Shown here: one piece after another, positions 1 to 64,000 of the stretch | Numbering within the stretch: position 1 is the stretch's first letter | Layout: each line of letters starts with the position of its first letter | NCBI RefSeq assembly: GCF_016859125.1 | Contig: NZ_CP069338.1 | Coordinates: 5,209,501-5,273,500 of the forward strand | Length of the DNA stretch: 64,000 nt | Reading direction: 5' to 3' | Origin: Archangium violaceum | GTDB taxonomy: Bacteria > Myxococcota > Myxococcia > Myxococcales > Myxococcaceae | Program-made: the position numbers and the translations under genes | The notes under the pieces: model-generated | What the model was told of the DNA's origin: nothing | Database searches by the model: none | The model's input: the letters and a program-made list of their open reading frames with translations, nothing else

Positions 1-138
1 CCCTGGCATGCCTCCTGCTTTGGTGTGCCTCGAATCCGACTCACCTGGGACTCTCGACCTGGGGCAGATCGCTTGAATGACAGCATCGTGCGGAAGAGGT
101 CCTGAAGCACCGCGCAGTACCTACCCGAGGAGATGGAT

Positions 139-1161
139 ATGAACGTCGTGGGATGGTTCTCGAAGCTGGACATGCGCTGCGTGGGGTTGCTGGCGTTGGT
201 GGCCACCTCCGCCTGGGCGCAGAAGGAAGAGCTCTGGCTCGATTCCCAGGGCAACGCCCCCATCAGCAGCACGATGGTGCTCAAGCGGGGCAAGTCGTAT
301 CACGTCACGATGCAGGGGACCTATAGCGTGTGGGCTGGCTTCACCACCCCCGGCACGAAGTCAGGCAAGCCGGAGTCCGCGCCCATGTGGCCGAGCCCGA
401 AGGGGACGAACACGCTGGTGGGCGTCGACCCCGAGTTCATGTTCGCCTGGCCAGCTGGCACCTACGTGGACACGAGGCCGGAGCCTGCTCCCCGGAGAGG
501 TGGCTTCATCGAGGTCAGCCTGGATGGGGGGAAGACCTGGAAGCACCCGTCCAGCACGGCGCCCTTCGACGCGGCGGATCACAAGTACGACTACGAGCTG
601 ACGGGAGACGACAACGCTCTGCAGGTGCGCATCGTCGACACTCCGTCCGCCGACAACTACGGGCGCGTGCAGATCTTCGTGCGGCCCGCCGAGGAGGAGC
701 TGTGGCTCGACTCCCGGAGCAACACCCCCATCCGCGGTGAGATGGTGCTCGCGCGAGGCAAGCCGTATCGCGTCACGATGCAGGGAACCTATAGCGCGTG
801 GAGTTTCCCCAAGCCCGGCTCGAAGTCAGGCAAGCCCGAGCCCACGCCCATGTGGTCGAGCCCGAAGGGAGCGAACAAGCTGGTGGGCATCGACCCCGAG
901 TTCGTCTTCGCGTGGCCAAATGGCTCTGGTTTGGAGAAGAGCTCGGAGCCTGCTCCCCGGAGAAGTAGCGTCATCGAGGTCAGCCTGGACGGGGGCAAGA
1001 CCTGGAAGCACCCGGCCAGCACGGCATCCTTCAACGCGACCGAACACAAGTACACCTATGAACTGACGGGAGACGACAACGTGCTGCAGGTGCGCATCGT
1101 CGACAGGCCCTACAACGACAACTATGGGCGCGTGCAGATCTCCGTGCAGCCCGGTGCCTAG
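139..1161 (+). CDS. Secreted protein of two tandem ~150-residue repeats, function unknown
   Basis: The product is 340 aa. Residues 1 to about 27 form a Sec signal peptide ending SAWAQ. Two homologous units follow, both opening with EELWLDS and both containing 'VTMQGTYS', a Pro/Gly-rich 'GVDPEF'/'GIDPEF' stretch, 'EVSLDGGKTWKHP' and a closing 'YELTGDDN..LQVRIVD....NYGRVQI' stretch. The units are roughly 80% alike, so an internal duplication is clear. 'SLDGGKTW' resembles beta-strand sequence of beta-sandwich or Asp-box-like domains, but I cannot assign a family. The ATG at 139 is chosen over the ATG at 133 because the GAGGAG ribosome site at 127-132 is correctly spaced only for 139. It converges on the carboxypeptidase gene. 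The probable location is extracellular or periplasmic. Confidence 0.75.
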   Translation: MNVVGWFSKLDMRCVGLLALVATSAWAQKEELWLDSQGNAPISSTMVLKRGKSYHVTMQGTYSVWAGFTTPGTKSGKPESAPMWPSPKGTNTLVGVDPEFMFAWPAGTYVDTRPEPAPRRGGFIEVSLDGGKTWKHPSSTAPFDAADHKYDYELTGDDNALQVRIVDTPSADNYGRVQIFVRPAEEELWLDSRSNTPIRGEMVLARGKPYRVTMQGTYSAWSFPKPGSKSGKPEPTPMWSSPKGANKLVGIDPEFVFAWPNGSGLEKSSEPAPRRSSVIEVSLDGGKTWKHPASTASFNATEHKYTYELTGDDNVLQVRIVDRPYNDNYGRVQISVQPGA

Positions 1162-1178
1162 TGGATGGGGACCACCAG

Positions 1179-1204
1179 CGGGGAGCCTCTCGCGAAGCTC
1201 CCCG
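1179..1204. terminator. Hairpin between convergent genes, possible bidirectional terminator
   Basis: A perfect 8-bp stem (CGGGGAGC / GCTCCCCG) with a 10-nt loop lies in the 62 bp between the two convergent stop codons. There is no clear U-tract, so termination is inferred from position and stem strength. Confidence 0.45.
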
Positions 1205-1223
1205 GCTCCGAGGAGGGAACGAA

Positions 1224-2882
1224 CTACCGCACGTTCAGGAAGATGGCGGTGGGGACGCCCCAGTTTCCGCTGGCGTCCTGGCTCTCCACGAAGAGCGTGT
1301 GCCGGCCCGGTGCCAGGCCCGAGGTGAAGACCGTGGCCTGCACCGACTCGGCCGTGCTGTTGAAGCTTCCGTCCACCGCGCTCAGTGCGAACGTGGGCGT
1401 CCCCGACACCCAGGACGGCGCATCGATGGAGTAGCGCGCGGCGGCGATGGCCTGTGAGCCTTCCGTGCCCCCGTTGGTGCCGTAGCGGGTGTCATCCGCC
1501 CGAGCCGTGAGCGTCACCGGGGTCCCCTGCGCCACGGTGCTCGCCGACAGCGCGAGGTTGATGGAGTCCGGGCCCGCCGCCACCTGATACGGCCGCCGCG
1601 CCGCCTTGAAGGCGTAGTAGAGGGCCGGCATGTTCTTGGGGACGATGGTGTTCTCGAAGGTGGTGCAACTCTCGAAGAATGCACCCCCCATTTCGAAGGT
1701 GAACGCCGCGACGCCGAGCCGCCCGTAGGCGAAGGCATCCGTGGAGCCCGAGGCCGAATACAGGCACGAGCTCACCTGGCACGCCTGATAGCCATTGAAG
1801 TAGTTGAACTTGCGCCCCAGGGTGCGCAGCTGGGTCGCGTTCGGCGCCGCCGCCGTGGTGGCCGACCAGGGATAGAGCACATACCCGCCGTAGCTGTGGA
1901 GGCTGAGCATCAGTCCCGTGGCGTCCGCGGGGGCGGGATCCGTGGAGGCGGGCCCGCGCTGATCCGGGAAGAGGGAGAGGATGTAATTCTCCAGCGTCTT
2001 CGTCTCCGGCTCGGAGGCCGCCGAGCGCCCCCGGTAGGTGTCATTGCACGCGCTGCTGCTCGCGCCAGCGCCACCCCAGTCGAAGCTGCTGTTGCGGTTG
2101 AGATCCACCCCGTACGTCGCCGTGGAGCAGGAGCCCTCGCTGGTGTTGGTGTTCTTGCGCTTGGATACTCCCGTCTCCGCGACGCGGCGACCGTCCGGGT
2201 TGGACTGCACCACCACGTGCAGCTCGGAGTAGTCGAGCAGCCAGGTGACATCCGGGTCCGTGCCGTAGCGGCTCACGAGCTGCTCGGCGAAGCGCGTGGC
2301 CAGCTCCGCCGTCGTGTACTCGCGGGCGTGGATGCCGCCCATCAGGAAGAACCGCGCCTTGGAGCCCGAGCGCGCCTTGTTCGTCAGCACCAGCACCCTC
2401 AGGTCATCTCCCGGCTTGCCTCCCGCCGTCACCTTGTCCCAGGTGTCGCCGATGTCATTCCACGAGGCGAGGTTCGGGTAGGTGGTGGGCAGCTGCGCCA
2501 TGGCGGCGTAGGTCTCGTCCACCGTGCGGTAGCACGAGTAGCCGGGAATCCCGCCGGCCAGGGACACCCGCCCCTCGCGTGGCTCGTTCAGGAGCCGCGT
2601 CTGTTCCTCGAGGAGCTCCACGCGGCGACCCTCCTTCACCAGCGCGTCGTACTCCTCGGGCGAGAGTACCGCCTCCACGGTCTTCTTTTCGTGATCCACC
2701 GCCGCGCTGAGGTCCAGCGTCTCGGCGAGCCGATCCAGGTCCACCCGGGACTTGAACGACACCCGGGCCAGGAGGACGGACGGACGGGACGGCCCCTCCT
2801 CGGGGGCTCCTGCCCGGGCAACGACAGGTGAGAGGGCGAGCGCTGCGGCGGTTGCGAGAACTCCAGTGACGGACGACGGCAT
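1224..2882 (-). CDS. Secreted M14 zinc carboxypeptidase
   Basis: The product is 552 aa: signal peptide (about 1-24), a propeptide-like region (about 35-110), an M14 catalytic domain (about 115-430) and a C-terminal beta-sandwich-like extension (about 440-552). Zinc ligands are visible as H185 and E188 (GGIHAREYT) and H329 (LSLHSYG). The substrate-binding arginines are in NPDGR and DLNRN, and the general base is E397 (FTFEMG), all in carboxypeptidase A/T order. It should remove C-terminal residues from peptides outside the cell. A GAGGA ribosome site precedes the ATG by 5 nt. The C-terminal extension is probably a carbohydrate- or surface-binding module; its exact family is not recognised. The neighbouring gene is another secreted protease, which suggests a prey- or protein-digesting locus. 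Confidence 0.9.
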   Translation of the reverse strand: MPSSVTGVLATAAALALSPVVARAGAPEEGPSRPSVLLARVSFKSRVDLDRLAETLDLSAAVDHEKKTVEAVLSPEEYDALVKEGRRVELLEEQTRLLNEPREGRVSLAGGIPGYSCYRTVDETYAAMAQLPTTYPNLASWNDIGDTWDKVTAGGKPGDDLRVLVLTNKARSGSKARFFLMGGIHAREYTTAELATRFAEQLVSRYGTDPDVTWLLDYSELHVVVQSNPDGRRVAETGVSKRKNTNTSEGSCSTATYGVDLNRNSSFDWGGAGASSSACNDTYRGRSAASEPETKTLENYILSLFPDQRGPASTDPAPADATGLMLSLHSYGGYVLYPWSATTAAAPNATQLRTLGRKFNYFNGYQACQVSSCLYSASGSTDAFAYGRLGVAAFTFEMGGAFFESCTTFENTIVPKNMPALYYAFKAARRPYQVAAGPDSINLALSASTVAQGTPVTLTARADDTRYGTNGGTEGSQAIAAARYSIDAPSWVSGTPTFALSAVDGSFNSTAESVQATVFTSGLAPGRHTLFVESQDASGNWGVPTAIFLNVR

Positions 2883-2971
2883 GGGGGTTCCTCCACGGCA
2901 GGGGAGGAGCGCACCTTATTCCTGGAATGCTGGATATACAATTTTTACAGACACTTCAATTCTGAAACGCC

Positions 2972-3008
2972 CGAGGCCCGGAGCCGCCGTGCGCGGTTCC
3001 GGGCCTCG
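2972..3008 (-). terminator. Strong hairpin terminator after the serine protease gene
   Basis: An 11-bp perfect stem (CGAGGCCCGGA / TCCGGGCCTCG) continues inward as a further 5-bp GC stem with one wobble pair, leaving a 5-nt loop. On the minus strand it lies about 45 nt past the protease stop and is followed by a short GTTT run. AT-rich DNA at about 2925-2965 between the hairpin and the carboxypeptidase start is the likely promoter region of that gene. Confidence 0.6.
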
Positions 3009-3053
3009 TGGTGTGTCACGTGCCGGTCTCGTGGGGGTTTCGAGCGCCAGTGG

Positions 3054-4631
3054 CTAGCGGAAGTCCCACTTCTGGTTCGAGGTGCCGCTGCAGGTGTAGA
3101 TGCTCAGTTTGGCGCCGTCGTTGCCGTTGAACCCCTCGATATCCACGCACTTGTCGGCGAGGTAGCTGACCAGGTCGCCCGCGGGGCTCAACGTGAAGTC
3201 CTGGGCGCGGTTGCCGTTGCAGTTGGCGAGCTGGATGCGGGTGCCGTTGGCCGTCGAGGCCCCGGACACGTCCATGCACTTGCCGCCAATCTTCAGCCGG
3301 GCGCCGTCCCAGGTGAACCTCTGGGCATTGGTCCCATTGCAGGTATACATCTGCAGTTGGACGCCATCGGAGAAGTTGGCGTTGGGCACGTCGATGCACT
3401 TGCCGTTCATCCGCGAGACGAACGCTCCGGTGCTGCCGCCACCGCCGCTCGTGACGAGCGAGAGGCCGTAGGCGTTGAGGATGGGGTTGACGGGCTGGAA
3501 GAACGTCCGGGGAGGGTTGCCGTTGGCGCAGCCGCCCGCGATGCCCGAGGTCACGCCCTGCGCCTGGTTGCCGGAGAGGACCGCGCCACCCGAGTCACCG
3601 GGATCGGCGCACGCGTCGGTCGTGGACAGGCCATAGACGGGGCCATCGGAGTAGTTGACGGTGACGTTCGTGGCCAGGAGCGTTCCACACCGCCAGCCGG
3701 TCGTGTTGCCGGAGCGGCAGATGGACGCGCCGATGCTGGCCGGGTTGGAGCCCTGAACCAGGACGTTGCCGTTGTTGTGGTTGTACACCCAGGGCTGCGG
3801 CGTCCACGAGCTGTTGGTTGCCACCCACGCCCAGTCATTGCCGGGCCAGACCGAGGCCCGGACGGTGCCCATGGACTGCCAGTTGTGGCCGAGGGTGGGG
3901 GTGCCCGCTCCGCCACAGTGTCCCGCGGTGACGAAGCCGCCGTGCACGGAGAAGCCCACCGAGCAGGCGGAATAGGAGCCACCGGCCCCGGTGCCGGTGA
4001 AGTAGACCTCGCCGCCGCGCACGTCGTACGCCGGGCGCGGGGCCTGGGCGGAGTGCTCCACGCGGAGCGCCCCGTCCTTCGCGCCGCTGCTCAGGGCGGC
4101 GAACGCCTGGGCACGCGAGGCCGTCAGGCTCGTGGCGTTCTCGGCCAGCACCACGACACTGTTGGTGGCGACGTCCACGTACCACGCGTGGACCGAGGAG
4201 GGCGCGTTGTGGGCGTTGCGGTTCAGCTCCTCCATGATCTGATCCAGCCGCGCCTTGTTGTGCTTGACGAGCCGGGGCTCGGCTCCGGCTCGGCGAACGC
4301 GCGCGGCGCTGGCCTCATCGGTGACGCCGATGATGAGCTGGGTGCCTTTCTCGTTCAACCAGGCGCCGCCGAAGCTGTCGCCCAGCTGCTCGCGCAGGCC
4401 CCGCTCCAGGGAGGGCGCCTTCGCCTCGAAGTCCAGCCGGCGCATCAGTTGCTCCTCGGTGCCCTTCAGGTCCCGGCGCATCGCGTTGAGCATGTCCGGC
4501 GACACCTCTGGCGCGGTCACGCTCTTGCCGGCGGGAGCGGCCTCGGCGGTGGCCGGCAGACCGTTCAGGGTGGCGATGGTGGCGAACAACGCCGTCACGG
4601 TGGAGAGCGTGTTGTGCTTTGTATTCTTCAT
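3054..4631 (-). CDS. Secreted streptogrisin/alpha-lytic-like serine protease with ricin-type lectin domain
   Basis: The product is 525 aa from the ATG at 4631: signal peptide (about 1-32), an alpha-lytic-protease-type propeptide (about 40-200), a chymotrypsin-fold domain (about 205-390), a Gly/Ser linker, and a ricin B (CBM13) trefoil (about 395-525). The catalytic triad is visible as H238 (TAGHCG), D266 (GNDWAWV) and S347 (DPGDSGGAV). The lectin repeats carry 'GKCIDV', 'GKCMDV' and 'DKCVDI' plus Q-x-W/F-type motifs. The frame is open further upstream, but the 4631 start has an AGGGA ribosome site 9 nt ahead and a proper signal peptide, so the longer N-terminus is rejected. The lectin probably holds the protease on sugar-containing surfaces. 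Confidence 0.9.
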   Translation of the reverse strand: MKNTKHNTLSTVTALFATIATLNGLPATAEAAPAGKSVTAPEVSPDMLNAMRRDLKGTEEQLMRRLDFEAKAPSLERGLREQLGDSFGGAWLNEKGTQLIIGVTDEASAARVRRAGAEPRLVKHNKARLDQIMEELNRNAHNAPSSVHAWYVDVATNSVVVLAENATSLTASRAQAFAALSSGAKDGALRVEHSAQAPRPAYDVRGGEVYFTGTGAGGSYSACSVGFSVHGGFVTAGHCGGAGTPTLGHNWQSMGTVRASVWPGNDWAWVATNSSWTPQPWVYNHNNGNVLVQGSNPASIGASICRSGNTTGWRCGTLLATNVTVNYSDGPVYGLSTTDACADPGDSGGAVLSGNQAQGVTSGIAGGCANGNPPRTFFQPVNPILNAYGLSLVTSGGGGSTGAFVSRMNGKCIDVPNANFSDGVQLQMYTCNGTNAQRFTWDGARLKIGGKCMDVSGASTANGTRIQLANCNGNRAQDFTLSPAGDLVSYLADKCVDIEGFNGNDGAKLSIYTCSGTSNQKWDFR

Positions 4632-5059
4632 GTTTGTATTTCCCTGCGGGTGAAGCCGCCTCGGCCGCGCCGTTCCAGTGGCGCACGGCGAGGGGCAGGA
4701 CTGTGATGGATTATGGAACAACAGTCCCGAAGCCATCAAGGGAAACCAGCAAAATGTGAAAAATCGATGAAAAACCGGATTCAAGGAAGCGTCGGCTGGG
4801 GGCCATCAGGAGACGCGTTCGATTTTTTTGACCCGAAAAAAGGCAGAGCTTCCTCTAGTCCTCCGAGAACAGTGAGACGGGAGGTTCCAACGAGGCCAGG
4901 GGAAACAGATGGGGCCAACATCACCTTGAGGGCAGCCACACGCACATTCGAGCACGGAAGAAGAAAGACATGGCATCTCCCATCCCATGGATGGGATTGG
5001 CGACGTCCGCCTGATGGCCATACCCAGCCCCTTCTCCTGTTGGAACTACCGCGCCCTGC
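4632..5059. other. Intergenic region, no gene seen
   Basis: This stretch holds the AT-richer upstream region of the protease gene (about 4700-4860) and a short dyad (CCCATC / GATGGG near 4980). One open frame crosses it on the plus strand, but it has no ribosome site and no recognisable protein character. Confidence 0.4.
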
Positions 5060-5404
5060 TCAAGGAATTTTCTCCAAGGGGACGACGTGAGAGCTCCATG
5101 GCGAGGCACCGACGAAGTGGCGCACTGACGGCGGCCGCGCGTCGCGATGCAGGGCGAGCAGGTACTGCAAGCTGGTCATCGGAATCGCACCGGCCTGGAT
5201 CATGCGCTGCACCGCGCGCTCATGTGCCTCGTCGGACACATCACCACAGGCATCGGTGATGACGTACGGCTTGAATCCCTGGTCGAGCGCGGACAGAACA
5301 GGGCCGACGATGCACACGCCAGTCCAGAGTCCCGCGAACACCAGCCGCTCCTTCTCGAAGGCATTGCTCTGAGCGATCACCTGCTGAGCTTCCCAGGCAT
5401 TCAT
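5060..5404 (-). pseudogene. 3' half of an isochorismatase-family (YcaC-like) hydrolase gene
   Basis: The readable 114 residues match the C-terminal half of cysteine hydrolases of the YcaC type: 'MNAWE' at the start, the active-site loop 'FAGLWTGVCIVGPVLSAL' containing the nucleophile-type cysteine, then 'YVITDACGDVSDEAHERAV' and 'AGAIPMTSLQYLLALHRD'. The N-terminal half, which carries the catalytic Asp and Lys, is absent. Homology-like sequence stops within a few codons upstream of the Met. The protein cannot be a complete enzyme, so this is read as a gene remnant. No ribosome site precedes it. Confidence 0.65.
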
Positions 5405-5603
5405 GCAGCGTAGAGCGTCAGGCCTTGGTTGAAATCACCCGGAAGCGTACGAGGCGCTTCACCCGAAAGAGGGAGCGAAGGACCACGCGCAGAGGAGCGC
5501 CACGAGGCATCCCTGACACTGCGTGTTGCCTGCCGGACGTTCCACGCGTCCGCCCGCTTGTCGGAGCCTGCGAACCGCAGGGGCACCCCTCACCTTGGCG
5601 GGC

Positions 5604-5699
5604 ATGTTCTTCTTCTTCTCCAACAAGCTCGGGTGCCTGGGCTCCGTTCTCGTCTCACTCGCCCTCTCCGCCCTCCTCTACCTCCTCTTCCGAGGCTGA
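5604..5699 (+). CDS. 31-aa hydrophobic membrane peptide
   Basis: This very short frame encodes a peptide beginning MFFFFSNKLGCLGS followed by a single hydrophobic helix (about residues 12-29) and ending FRG. Tiny proteins with an 'MFFFFSN..GCLGS' start plus one transmembrane helix recur in myxobacterial genomes as I recall them, which is the main reason for calling it. The ribosome site is weak. Function is unknown; a small membrane regulator or assembly factor is possible. Confidence 0.5.
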   Translation: MFFFFSNKLGCLGSVLVSLALSALLYLLFRG

Positions 5700-5872
5700 A
5701 CCGGCGGTGCAGGCCCTCCATGTGCAGCGGCCATCGGGTTGATGGCGAGCCGAGCACACACTGGTTATTTGAACCTGCAAGGAGGCATACGGTCCTGTCC
5801 TCGCATGGACGCTGAATACACATCGTTCACCGCCCCTGTGCTGCCCCCCCTCACCACCGTGGAGAGAGTCTC

Positions 5873-7135
5873 ATGCGAACCTTCCCGCTGATCGTTGTCC
5901 TCGCCGCCCTCCTGTCTGGCTGCAGCAGCAAGACCCCCGAGCCCGAGCCCAACCCCGATCCGGGGGGCGACACTCCGCCGGAGGAGCCTCTTCCGAGCGG
6001 CCCCCCGGTAGAGCAGGGCCCCCCCAACGTGCCCGAGTTCCAACCGGCCTTCCCCGGTCAGACGCGCGCCCCGGCCATCCAGACGCGCACGGCCTTCCAG
6101 GTCACTGAGATCGCCTCGGGTTTCAAGAATCCCTGGGCCATCGCCTTCCTGCCGGATTCGCGCATACTGGTGACGGAGAAGCCGACCGGCTCGCTCTACA
6201 TCGTCACCCCTCAGGGCGCGAAGTCCCCCGCCGTGGCGGGTCTGCCGCCCGTGGATGGCCGGGGACAGGGCGGGCTGCTCGACGTGGAGATCGGTCCCGA
6301 CTACGCCCAGAGCCAGCTCATCTACTGGACCTATTACGAGCCGCGCGAGGGTGGCAATGGCCTGGCGGTGGCCCGCGCGCGCCTCGTGGACGGCGAGCAG
6401 CCGCGCGTGGAGAACGTGCAGGTCATCTTCCGCATGATGCCCACGTTCGAGTCGACCCTGCACGCGGGGGGGCGGCTCGTGTTCACCCCAGACGGCAAGC
6501 TGTTCGTCACGCTCGGTGAGCGCTCCCACCTCCCTGGCCGGGTCCAGGCCCGGGACCTGGGGAGCCACTTCGGGAAGATCGTCCGCATCAACCCCGACGG
6601 CTCGGTGCCCCAGGACAACCCGTTCGTCGGCACCGAGGGCGCCCGGCCGGAGATCTGGTCCGTGGGACACCGCAACATCCTGTCCGCGGCGCTCGACAGC
6701 CAGAAGCGCCTGTGGACGGTGGAGATGGGGCCGAAGGGGGGTGACGAGCTCAACCTCCCGGAGGCTGGCAAGGATTACGGCTGGCCCACCATCGGCTACG
6801 GCGAGGAGTACTCCGGCGAGCCCATCCACGAGAGCCCCCAGGGCCCGGGCATGGAGCAGCCCGTGTACTACTGGGATCCGGTGATCTCCCCCTCGGGGAT
6901 GACCATCTACACCGGGGACCTCTTCCCCGAGTGGCGCAACAACGTCTTCATCGGAGGCCTGTCCAGCAAGGCGCTGGTGCGGCTCATGATGAGGAATGAC
7001 CGCGTGGTGGGCGAGGAGCGGTTGCTCAAGGAGCTGAATGCGCGCATCCGCGAGGTCGTCCAGGGTCCCGAGGGGGCGCTCTACCTGCTCACCGACGCCA
7101 CCGACGGCCAACTGCTCAAGCTCACGCCCCGGTGA
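5873..7135 (+). CDS. Lipoprotein PQQ-dependent aldose sugar dehydrogenase (YliI/Asd-like)
   Basis: The product is 420 aa. The N-terminus is a lipoprotein signal with lipobox LLSGC (Cys17), then a Pro/Glu-rich spacer (about 20-70), then a six-bladed propeller of the glucose/sorbosone dehydrogenase family (about 80-420). Recognisable motifs are '[19 protein letters not shown]', '[20 protein letters not shown]', '[18 protein letters not shown]', 'IWSVGHRN' and '[14 protein letters not shown]'. These surround the active-site His and the PQQ/Ca pocket in the family. It should oxidise aldoses in the periplasm with PQQ as cofactor. A GGAGAGAG ribosome site precedes the ATG. It stands alone and converges on a P450 gene. 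Confidence 0.85.
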
Positions 7136-7154
7136 CCTGGGTTCACCGCTGGTT

Positions 7155-7171
7155 CGGGGGACGACTCCCCG
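7155..7171. terminator. Weak hairpin between convergent genes
   Basis: CGGGG and CCCCG arms with a 7-nt loop lie in the 42 bp between the sugar dehydrogenase and P450 stop codons. The stem is only 5 bp and has no U-tract. Confidence 0.3.
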
Positions 7172-7177
7172 GGCCAG

Positions 7178-8398
7178 CTAGTTGCTCGGGAAGCGCACGT
7201 GGAGCGAGCCGGGCCCGCGATCCTGGAAGTTGGAGCCCTGGTAGTTGTAGGGCCTGTCGGCCAGCTCCCAGCGCGGAAACGTGAGCAGGGCTCGCAGGGC
7301 CTCCTCGACCTCGAGACGGACGAGTGAGGCCCCCGGGCAATAGTGCGCACCGACCCCGAAGGTCACATGCCGGTTGGGCGCCCGGGTGATGTCGAAGCGA
7401 TCCGGGTCGGGGAACACCTCGGGGTCGCGATTGGCCGCGGCGGTCATCGCGTGGACGAACCGCCCCTGGGGGATGCGCGTGCCGCCGACCTCCGTGTCCT
7501 GCACGCACAACCGGTTGATGGACAGGATGGCCGGTTCATGGCGCAGGCTCTCCTCGATGGCGCCCCGGATGAGCCCCGGGTCCCCCCTCAGCTCGCGCAG
7601 CTGCTCGGGGTGCTTCAGGAGCGCGAGGACCGTGTTGGTGAGCTGGTTCGTCGACGTGACGAAGCCCGCGCCGATCATCTGGAAGGACTGGATGACGGCC
7701 TCGCCCGCGAGCTGGAGGTTTCCTTCCTCCCCCGCGATGAACTGGCTGATGAGATCATCCCCGGGCGCCGCACGGCGCTTCTCGACGAGGTCCCGCAGGT
7801 AGGTCACCATGTCATGGGAGGTTCGCCGCACGGAGTTCCTCACTTCGTCCGTGCGGACCGCCGAGCTCGTGGGTTTGAGCAGGTCCTTCGACCAGCGCAT
7901 GAACCGTGGCCTGTCCGCCTCGGGGAGCGCGAACAGCTCGGCGATGGCATTGATGGCGATGGGCTCCGCGAAGTCCGCGACGACGTCCAGCTCTCCCTGG
8001 CGCCGCACCTTCTCCAGGGTCCGCTCCACGAGCGACGCGAGCCGGGGCCGGAAGCGCTCGAGCGCCGCGGGCGTGAAGCCCTTCATGACGAGCTGACGCA
8101 GCAGCGTGTGGCGGGGCGGATCCTGGAAGAAGACGAGCCGTGACCAGGTCGCGAGCATCTCCTCCGACGCCGCGTCCTCTCGCAGCACCCCGAGACTCCC
8201 CAGCATCTCGTTCGCGCGCCGCGAGGAGAAGCTCGGGTTCTTGGTGACCGCCTCGATATCGGCGCCGCGCGTGAGGATGAAGCACTGGAAGGGCTCGAAG
8301 AAATAGACGGGAGCCTGGGTGCGCAACCGCTCGAACGTGGGGAAGGGGTTGGCGAAGAAGCTCTCGCTCATCAAGTCGATATCGGCGCTCGCGCTCAT
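7178..8398 (-). CDS. Cytochrome P450 with atypical I-helix
   Basis: The product is 406 aa from ATG 8398 (MSASADIDLMSE), which has a GAGAGGA ribosome site 6 nt upstream; an in-frame TTG 12 nt further out is less likely. P450 marks: the ExxR motif (EESLRHEPA), the heme-binding loop 'FGVGAHYCPGASLVRLE' with the axial Cys, and the I-helix 'MIGAGFVTSTNQLTN'. The usual acid of the A/G-G-x-D/E-T motif is Val here. That is seen in some P450s with unusual oxygen activation but is uncommon. It is soluble, bacterial-type and needs external ferredoxin/reductase partners, none of which is nearby. The substrate is unknown; specialised metabolite tailoring is a guess. Confidence 0.9.
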   Translation of the reverse strand: MSASADIDLMSESFFANPFPTFERLRTQAPVYFFEPFQCFILTRGADIEAVTKNPSFSSRRANEMLGSLGVLREDAASEEMLATWSRLVFFQDPPRHTLLRQLVMKGFTPAALERFRPRLASLVERTLEKVRRQGELDVVADFAEPIAINAIAELFALPEADRPRFMRWSKDLLKPTSSAVRTDEVRNSVRRTSHDMVTYLRDLVEKRRAAPGDDLISQFIAGEEGNLQLAGEAVIQSFQMIGAGFVTSTNQLTNTVLALLKHPEQLRELRGDPGLIRGAIEESLRHEPAILSINRLCVQDTEVGGTRIPQGRFVHAMTAAANRDPEVFPDPDRFDITRAPNRHVTFGVGAHYCPGASLVRLEVEEALRALLTFPRWELADRPYNYQGSNFQDRGPGSLHVRFPSN

Positions 8399-8569
8399 GG
8401 TTCCTCTCAAGCTGCTGGCAGGACAGGCGGGAAGCCAGGCCCTTGGATATCAGGACTGTACACTCTCGACAGGTCCCCCTTCCTCCTGCTCCGGAAGGGC
8501 GACGGGCCAGGGTCTTCCCGGTCCGCTCCGGCCGGCCGCGATCGAGCGCGGCCCGCCCGCCTCACCGCA

Positions 8570-11500
8570 CTACGGTCTGGCGAGGAGCTCGAGCTCAGCG
8601 AGCGACATGCCCGCCGCGCCGGTCAACTCGAGGCGGTAGTACGCGTAGGCACCAGGATTCGCGACCCGGAAGGCGCGCGTCTGCGTGCGCCAGCGGAACG
8701 TCTCCGCGCTGCGCTCGTCGAGGGTCGTGAAGGTCACGCCGTCGTTCGAGCCGCTCAGCGTCCAGCCCATCGGATCGGCCGCGGTGGTGCCCGACGTCAG
8801 CGTGTAGAAGGTGACTTCCCGCGCGCCCGAGGCGAAGTGGTACAGCAACGTGGGGTTCTCCGCAGTGAAGCTCACGCTCGTGGCCGAGGTGTCGTCGAAG
8901 AGCGCGCTGGGATTCGTGCCGTCGCTCGACGTGGCCACGCCGCCCGTCGCGGCGTCGCGCAGCGGCTGCGGGGCGCTGCCGTCGGTGGTGATCGAGGGCG
9001 GCGCGTCCTCTTCGCCGGTGCCCCACGCGGAGGGCGAGGGGCCCATGTCGAAGTCGAGCGTGGCGCCAGCGGTGAGCAGCGCGTGTGACAGGTAGGTCTT
9101 CGTATACGCCTTCCCGTTGACCTTCAGCGCCTGCACGTAGACGTTCTTCGGGCTGTTGTTCGGCGCGTTGATCGTGATGTCGCGGCCGTTCTCGAGGTGG
9201 ATGATCGCCTTGGTGAAGAGCGGCGAGCCAATGACGTAGTCCGCGCTACCCACCGCGAGCGGGTAGAAGCCGAGCGCGCTGAAGAGGTGCCACGCCGACA
9301 TCGCGCCGTTGTCCTCATCGCCGAGGTAGCCCTGGCCGATGTTGCTCCCCACGAAGAGGCGCGAGAGCGCGTCGCGAACCTTCTCCTGCGTCTTCGCCGG
9401 CTGCCCGGCGTGGATGTACATGTACGGGATGTGGAACGAGGGCTGGTTGCTCAGTGCGAGCTGGCCCATGCGCACGTCGCGCGCCTCGACCATCTCGTGA
9501 ATCACTCCGCCGTAGGAGCCCACGAAGCTCGCTGTCTCGGGCGTGGCGAAGAACTGATCGAGCTTCGCGGCGAGCTGGGTCCTGCCGCCGTACAGGTTGG
9601 CGAGGCCGAGGCCGTCGTACGGCGCGTCGAAGGCGGTGTTCCAGCCGTTGGTCTCGGTGTAGTCGTAGCCCCAGATACGCGGGTCATACAGAGCCGCCGG
9701 CGTCGCGAAACCGCCACTCGCCGTCCTGCCCTGGAAGAACTGGATCGACGGGTCGAACAGGTTCACGTAGTTCTGCGACCGCTCGAGGAAGTACTCCGCG
9801 CTCTCGGCGTACTCCTGGTGGCGCGGGTTGCTCGTGTCCTTGGAGAGCTCGCTCGCCATGTTCGCGATGCCGAAGTCGTTCAGATAGCCGGCCATCGCCC
9901 ACGACAGGCCGGCGTCGAGCGAGTTCGGGGTGTAGCCCAGGAAGATCGACGATTCGAGCCCCTTGCGTCCGAAGCCGCGGTCGGTCGGCCGGACCGTCGC
10001 GTTCTTCAGCGCCGCGTCGTAGGCCGCCTCCACGTCGAAGTTCCGGATGCCCTTCACGTAGGCGTCGGCGAAGGCGACATCGGAGCTCGTGCCGGTCATG
10101 AGATCGGCATAGCCGGGCGAGGACCAGCGGGTGAGCCACCCGCCTTCCTTGTACTGCTGCACGAAGCCGTCGATCAGCTCGCCCGCCCGGGTGGGCGAGA
10201 ACAGCGCGTATGCGGGCCAGGTCACCCGGTAGGTGTCCCAGAAGCCGTTGTTCACGTAGAGCTTTCCACTCACGACCCTGGCGCCGGTCTGCGTGGGCGT
10301 GCTCGCGCCGACTGCCGCGGCCACCGGGCTCGCGTGCGCGTATTCGGGTGCGGTCGCCGTGCCGACATTCTCGAATCCCGAGTTCGGATAGAGGAACAGC
10401 CGGTACAGGTTGGAATAGAACGTGGTGAGCTGGTCCTCACTGGCGCCCTGGACCTCGATGATGCCGAGCTTCTGGTCCCAGAGCTGCTGGGCGCGCGCCT
10501 TCACGTCGTCGAAGCCGTCGGCGTCCGGGATCTCGAGCGCGAGGTTCTTCCTGGCCTGCTCGACGCTGATGAGCGAGGTGGCGATGCGCATGGTGACGGT
10601 GCGGTCGTCCGCCGGGACGGTGAAGCGGAAGTAGCCGGTCACGTTCGAGCCGCCGCCACCGGTGAGCTTGCCGCTCGCGGCCACCGGCTTGTCGAACGTG
10701 GCGTAGATGAAGATGCGCGTGGCGCCCACCGAGAGCCCGCTGCGCGCGTCGGAGTAGCCAGTCACCACGCGCGCGGAGGCGTCGAGGGTGAGCCCGCCGT
10801 TGTTGTTGACGTTGTCGAAGATGAGGCTCGCGTCGTCGCCGGGGAACGTGAAGCGGAAGATCGCGGCATGGTCGGTGGGCGTGAGCTCCGCCTGGATGCC
10901 GTTGTCGAACTTCACGCCGTAGTAGTAGGGCCGCGCGATCTCGTTCTCGTGCAGGAAGGAGAGGGCGCGCGCGGCGCGGTTGGCGTTCGGCGTGCCGTTG
11001 ACCGCCGAGGGCATGATCTGGAAGGTCTGCCGGTCCCCCATCCACGGGCTCGTCTCGTGGCTCAGGGAGAGCGCCTGGAGCGCCGGGTGGTTGTTCGCGT
11101 CGTTGCGGCGGTGGTACTCGTAGAGCCAGCTCATCGAGCTCGCGTCGGTCACCGGGGTCCAGAAGTTGAACCCGTGTGGGACCGCCGTCGCGGGGAAGTT
11201 GTTGCCGCGCGAGTATCTGCCGCTCGAGTGGGTGCCGCGCAGGGTGGTCACGTAATCCGACAGGTGCTCGGGCTTCACGTGCACGGGCGTGGCAGTGATC
11301 CGCACGTCGTCGATCCATCCGCCGAAGGCGGAAACCGGCCCGTGCGGGTGGTCATAGCCGACCAGGATGCGCTTGATCGTCTTGCCCGCGGCGACATCAC
11401 CGATGCGAGCGGCCTTGTAATTCCATTCGTTGGGGTAGAGCGTGCGCGACGCGCCCTGGCCCGTCGGGCTCAGCGTCGCGTGGTGCTGGTCGACGGCGTT

Positions 11501-12520
11501 CAGCTCGCTCAGGTAGGTGCCGTCGTCGAAGGCGAGATCGAGCGCCGCGTAGGTGCTCGGGGCGGTCGGGTCGTTCATCGCCGCGTCGACGAAGAGCAGA
11601 TACGACAGCTCCGTCGTCGGCGTGACCGGGATGTCGACGTCGAAGAGCTTGTTGTAGGAATAGCCGCGGCCGTTCTCCAGGACCGCGCCCGCGAAGCGGA
11701 GGGCGTGCGTGCCGGTAAACCCGGCGCCGAGCTTCGCATTCCACGAGGAGCCAGGGCCATTGCCGACGAAGCTCTTCATGTCGGTCACCGGCGGCGGCGT
11801 GTCGTCACCATTGGAGAGCTGGAGCTCGGAGATCTGCAGGATGTTGCCGCTGTGATTGGCGGTGACGTTGAGCCGGTAATGGAGATAGGCGGTGGTGTTG
11901 GTGAGCTCGTAGGTGTGGGTCTCGAAGCGGGCGGAGAACGACTCGTTGCCGCGCTGGTCGATCGCGGTCCAGGTCATTCCGTCCTGCGAGCCCTCGAGGG
12001 TCCAGTTGGAGGGGTCGCGCTCGGGCGCGTCGTTGGCGGAGGAGATGGCGTAACGCTTCACGGCGATGGGCTGCGCGAGCTGGAGCTGCACCCAGCCGGT
12101 GCTCGTGAACGTCAGCCACTTGGAGGTCAGATCCCCGTCGGCGATGCGGGTCGCGATCTCGTCGGGAGGGTTTTCACCGTTGGCGGCCACCGCGACCACC
12201 TGATCCATGATGCTGCCGCGGATCCGCGTCTCCGCCTCACCGGTGACCCCGAAGGACTTCTTCTGTCCCTTCGCGTCGAGCTCGACCGTGGAAGTCCATG
12301 TGGGCTGCGGATCCGTGGCCTCGAACGACGAATAGAAATCCTGGGGAGCGCCGGGTGAACCGCCATCGGTGCCCGCGTCGATGTCGGTGCCAGCGTCGAT
12401 GTTGGCTCCCGCGTCGGTGTCGGTGCCCGCATCGGCTTCGGGAGGCGAAGGGTCGCACCCGATGGTCAAGACGGCGGCGAGGGCGAGCAAGCAAGTGAAA
12501 CGCGGTGAACGATCGGTCAT
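8570..12520 (-). CDS. GH92 alpha-mannosidase lipoprotein with flanking discoidin-like domains
   Basis: The product is 1316 aa. The signal peptide ends in lipobox LTIGC (Cys22), followed by an Asp/Ala/Gly/Thr repeat spacer (about 25-55). An F5/8C (discoidin-like) domain spans about 90-245, a second beta-sandwich about 250-410, the GH92 catalytic region about 420-1160, and a C-terminal F5/8C-like domain about 1185-1316. GH92 marks include 'GTHSSGRYSRGNNFPA', 'PHGFNFWTPVT', 'DTYRVTWPAYALFSP' and the acidic catalytic/Ca site 'GYLGDEDNGAMSAWHLFSA'. Family members are calcium-dependent exo-alpha-mannosidases, often acting on alpha-1,2 linkages in yeast mannan or N-glycans. As a surface lipoprotein it would trim mannose from prey glycans. 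It is much longer than the core family (about 750 aa) because of the binding domains. Confidence 0.92.
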   Translation of the reverse strand: MTDRSPRFTCLLALAAVLTIGCDPSPPEADAGTDTDAGANIDAGTDIDAGTDGGSPGAPQDFYSSFEATDPQPTWTSTVELDAKGQKKSFGVTGEAETRIRGSIMDQVVAVAANGENPPDEIATRIADGDLTSKWLTFTSTGWVQLQLAQPIAVKRYAISSANDAPERDPSNWTLEGSQDGMTWTAIDQRGNESFSARFETHTYELTNTTAYLHYRLNVTANHSGNILQISELQLSNGDDTPPPVTDMKSFVGNGPGSSWNAKLGAGFTGTHALRFAGAVLENGRGYSYNKLFDVDIPVTPTTELSYLLFVDAAMNDPTAPSTYAALDLAFDDGTYLSELNAVDQHHATLSPTGQGASRTLYPNEWNYKAARIGDVAAGKTIKRILVGYDHPHGPVSAFGGWIDDVRITATPVHVKPEHLSDYVTTLRGTHSSGRYSRGNNFPATAVPHGFNFWTPVTDASSMSWLYEYHRRNDANNHPALQALSLSHETSPWMGDRQTFQIMPSAVNGTPNANRAARALSFLHENEIARPYYYGVKFDNGIQAELTPTDHAAIFRFTFPGDDASLIFDNVNNNGGLTLDASARVVTGYSDARSGLSVGATRIFIYATFDKPVAASGKLTGGGGSNVTGYFRFTVPADDRTVTMRIATSLISVEQARKNLALEIPDADGFDDVKARAQQLWDQKLGIIEVQGASEDQLTTFYSNLYRLFLYPNSGFENVGTATAPEYAHASPVAAAVGASTPTQTGARVVSGKLYVNNGFWDTYRVTWPAYALFSPTRAGELIDGFVQQYKEGGWLTRWSSPGYADLMTGTSSDVAFADAYVKGIRNFDVEAAYDAALKNATVRPTDRGFGRKGLESSIFLGYTPNSLDAGLSWAMAGYLNDFGIANMASELSKDTSNPRHQEYAESAEYFLERSQNYVNLFDPSIQFFQGRTASGGFATPAALYDPRIWGYDYTETNGWNTAFDAPYDGLGLANLYGGRTQLAAKLDQFFATPETASFVGSYGGVIHEMVEARDVRMGQLALSNQPSFHIPYMYIHAGQPAKTQEKVRDALSRLFVGSNIGQGYLGDEDNGAMSAWHLFSALGFYPLAVGSADYVIGSPLFTKAIIHLENGRDITINAPNNSPKNVYVQALKVNGKAYTKTYLSHALLTAGATLDFDMGPSPSAWGTGEEDAPPSITTDGSAPQPLRDAATGGVATSSDGTNPSALFDDTSATSVSFTAENPTLLYHFASGAREVTFYTLTSGTTAADPMGWTLSGSNDGVTFTTLDERSAETFRWRTQTRAFRVANPGAYAYYRLELTGAAGMSLAELELLARP

Positions 12521-12713
12521 GCGTAGACCTTGGGGGGATTGGGGGGGTGAACATCCTAGACGAAGTGTGCTCTCCGGTCAGTGATTGTCGCGGGGACGGG
12601 GTTTGTTTTGGGGAGCGGATCGCTGGATTCGTATTCATACAGCAGGTGTGTGAGGGTTCTCCCCTTGTGTATCCTTCGAGACACCTCGACGGTGAGCAGA
12701 CTGGAGCCCCTCC

Positions 12714-13904
12714 GTGACGACTCAACGTGTGAACATCCTGGCGCCCGAGTTCCGCGCCGACCCGCATCCCCGCTATGCCGAGATGCGCCGCAACACCCCC
12801 GTCATCCAGGTAGAGCCCGCGGGGTTCTGGGCCGTTTCCCGTTATGAGGACGTGGCCTTCGTCATCAAGAACCCGCAGCTGTTCTCCTCGCAGGGGTTCA
12901 AGGCGGCGTGGCAGCCGGAGTGGGTGGGGTACAACCCGCTCGCCAACTCGATGCTCGCCATGGATGGGGCGGGGCACACCCGGCTGCGGACGCTGGTGAG
13001 CCGGGCCTTCAACGCCAGCGCCATCACCCGGCTGGAGGCTCGCATCCGGAAGCTCGCGAACCGGCTCGTGGATGAGCTGGCGGAAAAGGGCGAGGCGGAC
13101 TTCGTCTCCCGGTTCGCCATGCCGCTGCCGGCGTTCGTCATCGGCGAGCTGCTCGGGCTGGACGTCTCCCTCCATCATCGGTTCAAGGACTGGTCGGACG
13201 ACATCGCCAGCGTCACCCCCGAGCCCCGAGACCCCGAGCACGCCCGGCGCACGCTCATCGCCATCTCGGACGCGACGCGCTACATCTCCGAGGTCATCGA
13301 GGCCCGCCGCCGCTCGCCCGCCGATGATCTGGTCAGCGAGCTGATCCGCGCGGAGGTGGAGGGACAGTCCTTGACGGATAGGGAGATCATCGACTTCCTG
13401 GTGCTCCTGCTCATCGCGGGCTTGGAGACGACGGTGCACCTGCTGGCAAACTCCCTGCTCTTCCTGGCGGAGCGCCCGGATGTGCGGGCGCGGCTGCGCG
13501 CCGAGCCCGCGCTGGTGCCTGGGTTCATCGAGGAGATGCTGCGCTACGATACGCCCGTCCAGGCGTTGGTACGCATCGTCACCTCCGACGTGACGCTCTC
13601 CGGGGTGAAGATTCCCCAGGGGGACGTGGTGCTCGCCCTCATCGCCTCGGCGAACCGTGACGAGCGCCACTACACCGAGCCCGATCGCTTCGATCTCCAC
13701 CGTGGACAGCCCGGCCTCTCCTTCGGGTATGGCGTCCACTACTGCATCGGCGCGCAGCTGGCCCGGATGGAGGCGCGCTGCGGCCTGGAGGCGCTGCTCT
13801 CCCGCTTCAGCGGCTTCGAGCGGATCCCCGCCGAGCTGAACTGGGGCCAGGCCATCACGGTTCGTGGGCCTCAAAGACTGCCGCTTCGTTTCATCCCGGC
13901 CTGA
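12714..13904 (+). CDS. Cytochrome P450
   Basis: The product is 396 aa, starting at GTG 12714 with GGAG 7 nt upstream. The I-helix is canonical (LIAGLETTVHLL, AGLETT), ExxR is in EEMLRYDTP, and the heme loop is 'FGYGVHYCIGAQLARME'. It resembles soluble CYP107-type bacterial P450s. It is divergent from the GH92 gene, with a roughly 190-bp shared upstream region. No redox partner lies next to it. The other P450 at 7178-8398 is clearly a different subfamily (different I-helix and heme loop), so they are not recent duplicates. Confidence 0.9.
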   Translation: MTTQRVNILAPEFRADPHPRYAEMRRNTPVIQVEPAGFWAVSRYEDVAFVIKNPQLFSSQGFKAAWQPEWVGYNPLANSMLAMDGAGHTRLRTLVSRAFNASAITRLEARIRKLANRLVDELAEKGEADFVSRFAMPLPAFVIGELLGLDVSLHHRFKDWSDDIASVTPEPRDPEHARRTLIAISDATRYISEVIEARRRSPADDLVSELIRAEVEGQSLTDREIIDFLVLLLIAGLETTVHLLANSLLFLAERPDVRARLRAEPALVPGFIEEMLRYDTPVQALVRIVTSDVTLSGVKIPQGDVVLALIASANRDERHYTEPDRFDLHRGQPGLSFGYGVHYCIGAQLARMEARCGLEALLSRFSGFERIPAELNWGQAITVRGPQRLPLRFIPA

Positions 13905-13943
13905 GCTCGCCAGCCTGTTTCCAGGGAAGGAGCGCCAGCGCCG

Positions 13944-14182
13944 ATGAAGCAATGGGCGTTCTCGCGGTATGCCTTTGTCCCGGCGTCGATGAAAGCCTGT
14001 TGCAACCAACCCGAGGGATGCTCGTGGGCTGCCCCCCCGGAATGCTGTCACCGGATTCCATCCACTACCTGCGCCTGACGGTCGTGGATGCCCCCCACTA
14101 TGACGTGAGCCACCAGGGCTCCGTCTATCTTCTGCCCAGGGCCCAGGCAGACACCTTCAGCTCTTTCTTCACCACGCCCTGA
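13944..14182 (+). pseudogene. Small gene broken at a C7 tract
   Basis: One frame from ATG 13944 reads MKQWAFSRYAFVPASMKACC and on to a Pro-rich stretch, stopping at about 14078. Another frame, entered at the seven-C run at about 14032-14038, continues 'SIHYLRLTVVDAPHYDVSHQ' and 'GSVYLLPRAQADTF' to a stop at 14182. Joined by one missing base in the C-run, they give a coherent protein of about 79 residues. Family unknown to me. A single-base deletion, natural or by sequencing, explains the break. An AGGAG lies 11 nt before the ATG, which is long but usable. Confidence 0.4.
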
Positions 14183-14441
14183 GAAGGAATCGTTCCAACA
14201 AGTAGCGGGGGGCAGGCTCACTCCGGCCTCGTTACTTCCAAAGAACTCGAGCCAAGAGCGAGTCCTTCGACCCCCGCCCCAGCCTCACGCTCGTTACGAG
14301 TGTGTCGCTCCCCTCCGCTGGAAGTCAAAGGGCAGCGGGTCCTCCTGGGTGTTGGGGTCCTCCATGGGTCCCAACAGGTGGAGTGTGGCCTTGCCCGCAT
14401 GTGACTCGAGCACGGGCGGTCTGCGCGATGCTTCGGCCCTC

Positions 14442-14461
14442 AAGAGCGCTCGATAAATCCC
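14442..14461. repeat. Left terminal inverted repeat of the insertion sequence
   Basis: AAGAGCGCTCGATAAATCCC matches the reverse complement of the right end at 18 of 20 positions. Confidence 0.75.
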
Positions 14462-14560
14462 AGGAAGTGAAAGCTGGGTGATCCAAAGGTGGGTGGGGAA
14501 GGCAAAGCCCCACCCCTGGGGTTCGGGTGCAAGAGGTACCATGTGAAGTAGGCAGGGGGA

Positions 14561-15963
14561 GTGAGCCAGAAGAAAGCGCGGGCAGCAGAGGGAAGAGTCC
14601 GGACGAAAGAGCCGGACAGGTCGCAAGGCTGGCTGTTCAAGCAGATGCCGGAGCAGTTGGTGGAGCCGGAGCACCCGGTGCGGGTAGTGGCGGCGGCGGT
14701 GGAGGCGTTGGACCTGAGAGGCTTTCTGGCCGGGGCCAAGGCGGTGGAGGGACATGCGGGACGCCCGGTGACAAGTCCCCGGTTGCTGTTGGCGCTGTGG
14801 GTGTACGGGATTCAGCAGGGAGTGGGGACGGCGACGGAGCTGGCGCGCCGGTGCGAGGAGGACAGGGCGTACCAGTGGCTGGCCGGTGGAGTGAAGGTGA
14901 GCCACGACAAGCTGAGCCAGTTCCGGGTGGAGCACCTGGAGGTGTTGCAGCAGGTGTTTACCGACGTGCTCTCGGTGCTGTTGCAGCAGGGGCTGGTGAG
15001 TTTGGAGCAGGTGGCGCAGGACGGCACGCGGGTGAGGGCCAGTGCCTCGGCGCCTTCGTTCCGGCGGGAGCAGTCGCTGCGGGAGTGCCAGGAGCAGGCC
15101 GAGCTGCACTTGCAAGCGGTGCTGGCGCAGAAGGACGACCCGGAGCTGACGCGTGGGCAGCAGGCGACACGAGAGGCCAAGGCGCGTGACTACCAGGCGC
15201 GGGTGGACGCGGCGCTGGAGGCGATAAAGCAACAGCAGGCCAGGAAGAAGGGGGCGGACAAGGAGAAGGTGCGCGCCTCCTCCACGGATGCGGATGCACG
15301 GGTGATGAAGATGGCCGATGGGGGTTTCCGACCCGCCTACAACCTGCAATTCGCGGTGGCTGGGGAGGCGCTGGGAGGGCCGCGAACGATTGTGGGAGTG
15401 GAAGTCACCAACCAGGGCAGCGACATGGGCAGCGTGAGCCCCATGGTGGAGCAGATTGAGCAACGCACGGGCCAGGTGCCCGAGCGCGTGCTGGCCGATG
15501 GCGGCCATGCCACGTGCGCAGACGTGAAGCAGTGCGCGGCCAAGGGGTTGAAGCGCTCATTTCGGTGCCCGAGCGCATGGCCCAGGCCGGGCAGCAGGGG
15601 GACCATTCCCCCGAGGTAGAGGCGTGGCGTGAGCGCATGCGCACCGACGAGGCCAAGGAGCAGTACAAGGCCCGCGCCGGCCTGGTGGAGAACGTCAACG
15701 CGCAGGTGAAGGGGCGCTATGGCCTGACGCAGGTGACGGTGCGGGGGCTGGACAAGGTGAAGTGTGTCGCCTTGCTGGTGGCCCTGGCGCACAACCTGGC
15801 CGCACACGGCCAGCCTCTGGTGGATGCGCTGCTGGCGCGCCAGAGCGCGCTTGCCGAGCCGGCTCACCTCCTCGAGCTGGCTCCAGGCAACGCGGCCTCT
15901 CTCGGTGGCGGCATCAGTCCGGTGCCGGTGGACCAGGTCACCGCCTTGCCTGCTGGCTTCTGA
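14561..15963 (+). pseudogene. IS1182-like transposase, frameshifted
   Basis: The reading frame opens at GTG 14561 and reads the IS1182-type N-terminal domain (about aa 1-110), the first catalytic Asp (VAQDGTRVRASAS) and the second (VLADGGHATCADV). It then leaves frame near 15552 at 'AAGGGG'. The -1 frame continues immediately with 'VEALISVPERMAQAGQQGD', the Glu region 'AGLVENVNAQVKGRYGLTQ' and 'VRGLDKVKCVALLVALAHN' to 15963. A one-base deletion in the G-run explains this; related transposases are usually a single frame. Programmed slippage is less likely because the sequence is not a classic heptamer. As written the element would not transpose on its own. Confidence 0.8.
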
Positions 15964-16159
15964 CGGCCAGCCCCCTGCCGCGTGTGGTGTGACCGGGCCT
16001 CTCAGGCTCCAACCAGGCGATGAGCCCCCGGGCTGTGTGGTTGAATCCCGCTCTCGCCTGCTTCCCACCTGTACAACCCCCCCCTCCAACTCCGCGCCTC
16101 GGGATGGGCGATTTCCTCCGCCCTCCCCTCCACTTCCTGATCGCGCTCTGCTCCCGCGA

Positions 16160-16179
16160 GGGATTTATCGACTGCTCTT
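16160..16179. repeat. Right terminal inverted repeat of the insertion sequence
   Basis: GGGATTTATCGACTGCTCTT is the inverted partner of 14442-14461, with two mismatches. Confidence 0.75.
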
Positions 16180-16187
16180 CAGCGCTG

Positions 16188-17798
16188 TTACGGGAGACGA
16201 TCCTGCGGCAGGTTGTTCTGCACCCCCGAGACGACCGGGCGTGAAGTGCTTCCCGCGCGGTACAGCAAATCCTGCCAGACGATGGGCGAGCGCGTCCGGA
16301 AGGCGCTCGTGAGGTTGATGATCGCCGCGCCATTCCTGCTCAGTTGGAAGGACGGTTGGCTGTTCGCCTTCAACGGTGCGTCGAAGAACTGCGGGCCCGA
16401 GGGAAGATCGGCGCCGTAGGTGGTCCCGCCCGAGGAGATCTGCACGCGCCCGCTCGACTTGAGCATGCCCAGGACGAAGACCCGGTCCACGAGGGCCACA
16501 CCATTCTTCGATGCGGTGGGTCTGGCCTGCCGGGTGGTATCGTAGGGCTCGGTGCTCAGGTGCATGCGGTGCGCGTAGTAGAGGACGTCGCGCACGATGG
16601 CCGGCTGCTGGCGGGTCTTGAACCAGGTCGAGTAGTAGGCCGTCAGGTCGTAGAACGCGTACTGCACCGCCGAGTTGGGCCGCAAGGCGTGACCCTCGTA
16701 GTGGTCATTCCAGGTGAGGATCTGCACCATCTTCACGCCCGAGTCGATCGCCGCCTTCCAGGTGTTGTACTGGGTCTTGAAGCCCGCCGTTTCCGTGGTG
16801 ATGGAGCTGGTGGGTCGGTTGTCCGTATGGCTGACCGGCGGAGAGTAGGGGACTCCGTTCTGGTCGCCCCATGCCTTCAGGGTGTTGATGCCATTCAGGG
16901 GGTTGGCGGTGTAGGGGAGGTTGTCCCAACGCGAGAAGGTGGCTCCCACCATGAAGGGCTTCAGCGCGTTGCGATTGGCCTCCGAGGGGTCGAGCAGGGT
17001 TCCCCACAGCACCGCATCCATTCCATGGACGGTCTTCAGTTGATCGAAGAACTGCTGGTACCAGGAGGTTGGCAGGGCCTCGGGCCTGAAGCTGCCCACC
17101 ACGAACTTGCCGTTGAGCTTCCTCCACGAAGCGCGGTTCTTGAAGGCCGCGAGGTCGTCGGCCCGCTGACGCGGCTCATTCGCTCCGCTGCCATTCGAGA
17201 GGATGTGACTGTCAATGTTGGGGATGACGTAGAAGGGGGCGCTCGGGTTCTCGGCGTTGAACGCGTCCGCTGCATCGAAGAGGTTCGTCAGCCACTTCCA
17301 GCGGTTATCGCTGGGACGGAACCAGAGATTGAAGAGGAAGCCATCGACGCCGACGGCGGCGGCCGTCTGGATGTCCGTCTTCATGTCCCGCTTGCCGTAG
17401 TCCGGCTCCACTGCGGGGATGGCCAGGATCGGCACGGGCCGATCGCGCAACCATCCCCCGATGGACGCATAGTCTCCCGTGGGTTTGAGCCAGTTGGTGT
17501 AGTTGTCGTAGTGCTGGCCTGCGGAGTTGGTGCCATAGCTCCGCAGCGGGAAGTTGTGCCAGTGAGCGAAGACCTTGTACTCGCTCTTGGCGAGGTCCGC
17601 GCGTGCCGGCAAGTCGAACGGCAGGAGCGCATTGTTCAGCTCGAAGGGGGCCTTGGTGGCCAGGCTCGAGCCATCGGAGCCCTCCGTACCCTCCAGCTCG
17701 GAAGACGCCTCGGGAGGGGCGCAGGCCGACACGGCCGCTGCTGCCGCGAGGAGAAGGAAGAGACCGTGCTTCAGTCGGGAGACACTCTCGCTGAACAA
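16188..17798 (-). CDS. GH71-like secreted glycoside hydrolase (alpha-1,3-glucanase type)
   Basis: The product is 536 aa with a lipoprotein signal (lipobox near AAVSAC) and a Glu/Gly/Ser spacer. A TIM-barrel domain (about 70-430) opens with 'SEYKVFAHWHNFPLRSYG' and contains 'DGFLFNLWF', 'FVVGSFRPEALP' and 'VQILTWNDHYEGHAL'. The last matches the 'TWND.xES/GH' active-site region of GH71 endo-alpha-1,3-glucanases, which act on fungal and biofilm alpha-1,3-glucan. A beta-rich C-terminal module follows (about 440-536). The stop codon lies 8 bp from the insertion sequence, so the last few residues may be altered. The family call is by motif recall; a GH99-like relative cannot be excluded. Confidence 0.7.
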   Translation of the reverse strand: MFSESVSRLKHGLFLLLAAAAAVSACAPPEASSELEGTEGSDGSSLATKAPFELNNALLPFDLPARADLAKSEYKVFAHWHNFPLRSYGTNSAGQHYDNYTNWLKPTGDYASIGGWLRDRPVPILAIPAVEPDYGKRDMKTDIQTAAAVGVDGFLFNLWFRPSDNRWKWLTNLFDAADAFNAENPSAPFYVIPNIDSHILSNGSGANEPRQRADDLAAFKNRASWRKLNGKFVVGSFRPEALPTSWYQQFFDQLKTVHGMDAVLWGTLLDPSEANRNALKPFMVGATFSRWDNLPYTANPLNGINTLKAWGDQNGVPYSPPVSHTDNRPTSSITTETAGFKTQYNTWKAAIDSGVKMVQILTWNDHYEGHALRPNSAVQYAFYDLTAYYSTWFKTRQQPAIVRDVLYYAHRMHLSTEPYDTTRQARPTASKNGVALVDRVFVLGMLKSSGRVQISSGGTTYGADLPSGPQFFDAPLKANSQPSFQLSRNGAAIINLTSAFRTRSPIVWQDLLYRAGSTSRPVVSGVQNNLPQDRLP

Positions 17799-18015
17799 GT
17801 GCTGGCTCTCTTTCTGAGAAAACGAACCTGCGGGGGCAACCTGGGAAATTCCGGTGTGGGTTGCGACTCGTTCTAGAGAGGGGTCCTCGTCTCCGCCGTC
17901 TCAGGAAAAGAGCGTGTGCTGGCTGTCGTTCCTGTCATGACATGACAACGTGCGCGACCAACTTCTCTTTCCAAGATGTTGATGGTCGCAAACGCACCCG
18001 GTCGAGGGCATCACG

Positions 18016-19210
18016 TTGACGAGCGGGAGCGTGTCCGCCACGGGAGCTGATCAGTACGTGGAGGTCCGCTTCACCAGCGCCGCCGGGAGCCTGGCTCCGG
18101 GCGAGACGAGCGTGCCCATCGAGCTGGGCATCACGTTCGGCGCCTCCGTCAATGAGACGGATGACTACTCGTACGGCAACCAGACCACGTTCGCCAACTG
18201 GAGCAAGATCACCGTGCACGACGCGGGCTCGGCGCCCCTGAGTGGCCTGCGCGGCGGCACGCCTCCCAGCGCGAGTGGCGGTGGTGACGGCGGTGGCGGT
18301 GGCGGTGACGGGGGGCACGATGTCGGCTGAGTTCTTCGATGACTTCAGCTACTCGAGCACGGCGGATGCCGGGTTCCAGAGCTGGTGGCAGTTGCGCAGC
18401 TACTCGGGCGGTCCCGGTGTGAGCGGCGCGCAGTGGCTGCCGTCCAACGCCTCGCTGGTGAATGACGGCACCAGCAGCAACCGGCTGCTGCGGCTGCGGG
18501 GGAGCACGAACGGGACCGCGGGCGGCTCGACCCAGGTCGAGGTCCTCTCCAAGGTCCAGAAGTTCCGCTACGGCACCTACGCGTCGCGGTTCAGGTTCAA
18601 CGACACGACGCTGTCCGGCCCGCGCCTCTTCGGCGACAAGTACGTGGAGACCTTCTTCACCATCACCCCCTACAACTCTTCCAACTACTCGGAGCAGGAC
18701 TTCGAGTACCTGCCCAACGGTGGCTGGGGCCAGGGCAATACCAGCACCATGTTCCTGACCTCGTGGGACAGGAACAAGGGGTCCAGGTCGAACCAGGTCT
18801 CCACGAGCCATGACGGGTGGCACACGCTCGTACTGCATGTGTCCCCCTCGGGGAGCGTCTACTTCATCGACGGCGTGCAGCGGGCGTCCCACGGCCCCGA
18901 GTACGCCCCGACGATCGGCCAGTACATCGCCTACCAGCTGTGGTTCATCGAGCTGGACACGAGCAACAACACCTCGCGTACGTACTACGAGGATGCGGAC
19001 TGGGTGTACTTCGCCAAGGACGTGCTCCTGTCGCCCAACCAGGTGGAGGCACCAGGGGTGTACGCCGCGCCAATCTCCCGCATCCCCACAGGGGTCTCCA
19101 GATACGTGGCCACCGGCCCGTCGGTGGGCGCGCCGCGCAGGTCGAGCGCGAACAGGGGCAGGCCGGTGCGGGCGAGGGTCGCATCCGCCCGGTACGCCGG
19201 GTCCACCTGA
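18016..19210 (+). pseudogene. Broken CBM3-GH16 beta-glucanase gene
   Basis: Frame 1 (18016-18330) encodes the second half of a CBM3-type cellulose-binding domain ('TGADQYVEVRFTSAAGSLAP', 'YSYGNQTTFANWSKITVHD') followed by a Gly-rich linker. Its signal peptide and N-terminal half are missing, and a stop lies at 17980. The GH16 domain continues in another frame after a run of six G at about 18311-18316: 'MSAEFFDDFSYSS' to the E-x-D-x-x-E catalytic motif 'SEQDFEYLPN' and 'LWFIELDTSNNTSRTYYEDADW'. Homology ends near 19050, where the DNA becomes the antisense of an erythromycin-esterase gene. Removing one G would restore the linker-domain fusion. Three lesions (5' loss, frameshift, 3' loss) make this a relic. 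Confidence 0.75.
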
Positions 19211-19668
19211 GCCAGGTAGTCGAGCATCGCCCGTGCCGGTCCGACGGAGAGTGTCGCGTCCATGCCGTAGAAGCGCAGCTTGCGCGGGTGGGCGGGGTCG
19301 GCGTTGTAGGCGCGCATCCACTGGATGAGCGCGAGCACCTCCTCCGTGTTCCAGGGCCAGAGCTGCAAGCCGGCGAGCAGTCGCGCGGGAGCTCCCTCCC
19401 CGGTGAGCACGTAGTGGTCCACCGCGGCCGACGCGGTGAAGTTCGCCTCGAGGACGAAGGCGGTGAAGCCCAGCTCGGAGACGAGGAACTCGAACATCCG
19501 GTGCTTGAGCTGGAAGAACTCGCGCGTGCCGTGGGTGGACTCGCCCAGGCCGACGACTCGTACCTGGGCGAGCACGGGCACCAGCGGCGCGAGGTCGGAG
19601 AACCCGTGCCCCGTCTCCACGGTGGTGGTGGGGATGGTCGCTCCTGGAGAAAAGATTGAGCCTCCCAC
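18985..19668 (-). pseudogene. Truncated erythromycin-esterase-family gene
   Basis: The 227-residue frame begins like the family ('VVGLGESTHGTREFFQLKHR', 'MFEFLVSELGFTAFVLEAN', 'WNTEEVLALIQWMRAYN'). It then jumps from about residue 165 straight to the family's C-terminal 'FALDLRGAPTDGPVATYLE' and 'GMREIGAAY' region, so about 200 internal residues are missing. The final ~20 residues are antisense to the GH16 remnant. Family members hydrolyse macrolide lactones or related esters using conserved His/Glu residues; the segment left is unlikely to be active. It overlaps the GH16 remnant tail to tail, which points to a deletion/recombination joint near 19050. Confidence 0.65.
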
Positions 19669-19715
19669 GCATACCGGCCGGGCCTGACGAGGTCAGGCCC
19701 GGGCCGGGGTTCGTC

Positions 19716-20762
19716 TCAGCGCGTGCGGCGAGCGCGTGCGTGGGCCGGTACCGCCTTGCGCCGGCCGAGCAGGGCGGCCAGGGTCAGCGCGGCGGCGACG
19801 AGCAGGGGGGTCCCTCCGGTCGAGGAGGCACCGCAGCTCGCGGCCTGCATCCCGGCCCCGAGCGATGCGTCACCGGGGATGACGCCGTCCGTACCCGGAG
19901 AGGAATCACCGGGCTCCGAGGGCGCCTGGACGACGGTCCCGGGCTGCCCATCGGTGGAGTCGTCCGGGGGAGAGGAGACATCACCGGGGTCGGAGCCGGG
20001 CTCGGAATCAGGGGTCTCGGGGGCCGGGGTCTCCGGCGTCGGCGTGGCGACGACGGGGGGAATCACGTCGTCCTTGCTGGTGGCCTGGATGAAGCCGTCG
20101 TGGAAGACCACGCCTTCCTGGGAGATGGACTCATCGCGGTAGAGGCCGATCTTCAGGTAGTTGCGCTGGCCCGAGTACTGCGTGGCCACCTTCATCTTCG
20201 GCAGGACGACCTTGCCGTCGTGGTACAGCTCGACGAAGCCGACCTTCGGGTCCGGAGACCACTTCACGTGCAGGACGAAGTCGTTCCAGTGCTCGCGCCG
20301 CAGGGGCGAGGTCCAGACGATCTTCCCGCTGCTGCCACCCACGCGCAGGCGCAGCTGGTCATCCACCACGTAGAACTCGATCGGCGGCGAGCCTCCGTTA
20401 CCGTCGTGATGCCACTGGGTGAAGAGCGCCCACTTGGACGAGCGGGGGAAGCTGCTCGGGAAGAGGGTGCTCCACTTGTAGAAGTACTCGGAGCCGGGCT
20501 CCTCGCGGCCCAGATAGAGAACCTCGTTGCGGTTGCCGCTGGCGTTGATGGGGTCATCGCCCTTACGGACGGTGACCTTCAGCGCGTAGCGGCCCTCTCG
20601 CACGGGCGAGTTGACCACCAACAGGCGGCTCGAGGAGACACTCTGCTCGCGATCCCACTGCGAGAGATTTCCAGTCTCGAAGTCCCCCTTCCACACGGGG
20701 GAGGCAATGGCCAGGGTAGGCAACAGCAGCGCGAAGGGGGCAAGTCTCAGCAAACGCTTCAA
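19716..20762 (-). CDS. Heparin-lyase-like polysaccharide lyase with MYXO-CTERM anchor
   Basis: The product is 348 aa: signal peptide (1-20), a jelly-roll polysaccharide-lyase domain (about 22-228), a Pro/Thr/Glu/Asp linker (about 235-300) and a MYXO-CTERM tail (about 308-348) made of a Cys-containing motif, a hydrophobic helix and an Arg-rich end. Motifs such as 'ALKVTVRKGDDP', 'WALFTQWHHDG' and 'HWNDFVLHVKW' fit the heparin lyase I-like family, acting by beta-elimination on uronate-containing polysaccharides. The start is TTG with AAGGA 7 nt ahead. The tail implies myxosortase processing and surface display, a diagnostic trait of the lineage. Substrate is not predictable. Confidence 0.8.
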   Translation of the reverse strand: MKRLLRLAPFALLLPTLAIASPVWKGDFETGNLSQWDREQSVSSSRLLVVNSPVREGRYALKVTVRKGDDPINASGNRNEVLYLGREEPGSEYFYKWSTLFPSSFPRSSKWALFTQWHHDGNGGSPPIEFYVVDDQLRLRVGGSSGKIVWTSPLRREHWNDFVLHVKWSPDPKVGFVELYHDGKVVLPKMKVATQYSGQRNYLKIGLYRDESISQEGVVFHDGFIQATSKDDVIPPVVATPTPETPAPETPDSEPGSDPGDVSSPPDDSTDGQPGTVVQAPSEPGDSSPGTDGVIPGDASLGAGMQAASCGASSTGGTPLLVAAALTLAALLGRRKAVPAHARARRTR

Positions 20763-20944
20763 TCTCGGTCCTTTCGTTCCGTTTGGGACCCCTCGGACAA
20801 ACGGCTCCCCCTCCCACTTCCCGAGGTGCTTCCCTGTCAGCCCTCCTCGAAGCGGTGGCTCGTCATCTTGCTTGCCCTGTGTCTGGGTAGACGAGGGCCT
20901 CGTGGCAGGCGCGCCCCGCGAGTGGGCACGAGTCCCCCGGTATT

Positions 20945-21796
20945 TCAGGCGCTTAGGGCCGTGGCGTGATGGCGGAGGTGGTCGGCCATGAAGGTCGAGA
21001 CGAAGTAGTAGCCGTGGTCGTATCCGTCCTGGAAACGGAGTGTCAGGGGCTGCCCTGATTGCTCGCAGGACTCACGGAGGAGCTCGGGTTTGAGCTGCTC
21101 CACGAGGAACTTGTCGCTCGTGCCCTGGTCCACGAGCAGGGGCGGGAGTCGCGCGCCCCCGGAGCGCAGCAGCTCGGTGGTGTCCCACCCGCGCCAGGCC
21201 TCGGTATCGGGCCCGAAGTAGGTGCCGAAGGCCTTCTGTCCCCACGGGCAGCGCATGGGGGCCGAGATGGGCGCGAACGCGGAGACGGAGCGATAGCGGC
21301 CCGGCTGGCGCAGGGCGCAGACGAGGGCGCCGTGCCCACCCATGGAGTGGCCGAAGATGCCCTCGCGATCCATGCGAGCGGGGAAGCTCCTGCCCACGAG
21401 CTCGGGCAGCTCCCGGGTGACGTAGCTGAACATGTGGAAGCGCGAGGCCCAGGGCCGCGCGGTGGCATCCACATAGAAGCCAGCGGCGGTGCCCACCTCC
21501 CAGTCCACGTCCTCCTTCTCGATGCCGGTGTTGCGCGGGCTGGTGTCGGGGACGACGAGCATCAGCCCCAGCTCGGCGGCGAGCCGCTGCGCACCGGCCT
21601 TGATGAGGAAGGTCTCCTCGGTGCAGGTGAGCCCCGAGAGGTAATACAGGACGGGCACCTTGCCCGCCCGGGCCTGGGGCGGCAGGTAGACGGCGAAGCG
21701 CATCTCGCCGCCACACACCTCCGAGTCATGGCGGTAGTAGGCGACGGTGCCTCCGAAGCAGCGGTGCTCGGAGGCGAGCCGGAGGTCCGCTCCCAT
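20945..21796 (-). CDS. frmB: S-formylglutathione hydrolase
   Basis: The product is 283 aa, the usual family length. It hydrolyses S-formylglutathione to formate and glutathione, the second step of glutathione-dependent formaldehyde detoxification in the cytoplasm. Visible: 'YLSGLTCTEETFLIKAGAQR', the nucleophile Ser151 in GHSMGGHGA, and the catalytic His in 'QDGYDHGYYFVSTF'. The ATG overlaps the stop of the dehydrogenase gene by one base (TGATG), so translation is coupled. The frame is open far upstream, but only the overlapping ATG gives the family N-terminus. Confidence 0.93.
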   Translation of the reverse strand: MGADLRLASEHRCFGGTVAYYRHDSEVCGGEMRFAVYLPPQARAGKVPVLYYLSGLTCTEETFLIKAGAQRLAAELGLMLVVPDTSPRNTGIEKEDVDWEVGTAAGFYVDATARPWASRFHMFSYVTRELPELVGRSFPARMDREGIFGHSMGGHGALVCALRQPGRYRSVSAFAPISAPMRCPWGQKAFGTYFGPDTEAWRGWDTTELLRSGGARLPPLLVDQGTSDKFLVEQLKPELLRESCEQSGQPLTLRFQDGYDHGYYFVSTFMADHLRHHATALSA

Positions 21797-22908
21797 CACG
21801 CGTACCTCACCACGGCGCGGATGGACTCGCCCCGGTGCATCAGGTCGAAGCCCTCGTTGATGCGCTCGAGCGGCAGCGTATGGGTGATGAGCGGGTCGAT
21901 CTGGATCTTCCCGTCCATGTACCAGTCGACGATGCGGGGCACGTCGGTGCGGCCCCGGGCGCCGCCGAAGGCACTGCCCTTCCACACGCGCCCGGTGACG
22001 AGCTGGAAGGGGCGGGTGCTGATCTCCTGTCCGGCCGCGGCCACGCCGATGATGATGCTCTCGCCCCAGCCGCGGTGGCAGCACTCGAGCGCCTGCCGCA
22101 TGGTCTGCACGTTGCCGATGCACTCGAAGCTGTAGTCGGCGCCGCCGCCGGTGAGGTTGACGAGGTAGGGCACCAGGTCCGCGCCCACCTCGGTCGGGTT
22201 GACGAAGTGGGTGAGGCCGAACTTCTCGGCCATGGCGCGCCGGGCGGGGTTGAGGTCCACGCCGACGATCTGATCCGCGCCCACCATGCGGCAGGCCTGC
22301 ACCACGTTGAGTCCGATGCCGCCCAGTCCGAAGACGACCACGCGGGCGCCCGCCTCCACCCTGGCGGTATAGATGACGGCGCCAATGCCCGTGGTCACCC
22401 CGCAGCCGATGTAGCAGACCTTGTCGAAGGGCGCGTCCTCGCGAATCTTCGCCACGGCGATCTCCGGGAGCACCGTGTGGCTCGCGAAGGTGGACGTCCC
22501 CATGTAGTGGTGGATGGGCTCCTTGCCGAGCCGGAAGCGGCTGGTGCCATCGGGCATGAGGCCCTTGCCCTGGGTGGCGCGGATGGCGGTGCAGAGGTTC
22601 GTCTTGCGCGACAGGCAGGATTTACATTGGCGGCACTCGGGGGTGTAGAGCGGGATGACGTGGTCGCCCTTCTTCACCGAGGTGACACCGGGGCCTATGT
22701 CCACCACCACACCCGCGCCCTCGTGGCCGAGGATGCTGGGGAAGATGCCCTCGGGGTCCTTGCCCGACATGGTGTACGCGTCGGTGTGGCAGATGCCCGT
22801 GGCCTTCAGCTCGACGAGCACTTCGCCGGCCTTGGGTCCTTCGAGCTGTACCGTTTCGATGCGCAGGGGCTTGCCGGGTTCGAACGCCACGGCGGCTTGG
22901 ATGTCCAT
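21796..22908 (-). CDS. frmA: S-(hydroxymethyl)glutathione dehydrogenase (class III alcohol dehydrogenase)
   Basis: The product is 370 aa. It oxidises S-hydroxymethylglutathione (from formaldehyde) to S-formylglutathione with NAD. Catalytic zinc ligands are C40 (ATGICHTD) and H62/E63 (GHEGAG); the structural zinc cysteines are C92, C95, C98 and C106. The Rossmann motif is 'VFGLGGIGLNVVQACRM', and 'CGVTTGIGAV' is class III typical. ATG 22908 has GGAGGA 7 nt upstream. It is the first gene of a two-gene operon with frmB. No FrmR-type repressor gene is adjacent. Confidence 0.95.
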   Translation of the reverse strand: MDIQAAVAFEPGKPLRIETVQLEGPKAGEVLVELKATGICHTDAYTMSGKDPEGIFPSILGHEGAGVVVDIGPGVTSVKKGDHVIPLYTPECRQCKSCLSRKTNLCTAIRATQGKGLMPDGTSRFRLGKEPIHHYMGTSTFASHTVLPEIAVAKIREDAPFDKVCYIGCGVTTGIGAVIYTARVEAGARVVVFGLGGIGLNVVQACRMVGADQIVGVDLNPARRAMAEKFGLTHFVNPTEVGADLVPYLVNLTGGGADYSFECIGNVQTMRQALECCHRGWGESIIIGVAAAGQEISTRPFQLVTGRVWKGSAFGGARGRTDVPRIVDWYMDGKIQIDPLITHTLPLERINEGFDLMHRGESIRAVVRYA

Positions 22909-23067
22909 GCTCGTGTCCTCCGGTTGCGGGATGTAGCGAGGCGCAGCGGAGGGTAGCGGGCACGTGGGGAGCCGGGGGGCTTCACCGGCCGAAGAATTGC
23001 GCTTCCCGACAGTCGCGGTAACACATCGTCGGATGTACGGGTCATCGAGGAGCATCGGACGAGACGC

Positions 23068-23860
23068 ATGAGATGCGTGGCCAACAGAGCGCGAGCGGTC
23101 GTGCGGCCCGGCGGGACGAGTGTCCTGCTGGTGTCGCTGCTGCTCGCCCTGATGGCATCCGGGTGTACCCGCTTCGACGATTCCATTGATTCCCTCATCC
23201 TCCGATTGGAGGAGATGGAACGACAGGGCACGGCACCCCAGCACCTCGCCTCGGTGGGGGAGCCGGAGCCCATGCAGCCGAGCGCCGCCCGGATACGGGG
23301 GATGCTCATCGCGGGCCTCGCGGTCAGCCGCGCGGATGGCCCGCCCATGCCAGTGGGTACCGAGCTCCGACGGTACCCCCCGGGCCAGGAGGCACAGCCT
23401 CCGAGGCTGGCCCGGAGAGCCGAGCACCCGCAGGTGAAGAAGGTGCTCGCACCCGGTGTCGGGTCCGCCATGGCGCGGACACGGGTGAGCGCGCCCGGGG
23501 GAAGGGCGCGGAGATTGGCCACCGGTGAGGCACCGGAGGAGGCCATCCGTCAGGCAGTTGTCGTCGTCGGAGCACCGCGGCAGGAGGCCCGAGCCGGCCG
23601 CGGTCGCGTAGGGGTGCCGGGGGTCGTACGAGGGAGGTGGATCCACGCCACCGAGCCCTCGGACCTCGAGAGCCCGTTGCCGGGCGGCACCACGCTGTGG
23701 GCAGGAGGTGTTCTGCCAGACACTCCGCATTCGCGGCGGGGCCCCGAGCCCTCGTGGACACTTGAAGCCGCGAAGCCCCATCCCCAACTCCTTGCGCACC
23801 TCGAAGTCGCCCGAGCACCTGACGGAGCGGCGGGCGTGGAGAGGCGGAGGAGGCGCTCAC
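23068..23860 (+). other. Ambiguous region, possible lipoprotein-like leader
   Basis: A frame from ATG 23068 starts with a plausible lipoprotein signal (LLLALMASGC) and reads 'TRFDDSIDSLILRLEEMERQ' before becoming Arg/Pro/Gly-rich, low-information sequence that runs into the next gene in the wrong frame. No good ribosome site is present (GAGGAG is 19 nt away). The reverse strand has only Arg/Pro-rich frames. It may be a decayed lipoprotein gene; nothing else is recognised between frmA and 23861. Confidence 0.3.
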
Positions 23861-24865
23861 ATGAAGCGGGGAGTCGTGAATCGGGCCACCAGGAGTTGTG
23901 TGCTCGCGGGAGCTGTGTTGCTTCCAGCGGCGGCCTGGGCGGGAAACCACAACCTGTCGTACCCGGTGGTGCTCCCGGAAGGAGCTGGCCTGTCGTTGCG
24001 TACGGGCCTGACGGTCCCCCGCCTCGAGGGCAAATGGTGGTACGGCTGGATGGAGGGACAGGAGCCGGTGGCGTGCGCCCCGAGCACCTGTACGCCTCCG
24101 CCCGGCGTGGACGTGTGGCGCGTGTACCCCCAGGACGAGGGGGGACGCTGGCAGGCGGGCGTCTTGAATGGGACGCCGGGCGCCACCGTGGGCGTGTCCG
24201 AGGTGGACTGGCGCGATGGGCTCGAGAACACCACGTGGAGCACCGCGTCCGCCATTCGCGTGGAGACCACGCTGTACACCGCGCTCGACGAGCCCTTGCC
24301 GGCCTACGAGATGCAGCACCTCCATGGCCAGGGTGTCCGGGAGATGCGGGGCGTGGTGGCGTCGAACACGGAGCCGGCCATTGCCTCGCGGACCGAGAGC
24401 GGGGACGCCACGGTCATCACACCGTGCGCGCGGTTGACCATCCAGAAGCTGGAGTCTTCAGCCAGCGCGCGACGGCCGCAGCCGGAGCGTTTCCATTGGA
24501 ACGCGGCCGCGGGCGAGTGGACTGGCGCCGCGCATACGCTCGTCAACAGCGCGGTATGGGAGAAGGGTGACCGGGGCCGGAGCGGTGGCCTGGCGGCGGT
24601 GGTGGACGTGAGCGGCAAGGCACTCTTCCGGTACGACTGGGAGCTGTGGCGTGCGGCGCTGCCCATGCACGTGAGTGCGGCGGGGTGGTACCGCCTGACG
24701 TTCAGCCTGGATGGGAGCGCCGCGGGCGGCAAGCGCTGCGGCGGGTACGCGCTCAACACCTCCATCGCGGAAGCGGAGGTCGAGGTGGGCGAGCAGTACC
24801 CGTCCGTGGTGGACGCGGTGTGGAACCTGTCCTACGTGGACATCTACGTGCGCCAGAAGGACTGA
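23861..24865 (+). CDS. Secreted protein of unknown function
   Basis: The product is 334 aa with a clear Sec signal peptide (about 1-27, ending AAAWA) and GGAGGA upstream of ATG 23861. The mature part begins 'GNHNLSYPVVLPEGAGLSLR' and looks all-beta, with a Cys pair (CAPSTC) near residue 72 and further cysteines near 188 and 291. Near its end it repeats the phrase 'WNLSYVDIYVRQKD'. I recognise no enzyme motif. It is followed by a pseudogene, with no operon partner. Confidence 0.65.
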   Translation: MKRGVVNRATRSCVLAGAVLLPAAAWAGNHNLSYPVVLPEGAGLSLRTGLTVPRLEGKWWYGWMEGQEPVACAPSTCTPPPGVDVWRVYPQDEGGRWQAGVLNGTPGATVGVSEVDWRDGLENTTWSTASAIRVETTLYTALDEPLPAYEMQHLHGQGVREMRGVVASNTEPAIASRTESGDATVITPCARLTIQKLESSASARRPQPERFHWNAAAGEWTGAAHTLVNSAVWEKGDRGRSGGLAAVVDVSGKALFRYDWELWRAALPMHVSAAGWYRLTFSLDGSAAGGKRCGGYALNTSIAEAEVEVGEQYPSVVDAVWNLSYVDIYVRQKD

Positions 24866-24994
24866 CACCACCACCTCCCTCTCCCCGTCGCCCTCCGGCC
24901 TCGCTCTTCGCTGACCTGTCCGACTTTCGGACAAGTTGCTGAAGAGCCGGCCCGGAGGGGCCTGTTCGAACCGTTGGAGAGGGGCATACGAGAG

Positions 24995-25940
24995 ATGGAA
25001 CAGCAAGAGACATCGCCGCAGAGAGCGATGGTACAGATGGTCACTGCCTTCTGGTTGCCGCTGGCGATCCACACGGCGGCGAAATGGCGTGTCCCCGACT
25101 GTTTGAAGGACGGTCCGAAAACGACGGCCGAGTTGGCCCGCGACGCAGACGCATGAGGACTCCCTGCGCCAGCTGCTGCGTGCGCTGTCGAGCGTTGGCG
25201 TATTCGCTGAATCGGAGGACGGGCGCTTCGCGTTGACTCCGCTGTCCCAGACGCTGCGCTCGGATGTGCCGGGCTCGCTTTGGGGCTTCGTGATGATGGT
25301 GGGCTCCGAGTGGTACTGGCGGAGTTGGGGCAGCTCCCCCATGCCGTCAAGACGGGGCAGCCGGGATTCAATCAAGTCCACGGGCAGCCCGCCTTCGAGT
25401 TCCTGTCCAAGCACGCGGAAGACGCGGCGATATTCAACCAGGCGATGACCTCGTTCTCCGCGATGAGCGGCACCGAGGTCGTCTCGGAGCGCTACGACTT
25501 CTCGAAGGTGAAGACAGTCGTCGGCGTCGCGGGCTGCCAGGGTTCATTCCTCGCGCATGTGCTGAACGCGCATTCGCATCTGCGCGGCGTGCTGTTTCGG
25601 CGGCGGCTTCTTCGAGTCGGTGCCGGCGGGTCATGACCTGTACATGATGAAGATGATCATCCATGACTGGGCGGATGAACAGGCGTTGAGGATTCTGGGC
25701 AACTGCCGGCAGGCGATGCGGAATGACGCCAAGCTGCTGCTGAGCGAACAGCTCATGCCGGAGCAGGCGGTGCCGGGTCTGCATACGTTCATCGATTTGA
25801 CGATGCTGGCGCTGCTCGGCAGCAAGACGCGCACCACGAAGGCGTTCCAGACCTTGTTGGCGCAGGCCGGGCTCGAGGTGACGCGGACCATCGACCTGGT
25901 CGGTGGCTTCGCGCTCATCGAGGCGCAACCGAGCGTCTGA
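24995..25940 (+). pseudogene. O-methyltransferase (family 2, acetylserotonin/hydroxyneurosporene type), decayed
   Basis: The dimerisation domain starts at ATG 24995 ('AFWLPLAIHTAAKWRVPDCL') and stops early at 25156. Pieces in other frames continue the family order: 'RQLLRALSSVGVFAESEDGR', 'FEFLSKHAEDAAIFNQAMTS', 'FSKVKTVVGVAGCQGSFLAH', then after about 24 missing codons 'HDLYMMKMIIHDWADEQALR' and 'ALLGSKTRTTKAFQTLLAQAG' to 25940. At least three frame changes plus a deletion of the SAM-binding loop region rule out function. The intact ancestor would methylate a phenolic or other small-molecule hydroxyl. Confidence 0.85.
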
Positions 25941-26048
25941 CTCTCGAGCCAACAAGAAAGGGCGGGGGAGCTGAGTTTTGAACGGATTCCCGCTCCCCAT
26001 CCCTCAGTTTCTTGACGAGCCCTTCGAACGTTCATTATTCGGCGTCCC

Positions 26049-26744
26049 ATGACCCTCTCTTCTTCGACGCTCTCTTCTCGCGTGCTCATGGGGCCGCGCT
26101 TCCTCCTGTTGGCGCTCTCGGTGCTCGCGGCCTGCGGTGACTCCGACCCCGAGCAGCCCAAGCCCACTCCCATCACGGAGGCGCGCAACCGTGACAACGG
26201 CACCCAGGTGACGGTGGAGGGGTACGTCACGGTGCAGCCAGGGGCGTTCTCCTCGGCGCTGGAGAATGAGGGCTTCGCCATCCAGGACAACACCGGTGGC
26301 ATCTACGTGAAGCTGACGGAGAAGCTCGATTTCGGGTTGGGCACGCACGTTCGCGTGAAGGGCACGCTGAAGGACGAGAACAACCTGCGCATCCTCGAGA
26401 GCGAGCTCGGCTCCGTCGAGAAGCTGGACGGCACCCAGCAGGTGGGCGCCAGGGACGTGCGCACCGGCGACGTGGGCGAGTCCACCGAGGGGCTGCTCGT
26501 GCGTGTGAACGCCACGGTGACCCAGGCCGCCAATGACGAGCTGCCCTACGGCTACGAGCTGTATGTCAATGACGGCTCGGGCGAGGTGCAGGTGTACATC
26601 CACGACTCGGCGGGCTTCAACCCGGACACGGTGCGCGCCCTCAAGGTGGGCCAGAAGATCCAGGTGACGGGCCTGTCGGCGCAGTACGAGTCCACCTATG
26701 AGGTGGCGCCCCGGCAGCCCTCGGACCTCGTCGTGGTGCCGTAG
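26049..26744 (+). CDS. Lipoprotein with tandem OB-fold-like domains
   Basis: The product is 231 aa; a start at Met14 (26088) is also possible. The lipobox is VLAAC, leaving a mature lipoprotein. The body contains 'GTQVTVEGYVTVQPGAF', 'FAIQDNTGGIYVKL', 'GTHVRVKGTLKDE' and later 'LYVNDGSGEVQVYIHDSAGF' with 'VGQKIQVTGLSAQY'. This is twice the pattern of the bacterial OB-fold found in secreted nucleic-acid-binding or nuclease-associated proteins. Role unknown; it may bind polymers at the outer membrane. It converges on the thiolase gene with 21 bp between. Confidence 0.7.
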   Translation: MTLSSSTLSSRVLMGPRFLLLALSVLAACGDSDPEQPKPTPITEARNRDNGTQVTVEGYVTVQPGAFSSALENEGFAIQDNTGGIYVKLTEKLDFGLGTHVRVKGTLKDENNLRILESELGSVEKLDGTQQVGARDVRTGDVGESTEGLLVRVNATVTQAANDELPYGYELYVNDGSGEVQVYIHDSAGFNPDTVRALKVGQKIQVTGLSAQYESTYEVAPRQPSDLVVVP

Positions 26745-26765
26745 CGCACGGAGCGGGTGGCGGCG

Positions 26766-27974
26766 CTACACGCGCTCGAGGGCCAGGGCGATGCCCTGGC
26801 CGACACCGATGCACATGGTGGCGAGCGCGCGCCGTCCGCCGCTCTTCTGGAGCTGGTGGACCGCGGTGAGCACGAGACGCGCGCCGCTCATGCCGAGCGG
26901 ATGGCCCAGCGCGATGGCGCCACCCCAGGCGTTGACGTGCTCGGCATCGTCCGGGATTCCGAGCTGCCGCAGGCAGGTCAGGGCCTGACTGGCGAAGGCC
27001 TCGTTGAGCTCGATGACGTCGAAGTCCTTCGGCTCCAACCCCAGCCGCGCGCACAGCTTGCGCGTCGCTGGCACCGGTCCCACGCCCATGATGCGGGGCG
27101 GAACACCCGCCGTGGCCATGCCCAGTACGCGCGCCCGTGGCGTCAGCCCGAACCGCTCGACCGCGGCCTCGGACGCGAGGAGCAGCGCGGCCGCCCCGTC
27201 GTTGATGCCCGACGCGTTGCCGGCGGTCACCGTCCCGTTGTCGCGGAAGAGGGCCTTCAGCTTCGCCAGACCATCCAGGGTGGTGTCCGGGCGCGGGTGC
27301 TCGTCGCGGTCGATCCGCACCGTCTCGCCGCGCTTGCGTCCTGGCACGTCCACCGGGACGATCTCCTCGGCGAAGAAGCCGGCTTGCTGCGCGCGCGCGG
27401 CACGCTGCTGGCTGCGCAGGGCGAAGGCATCCTGGTCGGCGCGCGAGATGCCGAACTCGGCGGCCACGTTCTCCGCCGTCTCGGGCATGCTCTCCACACC
27501 ATACTGGCTCTGGAACACCGGGTTGATGAAGCGCCAACCCAGGGTGGTGTCCTCCAGCGTCTGAGCACGGGAGAACGCCGCATCCGCCTTGCCGAGCACG
27601 AAGGGCGCGCGGCTCATCGATTCCACGCCACCGGCCAGCGCCAGGGAGATTTCGCCGACGCGGATGGCGCGCGCCGCGCTGCCCACCGCCTCCATGCCGG
27701 AGCCGCACAAGCGGTTGAGCGTGACGCCGGGTACCTCGTGCGGCAGGCCAGCCAGGAGCAGGCTCATTCGGGCCACGTTGCGGTTGTCCTCGCCCGCCTG
27801 GTTCGCACAGCCCAGATAGACCTCGTCGATGAGCCGAGGATCGAGCTTGGGATGGCGTGCGAGCAGGACCCTCAGGGGAATGGCGCCGAGGTCATCGGCA
27901 CGCACTCCGGCCAGCACGCCGCCATGGCGGCCCACGGGCGTGCGCACCGCATCACAGATGAACGCTTCGCTCAT
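26766..27974 (-). CDS. Acetyl-CoA acyltransferase (thiolase, PcaF/PaaJ-like)
   Basis: The product is 402 aa. It carries out CoA-dependent thiolytic cleavage of 3-oxoacyl-CoA. Catalytic residues: nucleophile C90 ([10 protein letters not shown]), H358 ([16 protein letters not shown]) and C388 (CIGVGQG). '[16 protein letters not shown]' is typical of the 3-oxoadipyl-CoA thiolase branch, so an aromatic degradation role is possible, but no other beta-ketoadipate gene is nearby. A general fatty acid thiolase remains an alternative. Confidence 0.9.
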
Positions 27975-28064
27975 GATTCATCTCCAACCGGGCCCTTGCC
28001 GGGCCGCCCGGGCGGCAGCACGCCGGCCGCGATCGGATGGCCCGTGGGCAGGAGCTGGCGGGAC

Positions 28065-29270
28065 TCAGAAGGTGCCGCTCAGCATCAGCCCGCCGCCATC
28101 GGGGCGGAACACGGGCGAGAAGCGGGCCTGGATGGCGGCGGGGCGCTCGGGGGGCGCGATGGGCGTGCCGTCCTCGGAGAGACCCAGGTTCGTCTTGAGC
28201 TTCTTGTTGTAGCCGTCGGCCAGCTCGCGCGCCTCGCTCGCGGTGACAGGGTGGGGATTGATGAGGATGGCCGCGGCCAGCGCGACGATGCCCGCCGTGG
28301 AGATACCCAGGCCCGTCAGGAACTTCGCCCGTTGCTCATCCTGGCGCGCCCAGTTGCGGTCGAAGCAGGCGCTGGAGCCGGCGTAGTCGTCATATCCAGC
28401 GCAGTCCTCCTCCCCGGCGTTGAGGCCATTGATGCCGAAGATGGCACCACCCACCAGGGCCGCTCCGCCCGCGATTCCGATGACCGTCTTGAGGGCGATC
28501 TTGCCCTGATAGGCTTGCACCAGATCCTCCCGGCCCACCTTTTTGTAGAAGGCGTCGCCCTGGAGCGGCCTCTTGAACTTCCCCTCATACGGCAAGGAGG
28601 TCTGGGCCACCACGGTGCCCGTTTGGCCGTTGAGCGCGACGAACTCGTCGAAGCCGATGTACTGCTGCTCGTACTGCTCCACGGGATCCGTGAGGGGCTT
28701 GGGCTTGGACGGGCGCGCGGGCGCGGCCGGTGGGGGATTCGCGGGCGCTGGCGGGGGAGTGGGCTCGGAGGCGGAGGCCACCTTCTGCTCGGGAGCCTGG
28801 GGCCTGGGCGCGAGCGCCGTTCCCTGGTTCGCGAAGAAGGAGCCCCGAGGCTGGCCGGCCGTGTCGTAGAGGGTGACCACGGCCTGGGTCAGCGCTCCGG
28901 AGGCATCCGGGAAGAGCCGCAGCACCATGACCCGGTCCACGGGGAAGCCCGCGCCGCGCTGGACGATGGCGGCGTCATCCAACTGCGCCACCGGGCCGAG
29001 TGCCTGGGCATTCATCACCAGCACGGCCTTGCCGCTGTTCCGCAACGCGGCCGCCAGGGCCTGCTCCGCCTGGGCGAGCTCGGGCGCCTCGGTGCCAGCG
29101 GGCACCACCATGTAACGGGCCGGAGGTCCGTCCAGGTAGGTGGCCACGGCTTCGGCGGGAAGGGTGGTGTTCCAGGACGCCTCCTCGGCGGCGAGCGCGG
29201 AGGAGCGGGGCACGGCGAGCAGCAGCACGAGTGAGATGAGGAGGGTGCGCAACATGTGTAACTGTTGCAT
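28065..29270 (-). CDS. Secreted/membrane protein with two C-terminal helices, unknown
   Basis: The product is 401 aa with a signal peptide (about 1-27). A globular N-terminal part (about 30-150) includes 'RVMVLRLFPDASGALTQAVV'. A Pro/Ala-rich linker (about 165-200) and 'PVEQYEQQYIGFDEFVAL' follow, then two hydrophobic helices (about 255-278 and 316-340) with a Cys pair between them. The C-terminal tail ends in 'RPDGGGLMLSGTF', ending in Phe. The topology suggests an envelope protein with an N-terminal periplasmic domain. No family is recognised. It is separate from the thiolase gene, which lies 90 bp downstream on the same strand. Confidence 0.6.
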   Translation of the reverse strand: MQQLHMLRTLLISLVLLLAVPRSSALAAEEASWNTTLPAEAVATYLDGPPARYMVVPAGTEAPELAQAEQALAAALRNSGKAVLVMNAQALGPVAQLDDAAIVQRGAGFPVDRVMVLRLFPDASGALTQAVVTLYDTAGQPRGSFFANQGTALAPRPQAPEQKVASASEPTPPPAPANPPPAAPARPSKPKPLTDPVEQYEQQYIGFDEFVALNGQTGTVVAQTSLPYEGKFKRPLQGDAFYKKVGREDLVQAYQGKIALKTVIGIAGGAALVGGAIFGINGLNAGEEDCAGYDDYAGSSACFDRNWARQDEQRAKFLTGLGISTAGIVALAAAILINPHPVTASEARELADGYNKKLKTNLGLSEDGTPIAPPERPAAIQARFSPVFRPDGGGLMLSGTF

Positions 29271-29371
29271 ATGAGACGCGGGGGGCTCGGAACAAGCCCC
29301 CCCCGCCCATGGCTCTCATCCTCTACGGACCAGGGAGCGCATCACCCAGGCCCGGATGCGCTTGGGCGCTG

Positions 29372-31525
29372 TTACTGGACCGTGAACTTCGTCGCGCAGC
29401 TGTTCCACACGTACCAGGTCGACCAGGCCGAGTTGGACACGCCGGTCGCCAGGCAGTAGGTGCCCGCGGCCATCGTCGACGGGACGGTGTAGTCGAACTG
29501 GAACGTCCGCGACTGCCCCTGCGTGAAGCTCTGATTCGCAATCGGGTTGTCGACGAGGGTGCTCGAGCCGGTGGAGTTGCGCACATCGAGCTTCACGTTC
29601 ACGCCGCTGGCGGCCGCGTTCGCCTGGAAGGTGCTGGAGAGCCGCACCGTTCCACCGCGGCTCACCGTCGTGGGGGAGGTCGTCGCGGACACGAGGGTGA
29701 AGCCGATGGTCGGAGCGGGCGCGTTGGAGACCGTGAACGAGGTCGCGCAGTTGTCCCAGAGGTACCACGGGCTCCAGGCCGAGTTCGTGACGCCCGCGGT
29801 CACGCAGTACGTGCCGTTGGCCAGGTTCGAGGGCACGGCGAAGGCGAACGGGTAGGTCTTGGTCTCCCCCTGGCCGAAGCTCTGGTTCACGAAGTTGAGC
29901 TCGCCCACGGTGGTGTTCGAGGCGTTGCGCACCGTGAGCTTCACGTTGCGGCCCGACGCCGCGGCGGCGGCCCGGATGGCCACCGAGAGGTTGACGGTCT
30001 GTCCCGGGGCCACGCTGGTGGGCGAGGCGGAGGCGGACTGCGTCGTGTACGCCTCGGTCACCGGCGCCGTCGTGCCGCCCGGCATCGGGTAGTTGCGCGT
30101 GTTGTCATCCAGGATCAGCACCCAGTCGTTCTTCGCGCCGCTGCTGGGAGGCGTGAACTGCCGGGTACCCGTGTTGGCGTAGGTGCCAATCGCCGTGGTC
30201 GCACCGGTGCGCGGGTTGTACCAGGTGGCGCGGACGGTCCCCCCGGTGAGGCGGCTCATGTTCACCGTGAAGGCCTGGCCGGACGAGCTGTAGACGAAGG
30301 CGTAGGTGCCATTCGCGTCACGCGTGGCCTGGATGCGGTGGGTGCCCGTGCTGGCGTCCGACGCCACCACGCCCTGGTCCGGGATGCGCGAGAGCATCGG
30401 ACGCGACTCGATGAGCTGGCGGAGGTACTTCATCTGCATCGCGCCCGGGTCGTTGATGCCCTGGTACCAATAGTTCTGGGGCTCGAACGCCGGCTTGCGG
30501 CCCGGCGCATACATCTGCCACACCGAATTGTGCCCGTAGGTGTGGCCGAAGGCTCCGGCGAACACGCTCCAGTACGCGTACTTCCGGATTTCGTAGTCGT
30601 CGGAGAAGCCGGTGCCCGCCCGGAGGCAGATCTGGATCTTCTCGTAGAGGGGCTCCCCATCCAGCGTGGGCTTCACCGGCGTGCGGTTGTAGTCGGACGC
30701 GATGTGGTTCCAGACGTCCTTGTTCAGGCAGTGGCCGTTCTGCTGCATGTTGAAGTCCAGCCACGGCTCGTTGTGGAACCAGGTAGCGGACTTCGTCCCA
30801 CCCTTCGGGTGGTAGGTCATCAGCACCTTGCTGTAGTCCTCGGAGCCCGAAACGCCGATGGCGATGCCCTTGGCCATCGCACGCCAGACGGCCTCGTTGC
30901 CGGAAGGGTCCACATCACCTCCGAGCACCCAGATGATGGGCTTGCTGGCGTAGCGGCTGCCCAGGAACCGGCCATACGTCTCGGCATGGGCCAGGGTGAT
31001 GTGGCCTTCCTTCACGAGGGTGCCCCATGTGGGGAGCAGCGCCGTGTAGATGCCGCGCGCCTCGGCCTCGTTGATGATGTAGTCGACGTGATCCCAGTAA
31101 TCGTACTGGGTGGCGTTGTTCGGGTCGCTGCCCGGCGTGACGTTGGGCTTCGTGTAGTCGAAGTTGACGAACGGGAAGTCGTTGTAGACGTTGTTGTACG
31201 CGCCGCTCTGGGGGCCGAGGGCGACCGCCTGGATGACGTTGAAGCCACGCTCCGCGCGGTTGTCCAGGTAGGTCTGGACCTCCGAGCGGTTGAGCCAGGG
31301 CAGGAGCTGCCAGGCCGTGTCCGCCATCCAGAAGAACGGGGAGCCGTCCGCCTTCACCAGGAACCGCCCGTTCACGCGCAGCTTGGGAAGCGCCGCCAGG
31401 GGGGCGGCGTCCGTGCCCATCGTGTCCGGTGTCGAGCCCGTCTCCGGCATGTCGAGCGGTGCCTGCTCGGCTCCACAGGCCGTCATCAGCGAAAGACACA
31501 TCAGGGATAGCAGCGATTTGCGCAC
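29372..31525 (-). CDS. DUF4038/GH140-like glycoside hydrolase lipoprotein with twin C-terminal beta domains
   Basis: The product is 717 aa from GTG 31525, which has GAGGGA 7 nt ahead and gives a clean lipoprotein signal (LMTAC, Cys17). The catalytic TIM barrel (about 45-400) opens 'RFLVKADGSPFFWMADTAWQ', then 'FNVIQAVALGPQ', 'PIIWVLGGDVDPSG' and 'KPTLDGEPLYEKI'. These fit DUF4038-type glycosidases (apiosidase relatives), with Asp and Glu in the last two as likely acids. A beta domain (about 405-480) follows, then two homologous repeats of about 110 aa (about 500-610 and 610-717). Each ends 'GTYC..(A/T)GV.NSAWS.WY.W..CAT.FTV'. The repeats probably bind polysaccharide. Confidence 0.8.
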   Translation of the reverse strand: MRKSLLSLMCLSLMTACGAEQAPLDMPETGSTPDTMGTDAAPLAALPKLRVNGRFLVKADGSPFFWMADTAWQLLPWLNRSEVQTYLDNRAERGFNVIQAVALGPQSGAYNNVYNDFPFVNFDYTKPNVTPGSDPNNATQYDYWDHVDYIINEAEARGIYTALLPTWGTLVKEGHITLAHAETYGRFLGSRYASKPIIWVLGGDVDPSGNEAVWRAMAKGIAIGVSGSEDYSKVLMTYHPKGGTKSATWFHNEPWLDFNMQQNGHCLNKDVWNHIASDYNRTPVKPTLDGEPLYEKIQICLRAGTGFSDDYEIRKYAYWSVFAGAFGHTYGHNSVWQMYAPGRKPAFEPQNYWYQGINDPGAMQMKYLRQLIESRPMLSRIPDQGVVASDASTGTHRIQATRDANGTYAFVYSSSGQAFTVNMSRLTGGTVRATWYNPRTGATTAIGTYANTGTRQFTPPSSGAKNDWVLILDDNTRNYPMPGGTTAPVTEAYTTQSASASPTSVAPGQTVNLSVAIRAAAAASGRNVKLTVRNASNTTVGELNFVNQSFGQGETKTYPFAFAVPSNLANGTYCVTAGVTNSAWSPWYLWDNCATSFTVSNAPAPTIGFTLVSATTSPTTVSRGGTVRLSSTFQANAAASGVNVKLDVRNSTGSSTLVDNPIANQSFTQGQSRTFQFDYTVPSTMAAGTYCLATGVSNSAWSTWYVWNSCATKFTVQ

Positions 31526-31584
31526 GGTGATTCCCTCGCGGTCGTACGAAGTTGCAGGAACATGCCGTCGGCGAGGTGTGCGCC

Positions 31585-31794
31585 TCATGCCGACGACACG
31601 AGCGCCTTATATTCTGGGTTGAAACGTTTGTCAGCTATTTCCAGTGTTCCTGAATTCCCAGGAGTCGAGAGTTGACGTCTGACTCTTGGACTCTCCTCGA
31701 CTGCGCCGGGGGGCCCGAGCTCCCGTACGGAGCGGGCGGCTCCTGGCGTCTCGACGAGGATGTCGGCCTCGGCCGGGAACTCGATGCCCCTCAT
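31585..31794 (-). CDS. Possible 69-aa protein, unknown
   Basis: ATG 31794 has a good GGAGAG ribosome site. The frame gives 'MRGIEFPAEADILVETPGAA' and ends 'RFNPEYKALVSSA'. There are no membrane helices. It lies just upstream of the DUF4038 gene (60 bp) on the same strand. With only 69 codons and no recognised relative, it could be chance. The 31.8-32.06 kb DNA beyond it shows nothing else. Confidence 0.35.
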   Translation of the reverse strand: MRGIEFPAEADILVETPGAARSVRELGPPGAVEESPRVRRQLSTPGNSGTLEIADKRFNPEYKALVSSA

Positions 31795-32063
31795 GATTTC
31801 TCTCCTGCGAGTGGATGACGGGAGCTCACGGCGCGCTTCACGGAGCCCCCGCGTGAAAGTCATCTCAAATGTTTCGGAACATTCGGAGAAGGCGCGGGTG
31901 GACGGGCAGTGGATGGTGGCCGGTGATGTATATTTTGGGCGCAGGGAAGAGTATCGCCCCGGCGGGGGGGCGGGGCGCGTGTGGGGCTGACAGCGTTCGC
32001 GCGGCCCGCGGAGCGGCTCTCGAGATGGGCGCCTGGTTCGTGATCGACGCTCCGAACTTCGAT

Positions 32064-32888
32064 ATGACCCGTACCGTGCTCCCCCCATTGCTCGTCATCC
32101 TGTCCCCCGCCCTGTTCCTGGCACAAACGGACGGCATCATCTTCGAGCCTCCGGATTATCTGCGAATCATGCTCGGGGGGGGCGTGAACCTCCTGCTCGG
32201 CGTGCTGGTGTGGCGGGCCAGCCGGTATCGGATCTCCTCGGCCATCCTGGCGCTCCTGGTAGGCGGGGTCTCGGTATGGCTCATCCTCCAGAAGCTCTTC
32301 CTCGGTCCTCTCGCCGGATACCTACAGTCCCATCACGGTGGGTCCGTTGCTTGCGGCTTGTTGCTGGTCGGTTTCCTGCCCACGCCTTTCCTATCGGTGG
32401 TCGGCATCGTTCAATGGGCGCGCCGGAGAAGACTCGCGGGGGCGGCGAGGGTCGACTCGTGGGCGACGTCCCTGGGGTCTCCGGTCTGGAAGGAGGCGGG
32501 CGGCATCCTCCTCTTCGTCCTGTTCTCGGTGCTGGCCTTCGCCATCGCCATCGACAACGACTCCAATGCCTTCGAGTTCAGCCCGGTGCCTCTGGCCATG
32601 GGGTTGCTCCTCCTGCTGGCCGCCCGGCTGTCGTGGGAATTCAGCCAGCACCAGGTTCCGGTCACCCTCCTGCTGTTCCTGGTCGGTGCGGTGATGGTGT
32701 GGTCCACCGCGATGGTGGAGTGCGTGTCAGACCTCGCTTTCAATGGCGAACTGCTCCGCTACTCCAATCCCCCCTTCGGCTGCGGACCCATGATGCCCTT
32801 CGTCCTGCCCCTTGCCGTCGTGTCGCTCGGGGGCCTCGTCCGGTGGGCGTGGCGCCGGTACTCGCGAATCTTCACACGACCCGCCTGA
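32064..32888 (+). CDS. Polytopic membrane protein, unknown
   Basis: The product is 274 aa from ATG 32064; ATG 32025 and a longer start at 31869 are open in frame, but the longer N-terminus is Arg/Gly-rich. About six to seven hydrophobic segments are visible, for example 'TVLPPLLVILSPALFL', 'GGILLFVLFSVLAFAIAI' and 'VPVTLLLFLVGAVMVW', ending in a basic tail. There is an acidic Asn/Asp loop after helix 5 (DNDSNAFEFS). No transport or enzyme motif is recognised. Confidence 0.6.
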   Translation: MTRTVLPPLLVILSPALFLAQTDGIIFEPPDYLRIMLGGGVNLLLGVLVWRASRYRISSAILALLVGGVSVWLILQKLFLGPLAGYLQSHHGGSVACGLLLVGFLPTPFLSVVGIVQWARRRRLAGAARVDSWATSLGSPVWKEAGGILLFVLFSVLAFAIAIDNDSNAFEFSPVPLAMGLLLLLAARLSWEFSQHQVPVTLLLFLVGAVMVWSTAMVECVSDLAFNGELLRYSNPPFGCGPMMPFVLPLAVVSLGGLVRWAWRRYSRIFTRPA

Positions 32889-32894
32889 GTCCTT

Positions 32895-33245
32895 CTACCC
32901 CTTCGGCGTGAGTATCGCGGCGAAGTCGATGAGCGTGAGCCCGAGGCCACCCGCCGCGACGGCGGCTCGACCACCGGCGCCACGCGGGCGCTCCCGCACC
33001 GTCTTCCAGAGCCACGCCGAGTCGAACGCGTCCGAGAGCGAGCGAGCCCACAGCCACGGGCGGCGGTCGCGCCGCGTCACGATTCCCAGACCGATGATGA
33101 CGTCGCGCAGTCCCGCGGCGCGCACGTGCGCGCTCCGGTCTCTCAGTTGGAGAAGGCGGCAGACGCGGTCCGCGAACGCCAGCAGGACGAGCCCCGAGCC
33201 CACGCTCCCCCATCCGAGTGCCCGCCGCAGTCGTTCATCGCCCAT
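32895..33245 (-). CDS. Small DUF4267-like membrane protein
   Basis: The product is 116 aa. ATG 33245 is selected by a GGAGGA site 7 nt upstream. It contains 'GSVGSGLVLLAFADRVCRLL', 'AAGLRDVIIGLGIVTRRDRR' and a C-terminal hydrophobic helix (GLGLTLIDFAAIL). The 'AAGLRDVIIGLGI' stretch recalls small membrane proteins annotated DUF4267 or cyclase/dehydrase-associated. Function unknown. Confidence 0.55.
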   Translation of the reverse strand: MGDERLRRALGWGSVGSGLVLLAFADRVCRLLQLRDRSAHVRAAGLRDVIIGLGIVTRRDRRPWLWARSLSDAFDSAWLWKTVRERPRGAGGRAAVAAGGLGLTLIDFAAILTPKG

Positions 33246-33429
33246 GTGGCAGTCCTCCAGCATCGGGAAGATGCGTGCGCGGGCCTGGGGCCGCCAACCT
33301 GTCCCACGGAAGCCGCCAGCTTGCTTCTGGAGCGGTGCGGCGACCCGGGTTGGCCCGCCTCGGGTGATGTTTGTCTTTTGTCGTGGGCATGGTCAGGGTG
33401 TCTCCAGGACGACGGAGGAGGAGGCAACC

Positions 33430-34302
33430 TTGAGGCCGCAGATGGAGCCGCGCTCCGCGCGCATCGGTGACATCCAAATGCGATGGTACGAGTATGGAGT
33501 GGGGCGTCCGCTCGTCCTTCTCCATGGCATTCCCACCAGCCCGAGGTTGTGGCGTCATGTGGTCCCCGCGTTGAGTGGCGTGCGGGTTCTCGCCTGGGAG
33601 CTCATCGGGTACGGTGGTTCCATTCGCGAGGGGCGTGGGCTGGACCTGTCCGTCGCCGCTCAAGCGCGCTACCTGCTGTCGTGGATGGACGCGCTCGCGC
33701 TCGAGCGCCCCATCCTCGTCGGACACGACCTCGGCGGAGGGATTGCGCAGATCGTCGCGACGCAGCGGCCGCTGGCTGGGCTCTTGCTCGTCAACTGCGT
33801 TGCGTACGACTCGTGGCCCATCCCCTCGGTGAAGCTCCTTCGCGCCATGGCTCCCCTGGTGCGGCGCGCGCCGAACGCCCTCGTGAAGTGGATGATGCGC
33901 TTGATGTTCGCGCGGTTGCACGACGACCCGAAGCGGGCGCGTGAGTCGCTCGAGGCGCACTGGAGCGACTACGCGAGGGAGAAAGCAGGCGCGGCGCTGG
34001 TCCGGCAGGCGCTCGCGCTCGATAATCGCGACACCCAGCGGATTGCACCCGAGCTCCGGAACGTGAAGGTGCCCGCGCGCGTCGTGTGGGGTACACGCGG
34101 CCCGCAGAGCATCGCGTATGCCCACCGGCTCGGGCGTGACCTCGGCGCGCCGGTCATCCCGCTGCGGGGCGCACATCACTTCGTCCCCGAGGACCACCCG
34201 GATGTACTCGCCCGGGAGATCCAAGCACTCATCGAGCAGGTAGAGCGGCCCTCTCCTGTTGTGCCTCGGATGCTGTCCCCCGAGGGCGATGCCGCACGGT
34301 GA
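33430..34302 (+). CDS. Alpha/beta hydrolase (haloalkane dehalogenase/epoxide hydrolase type)
   Basis: The product is 290 aa. The start is TTG 33430, preceded by a strong GGAGGAGG; an in-frame ATG is 12 nt later. Motifs: oxyanion HGIP (32-35), nucleophile elbow GHDLGG with Asp100 as nucleophile, and the general-base His in 'LRGAHHFVPEDHPD'. An Asp nucleophile marks the haloalkane dehalogenase/epoxide hydrolase branch rather than esterases. The helical cap is about 145-210. Substrate unknown. It is transcribed away from the DUF4267-like gene. Confidence 0.8.
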   Translation: MRPQMEPRSARIGDIQMRWYEYGVGRPLVLLHGIPTSPRLWRHVVPALSGVRVLAWELIGYGGSIREGRGLDLSVAAQARYLLSWMDALALERPILVGHDLGGGIAQIVATQRPLAGLLLVNCVAYDSWPIPSVKLLRAMAPLVRRAPNALVKWMMRLMFARLHDDPKRARESLEAHWSDYAREKAGAALVRQALALDNRDTQRIAPELRNVKVPARVVWGTRGPQSIAYAHRLGRDLGAPVIPLRGAHHFVPEDHPDVLAREIQALIEQVERPSPVVPRMLSPEGDAAR

Positions 34303-34490
34303 CGAGGGACGACGTATCCGGCGAAGTGAGGTGCGTGAGCCACTGCTCCGGGAGCCTCGCGCCAGGTGCCTGTTCCGGGTGGGAGCGGGCAGCCTGCCTG
34401 GCGTCGGCACACGGAAGGGGTGGCTCCATGCCTGCCCGTCAGGACGTGTCTAGCTTCGCATGGAAAGGTTTCACACCAAGGAGGCATCTG

Positions 34491-34892
34491 ATGGCACGTC
34501 AGGGATGGAAGGGATTTGCGCTCGTGGGGTTGCTCGGTGTGCTCGGTCTGGGGGCGGGCTGCCAGGATCGTCGGGAGGGAACGGTGCGGGATGAGGCCCG
34601 CCAGGTCGGACAAGAGGCACAGGAGTTCGGTCAGGGGGTGGATGAGGCAGCCCAGGAAGCGCGCGAGACGACCAATGAGGCCGTGCAGGGCTTCGAGGAG
34701 GGCGTGGGCGGTTCCGGAACGCAGCGGGAGGATGACGCCGTCATCGGCGACAACCCTGGTGTCATCAACGACGGCGAAGGCCCGCTGGAGAACAACCGGG
34801 GCCCGCTCGAGGAGGACAATATGGACATTGGCCGCAACCCGGGTGTCGTCAATGACGGCGAAGGTCCGCTCGAGCGGAATGAGAGCCGCTGA
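34491..34892 (+). CDS. Acidic repeat lipoprotein, unknown
   Basis: The product is 133 aa. An AAGGAGG site precedes ATG 34491. Lipobox LGAGC. An amphipathic, probably coiled-coil, stretch follows (about 30-75: repeated E-A-x-E-x pattern). Then there are two copies of a unit 'GxNPGV(I/V)NDGEGPLE(N/R)N' separated by about 28 residues. The extended acidic tail suggests a flexible envelope protein. No function assigned. Confidence 0.6.
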   Translation: MARQGWKGFALVGLLGVLGLGAGCQDRREGTVRDEARQVGQEAQEFGQGVDEAAQEARETTNEAVQGFEEGVGGSGTQREDDAVIGDNPGVINDGEGPLENNRGPLEEDNMDIGRNPGVVNDGEGPLERNESR

Positions 34893-35039
34893 CAGACCGG
34901 CTCATCCATGGGGCCAGGGGGGCCTGTTGCCAGACTGGCCTGCATGGAGCCATCCGGCCGGGTCCCCACCGGACCTGTCCTTCGCGACGATTCCGCTATC
35001 GCATGGCACGTCGCACCGTGCACTCCGAGGAGGATGGCC

Positions 35040-35753
35040 ATGGCGAGAACCGAGGACAGAACGAGCTCAGTGAACTTGAACAGTGCGGACGTGGAGGAGT
35101 TGAAGCTCATCGAGGGGATCGACAGCGCGCGCGCCCGTCTCATCCTCGAGCACCGTGAACGCCACGGTAGGTTCCAGAGCTGGGAGGAGGTCGAGCAGAT
35201 CCCCGGAATCGGCCCCGTGCTGATGGAGAAGGTCCGCGCGGTTGCTTCCTTGGGAGATGGGGCGGAAGGGGCGGAGCCTGTCGTGCCGACCGCCGCGCTC
35301 GAGGAGGTCGAGGTCCTGACGACGTTGGCACGGCTCGACCTCGAAGCGGCGTTGGCGTACGAGGCGTGTGCGGAGGTGGTGGAGATTGCCGACATTCGCG
35401 AGCACCTGTTGCAGTTCCGCGATGACCACCTCCGCCATGTCGATGCAATCAACCGTGTGCTGGAGACGCGCGGCGGGAAGGCCATCGAGCCGAGGTCGTC
35501 CGGGCAGTTGCTCCGGGGAATCGCGCGGGTGGCCTCCTCCCTGGGCTCCGATACCGGGCTCATCGCGCTGCTCACGAACGAGGAGTTGACCAACGAAACC
35601 TACGAGATGGTGGCCGTGCTGGACTGGGACAGCGACATCGAGCAGATGCTCGAGCGGCACGCGGCCGACGAGATGCGCCATTTCGAATGGCTGTCGGGTC
35701 AAGTGGGCGAGTTCGAGGAAGAAGCGCCCGAGCAGCCAGCGGCTCCCGTCTGA
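35040..35753 (+). CDS. Helix-hairpin-helix / ferritin-like domain fusion
   Basis: The product is 237 aa from ATG 35040 (GAGGAGG upstream; another ATG at 35034). Residues 11-70 are a ComEA-type double HhH: 'VNLNSADVEELKLIEGIDSA' and 'FQSWEEVEQIPGIGP'. Residues about 90-220 form a ferritin-like four-helix bundle with paired metal-ligand patterns: 'LDLEAALAYEACAE', 'FRDDHLRHVDAI', 'NEELTNETYEMV' and 'ERHAADEMRHFEWL'. ComEA HhH domains bind DNA without sequence preference; ferritin-like DUF2383/DUF892-type domains bind di-iron. The fusion could be a DNA-bound iron or peroxide protein, as Dps is, but this is inference. Confidence 0.75.
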   Translation: MARTEDRTSSVNLNSADVEELKLIEGIDSARARLILEHRERHGRFQSWEEVEQIPGIGPVLMEKVRAVASLGDGAEGAEPVVPTAALEEVEVLTTLARLDLEAALAYEACAEVVEIADIREHLLQFRDDHLRHVDAINRVLETRGGKAIEPRSSGQLLRGIARVASSLGSDTGLIALLTNEELTNETYEMVAVLDWDSDIEQMLERHAADEMRHFEWLSGQVGEFEEEAPEQPAAPV

Positions 35754-35905
35754 CGGTCGGGATACCCGGGCCCGTGGCGTGCTCCGCCATGGAAAGGTGG
35801 GCAGCTCCGCAGCGGAATCCTGCCGCGTGATTGGAGGCCGCCCACCTGCCTGGGGAGCGGGCTATCGTGTTGCATCGACAGCCCCACCTTCACATCAATT
35901 GTCCC

Positions 35906-37474
35906 ATGCCCCACTTCACGTCCCACTTCATCGACTCAACTCCCGGTGATCCGCTCGCGGATACGCGGTCACGCCAGGTGCACGGGGCACTCTGGTCGAA
36001 GGTACAGCCCACGCCGGTATCCTCCCCGAGACTGGTCGCCCTCTCACCGGAGGTGGTGCGGCTGTTGGGTCTGGACGAGGCGACATTGCGGTCCGCCGAG
36101 TGGGTGCAGGTGCTCGGGGGAAACGCGCTGTGGCCGGGCATGGTGCCGTACGCGGCCAACTACGGCGGGCACCAGTTCGGTCAATGGGCGGGACAACTGG
36201 GGGATGGTCGCGCCATCGTATTGGGTGAGTTGCTGGCGCCCGACGGCAGGCGCTACGAGCTACAACTCAAGGGCGCGGGCCGGACGCCCTACTCGCGCCG
36301 CGCCGATGGGCGCGCCGTGCTTCGCTCGTCGATTCGAGAGTTCCTGTGCAGCGAGGCCATGCACCACCTGGGCGTGCCCACCACTCGCGCGCTGTCGCTC
36401 GTCGCCACCGGAGAGCAGGTCATCCGAGACATGTTCTACGACGGGAACCCTGAAGCCGAGCCCGGCGCCATCGTCTGCCGTGTCGCTCCGAGCTTCCTGC
36501 GCTTCGGCAACTTCGAGCTGTGCGCCAGCCGTGGTGACGTGGAGCTGCTCAAGAAGCTGGCGGACTACACGGTGACGCAGTTCTTCCAGGAGCTCGGCGA
36601 GCCGTCGAAGGACACCTATGCCGCCTTCTTCAACGAGGTGGCGCGGCGCACCGCGAGACTCGTCGCGCATTGGCAGGCGGTGGGCTTCGTGCATGGCGTG
36701 ATGAACACCGACAACATGTCGATCCTCGGCCTCACGATCGACTACGGCCCCTACGGCTGGCTCGATGACTTCGATCCGGGATGGACGCCGAACACCACGG
36801 ATGCGGACTTCCGCCGGTATCGGTATGGCAATCAGCCCGGCATCGGCCTGTGGAATGTCGAGCGGCTCGGGACAGCGCTGATGCCGCTCTTCGAAGGCGA
36901 TGAGGCACTGCTCAAGGCGGGGCTGCTCGAGTACGAGCGCACGTTCGAGAAGGAGTTGGCGGCGCGGTTCGCGGCGAAGCTGGGGCTGTCCTCAATCGAG
37001 GATGAAGCCGACCTCGAGCTGGTGAACGGGTGCTTCGCGTGGCTCGTCGAGGAGGAGACGGACATGACCCTCTTCTTCCGCGGCCTGTCTCGAGTGGTGA
37101 CCGCGCCGACGGCTCCAGGCGAGTTCCCGGCCGTGCTGCGCGAGGCCTTCTACGGGCAGGTGCCCGAGGCCCACCTGGCGAAGGGTCTCCAATGGCTGAA
37201 CGCATGGTGGCGGCGTACGAGGCGTGAATCCGCTGCCCCCGCCGAGCTGGCGCGCCGGATGGACGCGGTGAATCCGAAGTACGTGCTGCGCAACTACCTC
37301 GCGCAGGAGGCGATCGAGGCCGCCTACGCGGGCGATGACTCCAAGGTGCACGTGCTGCTCGATGTGATGCGGCGGCCCTTCGATGAGCAACCGGGTCGCG
37401 AGGCGTACGCGGCCAGGCGACCCGATTGGGCGAGATCCAAGCCGGGATGCTCGGCGCTCTCGTGCAGCTCCTAG
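35906..37474 (+). CDS. selO: Protein adenylyltransferase SelO (YdiU family)
   Basis: The product is 522 aa. SelO is a pseudokinase-fold enzyme that transfers AMP from ATP to Ser/Thr/Tyr of proteins involved in redox homeostasis. Visible: 'YGGHQFGQWAGQLGDGRAI', 'ELQLKGAGRTPYSRRADGRA', 'SSIREFLCSEAMHHLGVPTT', 'VHGVMNTDNMSILGLTID' and 'DYGPYGWLDDFDP', which hold the nucleotide and metal ligands. It ends CSALSCSS; bacterial members usually end in such a Cys-containing tail, where vertebrate SelO has selenocysteine. The ribosome site at ATG 35906 is poor. Confidence 0.92.
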   Translation: MPHFTSHFIDSTPGDPLADTRSRQVHGALWSKVQPTPVSSPRLVALSPEVVRLLGLDEATLRSAEWVQVLGGNALWPGMVPYAANYGGHQFGQWAGQLGDGRAIVLGELLAPDGRRYELQLKGAGRTPYSRRADGRAVLRSSIREFLCSEAMHHLGVPTTRALSLVATGEQVIRDMFYDGNPEAEPGAIVCRVAPSFLRFGNFELCASRGDVELLKKLADYTVTQFFQELGEPSKDTYAAFFNEVARRTARLVAHWQAVGFVHGVMNTDNMSILGLTIDYGPYGWLDDFDPGWTPNTTDADFRRYRYGNQPGIGLWNVERLGTALMPLFEGDEALLKAGLLEYERTFEKELAARFAAKLGLSSIEDEADLELVNGCFAWLVEEETDMTLFFRGLSRVVTAPTAPGEFPAVLREAFYGQVPEAHLAKGLQWLNAWWRRTRRESAAPAELARRMDAVNPKYVLRNYLAQEAIEAAYAGDDSKVHVLLDVMRRPFDEQPGREAYAARRPDWARSKPGCSALSCSS

Positions 37475-37506
37475 GGATGGGGGTCCTGTGCCTGGGGTTC
37501 TTCGGA

Positions 37507-38358
37507 CTACCTCCTTCCTCGCTCCACGGCGGTGACGGTCTCGAGGAGCGCCTCCGCGCGCTCGTGAGGAAGCAGATGCCCCGCGCCCGCGATGCCGCGA
37601 AAGGTCGCCCCGGGTAGCCGCGCGGCGCCTCTCCGCAAGGCTTCCGGGGGCAGGAAGACGTCCGCCTCACCTGACACGATCGCCACCGGGACGCGCACCT
37701 CTCGCAGCGCGGCCTCCGACAGAGGCGGAGGCGCCAGCGACGTCCGCACATGCCGCCCCACCAGCGCCATCCAGGTGACGAGCGTGGCGGGAGGGTTGCC
37801 CCCGGGCGCGAGCATGCACCTGAGCAGACCTCGGGCGGAGTCCTCCCGAGGACGCACCAGCCACGGCAGCGTGCGTGCCAACACGCCGGGTGTCACTCGC
37901 AGCCGCACCAGCCCGGCGGGAGCCACCAACACCAGCGCCCCCACCCGTGCTCCCCGGCTCGCACCCGCCAGGGCAATCGCGCCCCCGAAGGAGTGGGCCA
38001 ACACCGTGCCTCCCGTGGCTCCGAGCGCATCCACCACCTCGTGGAGCCAGTCGCCATAGGCAGGCTGTGAATGACCGGGCCGTCCGGCCGCGCTCAGCCC
38101 GGGCTGGCCTGGCAGGTCCACCGCGAGCACGGAGTGCGTCCTCGCCACCTGTCCGACGAGCTCCAACCAGGTCGCGGTCGCGAAGTTGGTCCCAGGCAGC
38201 AACACCACCGGCTCGCCCGAACCGGCGCGAACGACGTGGGTGGAGCCGAGACTCGTGTTGAGGACTTCGCGCTCGTGCGGGACGTCCCACGCGTCCAGCC
38301 GGCCGACGCACCACGCAGCGACTTCGCGCTGTCCTTCCGGGCTACGGTAGATGCTCAC
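37507..38358 (-). CDS. Alpha/beta hydrolase (serine type)
   Basis: The product is 283 aa: 'VVLLPGTNFATATWLELVGQ', nucleophile S123 in AHSFGGA, an acid in 'IVSGEADVFLPPEAL' and the His in 'GIAGAGHLLPHERAEALL'. A complete triad makes it an esterase/lipase-like or C-C hydrolase. It lies 31 bp downstream of the aminotransferase gene on the same strand, so the two are probably co-transcribed, and it converges on selO with 32 bp between. Confidence 0.8.
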   Translation of the reverse strand: MSIYRSPEGQREVAAWCVGRLDAWDVPHEREVLNTSLGSTHVVRAGSGEPVVLLPGTNFATATWLELVGQVARTHSVLAVDLPGQPGLSAAGRPGHSQPAYGDWLHEVVDALGATGGTVLAHSFGGAIALAGASRGARVGALVLVAPAGLVRLRVTPGVLARTLPWLVRPREDSARGLLRCMLAPGGNPPATLVTWMALVGRHVRTSLAPPPLSEAALREVRVPVAIVSGEADVFLPPEALRRGAARLPGATFRGIAGAGHLLPHERAEALLETVTAVERGRR

Positions 38359-38389
38359 GAGTCAACCTCGAACCTGTGGCTGGCCGCGC

Positions 38390-39571
38390 TCAGCGCCGCG
38401 CGCGGTGGGCGGCCGAGAGCTTCTCGAGCAGCTCGTCCACCTGGGCCGCGGTGATGATGAGTGAGGGAGCGATGCGCAGCGTGTTGTTGCCCGCCACTCC
38501 GACGACGAGTCCCTCCGCGAGGGCGGCCTTCACCAGCTCGGAGGGCGCCCGTTGGAGCTGGACTCCCGCGAGGAGCCCCATGCCACGCACCTCATGGGTG
38601 GGGCCGAAGACGCGGCGCAGGCCCTCCAGGAGTTGATGGCTCCGCTCCACGACGTTGCCGAGGAATCCCGGCGACGTGACTTCCTTCATCACCGTCAGCC
38701 CGGCGGCACACGCGAAGGGATTGCCGCCGAACGTGGTGCCGTGCAGGCCGGGCTCGAGCAGCGCGGCCACCGGCTCGGTCGCGAGCACGGCGCCGATGGG
38801 GACGCCGCCGCCGAGTCCCTTGGCCAGGGTCATCACGTCGGGGGTGATGCCTTCATGCTGGTGACAGAACATCCGCCCGGTGCGGCCGATCCCCGTCTGG
38901 ATTTCATCCACCACCAGGAGGGCCCGGTGCCGCGTGCACAGCTCCCGGACCCGCGTCAGGAACCCCGGAGGCGCCGCGCGCACGCCGCTCTCTCCCTGGA
39001 TGGGCTCGATGAACACACCGGCCACGTCATCCCCCATGGCGGCGGCGAGCGCGTCCACGTCGCCGAAGGGAACGAAGTCCGTGGGAGGCAGGGGCTCGAA
39101 AGGCACGCGGTAGGCGGGCGTGTGCGTGATGCTGAGCGCTCCGAGCGTGCGGCCGTGGAAGCTGCCCTCGAAGGCGATGATGCGGCGCTTGCGGCCCTCA
39201 TGGGCCACGTTGCCCCAGAGGCGCACGAGCTTGTAGGCCGCTTCGTTCGCCTCCGCCCCCGAGTTGCAGAACAGCATCCGTCCTGGAAAGGCCTCGGGGA
39301 CGATGCGCGCCGCCAGTTCCTCCTGCCCGCGCTGCTCGAAGTGGTTCGAGGTGTGGAGGAGCGTCGCGGCCTGTCGCGACAGGGTCTCCACGAGCTTCGG
39401 GTGCGCATGGCCCAGGGTGCACACCGCCACTCCGGCGAAGGCATCGAGGTACTTACGGCCCGCGCCGTCGTACAGGTAGCAACCCTCGCCGCGGACGAAG
39501 CTCACGTCCTGGCGGCGGTAGTTCTGGATGAGGAAGGACTGGGGAGAAGGGGGCGTGGTGGGGCTGTTCAA
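38390..39571 (-). CDS. Acetylornithine/succinylornithine-type aminotransferase (class III)
   Basis: The product is 393 aa. The start is TTG 39571 with GAGGGA 9 nt upstream. It is a PLP enzyme of the ArgD/AstC/GabT group: 'YLDAFAGVAVCTLGHAHPKL', 'FCNSGAEANEAAYKLVR', 'FEGSFHGRTLGAL', the PLP-binding 'VVDEIQTGIGRTG' (D222) and Lys251 (TLAKGLGGG). Length and motifs suit ArgD of arginine biosynthesis (N-acetylglutamate semialdehyde to N-acetylornithine). No other arg gene is near, so a catabolic or secondary role is open. Confidence 0.85.
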   Translation of the reverse strand: MNSPTTPPSPQSFLIQNYRRQDVSFVRGEGCYLYDGAGRKYLDAFAGVAVCTLGHAHPKLVETLSRQAATLLHTSNHFEQRGQEELAARIVPEAFPGRMLFCNSGAEANEAAYKLVRLWGNVAHEGRKRRIIAFEGSFHGRTLGALSITHTPAYRVPFEPLPPTDFVPFGDVDALAAAMGDDVAGVFIEPIQGESGVRAAPPGFLTRVRELCTRHRALLVVDEIQTGIGRTGRMFCHQHEGITPDVMTLAKGLGGGVPIGAVLATEPVAALLEPGLHGTTFGGNPFACAAGLTVMKEVTSPGFLGNVVERSHQLLEGLRRVFGPTHEVRGMGLLAGVQLQRAPSELVKAALAEGLVVGVAGNNTLRIAPSLIITAAQVDELLEKLSAAHRARR

Positions 39572-39654
39572 TTCGGTGTTTCCCTCGCATCAGGCCGGTG
39601 GGAAGAAAGGTCGGCCCGTTGCTCGCGCCCCTACCACGGAAGCTCGCGCGCTCG

Positions 39655-40053
39655 CTACTGCGCGTCCATCATCATGAAGCGCTCGACGTGGACGAGCTTG
39701 TCCCCGTGCTTCACCTCGAGGCGGTACTGGCCCACTGGCCAGCCCTTGGCGGGCCGGGCCAGCGTGAAGGTCGCCGCCATCTTGTCCACGGCCGTGACGG
39801 TGGCGGAGTCGATGACGAAGTTCTTCGGTGCGGCCTTGCCCACGTCCTCGGCGATGAAGGCCCCCGTGAGCTTCGTGCCCCCTGGTGCGCGGAAGTAGAA
39901 GGTCACCTTGGGCAGGCTGGTCGGCAGGACCATGCCCATGGGCTGGATGACCGCGGGCGGCTCCGCGCGGGACGGTGCCGAGCCCAGGACGGTGCCCGCG
40001 ACGGCGGCACCGAGGGCGACGAGGGCGAACACGGACAGCTTCTGCGTCTTCAT
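39655..40053 (-). CDS. Secreted small protein, unknown
   Basis: The product is 132 aa with a Sec signal peptide (about 1-30, ending SRAEP). The mature part has 'KVTFYFRAPGGTKLTGAFIA', 'AATFTLARPAKGWPVGQYRL' and 'KLVHVERFMMM', looking like a single immunoglobulin-like beta-sandwich. No cysteines. It may assist envelope assembly. It is 43 bp downstream of the CoA-transferase gene. Confidence 0.65.
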   Translation of the reverse strand: MKTQKLSVFALVALGAAVAGTVLGSAPSRAEPPAVIQPMGMVLPTSLPKVTFYFRAPGGTKLTGAFIAEDVGKAAPKNFVIDSATVTAVDKMAATFTLARPAKGWPVGQYRLEVKHGDKLVHVERFMMMDAQ

Positions 40054-40095
40054 GGGGGGCTCGCTTTCGGGTGGGCGGGGGCCTGGGTTCTCAGC

Positions 40096-41616
40096 TCAGC
40101 CGCCCTTGGGGAAGTTGCGGCAGGCCTCATCGTAGTCCCTCCACCAGCTCTCCAGGGCCTTCATGTCGGTGGCCCGGGGCTCGTCTCCCGCGCCCGCCAT
40201 GTTCAGGTAGGCGTGCAGCAGCGGGCGGAAGTGCGGGTGCGCGCACTTCTCGATGATGTCCACGGCGCGCCGCTTGGGCGAGCGGATGTCCATGTTGAGC
40301 GCGTAGCCGTGCTCGGTGACGACGCACTTGATGTCGTGCTCGGTGTGGTCGATGTGCCGCACGTACGGCATCACGCAGCTCACGACGCGCCCGTCCTTCA
40401 GCGGCCGGGTGGACGGCGTGTGCACGATGCTCAGGTAGGCGTTGCGGAAGAAGTCTCCCGAGCCGCCCAGCCCGTTGACGATGCGCGAGCCGTCGATGTG
40501 GGTGGAGTTGACGTGGCCGTAGATGTCCACCTCGATGGGCGTGTTCATCGCGATGACGAACAGCCGCGAGATGATCTCCGGGCTGTTGGACAGCCACATG
40601 GGCCGCAGCACCAGCTTGTCCCGGCAGCGGTCGAACAGCTCCATGAAGCGCCGGCGCCCCTCGGCCGAGAAGGAGACCGCGGTGGCCGAGGCGTTCTCGA
40701 ACTTCGCGTCGTCCTCCACGTAGCGCAGCATTCCGTCCTGGAAGACCTCGGTCCAGAAGCGGATCTTCTGGAAGGGGGACGCGTAGAGCTCGCCGATGAT
40801 GGCGTTGGCCACGTTGCCCACGCCGGACTGGATGGGGGGCAGGCGCTTGCCCCAGCCGAACTGCGCGCGGCACTGCATGAGGAAGTCGATGACGTTCTGC
40901 GCGATGCGGCGGTCCGTCTCGCTGGCGGCCTTGAAGGGCACCGGGTGGTCGGGCGTGCGGGACTCGACGACGGCCACCACCTTGCTGCGGTCGAACTCGA
41001 CGTAGGGCGTGCCGATGCGGTCGCGCACGTTCACCAGCGGCAGCGGCCAGCCCACCTTGGGGTGCACGGCGGGCACGACGATGTCGTGGAAGCCGGTGTA
41101 GTCCGGCGACGCGGTGTTCACCTCGAGGATGACCTTGCGCGCCCGGGAGAGCGCCTCGGCGGAGACGCCCACCGAGGAGGTGAGGACGACACTGCCGTCC
41201 TCGCGGATGCGCGACACCTCGACGACGGCGACGTCGATGTCCCCGTAGAAGCCGTACATCAGGTTGCGCGCGAAGGCGGAGAGGTGGACGTCGGTGAAGT
41301 CCATCTCCCCCGAGTGGATGAGCTTGCGCGAGATGGGCGAGGACATGTAGGGCCCGCGCTTGCGGATGAAGGGGGCCATGGGGCCCTCCACGTCATCGGA
41401 GAGCGAGGCGCCGCTCAGCAGGGTGATGCGGGAGTGGGGCGCCGTCTCGGCCAGGTGCCGGGCGAGTGCCGGGAAGAAGGTCTTGGGCTCACCCGACTTG
41501 GTGAAACCGCTGATGGCCACGGTGTTGCCGTCGGTGACGTGCTTCACCGCCTCTTCCACCGGGACGACCTTGGCCAACAGCTCCGCGTTCTCGATTCGCT
41601 CCTGCAGTGTGCTCAT
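40096..41616 (-). CDS. Succinyl-CoA:acetate-type CoA transferase / acetyl-CoA hydrolase family
   Basis: The product is 506 aa from ATG 41616 (MSTLQERIENAELL); the frame is open upstream but the family N-terminus begins here. Motifs: 'NTVAISGFTKSGEPKTFFPA', 'PIQSGVGNVANAIIGEL' and 'KIRFWTEVFQDGML', in which the Glu of the T-E-V motif is the expected CoA-thioester residue by recall of AarC. Then 'NGLGGSGDFFRNAYLSI' and 'CVVTEHGYALNMD'. It moves CoA between succinate/acetate-type acids in a TCA bypass or short-chain acid metabolism. Length fits AarC/Cat1. Confidence 0.88.
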   Translation of the reverse strand: MSTLQERIENAELLAKVVPVEEAVKHVTDGNTVAISGFTKSGEPKTFFPALARHLAETAPHSRITLLSGASLSDDVEGPMAPFIRKRGPYMSSPISRKLIHSGEMDFTDVHLSAFARNLMYGFYGDIDVAVVEVSRIREDGSVVLTSSVGVSAEALSRARKVILEVNTASPDYTGFHDIVVPAVHPKVGWPLPLVNVRDRIGTPYVEFDRSKVVAVVESRTPDHPVPFKAASETDRRIAQNVIDFLMQCRAQFGWGKRLPPIQSGVGNVANAIIGELYASPFQKIRFWTEVFQDGMLRYVEDDAKFENASATAVSFSAEGRRRFMELFDRCRDKLVLRPMWLSNSPEIISRLFVIAMNTPIEVDIYGHVNSTHIDGSRIVNGLGGSGDFFRNAYLSIVHTPSTRPLKDGRVVSCVMPYVRHIDHTEHDIKCVVTEHGYALNMDIRSPKRRAVDIIEKCAHPHFRPLLHAYLNMAGAGDEPRATDMKALESWWRDYDEACRNFPKGG

Positions 41617-41702
41617 TGGGCGCTGCTCTAATACCGCGTCCCCCGGCTGTCCATGAGCGGCTTGGGGCCGGGCGCGCTCCTGCGGAGGACTCCACACTCG
41701 CG

Positions 41703-42236
41703 TCAGGGCGAGGTTCTTCCCTCTCCGAGGAAGCGGGCCCTCAAGGTGCGGACCACCTCGGCGTCCCAGCGCGGGGAGAGCAGCTCCACGGCGGTGCGGC
41801 GGTAGCGCAGCGCGCACGCGAGGCACAGCAGCGTGACCCCCAGCCCGATGACGCTGTTCTGCCAGGAGGCCAGGTCCCACTGGCCGTCCCAGTACCACTC
41901 GCGCTGGCTGGTGGGCCAGAAGTACCAGATGGGCCAGCCCGGCCCGCTGCCGGCCAGGTCACACACCAGGTGAAGGTGGAAGGCCAGCAGTGCCAGCACG
42001 GCCACCCGGAGCCGGCTCCGGGCCAGCGCCGCGCACACCCCCGCGGTCACCAGCGCGCCCACGTACCCGTGGAAGAGGAGGTGGTGGTAGCGCGCGTATA
42101 GCTCCCCACCGCCCAGGATGCTCAGCCCATCGAGGTCCGGGGCCAGCCCCGCGCAGGCGACGAGCACCCGGTCCCGCCGGGTCTCCAGGTGCTGCGCCAT
42201 CAACCAGGACAGCTCGGCGTGGACGATGGGATTCAT
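41703..42236 (-). CDS. Membrane-bound metal-dependent hydrolase (YdjM/DUF457-like)
   Basis: The product is 177 aa. It starts 'MNPIVHAELSWLMAQHLE' and has 'CAGLAPDLDGL', 'YHHLLFHGYVGAL' and 'AFHLHLVCDLAGSG', the His/Asp cluster of the YdjM membrane hydrolase family, with about four hydrophobic helices. Family enzymes are putative phospholipid-type hydrolases. It is 16 bp downstream of another membrane gene, probably the same transcript. Confidence 0.75.
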   Translation of the reverse strand: MNPIVHAELSWLMAQHLETRRDRVLVACAGLAPDLDGLSILGGGELYARYHHLLFHGYVGALVTAGVCAALARSRLRVAVLALLAFHLHLVCDLAGSGPGWPIWYFWPTSQREWYWDGQWDLASWQNSVIGLGVTLLCLACALRYRRTAVELLSPRWDAEVVRTLRARFLGEGRTSP

Positions 42237-42252
42237 GCGGTGGGCTCGGGGC

Positions 42253-42762
42253 TCAGGCGTCGGCCGGCGCGTCGTAGTGGGGCGTCAGGTCGATGATGTA
42301 CGCGGTGAGCAGGTGGTAGATGATGACGTTGCTCACCCAGAAGAAGATGGCGGGGAAGCTCACGTAGACGAGCATCGTGCCCGGCCAGACCTGGAGGTGC
42401 TTGCCGGTGAGCTCCACCGCGAGGAAGCCGCCCACCCACTCGCCCACCCAGCACACCGCCGCGGTGATGGCGACGCGCGTCCAGAGCTTCATGCCCTTGG
42501 GGTGGAACCAGTAGTAGTGCAGCGTCCACATCAGGAAGACGGAGCCCGCCCAGAGAATCATGCTCCCGAACGAGAACCACCCGTAGGGCGAGTCCGGGTA
42601 CACCCAGCCGTACGTCCCGTTCACCGCCTTCCAGGCCAGGTTCTGACTCAGCTCCAGGAGCCAGAGCAGCGGAGCGATGTAGAGAATCTGCGTCGCGAGC
42701 ACTCGCGCGTAGACGTTGAAGGACCGGCGTTGGGCGGCGGCTGTCAGGGCCATCGCGTTCAT
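42253..42762 (-). CDS. Polytopic membrane protein, unknown
   Basis: The product is 169 aa from ATG 42762 (GGGGGA ahead). Four or so aromatic-rich helices: 'ILYIAPLLWLLELSQ', 'GSMILWAGSVFLMWTLHYYW', 'RVAITAAVCWVGEWVGGFLA' and 'TMLVYVSFPAIFFWVSNVII'. A short acidic tail follows. No family motif is recognised. It leads the probable two-gene unit with the YdjM-like gene. Confidence 0.65.
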   Translation of the reverse strand: MNAMALTAAAQRRSFNVYARVLATQILYIAPLLWLLELSQNLAWKAVNGTYGWVYPDSPYGWFSFGSMILWAGSVFLMWTLHYYWFHPKGMKLWTRVAITAAVCWVGEWVGGFLAVELTGKHLQVWPGTMLVYVSFPAIFFWVSNVIIYHLLTAYIIDLTPHYDAPADA

Positions 42763-42987
42763 ATGGCTTCCCCCCGGGAGCGTGAATGGAGTGACGTGAC
42801 GGCCGCCCATCTCACCTACCGAGGCGACCCCTCCGCTTCCCCCGGGCCGTCAACCGCTTCCATTCTGACGCCAAACCCGTGTGATTTTCCACTCCAGGGC
42901 GATTTTTCCGGGATCGCGGGAGAGAGAACGGGTGAGAGGGCGGTGCATCCGTGACAAGCTCGTGCCGCCCTTCGACAGGAGCGAGTC

Positions 42988-44640
42988 TTGTCCTCGACCA
43001 CACCGCGCAACATGACCGACTACGAGGCCACCTACCGCGGATTCCGGTGGGAGCGCCCCGAGTACTTCAACTTCGCCACGGACTTCGTCGACCGCTGGGC
43101 CACCGAGCGCCCCGATGCGCCCGCGCTGCAGTGGAGTGACGAGGCCGGGCACGCGCAGCTCTTCACCTGGAAGGAGGTGAAGCAGCGCTCGCTGCACGCG
43201 GCGCAGTTCCTCACGAGCCTGGGCCTGCACAAGGGCGACCGCGTCTTCGTGATGATGCCGCGGATTCCGGAGTGGTGGTTCCTCACGCTGGGCTGCATCC
43301 GCGCGGGCATCGTCTTCATGCCGGGCACGCCGATGCTCACCGCCAAGGACATCCGCTACCGGTTGCTGGCGGCGGACGCCAACGGGGTCATCGCGGACGC
43401 GAGCTGTCTGGACAGGTTCGAGGGCCTGGTGGGCACGGGCCGGGTGGAGACCTGGGTGGCGGTGGGCTCCGCGCCTTCGCCCTGGGTGGTCTTCCCGCCG
43501 GGAGGGGCGGGCACGGGCCAGCACGGCGCGCAGTTCGAGCGCACGCGCGCGGATGATCCGATGCTCATCTACTTCACGTCGGGCACCACGGGCATGCCGA
43601 AGATGGTGCAGCACACGCAGGCCAGCTACGGGCTGGGGCACCAGATTACCGGCCGCTACTGGTTGGACCTGACGCCGGAGGACCGGCATCTGACGCTGTC
43701 GGACACGGGCTGGGCCAAGTGCGCGTGGGGCAAGCTGTTCGGCCCGTGGAGCCAGGGCGCGTGCAACGTGGTGTACGACTTCCGGGGCCGGTTCGACGCG
43801 GCGCGGATTCTGCGGGTGCTCGAGCGCCAGAAGGTGACGACGTTCTGTGCGCCCCCCACGGCCTGGCGCGCCCTCGTGCTGCAGGACCTGTCCCAGTACG
43901 ACCTGTCGTCGCTGCGGCACGCGTTGAGCGCGGGCGAGCCGCTCAACCCCGAGGTCATCGACACGTGGAAGCAGGCCACCGGGCTGCACATCCGCGAGGG
44001 CTATGGGCAGACGGAGTCGGTGGTTCTGGTGGGGATGTTCCCCTCGCTGGAGCCGAAGGCGGGCTCCATGGGCAAGCCGTCTCCGGGCTTCGACGTGTCC
44101 GTCATCGACCACGAGGGGAAGGAGCTACCGGCGGGCCAGGAGGGCGACATCGCGGTGCGGGTGAAGCCGGAGAAGCCGGTGGGCCTCTTCGATGGTTACC
44201 TCAACGACGAGTCGTCCAATCTGGTGTCGTTCCGGGGCGACTGGTACGTGACGGGCGACCGGGCGGTGAAGGACGCGGACGGCTACTTCTGGTTCGTGGG
44301 ACGGCGTGACGACGTCATCAAGACGTCGGGCTACCGGGTGGGGCCGTTCGAGGTGGAGTCGGCCCTGCTGGAGCACGCCGCGGTGGCGGAGTCCGCGGTG
44401 GTGGGCGTGCCGGATGAGCGGATCGGCCAACGCATCAAGGCGTACGTGGTGCTGGCGCCGGGCTTCAAGGGCTCGGAGGCGCTCGCCGAGGAGCTGCGCG
44501 AGTACGTGAAGAAGACGACGGCGCCCTACAAGTATCCTCGGGAGATCGAGTTCGTGATCGAGCTCCCGAAGACGGTGAGCGGGAAGATCCGCCGCACGGA
44601 GCTCCGTGCGATGTCTCAGCAGCCTCCGAAGAAGGACTGA
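42988..44640 (+). CDS. Acyl-CoA synthetase (AMP-forming, ACSM-like)
   Basis: The product is 550 aa with a TTG start (AGGAG 7 nt ahead). ANL-superfamily motifs: P-loop 'YFTSGTTGMPKMVQHT', 'GEPLNPEVI', 'GYGQTESV' (A5), 'GDWYVTGDRAVKDADGY' (A7) and 'YRVGPFEVE', with the terminal catalytic Lys region 'KTVSGKIRRTEL' (A10). It resembles medium-chain acyl-CoA ligases: fatty acid plus ATP plus CoA to acyl-CoA. It converges with thioredoxin. Acyl chain length is not predictable from sequence alone. Confidence 0.88.
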   Translation: MSSTTPRNMTDYEATYRGFRWERPEYFNFATDFVDRWATERPDAPALQWSDEAGHAQLFTWKEVKQRSLHAAQFLTSLGLHKGDRVFVMMPRIPEWWFLTLGCIRAGIVFMPGTPMLTAKDIRYRLLAADANGVIADASCLDRFEGLVGTGRVETWVAVGSAPSPWVVFPPGGAGTGQHGAQFERTRADDPMLIYFTSGTTGMPKMVQHTQASYGLGHQITGRYWLDLTPEDRHLTLSDTGWAKCAWGKLFGPWSQGACNVVYDFRGRFDAARILRVLERQKVTTFCAPPTAWRALVLQDLSQYDLSSLRHALSAGEPLNPEVIDTWKQATGLHIREGYGQTESVVLVGMFPSLEPKAGSMGKPSPGFDVSVIDHEGKELPAGQEGDIAVRVKPEKPVGLFDGYLNDESSNLVSFRGDWYVTGDRAVKDADGYFWFVGRRDDVIKTSGYRVGPFEVESALLEHAAVAESAVVGVPDERIGQRIKAYVVLAPGFKGSEALAEELREYVKKTTAPYKYPREIEFVIELPKTVSGKIRRTELRAMSQQPPKKD

Positions 44641-44647
44641 TCCTTCA

Positions 44648-44974
44648 TCAGATGTGCTGCTGAATCGCGCCTTCCAGCCTGGCTCGAGGTGGGGCTCCCA
44701 CGATCTGCCCCACCACCTTGCCCTGCTTGAAGAAGAGCAGGGTGGGGACGGAGCGGATTCCGTACTGCTGGGCCGTCCCCTGGTTGTCATCGACGTCGAG
44801 CTTGGCCACCTTCAAGTGGCCCTTGTGCTGGGTGGCGAGCGCCTCCATCGTGGGCGAGAGGGCGCGGCACGGCCCGCACCAGGTCGCCGTGAAGTCCACC
44901 AGCACGGGCCCCTCCGCCTCCAGCACCTCGCGTTGGAAGTCCGCGTCTCCCAGATGAATGATGTCTCCAGCCAT
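44648..44974 (-). CDS. trxA: Thioredoxin
   Basis: The product is 108 aa, a classical thioredoxin: redox-active WCGPC (C33, C36), cis-Pro loop 'IRSVPTLLFF', buried Asp in 'LVDFTATWCG'. It reduces cytoplasmic protein disulfides. Monocistronic. Confidence 0.93.
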   Translation of the reverse strand: MAGDIIHLGDADFQREVLEAEGPVLVDFTATWCGPCRALSPTMEALATQHKGHLKVAKLDVDDNQGTAQQYGIRSVPTLLFFKQGKVVGQIVGAPPRARLEGAIQQHI

Positions 44975-45103
44975 GGTGTGTGTCCTCGTTTCAGGGAAGG
45001 GCGTGTCGTCGCCCGATTTCCCATGGCAAGGGTTTAAGGGCCCCGACGAGGACGCGCGAGAGCCCGTGGCGCAATGGATTGTTCCGCGAAGAGCCCCGGT
45101 CAG

Positions 45104-46027
45104 TCAGCGAGACCGGCCTGGTTCTTCCCACGGCAACGCGGCGCTGCGCTGGGCGAGCGTGTCGAGGAAGGCGCGCACCTTGAGGGGAAGCTGCCGGCTG
45201 CTGGGGTAGACGGCGTAGATGGGGAGGCCCGGCGGTGACACCGCCTCCAGCACGGGGACGAGCACGCCCGCGCGTACGTCATCCACCGCGAGGACGGTGG
45301 GCAGCCTCACCAGCCCGAGACCCGCGCGCGCCGCCGCGTGACCGGCGCGAACGCTGGGGACCTGCAACCGGCCGCTCACCGGCACCGTGCGAGCGCCACG
45401 GGGACCCGCGAAGAACCACACTTCACTCGTGCCCGGTTCGGCGACCAGGACGCACTCGTGGCCCTCGAGCTCATCCGGTGAGCGGGGCGTGCCGCGCCGG
45501 CTGAGATAGGCGGGGCTCGCGTAGTAGCCGGTGCGAACGTCTCCGAGCCGCCGCGCCACCTGCGACGAGTCCGGGAGCGGCCCGGTTCGCAGGGCGATGT
45601 CGTAGGAATCCGCGACCAGGTCCACGTACGCCTCGGCGAGCGACACCTCCACGCGCACCTGAGGGTGGCGCAGGAGGAACTCGGTGATGACGGGGGTGAG
45701 CAGCTCGCCCAGGAGCGAGAACGTGGCCACGCGCAACGTGCCTCGGGGCGTGCCTCGCGACTCGCTCAGGGCCCGGTTCACCTCGCGGGCCTCGGCGACG
45801 AGCCTCGCGCAGTGGGCGTGGTACTCGCGCCCCGTCTCCGTGAGCCGCAGCCGCCGCGTGTTGCGCTCGAGCAGGCGCGTGCCCAGCCGCTCCTCCAGTG
45901 CCGCCAGTCGGCGGCTCACCGTGGACTTGCGCAACCCGAGTCTCGCCGCCGCCGCGGTGATGCCGCCAGCGCTCACCACCTCGGCGAAGACGAGCATGTC
46001 ATCGAGCAGCGGCGGAGTCGGGGACAT
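45104..46027 (-). CDS. LysR-family transcriptional regulator
   Basis: The product is 307 aa. An N-terminal winged HTH (about 7-66: 'GGITAAAARLGLRKSTVSRR', 'LAALEERLGTRLLERNTR') and an effector-binding domain (about 90-300) are present. It lies 27 bp after the permease gene on the same strand, so read-through from the zwf operon is possible. It may control its neighbours or a distant target. Confidence 0.85.
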   Translation of the reverse strand: MSPTPPLLDDMLVFAEVVSAGGITAAAARLGLRKSTVSRRLAALEERLGTRLLERNTRRLRLTETGREYHAHCARLVAEAREVNRALSESRGTPRGTLRVATFSLLGELLTPVITEFLLRHPQVRVEVSLAEAYVDLVADSYDIALRTGPLPDSSQVARRLGDVRTGYYASPAYLSRRGTPRSPDELEGHECVLVAEPGTSEVWFFAGPRGARTVPVSGRLQVPSVRAGHAAARAGLGLVRLPTVLAVDDVRAGVLVPVLEAVSPPGLPIYAVYPSSRQLPLKVRAFLDTLAQRSAALPWEEPGRSR

Positions 46028-46054
46028 GGGCGGAGGTCTCGGGTTGCTCGCGAT

Positions 46055-47308
46055 CTATCTTCCGCCCGCGGGATCGTCCGAGGCGGGGTGCGCATCCAGC
46101 TCCTCGCGGTCGAGCGAGGCGGGCAGGAGCGCGTTGGCGAGGATGCCCACGAGCGCGGCCAGGGCCATGCCGTGCAGCTCCACGTGGACCTCGCCGAGTG
46201 TCACCGGCACCTTCGCACCGCCCAGGCCGAGCACGAGGATGAGGCTCACCACGATGAGGTTGCGGCTGTGGGCGAAGTCGATCCGCGCCTCGGAGAGGGT
46301 GCGGATGCCCACGGAGGCGATCATCCCGAAGAGCAGGATGCTGACCCCGCCGAGCACGCCGGCCGGGAGGCTCTGGAACACGGAGGCCAGCTTGGGCGAG
46401 AGGCCGAAGAGCATGGCGAAGCCGGCGGCGATGCGCAGCACCGCGGGGTCATACACGCGGGTGACGGCGAGGACGCCGGTGTTCTCCGCGTAGGTGGTGG
46501 CGGCCGGCCCCCCGATCGCCGCGGAGAGCATGTTGGCGATGCCGTCGGCGAAGAGGGTGCGCGGCAGGCCGGGCCGCTCGAGGAAGTTCTTCCCCACCAC
46601 GCGCCCGTTCACGATGACGTCGCCGATGTGCTCGATGAAGGTGACCACGGCCACGGGGGCGAGCACGAAGATGGCGCTCCACGAGAACGCCGGGGCGTGG
46701 AACGGAGGCAGGCCCACCCAGGCCGCGTCGCGGATGGCAGCGAGCTTCGCGGGCTCCACCAGTCCGAGCACCAGCGCGGCCACGTAGCCGGTGATGACGG
46801 CGATGAGGATGGGAATCATCTTGAAGAGGCCGCGGGCGAAGACGCTGGTGAGGATGGCGGCGAGCAGCGTGATGAGCGCGAGCCCCCAATGGCTCTGGGC
46901 CTGGTTGACGGCGACCCCGGCGAGGCTGAGCCCGATGACGATGATGACGGGGCCGGTGACGATGGGGGGGAAGATCTGCTGGATGCGCCGCACGCCCACG
47001 GCCTTCACCAGGGCGGAGAAGACGACGTACATGGCACCCGCGGCGACGAGCCCTCCTCCCGCGGCGGCGGGGCCCTCCGCCTCGAGCACGGCGATGATGG
47101 GGGCGATGAAGGCGAAGCTGCTGCCCAGGAAGATGGGCACGCCGAACCCGGTGAGCGCATGGAAGAGCAGGGTGGCCAGCCCCGCTCCGAAGAGGGCGAC
47201 ACTCGGATTGAGGCCGGTGAGGAGCGGCACCAGCACGGTGGCGCCGAACATGGCGATGGTGTGCTGGAGGCCCAGCACGACCTTCTTCTGGAGCGGGAGG
47301 GGCTGCAT
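46055..47308 (-). CDS. Uracil/nucleobase permease (NCS2, UraA-like)
   Basis: The product is 417 aa from ATG 47308, with 12-14 hydrophobic helices. Family marks: '[20 protein letters not shown]', '[12 protein letters not shown]', '[20 protein letters not shown]' (the substrate/proton Glu region) and '[20 protein letters not shown]'. These are uracil-type NCS2 signatures, so uracil:H+ symport across the inner membrane is expected. The frame continues upstream but this start has the family N-terminus. It sits between gnd and the LysR gene. Confidence 0.85.
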
Positions 47309-47370
47309 GAGGCGCGCCTTAGCGCACCGGTGCCCCTCCCGGGTACTGCCTTCTTGTTCGGGTGGGCGCG

Positions 47371-48810
47371 TCAGCTCCAGTCGGAGTGGATGAAGCCAGC
47401 CTCGGGCTTGTCGCGACGCTGGTAGGTGTGGGCGCCGAAGGCATCGCGCTGGGCCTGGGTGAGGTTCTGCGGCAGCTCGGGGCTGCGGTAGCTGTCGAAG
47501 TAGGCCAGGCTCGCGCTGAACACCGGCACCGGAATCCCCAGCCGCGTGGCCACCGCCATGGTGCGCCTCCAGGACGGCGCCATCTTCTCCAGCACCGGCG
47601 CCAGGCTGTCGGCCAGCATCAGGTTGGGCAGGTCCGGCTTCTTCTCGAAGGCCTCGCGCAGCGGGGTGAGCAACTTCGCGCGGATGATGCAGCCGGCCCG
47701 CCAGATGCGCGCCATCTCCGCCAGCGACACGTTCCACTTGTACTCGTTGGACGCCGCCTGGATGAGCCGCATCCCCTGCGCGTACGTCACCACCCGCGCC
47801 GCGTACAGCGCGTCATGCACCCACGCCGCCAGGTTCGCCTTCTCGTCCGCTGACAGCGACTCGCCCTTCGGGCCGTGGAGCACCCGGCTCGCCGCCACGC
47901 GCTCGTCCTTCATCGACGACAGGTTGCGCGCGTCCAGCGCCCCGGCGATGGAGGGCACCGGCACGCCCAGGTCCAGCGATACCTGCACCGTCCACTTGCC
48001 CGTGCCCTTCTGGCCCGCCTTGTCCAGCACCAGATCCACCAGCGGCTTGCCCGTCTCCGCGTCCTTCTTGCGCAGGACCTTGATCGTCGTCTCCAGCAGG
48101 AAGGACTCGGCGATGCCCTGGTTCCACTGCGAGAAGAGGTCCGCCAGTTGGTCCGCCGACAGCCCGAGCCCGTGGCGCAACAGGTCGTACGTCTCCGCCA
48201 GGAGCTGCATGTCCGCGTACTCGATGCCGTTGTGCACCATCTTCACGAAGTGGCCCGCACCGTCCGGACCCACGTGGGTGACGCACACGCCCGCCTCGCT
48301 CTTCGCGGCGATGGCCTCCAGCACCGGGCGCACCTGCGCGTACGCCTCGGCCGGGCCTCCCGGCATGATGGACGGGCCGTACCTCGCTCCCTCTTCACCC
48401 CCCGACACGCCCACGCCCAGGAAGAGCAGCCCCTTCTGCTTCCACTCCGCCTCGCGCTTGCGCGTGTCCTGGAACCAGGAGTTGCCACAGTCCAGCACGA
48501 TGTCCCCTGGCTGCAGTAGCGGCTCCAGCCGCTCCATCATCGAGTCCACCGCCGCTCCCGCCGTCACCATCAGCATGATGCGCCGCGGGCGCTCCAGCGC
48601 GGCCACGAAGTCCTCCAACGCCGCGTAGCCCTTCAGGCTGTCGGGCGCGCCCTTCTGGCGCAGGTCATCGAAGCGCTCGGGATGGCGATCCCACACGGCC
48701 ACCCGGAAGCCGTGGTCCGCCACGTTGAGCGCGAGGCTCTGCCCCATCACCCCCATACCCGCCACGCCGAACTGCGCACGCCCCTGCTGTGCGCCCTGTG
48801 CTGTCGTCAT
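47371..48810 (-). CDS. gnd: 6-phosphogluconate dehydrogenase (decarboxylating)
   Basis: The product is 479 aa from ATG 48810 (AGGAG 8 nt upstream). NADP Rossmann motif '[15 protein letters not shown]', '[18 protein letters not shown]', substrate-site '[20 protein letters not shown]', and the catalytic Lys/Glu region '[19 protein letters not shown]'. It oxidises 6-phosphogluconate to ribulose 5-phosphate and CO2. It is third in the zwf-pgl-gnd series, 80 bp after pgl with a hairpin in the gap. Confidence 0.95.
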
Positions 48811-48857
48811 TGCGTTGACTCCTGTGTCTTGGTTCCGGGGGAAGACCCTCACCCCAG

Positions 48858-48878
48858 CCCTCTCCCAGAGGGAGAGGG
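48858..48878. repeat. REP-like hairpin in the pgl-gnd gap
   Basis: A perfect 9-bp stem (CCCTCTCCC / GGGAGAGGG) with a 3-nt loop, preceded by CCCTCACCCCAG. This phrase is a dispersed intergenic element in many high-GC genomes as I recall it. Here it could attenuate gnd relative to zwf-pgl or stabilise the upstream RNA. Confidence 0.55.
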
Positions 48879-48891
48879 TGCATTCACGGTG

Positions 48892-49560
48892 TCACTGCTG
48901 GCCAGCCGCGGCCCGGTCCATCATCCACTGCGCCTGCTCCACCTGGGCCGCGGGCAGGTCCTCCCCCGCGAGCACCCGGCGCACCATGTCCCGCTTACCC
49001 GCTCCGCTCACCAGCCCCAGCACCTTCCGGGCCGACTGGAGCACGGGCAGCGTCAGCGTCATCCTCCACGGCGGAGGCTTGGGTCCCACCACCGCCAGCA
49101 CCCGCCGCTCCTTCTCCTGGAGCGCGGAGTGGCCAGGGAAGAGAGAGGCCGTGTGTCCGTCCTCGCCCATGCCCAGCACCACCACGTCCAGCACCGGAGG
49201 CAGCAGCTTCTCGTAGTCGCTCGCGGCCTGCTCCCGGTCCGTCCGCTCGCCCTGCATCCGGAAGATGTGAGGGGGCGGCACGCCCAGCGGCTTGAAGAGC
49301 GCCTCCTCCGCCAGCAGGTAGTTGCTCTCCGGGTGGTCCGGCGGCACGAAGCGCTCGTCCACGAAGTAGAAGTCCACCCGCTCCCACGGCACGTCCCGCG
49401 TCGCCAGCTCCCGGTACACCGGCCCCGGGGTGCTCCCGCCCGACAGCGCCAGGCTGGCCCTCCCGCCCCCGGCCAGGGCCGCGCGCAGCTCTCGCGCCAC
49501 CCAGTCCGCTCCCTCGGGCCCCATCGCTTCCTTCTCCACCACGAGTGGGGCCGGCCTCAT
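48892..49560 (-). CDS. pgl: 6-phosphogluconolactonase
   Basis: The product is 222 aa: 'SLALSGGSTPGPVYRELATR', 'VDFYFVDERFVPPDHPESNY' and 'VVVLGMGEDGHTASLFPGH', the DevB/SOL-type motifs. It hydrolyses 6-phosphogluconolactone. Its ATG overlaps the zwf stop by 4 bases (ATGA), so the two are translationally coupled. Confidence 0.95.
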   Translation of the reverse strand: MRPAPLVVEKEAMGPEGADWVARELRAALAGGGRASLALSGGSTPGPVYRELATRDVPWERVDFYFVDERFVPPDHPESNYLLAEEALFKPLGVPPPHIFRMQGERTDREQAASDYEKLLPPVLDVVVLGMGEDGHTASLFPGHSALQEKERRVLAVVGPKPPPWRMTLTLPVLQSARKVLGLVSGAGKRDMVRRVLAGEDLPAAQVEQAQWMMDRAAAGQQ

Positions 49561-51101
49561 CCCTTCAGCTCCGTCCAACGCCGGCCATCCCGCGCCAGCA
49601 GGGCCGCCGCCGCGTCCGGCCCCGTGCTCCCGGGCTCGTAGGTCTGCATCGGCCCACCCTTGCCCGCGTCCAGCGCCTCGATGATGGGCGTCACCCACGC
49701 CCACGCCTGCTCCACGCTGTCCTGCCGCGCGAAGAGCGTGGTGTTGCCCCGCATGCAGTCCAGCATCAACCGCTCGTACGCCTCCGGCACCGGCTTGTGG
49801 AAGCTCTCCGAGTAGTCGAAGTCCATGGTGACGCCCGCGATGTTGATGTCCTCGCCGGGGACCTTCGACTCGAAGCTCAGCGCGATGCCCTCGCGCGGCT
49901 GGATGCGCAGCGTGAGCACGTTGGGCTGCAGCCGCTGGCAGGTGTCGCCGGTGTTGAAGAGGCAGTGCGGCACCGGCTTGAAGTGGATGGACACCTCCGT
50001 CACGCGCTTGCTCAGGCTCTTGCCCGCGCGCACGTAGAAGGGCACGCCCTGCCAACGCCACGTGTCGATGTATGTCTTCAGGGCCACGTAGGTGGGCGTC
50101 TTCGAGTCCTTCGCCACCCCGTGCTCCTCGCGGTAGCCCTTGTACTGCCCCTGCACCACGTACCTGGCCACCTCGCCGCCCACCATGGGGCGCAGCGCGC
50201 GGAACACCTTGTTCTTCTCGTCCCGGATGTCCTCCGAGCCGAACGAGACGGGGGGCTCCATGGCGCACAGGGCCAGCACCTGCAACAGGTGGTTCTGCAC
50301 CATGTCCCGGATGACGCCCGTCTCGTCGTAGAAGCGCCCGCGCCCCTCCACGCCAATCTTCTCCGCCGCGGTGATCTCCACCCGGTCGATGTGCTGCCGG
50401 TTCCACAGCGGCTCGAAGATGGCGTTGGCGAAGCGGAAGACGAGGATGTTCTGCACCGTCTCCTTGCCCAGGTAGTGGTCGATGCGGAAGATCTGCTTCT
50501 CGTCCAGCACCGCGGCCAGGGCCTGGTTGAGCTCCTTCGCGGTGGCCAGGTCGCGGCCGAAGGGCTTCTCGATGACGAGCCGCCGCCAGGGCCGCTTCAC
50601 GGCGGGGTCCTCGCGGTACAGCAGCCCGGAGCCGGCCAGACCGTTGAGCAGCGAGGGGAAGGTGGAGGCCGGGGTGGCCAGGTAGTAGAGCTGGTTGCCC
50701 TGGGTGCCGAAGCGCTCGGCGATGCGCTCCAGGTGCTCGCGCAGACGGGTGTAGGACTCCGGGTCGTCGTAGCCGCCCGTCATCATCTCCAGCTTGGAGG
50801 AGAGCCGCTCCCACGTGGCCTCGTCCAACGGCTGGGTGCGGGCGAACTTCTGCAGCCCCTCCTTCACCTGGGCGCGGAACTGCTCCAGGTTGTGCTCCGA
50901 GCGGCTGAAGGCCACCACGGCGAAGTTGTTGGGCAGCAGCCCCTGGCGCGCCAGCTCGAAGAGGGCCGGGAAGAGCTTGCGCTGCGCCAGGTCTCCCGTG
51001 GCGCCGAAGAGGACCATGATGCATGGGTCGGGTCTTCCTGCCCGTACCAGCGGGTCTCCTTCTCGGGGATGGGTTTCGATGTGCAGGCCCTGCTCTTCCA
51101 T
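49557..51101 (-). CDS. zwf: Glucose-6-phosphate 1-dehydrogenase
   Basis: The product is 514 aa. NADP-binding 'MVLFGATGDLAQRKLFPAL', active-site 'RIDHYLGKETVQNILVFRF' (the RIDHYLGKE motif), 'EPPVSFGSEDIRDEKNKV' and 'PFYVRAGKSL'. First step of the oxidative pentose phosphate pathway. It heads the operon zwf-pgl-gnd (then uraA-lysR) and diverges from the HypA-like gene across about 200 bp. Confidence 0.96.
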   Translation of the reverse strand: MEEQGLHIETHPREGDPLVRAGRPDPCIMVLFGATGDLAQRKLFPALFELARQGLLPNNFAVVAFSRSEHNLEQFRAQVKEGLQKFARTQPLDEATWERLSSKLEMMTGGYDDPESYTRLREHLERIAERFGTQGNQLYYLATPASTFPSLLNGLAGSGLLYREDPAVKRPWRRLVIEKPFGRDLATAKELNQALAAVLDEKQIFRIDHYLGKETVQNILVFRFANAIFEPLWNRQHIDRVEITAAEKIGVEGRGRFYDETGVIRDMVQNHLLQVLALCAMEPPVSFGSEDIRDEKNKVFRALRPMVGGEVARYVVQGQYKGYREEHGVAKDSKTPTYVALKTYIDTWRWQGVPFYVRAGKSLSKRVTEVSIHFKPVPHCLFNTGDTCQRLQPNVLTLRIQPREGIALSFESKVPGEDINIAGVTMDFDYSESFHKPVPEAYERLMLDCMRGNTTLFARQDSVEQAWAWVTPIIEALDAGKGGPMQTYEPGSTGPDAAAALLARDGRRWTELKG

Positions 51102-51180
51102 GTCGCCCTCCGGAACCTCGAATGCGGGGGGAACATATGCGTTCGTGCCCGCGCTGGTGCATCAATCATTCGTGGGATGC

Positions 51181-51199
51181 CCCCGTCCTGGGGACGGGG
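51181..51199. promoter_or_regulatory. Hairpin in the zwf / hypA-like divergent region
   Basis: An 8-bp perfect stem (CCCCGTCC / GGACGGGG) with a 3-nt loop lies in the roughly 200-bp divergent spacer, about 80 bp upstream of zwf. It could be an operator dyad or part of a 5' leader. Confidence 0.35.
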
Positions 51200-51305
51200 C
51201 TCTCGTCCGGTGTTGGATGTGGGAAGCGCAACCGTTCGCCGGAGGACGTGCCGGGCCGCTCCCGCTCGCGGGTGCTCGGGACGGGTGCATAGGCTGGCGC
51301 GGCGC

Positions 51306-51668
51306 ATGTCCCCCCACATCCCCGTCCTACAGGAATCCATGCTGGCCCGGCAGGTGCTGGAAACGGTCCTCCAGCGGGCCGTCATCCACGGCGCCGCGCG
51401 CATCCGCGTGGTGCGCGGGTGGGTGGCGGAGACGGAGTCCCTGTCCCCCGAGGGCCTGTCCTCCCAGTTCGCCGCCCACGCCCGGGGCACGCGAGCGGAG
51501 GGGGCCCGGTTGTTGCTGAACCTCATCCACGTGGAGGCGCGCTGCCGGACGTGTGGCCGCACCTACGCCCCCGAGCACCACCTGCTGCGCTGCCCGGTGT
51601 GCGGCAGCGCCGATGGGGAGCAGCTCGGGCAGACGGGACTGGCCGTCACCGCCATCGAGGTGGACTGA
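51306..51668 (+). CDS. HypA-like zinc-finger protein lacking the usual nickel motif
   Basis: The product is 120 aa. The C-terminal part matches HypA hydrogenase nickel chaperones: 'RLLLNLIHVEARCRTCGRTY' and 'PEHHLLRCPVCGS' (two CxxC pairs for structural zinc), ending 'AVTAIEVD'. The N-terminal helix 'LQESMLARQVLETVLQRAV' aligns with HypA, but where HypA has the nickel-binding Met-His-Glu start this protein has VLQES after a seven-residue extension, so the key His is Gln. No hydrogenase genes are in the window. It may be a diverged metallochaperone or zinc-ribbon protein with a different role. Confidence 0.65.
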   Translation: MSPHIPVLQESMLARQVLETVLQRAVIHGAARIRVVRGWVAETESLSPEGLSSQFAAHARGTRAEGARLLLNLIHVEARCRTCGRTYAPEHHLLRCPVCGSADGEQLGQTGLAVTAIEVD

Positions 51669-51764
51669 CGGCCCATCGCCGACGTCGGGTGGAAACCTCC
51701 CTACCCCTGGCATCCGGGGCGGCTCCTCATCGGTCAGGTAGCCTCCCTCCACGAGGGAGGTTGG

Positions 51765-53456
51765 ATGCACGACGACATGGACGGGGCCTGGGAGCGGCCC
51801 TGGGTGGAGCTCTCGCCCGGCGAGCGCGTGGCGGGCTTCATCATCGAGGGGAAGCTCGCCTCCGGCAGCTTCGGCACCGTCTTCAAGGCCTTCCGGGACG
51901 GGCGCCGCTTCGCCGTGAAGCTGGTGCCCATGGACAAGCGGGGCAACCGCGAGGTGGATGCGCTGCGCCGCGCGCAGTTCCCCAACGTCGTCAGCTTCCA
52001 CGGGTACAGCGTCTGGCCGGACGAGGAGCCCCGGTTCCTCGTCCTGGCCCTCGAGTTGATAGAGGGCCGCTCGCTGGACGTGTGGGTCCGGGAGGAGAAC
52101 CCGTCCGCGCTCGAGCTGGTGCGCCAGGTGCTGGTGCCCCTGGCGAGCACCCTGGCGGACGTGCATGCCGCGGGGGTGGTGCACCGGGACGTGAAGGAGA
52201 CCAACGTCATCATCCGCGAGGCGGATGGGCAGCCGGTGTTGGTGGACTTCGGCGCGGCCGCATACGAGGGCGCCCCGCGTCTGACGATGCGGCTGCCGCC
52301 GGGCACCCCGGAATACCGCAGCCCCGAGGCGCTGCGCTTCGCCCGGGCCTGGGAGGGAGAGCCCTATCCCGCCGGCCCGGGAGACGATCTGTGGGCGCTG
52401 GGCGTCGCGATGTATGGACTGCTCACGCGCGAGCTGCCCTTCGGAGACCGGCACGACCTGGGCATGGTGCGCGCCATCCTGGAGGGGCTCCCCCCCGCTC
52501 CGCAGGTGCTCAACCCGCGCGTGCCCCCGGCGCTGGGCGCGCTGTGTCTGCGCATGTTGGAGAAGGCTCCCGAGGCGCGTTTCGCGGACGCCAAGGCGCT
52601 CGAGGCGGCGCTGGAGGACGCGGCGACCCTGGCGGATGACGCCTGGCACGCGCCGCTGTTCCCCGGAGGAAGACGGCCAACCCAGACGCTCGCTCCAGCA
52701 CCGACTCCCGTTCCTGGCCCGATGGTTCGGGCCCGCCCGGCGGGACGGTGGCGGCCCTGGGCGGCCGGGCTCGTCCTTGGCTCGGCCGTGGGGATGGGAC
52801 TCATGGCGGCGACCCAACGTACCACGTCGCCCATCCCACCCCCGCCGCAGCAGGCTGTCCCTCGCCAGGAAATAGCGCCCGTTCACCTGACGGAAGAAGT
52901 TGGTCCGGGCGCGACACCCCAGACGTCACCCACTCCCGCGCCTGTCGCCCGTGCGACCCGAGCCGAGGACCCCGTGATGACAAAACCCCAGAAGATCCGT
53001 TCCCTTGCCGCCGCCGCCTGCCTTGTTGGCTCCGCCTGCGCGAGCGGCCCTCAGCAACGTCCGCCTCCCAAGCCGGCGGAGTGCCCGCCCGGAGCCGCCG
53101 CGGCCCGCAAGCAATTCCGAATCTACGAAGGAACGACGCATCCCACGTATTTTCCAGCCTTCTCGGAGACCCGAATCGCCATTGTCCGGGAGGGCCCCAT
53201 CACGGTCGAGTCAGCGGGCGATTGGGGGAGATTTCCGCATTCCACCCGCTTCACGGGTCAGGTCTTTTTCGGAACGGAACGTGTCTATGGCCGGTTCACC
53301 CAGGCCATCCTCCCAAGCGGGGAGGCCGTACCGGTCTGCCTGGAGTGGCTGACGTCTCCCGACGTGCTCGGAATCGAGATGGAGCCCGGGAGCACGGCGA
53401 AGGAGGCTCGCATCATCTACGACCCCCGTGTCATCGCGGTGTCTCGCTTCCACTAG
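51765..53456 (+). CDS. Ser/Thr protein kinase with transmembrane segment and extra C-terminal domain
   Basis: The product is 563 aa. The kinase domain (about 25-290) has the G-loop 'GKLASGSFGTVFKA', Lys in FAVKLVP, catalytic 'VHRDVKETNVII', metal-binding VDFG, and the 'GTPEYRSPEAL' activation/P+1 loop. A Pro-rich juxtamembrane region precedes one helix (about 330-350, 'WAAGLVLGSAVGMGLMAA'). The rest (about 405-563) starts like a lipoprotein signal ('MTKPQKIRSLAAAACLVGSA') and continues as a beta-rich domain. GAGG lies 8 nt before an in-frame ATG at 52977, so a separate lipoprotein might also be made from it. It is followed by a DUF2381 gene, a common myxobacterial pairing. Confidence 0.85.
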   Translation: MHDDMDGAWERPWVELSPGERVAGFIIEGKLASGSFGTVFKAFRDGRRFAVKLVPMDKRGNREVDALRRAQFPNVVSFHGYSVWPDEEPRFLVLALELIEGRSLDVWVREENPSALELVRQVLVPLASTLADVHAAGVVHRDVKETNVIIREADGQPVLVDFGAAAYEGAPRLTMRLPPGTPEYRSPEALRFARAWEGEPYPAGPGDDLWALGVAMYGLLTRELPFGDRHDLGMVRAILEGLPPAPQVLNPRVPPALGALCLRMLEKAPEARFADAKALEAALEDAATLADDAWHAPLFPGGRRPTQTLAPAPTPVPGPMVRARPAGRWRPWAAGLVLGSAVGMGLMAATQRTTSPIPPPPQQAVPRQEIAPVHLTEEVGPGATPQTSPTPAPVARATRAEDPVMTKPQKIRSLAAAACLVGSACASGPQQRPPPKPAECPPGAAAARKQFRIYEGTTHPTYFPAFSETRIAIVREGPITVESAGDWGRFPHSTRFTGQVFFGTERVYGRFTQAILPSGEAVPVCLEWLTSPDVLGIEMEPGSTAKEARIIYDPRVIAVSRFH

Positions 53457-53480
53457 GTCCGATGTTGGAGGCTGCTTCAC

Positions 53481-54380
53481 GTGCTTTCATTCACCCCCCT
53501 CGCCATCCTGGCCCTCATGGTTCCTCGTGGTGTCCCCGTTGGGGCGCCACCTGCGGTCGCCGCTTGTGAGGCCGTGCAGCGCATCGAGCTGGCAGTGGCG
53601 CCCGTCACCGCGGCCCGGGAACTCTGCGTCAGTCCGGGGCTCGTGACGAGCCTGCGCTTCGACGCCCCCACCGTCGTGGAATTGCAAGATGAAGTGCGGT
53701 TCGAGGAGGTGGTCCGTGTTCGCAGACTCCTGACGTTGATGCCGCCGCCAGACATGGTTCCTGGGGAACGGCTACGGCTCACGGTGCGCTTCGAGGGTGA
53801 TACGTCCTCGAGCGGTAGCTCCTTCGTGCTGGTGGCCCACCCGGGACGGGCGACGCATCAGGTGGAGGTATACCGGGACAAGCGCACTCGGGAGTCCTTC
53901 CTGCGGGAGGTGGTTCAGGAGCGTGCGAGGAATGCGCAACTCCGCGAGGAGCTCGCGCGGACACAGGCCCTGCTCGGTCAATCAGGGGGGCTCAGAAGTC
54001 TCATTGCCAGTAAGACGATTGGCTACAGCGGGGTTCGGGCTCAAGTGCTCAAATCGAAGGTGCGCGAACCGTCGGATGGAGGTCTCTCCGTGGTGACGGG
54101 TGCCAGCTACCGCGCGGAGCAGAGCATGGCCGTGGACGTGTTGTTGAAGAACTCCGGGTCGGAGCCCTGGATGGCGGCCGGGGCCTCCCTGGTGGACGCC
54201 CGTGGCGAGGAGATGAAGGGGGTGAAGTTCCACCAGGAGGACGTCATTGCGCCCAACGAGGTGAGGTCAGTGATTGTGGAGGTCGCTACAGCCGAAGCGC
54301 AGGCTCAAGGCGAATTGACGCTGAGGCTGTGGGATGCAGGAGGGCGAGCCATCACCATTCCCGAGGTGCCGTTCCCGTAG
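53481..54380 (+). CDS. DUF2381 (TIGR02268-type) secreted protein
   Basis: The product is 299 aa from GTG 53481 with a signal peptide (about 1-28). The family order is visible: 'CVSPGLVTSLRFDAPTVVEL', 'LTLMPPPDMVPGERLRLTVR', a short coiled coil (about 145-170, 'REVVQERARNAQLREELART'), and 'LLKNSGSEPWMAAGASLVDA'. This is a Myxococcus-lineage paralogous family, generally encoded next to a membrane kinase as here (24 bp downstream). It may be an envelope sensor or substrate for that kinase; function is not proven. Confidence 0.8.
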   Translation: MLSFTPLAILALMVPRGVPVGAPPAVAACEAVQRIELAVAPVTAARELCVSPGLVTSLRFDAPTVVELQDEVRFEEVVRVRRLLTLMPPPDMVPGERLRLTVRFEGDTSSSGSSFVLVAHPGRATHQVEVYRDKRTRESFLREVVQERARNAQLREELARTQALLGQSGGLRSLIASKTIGYSGVRAQVLKSKVREPSDGGLSVVTGASYRAEQSMAVDVLLKNSGSEPWMAAGASLVDARGEEMKGVKFHQEDVIAPNEVRSVIVEVATAEAQAQGELTLRLWDAGGRAITIPEVPFP

Positions 54381-54402
54381 AGGAGGTGCTCCATTTCCTC
54401 CT
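54381..54402. terminator. Hairpin between convergent genes
   Basis: AGGAGG / CCTCCT arms (6 bp) with a 10-nt loop lie immediately after the DUF2381 stop and before the convergent regulator stop. Weak. Confidence 0.3.
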
Positions 54403-54422
54403 TCCGCTGGTTCTGACGCTCG

Positions 54423-54755
54423 TCAGTCCGAGCCTCGCGGCACCCAGCGCCGGGCCTTGCCGCGCAACTGCTCCAACTGCCGCCAGTGCCGCTCCACCGC
54501 TTCGCGTCCGGCCTCCGTGACGGCGATGCGGGTGAGGGGCGTCTTGCCCTTGAACTGCTTCTCCACCGTGACCAGCCCCGCCTCCTCCAGCTTGGACAGG
54601 TGGCTGGACAGGTTTCCCTTGGACAGGCCGGTGAGCCGCTGCAGGTAGAGGAAGTCCGCGCTCTCGCACGCCGCGAGGGCGGTGAGCAGGGCCAGCCGCG
54701 CGGGCTCGTGGACGAGCCGATCCAACGCCGCCAGCTCCTCGAAGGGGGCCTTCAT
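54423..54755 (-). CDS. Small winged-helix transcriptional regulator (HTH_34/PF13601-like)
   Basis: The product is 110 aa. A single winged-helix domain: 'DRLVHEPARLALLTALAACE', 'LYLQRLTGLSKGNLSSHLSK' (recognition helix) and 'KTPLTRIAVTEAGREAVERH'. Its ATG overlaps the membrane-protein stop (ATGA), so the pair is translationally coupled. Members of this group usually repress their own operon. The double palindromic sites upstream of the pair (55466-55536) are the probable operators. Confidence 0.8.
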   Translation of the reverse strand: MKAPFEELAALDRLVHEPARLALLTALAACESADFLYLQRLTGLSKGNLSSHLSKLEEAGLVTVEKQFKGKTPLTRIAVTEAGREAVERHWRQLEQLRGKARRWVPRGSD

Positions 54756-55438
54756 TCCGGCACCTCCCCGAACTCGGGCTCCGGCGCGTGGCCCAGCGTG
54801 CGCACGAGCAGCCAGTGGTCCATCATGCCCATCACGACGATGGCTACCCCCCACGCGCCGGCCAGGGTCACCGCCCCGCCACGCAGATCGGAGGTGAGGG
54901 GCAGCGTCGGCAACAGCGCATACACCGGGTTGGCCTCCAAGGCGTGGAGCACCGCCAGGAGCGCGAAGCCCGCGGCCACGCCGAGGTAGTGGCGTGCGAC
55001 GCGGCCACTCCAGTTCCAGTACCACGCCACGGCCAGCGCCGAGGCGAAGAGGATCTCGGAGAGTGGAAACCCGGTGAGCGGCGTGGATTTGTGGATCACC
55101 GCGGTGAGCAGCCCCGCGATGAGCCCGAAGACCGCCGACGCCCCGATGGCCTGCTTCATGCGCTGGTGCGTGGAGGCGCTCCTGCGTACCTCTCCGAACC
55201 TCCGGCGGTAGTACGCTCCCGCCAGCGCGTAGAGCCCCGCGGCCACCAGCATTCCCACCAGCATGGCGAGCAGCGCCACCCCGAGGCGGCCCTTCGCATC
55301 CACCCCTTCCGGCTCCGGCAGGGCCAGCCACGCCGCGAAGCCGAGCTGCACCAGCCCGAAGGGCACGAAGCGCAGGCCCTGGAGCCATTCGTAATATGTC
55401 GTCACGAACTGAATGCGTTGGAGTCGTTGCTCGGACAT
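54752..55438 (-). CDS. Membrane protein coupled to the winged-helix regulator
   Basis: The product is 228 aa with six or so hydrophobic helices, for example 'LRFVPFGLVQLGFAAWLAL', 'LGVALLAMLVGMLVAAGLYA' and 'AIGASAVFGLIAGLLTAVI'. It begins 'MSEQRLQRIQFVTTYYEWLQ'. No transporter motif. The position before a small regulator with paired operators resembles membrane-stress or antimicrobial response pairs; unproven. Confidence 0.7.
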   Translation of the reverse strand: MSEQRLQRIQFVTTYYEWLQGLRFVPFGLVQLGFAAWLALPEPEGVDAKGRLGVALLAMLVGMLVAAGLYALAGAYYRRRFGEVRRSASTHQRMKQAIGASAVFGLIAGLLTAVIHKSTPLTGFPLSEILFASALAVAWYWNWSGRVARHYLGVAAGFALLAVLHALEANPVYALLPTLPLTSDLRGGAVTLAGAWGVAIVVMGMMDHWLLVRTLGHAPEPEFGEVPE

Positions 55439-55465
55439 GGTGGCCTCCCCGTGGTCGGGCAGACA

Positions 55466-55482
55466 GGTTTGCGTTACAAACC
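55466..55482. promoter_or_regulatory. Palindromic operator 1 (downstream of the -10 element)
   Basis: GGTTTGCGTTACAAACC: perfect 6-bp arms with a 5-bp spacer, lying near the expected transcription start of the membrane-protein/regulator pair. Confidence 0.6.
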
Positions 55483-55484
55483 CA

Positions 55485-55514
55485 GAAGTAGCCCGCCCGG
55501 CTGCTCGGTGTCAA
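55485..55514 (-). promoter_or_regulatory. Sigma-70-like promoter of the membrane-protein/regulator operon
   Basis: On the minus strand a perfect TTGACA (-35, 55514-55509) is followed after 18 bp by TACTTC (-10, 55490-55485). It lies between the two palindromic sites. Confidence 0.5.
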
Positions 55515-55519
55515 CAACC

Positions 55520-55536
55520 GGTTTGCGGTGCAGACC
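55520..55536. promoter_or_regulatory. Palindromic operator 2 (upstream of the -35 element)
   Basis: GGTTTGCGGTGCAGACC has the same GGTTTGCG...CA(A/G)ACC layout as operator 1, with one arm mismatch. The two sites are 54 bp apart centre to centre, about five helical turns. Confidence 0.55.
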
Positions 55537-55545
55537 GCTTTCGCT

Positions 55546-57261
55546 TCACCACGTGCCCACGCCGAGGTGCAGCCCTCCGCGCGCCTCTATCTCCTCCAGG
55601 AGCGCGGAGCCGCCGAGCGCGAGGCCGTAGGCGGGCATGGACTCGGTGACGAGCCGGCCGTCCTCTCGGGCGAGGTACGTCACCGGCACGGAGAGGCGGG
55701 AGAAGCCGGTGGTGCGCAGCAGCTTCTCCGCGGCGCGGGTGAGGAGGAAGGCGAGGGCGAGCTCCACTCCGTGCTCGGCCAGCAGCGCCAGCACCCGGTG
55801 GGTGAGGCGGGTCCCGAGTCCCTGGCGTTGGTGCTCGGGTGCCACCGCGATGCCCAGGCCCGCCACCTTCACCATGCGGCCTCCCAGCATCACCTCGCGG
55901 AAGGTGACGGCGCGGAAGCCCGCGAGGGCGCCGTTGCGCCGCACCGTCACCACCAGGTCCGGCCGCGTGTCGTAGTAGTAGCGGCCGTGCAGCGCGGTCT
56001 CGCCCGGGAAGGTGCGGGCCACGAGCGCGCACAGCTCCGCCTCCAGCCCGGGTGGGAGCGCGCCGGTGTCGTGCACCTCGAGCGTCTCGTCCGCTCCTGG
56101 CGGAGGCCGGGCCCGCCCGCGCGCCTTCACCGTCTCGTTGTAGAGCACCACCTTGTGCAGCTCCACCGTGCCGCCGAAGACGGAGAGGCACAGCAGATCC
56201 CTCAGCATCCCCTCGGCGCCCTCGCCCCGGCGCAGGCCCTTGCCACCGAGCACGCGCATGAGGCCCTGGGCCGCGTCCACCGCCGCTTCCACGCCGTGCA
56301 GCTTGATGATGGACAGGATGCCGAACACGTCCTCGCCTCGCGACAGCGCGCCGAGCGCCGAGTCGAGCAGCGCCTCCAGCGTCTCCTCGGCCACGCGCAT
56401 GCGCACCAGCCGCTCCTGGATGTACTGGTGGCGCCCCAGGGGCTCGCCGAAGGTGCGGCGCGCCTGCGCGTGCGCCATCCCCCGCTCCAGGCAGCGGCGC
56501 ACCGCCGCGAGGTACAACACGCCGGTGAGCAGCCGCTCCTCGGTGAAGGTGGTGCGGAACAGCCGCACGCCGTCGCCGGGCTCGCCGAGCCGCGCGTCCG
56601 GGGGCAGCATCACCCGGCGGGCGACGAGGTTGCCGGTGGCGGAGGTGGACAGGCCCGTGAGGTCCGTCACCGGGCGCATGTACACGCCCGGGAGGGCCGT
56701 CTCCAGGAGGAAGAGGTTCACCGCGTGGGAGGGAGGCACGCCGGCCAGCCGCGCGGAGACGATGGCCAGGTCCGCGGACCCCACGTTGGTGATGCTGCAC
56801 TTGCGCGCGTCGAGTCTCGGTCCGTCCCGGGTGGGCACCACGCGCGCACGGAGGGCGAGGATGTCCGTCCCCGCCCTCGGCTCACTGTTGGCCACGGCGC
56901 CCACCCACTCACCGGAGAGGAGGCGGGGCAGGTGCCGCTCCCGCTGCGCCTGGGAGCCGGCATGGGCCAGGAGTCGCACGCAGACGAGGTGCGTGAGCAG
57001 CGAGGTGGCCAGTCCGAGGTCCCCCGAACCCGCGGCGAAGCCCGCGAGCGCATGCACCGCGCCAGTGAGCCCCTCGCCCCCCATTGCTGGCTCCAGGGCC
57101 GCGCGGAACATCCCCGCCTCGCCGAGCCTCTTGAACGCCGTGCGATCCAGCCCCGTGCTGGGGTGGGGGTCTGCCCTCCGGCGCTTGCGGCCCCCCTTCG
57201 CGCACTCGGCGCGGTAGCGATCACCCAGGGCGCGGAACCGTTCGTACAGGGCGCTCCTCAT
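55546..57261 (-). CDS. Acyl-CoA dehydrogenase / GNAT (NodA-like) acyltransferase fusion
   Basis: The product is 571 aa from ATG 57261 (GGGAGG 5 nt ahead). Residues 1-380 are an acyl-CoA dehydrogenase fold ('GDLGLATSLLTHLVCVRLLA', 'VGAVANSEPRAGTDILALRA', 'LGGKGLRRGEGAEGMLRDLL'). Where many family members have the catalytic Glu (YEGT-type motif), this has FGGT (363-366 region), so the dehydrogenase base appears missing. Residues 400-571 are a GNAT domain: 'DTRPDLVVTVRRNGALAGFR', 'VKVAGLGIAVAPEHQRQGLG' (acyl-CoA loop Q-x-x-G-x-G, 473-486). The strand order recalls the NodA fatty-acyl transferase. The fusion may bind an acyl thioester and transfer the acyl group; function is inferred only. Confidence 0.8.
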   Translation of the reverse strand: MRSALYERFRALGDRYRAECAKGGRKRRRADPHPSTGLDRTAFKRLGEAGMFRAALEPAMGGEGLTGAVHALAGFAAGSGDLGLATSLLTHLVCVRLLAHAGSQAQRERHLPRLLSGEWVGAVANSEPRAGTDILALRARVVPTRDGPRLDARKCSITNVGSADLAIVSARLAGVPPSHAVNLFLLETALPGVYMRPVTDLTGLSTSATGNLVARRVMLPPDARLGEPGDGVRLFRTTFTEERLLTGVLYLAAVRRCLERGMAHAQARRTFGEPLGRHQYIQERLVRMRVAEETLEALLDSALGALSRGEDVFGILSIIKLHGVEAAVDAAQGLMRVLGGKGLRRGEGAEGMLRDLLCLSVFGGTVELHKVVLYNETVKARGRARPPPGADETLEVHDTGALPPGLEAELCALVARTFPGETALHGRYYYDTRPDLVVTVRRNGALAGFRAVTFREVMLGGRMVKVAGLGIAVAPEHQRQGLGTRLTHRVLALLAEHGVELALAFLLTRAAEKLLRTTGFSRLSVPVTYLAREDGRLVTESMPAYGLALGGSALLEEIEARGGLHLGVGTW

Positions 57262-57393
57262 GCACGCCTCCCATGAGGGCGACTCTACACCCATGGAAGG
57301 CTCCAGCCGGTGACCCCTGGCGCGGCCTCCCCGCCGCATGTCTGGCGGGAGACCGAGCATGTCACGGGAGCGTATCCAGGGCCGCGCCGTGGG

Positions 57394-58581
57394 TCAGGCC
57401 TTGCCCAGTGCCTGCTCCAGGCGGACGGCCTCCTGCCGCACGGGGTTCTCCTCGGACAGCGGCAGGGCCAGGACCTTCTTCACCTGCTCAAGAGCCCTGG
57501 CCTGCTGTCCCGACCGGGCGAGGGCCAGGGCGAGGTTGAGGTGGGGCTCGGGCTGCTTCGGATCGCGCCGGATGGCCTCCTCGAGCACCGTCACGGCACG
57601 GGGAAGGTGTTGGTCCTCCTGCTCGGAGGGCATGCGCAGCAGGAGTTGGCCCAGGTTGTTGGCGGCGCGCCAGCCGTCGGGTGCCAGACCCATGGCCGCC
57701 TCGTAGGCCGCCACCGCCTTGTCATACGCGGGGGGCTCCTCCGCCTCGTAGCAGGTGGCCTCCGCCATCTTGAGGGACTCGTTGGCCAGTCCCAGCGAGT
57801 CCATGGTGCGGCACAGGTGGAGGACCTGCTGGAACTGTCCGCGCGCCAGCATGAGCTGCGCCAGGTTCGCCTGGGCGTCCGGATCCCTGGGCCGCTGGGC
57901 CGCGAGCGCCGAGGCGGACTTGTAGGAGGTGTTCAGGTCCCTCAGCGCCATGGCCAGCACGGTGAGCGCCGCGAGCAGGCGAGGGTGGCGGGGGAGCGCC
58001 TTGAGCCCCTGCTCGAGAACGCGCCGCGCCTCCGTCAGCTCATCCCTCGACGCGAGCGCGTGGGACAGGCTGAGGTACGCGGGGACGAAGCGGGGCTGCT
58101 GGGCGACGACCTCTCGCAGGGTGGCGAGGCCCTCTTCGTCCTTGCCCGCCTCCAGCTGCACCTGCCCCAGCCGGTAGCGGAAGACGGCGTTGGTCGGGTC
58201 GAGCTGCGCGGCCTTGGTGAGGGCCTCCAGCGCCTGCGCCGCCTTGTCCTGCTTGATGAGCATCATCCCGCGGCCGAAGTGGGCCTCGGCGCGGCGGGAG
58301 TCCTGGGCGATCACCTGCTGATAGGCCTTGAGGGCCGCGTCGAGCTGACCCTTCTGGGCGGCCACGTTCGCGCGCACCAGCAGGGTGTCCGCCGTGGCGC
58401 CCTGGGCCTCGGCCTTGGCGACCAGCTCCTCGGCCTGGGGCAGTTTCCCCTCCAGCAGGGCCAGTTTGGCCAGGACGACCAGGGCGTCCCGGTTCGTCGG
58501 CTGGCGGGCGAGCACCTTCTTCGCTTCCGCCTGGGCCTGGGCCGTCTGACCCGCCGCGAGGAGCTTCTCGAGAGGATTCAT
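57394..58581 (-). CDS. Tetratricopeptide repeat protein
   Basis: The product is 395 aa made of about nine to ten TPR units: 'DALVVLAKLALLEGKLPQAE', 'AEAHFGRGMMLIKQDKAAQA', 'AVFRYRLGQVQLEAGKDEEG' and 'EPHLNLALALARSGQQARAL'. No signal peptide or membrane helix, so it is a cytoplasmic scaffold. It is 54 bp downstream of the Gly/Ala-repeat gene on the same strand, possibly co-transcribed. Confidence 0.85.
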   Translation of the reverse strand: MNPLEKLLAAGQTAQAQAEAKKVLARQPTNRDALVVLAKLALLEGKLPQAEELVAKAEAQGATADTLLVRANVAAQKGQLDAALKAYQQVIAQDSRRAEAHFGRGMMLIKQDKAAQALEALTKAAQLDPTNAVFRYRLGQVQLEAGKDEEGLATLREVVAQQPRFVPAYLSLSHALASRDELTEARRVLEQGLKALPRHPRLLAALTVLAMALRDLNTSYKSASALAAQRPRDPDAQANLAQLMLARGQFQQVLHLCRTMDSLGLANESLKMAEATCYEAEEPPAYDKAVAAYEAAMGLAPDGWRAANNLGQLLLRMPSEQEDQHLPRAVTVLEEAIRRDPKQPEPHLNLALALARSGQQARALEQVKKVLALPLSEENPVRQEAVRLEQALGKA

Positions 58582-58635
58582 GCCAGCGAGTGTCCCCCAG
58601 GGACCGGGGGCTGTCGAGCGCTGTCCCGGGGACGA

Positions 58636-59586
58636 CTACCAGCCGCCTACGAGATCCTTGATGCCCTCGCCGACGTTCTTGATGCCCTCGCCCACGCTCT
58701 TCACGGCGTCGCCGACCTTGCTCACGTCCAGCTCGACGCCGAACTCCACGCTGGCGCCGATGCCCAGCGCGGCGCCCACGTCGAAGTTGGCGGCCAGCTT
58801 GCCGTCCTTCAGGCCCACGTTCGCCTCGAACTCGGCGCCGATGCCGGCGAAGGCCTCCGCGCCCACCGTGGCGGCAGCGGGACCCACCTCCTGCTTCACC
58901 TCGGCGCTGGCGCGGGCACCGGCGAAGGCATCGCCGCCCACCTGGGCCGCCACGTCGCCGTGGAGCGGATCCACCACCACCTGGCCCTGCACGCTGGCCT
59001 CGGCGCCCACGTTGCCCTCGGCCTGCCACGAGGTCCGGCCCACGGGGCTGTCGACGTGGCCCTCCACGGAGCCACGCACCAGGTCCGCCTTCGCCTCGGC
59101 GGAGCCCTGCGCGATGAGCTTGCCGTTGGCCGGGTCGACACTCACGGAGCCGTTGGCGCCCACGCCAGCGGTGAGGGCCTGGCCCTCCACCTTGTTGTAG
59201 AAGGAGCCGTCCTTGCTGCCCGCCTCGTGCTGGCCCGAGAAGGCCGTCCAGTCCTTGCTGACCCCACCGGAGGCGAGCTCCTGCTCGAAGCCGCTCGTCT
59301 CCAGGGTCTTCTGGATGGACGTCTGCTCGGCGCTGTTGGTGGCCGTGTTGCTGCGGGAGGTCCGCGTGCCGTCGAGCAGCGCCTGCTCGTGCGGCGTGAG
59401 CTTCTCGCCCTTCTCCTTCTTGGCCTTGGCGGCGTCGATCTCCGCCTGGCGCTTCGGGTCCGTGTCACGGCGGAAGTCGCGCTGGACCTCGCGGTACGCC
59501 TGGTTCCGCTCCGCACCCTGCTCGGCATGGCGAGTGGACACAGGACGGTGGCGGTTGAACTCAGCGGAACGCGAGATCGAGGTCAT
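58636..59586 (-). CDS. Gly/Ala-rich repeat protein, unknown
   Basis: The product is 316 aa. A charged N-terminal region (about 1-85, including 'KAKKEKGEKLTPHEQALLDG') is followed by 'QHEAGSKDGSFYNKVEGQAL'. A long alternating region (about 130-300) of Gly-Ala-Glu/Asp-Val strands comes next: 'GANGSVSVDPANGKLIAQGS', 'QVVVDPLHGDVAAQVGGDAF' and 'AAATVGAEAFAGIGAEFEAN'. No signal peptide. It ends with a short amphipathic repeat (VGEGIKNVGEGIKDL). Similar filamentous segments occur in some polymorphic toxin and PAAR-associated proteins, but I cannot assign a role. GGAG precedes the ATG. Confidence 0.6.
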   Translation of the reverse strand: MTSISRSAEFNRHRPVSTRHAEQGAERNQAYREVQRDFRRDTDPKRQAEIDAAKAKKEKGEKLTPHEQALLDGTRTSRSNTATNSAEQTSIQKTLETSGFEQELASGGVSKDWTAFSGQHEAGSKDGSFYNKVEGQALTAGVGANGSVSVDPANGKLIAQGSAEAKADLVRGSVEGHVDSPVGRTSWQAEGNVGAEASVQGQVVVDPLHGDVAAQVGGDAFAGARASAEVKQEVGPAAATVGAEAFAGIGAEFEANVGLKDGKLAANFDVGAALGIGASVEFGVELDVSKVGDAVKSVGEGIKNVGEGIKDLVGGW

Positions 59587-59692
59587 GGGGGGCTCCAGAA
59601 GGGATTCGAAGGGCGAGACGTGAAGAGGTTATCGGCGGGGCCCCGGGGAAGTTGCTTCCCACCGATTTTCGCGTGCATTTTCTTCCCGGACT

Positions 59693-61228
59693 TCACTTCG
59701 AGTCCTTCTCCAGAGCGCTGGGCGCGTAGCGCCCCGGGGCCAGGATGCCGGCCGGATCCAGGGCCCGCTTCAGCCGCCGGAGGATCGCGGGAGAATCATC
59801 CACCGTGGGCAGGGTATCTCCCTCCGCCTGGAGGCCGAGCCGGGTGGGGTAGTACCCGGCGGTGGACAGCTCGCGAGCCAGCGCCCGGTAGCAGGCCAGG
59901 GCGCGATCATCCTCTCCGCGTCCGTCCCGGTCGAAGGCGATGGCGATGACCAGGTAGAGACAGCGAGGGGAGTGGGCCAGCAGCGCCAGGTTGGGCTCGA
60001 AGCCGAACAGGCGGGGCACGCGATCCGCCATGCTCACGGCGCGTTGGGCCTCCTCGCCCGTGAAGGGGAGGGCCACCGAGCACCAGATGAAGCCACAGCG
60101 GTCCCGATCCGGGTGCGGCTCCTCCGGGCGCGGGGTGCGCTTGCGCCAGTACGCCATGGTCAGGTTGGCGTCCGTGGGGACTCCCTGGAAGGCGCTCTCG
60201 CCGTCCGGTGGCGGGGGCGAGAGGCGCAGCGGGCGCGGCAGTCCCTCCAGCGCGGCGGCCAGCCGCCGTTCCAGCACCGCGCCCATGTCCTCGTCCGGCG
60301 CGTGGAGGGCGCCGCTGATGGCCCAGCGGCCGAAGCCCTCGCGGAACTGCTCCAGGGCCCACGTGGGCAGCGGAGTGCGCCCACCCACCGCGGCATACGG
60401 GTACTGCCGCGACACGCTGAGCGCCTTGATGTCGTTCCAGAAGAAGAAGCTGCCGCGCAGCGTGCCATCGAGCGCGAGCGCCTGGAGCCGGTCCACCCGC
60501 TCCCAGAGCTGGGCGTCCTCGTCCACCGAGCAGAAGAACTCGCGGAGGTAGGGCTGCTTTCGCGCCAGCCAGAACGTCATGCGCGTCACCACGCCCAGCG
60601 AGGACTGGCTGAAGAGTCCATCGAGGGAAGGGCCCACGCCCCAACGGAAGACGGGAGCCGCGCGCGCGTTGGGAAAGCGCGCGTGCCCCGTCTCCAGCCG
60701 TTCGCCCGTGGGAAGCACCACCTCCAGGCCGCACACGTGCTGGAAGATGTCCGCGTGAGGCCCGCGCCCATCCCCCCGCTCGAGCGCGTTGCCCACCATG
60801 CTGGCGTCCGCCGAGCCTCCGATGGTGGTGATGAAGAGCCGGGAGCCCTGGGCCCTCAACCAGGCATGGGCCTGACGGAAGGTGACGCCGGGCTCGACGG
60901 TGAGGTACGCCAGCTTCTCGTCGTGGCCGAGGATGCGATTCATCCGGCCCAGCTCCATCAACACGCAGCCATCCCGAGGCGGCACGCGCGAGCCATAGCC
61001 CCAGTTGCGTCCGGCGCTCACCGGGTAGATGGGGACGCGGTGTTCCTGCGCGATGCGCAGACAGGCCTGGACCTCGGCGGTGCTCGCCGGACGGAGGATG
61101 GCCGGAATGCGCTGGGTGGTGGCGAAGGTCGCCGTCTCCGCGGCCGCGAGTGCCTCCGGCTCGGTGATCACGTGGGCCTCGCCCAGCGCGGAGCGCCACG
61201 CGGCCAGGGCGGTTTCCAGCGCGCTCAT
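59693..61228 (-). CDS. VAO-family FAD-linked oxidase (4-cresol dehydrogenase/eugenol hydroxylase-like)
   Basis: The product is 511 aa from ATG 61228 (GGGAGG 6 nt ahead). FAD-binding PCMH domain: 'RVPIYPVSAGRNWGYGSRVP' (hallmark of 4-cresol dehydrogenase and vanillyl-alcohol oxidase flavoproteins), 'GLFSQSSLGVVTRMTFWLAR', and a C-terminal cap ending 'DPAGILAPGRYAPSALEKDS'. It oxidises para-substituted phenols or aromatic alcohols, with FAD likely. The electron acceptor (O2 or cytochrome) is unclear, as no cytochrome gene is adjacent. It diverges from the Sit-like remnant. Confidence 0.8.
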   Translation of the reverse strand: MSALETALAAWRSALGEAHVITEPEALAAAETATFATTQRIPAILRPASTAEVQACLRIAQEHRVPIYPVSAGRNWGYGSRVPPRDGCVLMELGRMNRILGHDEKLAYLTVEPGVTFRQAHAWLRAQGSRLFITTIGGSADASMVGNALERGDGRGPHADIFQHVCGLEVVLPTGERLETGHARFPNARAAPVFRWGVGPSLDGLFSQSSLGVVTRMTFWLARKQPYLREFFCSVDEDAQLWERVDRLQALALDGTLRGSFFFWNDIKALSVSRQYPYAAVGGRTPLPTWALEQFREGFGRWAISGALHAPDEDMGAVLERRLAAALEGLPRPLRLSPPPPDGESAFQGVPTDANLTMAYWRKRTPRPEEPHPDRDRCGFIWCSVALPFTGEEAQRAVSMADRVPRLFGFEPNLALLAHSPRCLYLVIAIAFDRDGRGEDDRALACYRALARELSTAGYYPTRLGLQAEGDTLPTVDDSPAILRRLKRALDPAGILAPGRYAPSALEKDSK

Positions 61229-61373
61229 CGCCGACCTCCCCACGGGGGCTGGGAGGGGAACAGAGGAGGGGAGCACGGCTTCCGACGATGGACTGTCACG
61301 TGGCCCAGTATGCCAGACGCGGCGAGGGGGTCCGGTATGGAGGCAGGGGGGGAAATCCGGCTCGGAGGGCACC

Positions 61374-62454
<1,081 letters not shown>

Positions 62455-62467
62455 GCCGTGCCTCTGC

Positions 62468-64000
62468 TCAGTTCACCGTGAACTCGCGTGACGTGCCGCT
62501 GTAGGCGCGGATGAGTCCGTCCCAACCGGACTTCCAGTCACCGTCATGGCGGATGCGGTAGGTGCCCGGCGGGGTGTCCGCCGGAATCTTCCACTCGATG
62601 GTGACATGCGAGCACCCGAAGGTGGGCGCGCAGTTGTTGCGCTCCCAGCGGTACTTCGTCTCCCAATCCCAGTCGTTGGCCACCGTCACCCACGAGGTGC
62701 CCGACTTGCGCTGCACCTGCAGGTAGCTGCCCTGACGGCGGAGGTTGTTCTTCGGGTGGCCGCCCCAGAACTTCACGCTCACCGTCTCGCCCCGGAGGTA
62801 GGCGGCGCGTGCGTCCGTGACGACGCCACCGAAGCTCGTCATCAGCGGTTTGTCGTCGTACACCACGCCCGTCTGCACCGTCGTCTGGTTGTTGCGCAGG
62901 TCTCGCGGAGTGGAGCCCGGCGCCACGCTGGCGCCCGTGCGCATCGCGATGGCCAGCTTGTCCACCTCTTGATGCACCGCCGCGAGCTGCCATGGGCCGA
63001 AGTGGGTGGAGGCGCCCTCGTAGTCCTGCTTCGCGTACTCCTCGCGCGTGGTCAGGTAGCCGGCGTAGGCGTTGGACAGGCCGGCGATGATCACCTGGTC
63101 CACGCCCAGCGGAGAGAGTTGCGCGAGCACCTGCTTGCGTAGCCTTCGGCCGGACATGGTGGTGGGCTCGAAGGGCACCGCCACCAGCGCCACGTTGCCC
63201 AGCCTCACCACCTGGAGCGGCAATACCTCGGGCGTCCACGGGTAGGGTTGCATCGTGCCCATCTCGAGGACGATGGGCTTCTCTCCCTGACACGGGGTGG
63301 TGAAGAGGGTGCAGTTGAAGACCTTCCAGACGTCGTCGATGCTCTCGCAGGTGGCACCCTCGGAGCCGAAGCCCGGGCCGTCCTCGGCGCCCGCCAGCAT
63401 GGAGTCACCGATGGCCGCCTCGCAGGTGGTGTGCGAGAGGCCGTCCGCGTACTGGGGCGCCACCTGCACCTCGTCCATCTCCACGTAGGCGTGCCGGTAG
63501 TCCACCCCTCCCGTCACCGTCGTCGAGGCGGTGTCGTAGAGCGCCCTGGCCAGGTCGAACTGCTTGCCGCCGGAGAGCTCCGTGCTCTCGAAGTCGTCGG
63601 CGCCGCCGCCGTTGGTTCCGCCGTGGATGTTGGGCGTCACGTCGCCCTCGTTGCTCTGCGCGAAGGCCGCCACGAAGGTGCGCTGCTCGGTGTAGCTCGT
63701 CCCCTTCAGCTTCTCGAAGAGGTAGGACGCATAGCCCTTGTTGTCGCCGCTGATGAGCAGGTTGTCGTTGCCCATGGACGTGCCATGCACGGCGAACCAG
63801 TTGATGAGGCCCACCTCGCGCCCGTCATCTCCTTGCAACCGCAGCAGCGTCATGTGCTTGTCGGTGTCGTGGTCGAACTGCGTCCGCTCGGTGGAGGGGT
63901 TGCGCAGGTAGGCCTCGGGGGAGCGGTTGATGCTCGCGTCGAGCAGGTCGCCCGAGGCGATGCGGATGCTGCCGGGCGCGAGGTTGTCATGGGCTCGGAC
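62468..64000 (-). CDS. Neutral/alkaline ceramidase, 5' end beyond the window
   Basis: About 511 codons are visible; the start lies past 64000. The family core is present: 'LINWFAVHGTSMGNDNLLIS' and 'AFAQSNEGDVTPNIHGG' (the nucleophile loop, where characterised ceramidases have Ser in GDVSPN or GNLSPN and this has Thr). Then 'VVRLGNVALVAVPFEPTTMS', 'AGLSNAYAGYLTTREEYAKQ' and the C-terminal beta domain to 'AYSGTSREFTVN'. These zinc enzymes hydrolyse ceramide to sphingosine and fatty acid and are usually secreted. Ceramide is eukaryotic-type lipid and also present in some myxobacteria, so prey digestion or lipid turnover are both possible. Confidence 0.88.
   Translation of the reverse strand, partial: VRAHDNLAPGSIRIASGDLLDASINRSPEAYLRNPSTERTQFDHDTDKHMTLLRLQGDDGREVGLINWFAVHGTSMGNDNLLISGDNKGYASYLFEKLKGTSYTEQRTFVAAFAQSNEGDVTPNIHGGTNGGGADDFESTELSGGKQFDLARALYDTASTTVTGGVDYRHAYVEMDEVQVAPQYADGLSHTTCEAAIGDSMLAGAEDGPGFGSEGATCESIDDVWKVFNCTLFTTPCQGEKPIVLEMGTMQPYPWTPEVLPLQVVRLGNVALVAVPFEPTTMSGRRLRKQVLAQLSPLGVDQVIIAGLSNAYAGYLTTREEYAKQDYEGASTHFGPWQLAAVHQEVDKLAIAMRTGASVAPGSTPRDLRNNQTTVQTGVVYDDKPLMTSFGGVVTDARAAYLRGETVSVKFWGGHPKNNLRRQGSYLQVQRKSGTSWVTVANDWDWETKYRWERNNCAPTFGCSHVTIEWKIPADTPPGTYRIRHDGDWKSGWDGLIRAYSGTSREFTVN

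Follow-up and report, generated by a model that had tools for sequence, protein, structure and literature searches.

The window, a 64,000-nucleotide stretch of the Archangium violaceum genome (a single contig of 12.68 Mb), contains a gene that encodes an acyl-CoA dehydrogenase (ACAD) half followed by a GNAT acyltransferase half (Table 1). Such a fusion had been described in the first-pass annotation, and our Pfam searches agreed, with domains of both halves scoring over cut-off within one minus-strand ORF. The longest ORF begins earlier, at position 57360, and would encode 604 amino acids. We rejected that start because, in three other Archangium genomes, the open frame of the orthologue has no start codon before the ATG of M-R-S-A-L, the counterpart of position 57261. 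Residues are numbered here in the 571-amino acid protein, that is, the 604-amino acid ORF numbers minus 33.

Table 1. Features of the ACAD-GNAT gene, its upstream neighbors, and the separate genes of genome G185. Positions refer to the window unless a locus (L) is named.
Feature	Position	Strand	Basis or detail
ACAD-GNAT fusion gene	55546..57261	-	571 aa + stop; stop 55546-55548; start ATG at 57261
ACAD half, ~residues 1-378 (N, M, C domains)	56128..57261	-	Pfam search
GNAT half, ~residues 392-571	55549..56088	-	Pfam search and family alignment
Asn125, presumed position of human SCAD Leu154 (flavin contact)	56887..56889	-	alignment; mapping via motifs
Ser156, replaces the aromatic of the (W/F)IT motif	56794..56796	-	family/paralogue alignment
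Glu242 codon, aligned to the human IVD catalytic base	56536..56538	-	single-sequence and profile alignments
Arg336, presumed position of human SCAD Gln365 (FAD-binding)	56254..56256	-	alignment; mapping via motifs
FGGT (residues 362-365) instead of YEGT	56167..56178	-	sequence and alignment
QRQGLG, fits the GNAT pyrophosphate-binding pattern	55813..55830	-	family alignment
TPR protein, directly upstream of the fusion	57394..58581	-	Pfam; same order in 4 fusion-bearing Archangium genomes
Upstream protein-coding ORF	58636..59586	-	same order in 4 fusion-bearing Archangium genomes
FAD_binding_4 oxidase, upstream	59693..61429	-	Pfam; same order in 4 fusion-bearing Archangium genomes
Neutral/alkaline ceramidase, further upstream	62468-64000, runs past window (L086 5169-7517)		Pfam, 388.4 + 186.6 bits
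G185 GNAT	L044 132-656	-	gene call
G185 ATP-grasp	L044 650-1729	-	gene call
G185 AOS	L044 1787-3046	+	gene call
G185 ACAD	L044 3043-4155	+	gene call

Named orthologues come from Archangium violaceum Cb vi76 and A. lansinium. Open frames of 574-578 codons span both halves in the three other Archangium genomes, and the encoded proteins are 84-86% identical to ours across their entire length. Both halves are under purifying selection, with pairwise dN/dS values of 0.15-0.29 for the ACAD half and 0.30-0.46 for the GNAT half; constraint is weaker on the linker (0.31-0.66) and on the N-terminal tail (0.18-1.16). The concern that a conserved stop or start between the halves might reveal an annotation artefact did not materialize, and we rejected it on the in-frame orthologues, the shared start, and the low pairwise dN/dS. 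An AlphaFold model built with three closely related sequences as input was too poor for use (pLDDT 46.5, pTM 0.39).

The upstream gene order, including the ceramidase, is kept in the four Archangium genomes that carry the fusion. Two downstream genes, encoding a membrane protein and a helix-turn-helix protein, adjoin it in only one of the other three genomes (G002). Our comparison of gene order in these four genomes found no tie from the neighboring genes to the function of the fusion. An AMP-binding (acyl-CoA-ligase-like) gene is located at 42988-44640, approximately 11 kb from the fusion.

Catalytic glutamate and flavin site of the ACAD half

Three Pfam ACAD domains scored over cut-off in this half (98.1, 44.9, and 41.3 bits), so that it comprises the N, M, and C domains of the superfamily. 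As had been noted before, it reads FGGT where YEGT is usual, and the GGT of this motif is found in all eight members of the family, a set of sequences that represents about five lineages. The accompanying claim that the catalytic glutamate is lost was not borne out. The second glutamate of TFTEERLL, Glu-242, aligns with the glutamate of the isovaleryl-CoA dehydrogenase (IVD) motif, its equivalents counted along the alignments being E254 in 1ivh_A and E286 in 8sgr_A, and E286 is given as the catalytic base of IVD in PMC10709515. The superfamily carries this residue at either the EGT or the IVD position; Glu-242 occupies the IVD/LCAD position, the place named beforehand as decisive against the loss. 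A glutamate is present there in 8/8 family members, and we rejected on these grounds an ACAD that is dead through loss of its base.

The paralogues of the same genome (27 ACAD-fold matches minus the fusion gene, leaving 26) put the FGGT motif into context. Six of them have a glutamate at the IVD position and a glycine or alanine at the EGT position, 10 show the reverse arrangement, and none has both; the remaining 10 have neither and are divergent, their alignment being less certain. Judged from these alignments, FGGT is normal for an ACAD of the IVD type, because six other ACADs of this genome share the arrangement. The fusion is real and the description of FGGT was correct; the reason for calling the ACAD dead was wrong.

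At three positions in or next to the flavin site, on which the first-pass annotation did not comment, all eight family members are altered. Two of them, Asn-125 and Arg-336, presumably correspond to Leu-154 and Gln-365 of human SCAD, a mapping that we placed by sequence motifs, and we take the aromatic residue of (W/F)IT, replaced at position 156, to be a flavin neighbor. Position 156 is serine or arginine in the family and aromatic in 24/26 paralogues, including all 16 that bear a catalytic glutamate. Position 336 is arginine, alanine, or glycine in the family; the 16 glutamate-bearing paralogues have glutamine (11), glutamate (4), or serine (1). The flavin-contact threonine, Thr-158, is present in 8/8 members, and Arg-268 and Phe-271 of the RxxFG motif are present in 7/8. 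The exception, in genome G071, has an ACAD without the N-terminal domain and the RxxFG motif and an intact GNAT half (L041 8753-10204); this fusion may be decaying, or the sequence may reflect a truncation or an assembly error. PMC13027082 lists L154, T187, R297, and Q365 as flavin contacts of human SCAD, and reports that Q365H blocked tetramer formation and that L154R severely reduced activity. These comparisons suggest that the flavin site of the ACAD half may be remodeled or lost.

The ACAD half could, as a consequence, be a non-redox module that binds acyl thioesters, much as the first-pass annotation had imagined, or serves as a scaffold, with the changed flavin site and not the glutamate as the reason. 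The family-wide substitutions at positions 125, 156, and 336, the harm done by the two SCAD mutations, and the shortened ACAD of G071 are all consistent with such a role. A catalytic base would, however, be superfluous for pure binding, and it is retained throughout the family, as are Thr-158 and, in 7/8 members, Arg-268 and Phe-271, in a half that is under purifying selection. Because the base is present, although the flavin site has family-wide substitutions, a non-redox role appears the less likely one, and we consider it improbable.

The GNAT half and the distribution of the pair

In the whole-protein search, three Pfam GNAT models scored over cut-off for the C-terminal half, at 35.1, 32.6, and 28.6 bits. 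With the GNAT half alone, Acetyltransf_1, Acetyltransf_9, and Acetyltransf_7 scored over cut-off. The pyrophosphate and acyl-CoA-binding pattern of GNATs, (Q/R)xxGx(G/A), is found in 6/6 aligned family members, and with the Pfam domain it places this half in the GNAT superfamily. Its C-terminal end fits a pattern shared in the family, (L/I)(H/C)LGxGx(W/F).

NodA transfers acyl chains, unsaturated ones included, to an amine, as is proposed below for the GNAT half. The likeness to NodA noted in the first-pass annotation is real and weak: the NodA model (PF02474) scored 15.2 bits (E = 0.017) with the whole protein and 18.2 bits with the GNAT half alone, and it matched 4/6 family members at E ≤ 0.1, whereas four general GNAT models matched 6/6. 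Membership in the NodA family was rejected, as the scores lie under the Pfam gathering cut-off of 22 bits. The nearest solved structures to this half are weak matches, mostly N-acetyltransferases.

A search of 195 Myxococcota genomes gave strong matches to the GNAT subfamily in eight (at least 97 bits, the next match scoring 34; best 18 or fewer candidates per genome), and strong matches to the ACAD subfamily were found in those eight as well (at least 392 bits, the next scoring 227; best 10 candidates per genome). When weaker matches are included, the total is nine genomes for the GNAT search, G011 being the weak addition, and 11 for the ACAD search, which adds three weaker ones. The halves are fused in seven of the eight genomes. 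In the eighth, G185, they are separate genes within approximately 4 kb, so the two halves do occur as neighboring genes of one cluster, a possibility raised at the outset. The fusions and the clustering in G185 support a joint function of ACAD and GNAT. Co-occurrence is trivial in the seven genomes where both are one gene, with independent evidence coming from G185 alone, and the four Archangium genomes count as one lineage.

A genome search with limited candidates per genome gave no fusion match in two further genomes of the same genus (G003 and G005), and in the class of G182 only G182 and G185 matched among 16 genomes. A pattern scan that reached beyond Myxococcota, suited to close relatives only, returned 57 stretches, of which three encode a relative; these represent two distinct loci, both from Archangium. 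No place covered 80% of the query among 1710 matching plasmid records or among 24 matching phage records. The GNAT half alone had no plasmid match, and the viral contigs gave no ACAD match and one weak GNAT match.

Partner genes in three lineages

In three lineages (G182, G185, and G103), the pair is accompanied by an α-oxoamine-synthase-type (AOS) PLP enzyme and a d-Ala-d-Ala-ligase-like ATP-grasp protein. The order is ATP-grasp, a small opposite ORF, AOS, and ACAD-GNAT in G182, and ATP-grasp, AOS, an ASH-domain protein, and ACAD-GNAT in G103. The frames of AOS and ACAD have 1 base in common in G182 and 4 bases in G185. We recognized no carrier-protein gene by eye among the called genes (ORFs of at least 60-80 amino acids) beside the family members.

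At E ≤ 1e-90, the ATP-grasp was found in 4/195 genomes (G182, G002, G103, and G185), all of which have the pair; the next best match was at 8.8e-47, and a threshold of E ≤ 1e-30 admitted 99/195 genomes. The AOS was found at E ≤ 1e-90 in 5/195 genomes, again all with the pair; two of them, G002 and G004, have a form of 48% identity that is located elsewhere. Close copies of the two enzymes were not found in the genome of our fusion, where the best matches were 31% (AOS) and 35% (ATP-grasp) identical.

The ATP-grasp gene of G002 lies approximately 10 kb upstream of its fusion. In a comparison by eye (start of L085 and L086 7600-9397), this cluster-type gene stands where the genome of the window has none between matching neighbors, as if it had been gained or lost at that locus. 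The 48%-identical AOS relatives of G002 and G004 are at L047 8795-10240 and L048 4919-6364. The L047 relative adjoins, according to Pfam, a Cupin_8 gene and a gene with a B12-binding domain; the latter is presumably a radical-SAM protein, an assignment that Pfam did not find, and these surroundings are possibly those of another small pathway.

Serine palmitoyltransferases are among the enzymes that the AOS partner resembles, which raises the idea of a sphingolipid-like N-acylated long-chain base, with the AOS acting as serine palmitoyltransferase and the GNAT half as a bacterial ceramide synthase. The neutral ceramidase gene upstream of the fusion in the four Archangium genomes would fit this pathway. 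The AOS, however, falls short of the cut-offs for serine palmitoyltransferase (at best 159.6 bits against 640) and is absent at E ≤ 1e-60 from four of six Archangium genomes, the ATP-grasp would have no obvious role, and no ceramidase was noticed by eye in the three full clusters. We regard a sphingolipid product as highly improbable.

Proposed function and comparison with known systems

As the best reading, we tentatively propose that the gene encodes a bifunctional biosynthetic enzyme in which an acyl-thioester dehydrogenase feeds a GNAT acyltransferase. The ACAD half, of the IVD or prolyl-carrier-protein-dehydrogenase type with Glu-242 as the base, would accept a thioester, acyl or aminoacyl, carried by CoA or by a carrier protein, and dehydrogenate it at the α-β position, so that the activated acid probably gains a double bond. 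The GNAT half probably passes such an acid on to another molecule; it would take the unsaturated acyl group off the thioester and join it to an acceptor, for which an amine is the likeliest candidate. Where relatives have the AOS and the ATP-grasp, the product could be an amidated small molecule derived from an amino acid or an aminoketone. We infer FAD binding and redox activity for the ACAD half, the use of its product as the GNAT donor, and both substrates. In favor of the proposal are the conserved Glu-242, the clear score gaps that set off the same eight genomes for both subfamilies, the clustering in G185, the overlapping AOS and ACAD frames, and the RedW and PigA models as best NCBIfam matches. 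The three changed flavin positions, the shortened ACAD of G071, the lack of close AOS and ATP-grasp copies in the genome of the fusion, the NCBIfam scores far under cut-off, and the failure to recognize a carrier-protein gene by eye beside the family members speak against this proposal.

Its logic parallels two known systems. The first is the pair formed by MbtN and the GNAT-like MbtK in mycobactin biosynthesis. According to PMC4376628, MbtN desaturates an acyl chain and MbtK attaches the chain to a lysine amine. These are separate proteins, whereas the Archangium enzyme is one chain, and the ACAD half scored 35.7 bits against an MbtN equivalog cut-off of 700 (NCBIfam). The second comprises the tRNA-synthetase-paralogue clusters described in PMC2922099, in certain of which ACAD occurs only with GNAT and is proposed to make its acyl substrate; unlike in the fusion, the two are separate genes there, with different cluster partners.

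Acetyl-CoA is the donor of most GNATs. The two halves might accordingly act at separate, non-consecutive steps of a common pathway, with the ACAD half oxidizing one intermediate and the GNAT half acetylating another with acetyl-CoA, so that the first does not feed the second. The preponderance of N-acetyltransferases among the weak structural matches of the GNAT half agrees with this arrangement, as does G185, where the separate GNAT gene lies beside the ATP-grasp gene and the ACAD gene beside the AOS gene. In the other seven genomes, however, ACAD and GNAT are fused to each other while the neighboring AOS is not, and in the mycobactin precedent an ACAD-type enzyme modifies the very chain that the acyltransferase attaches. 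Non-consecutive steps therefore seem somewhat unlikely to us.

A broader idea is a new myxobacterial pathway, in which a flavin-site-remodeled ACAD-GNAT enzyme, the AOS, and the ATP-grasp would yield a new class of metabolites, aminoketones or peptides that are N-acylated and possibly enoylated, and in which the ACAD glutamate might serve chemistry other than ETF-linked dehydrogenation; this we consider quite doubtful. We found no description of the ATP-grasp/AOS/ACAD/GNAT gene set in the open-licence PMC literature, nor of an ACAD-GNAT fusion in its titles and abstract openings, and as far as that literature shows, enzyme and pathway are uncharacterized. A dehydrogenase and acyltransferase in a single chain would be a compact tool for unsaturated amides, and the product of the gene set found in three myxobacterial lineages can be sought directly.

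Returning to the proposed dehydrogenase-acyltransferase, we compared the ACAD half with its closest relatives. An isovaleryl-CoA dehydrogenase is the top solved-structure match (4kto, 210.9 bits) and has its catalytic glutamate at the same position. Human IVD retains the tryptophan of WITN and the glutamine of QxxGG, which the fusion family does not, and has no GNAT half. The best NCBIfam models were RedW (168.1 of 650 bits), named as a carrier-protein dehydrogenase, and PigA (163.7 of 500 bits), both under their cut-offs. Among the RedW/PigA/AnaB prolyl-carrier-protein dehydrogenases, 5zw0 also has a glutamate at the IVD position; it differs in retaining the phenylalanine of FITN and the glutamine of QxxGG, both lost in the fusion family, and in being without a GNAT half. 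Proline dehydrogenases of pyrrole pathways use carrier-protein-bound proline, as stated in PMC10849742. The three plasmid ACAD matches that we inspected, of 15 listed, adjoin ketosynthase-III genes, and two of them also adjoin carrier-protein and adenylation genes. Because the nearest models are proline dehydrogenases and the plasmid ACADs have such neighbors, an aminoacyl substrate is possible for the ACAD half.
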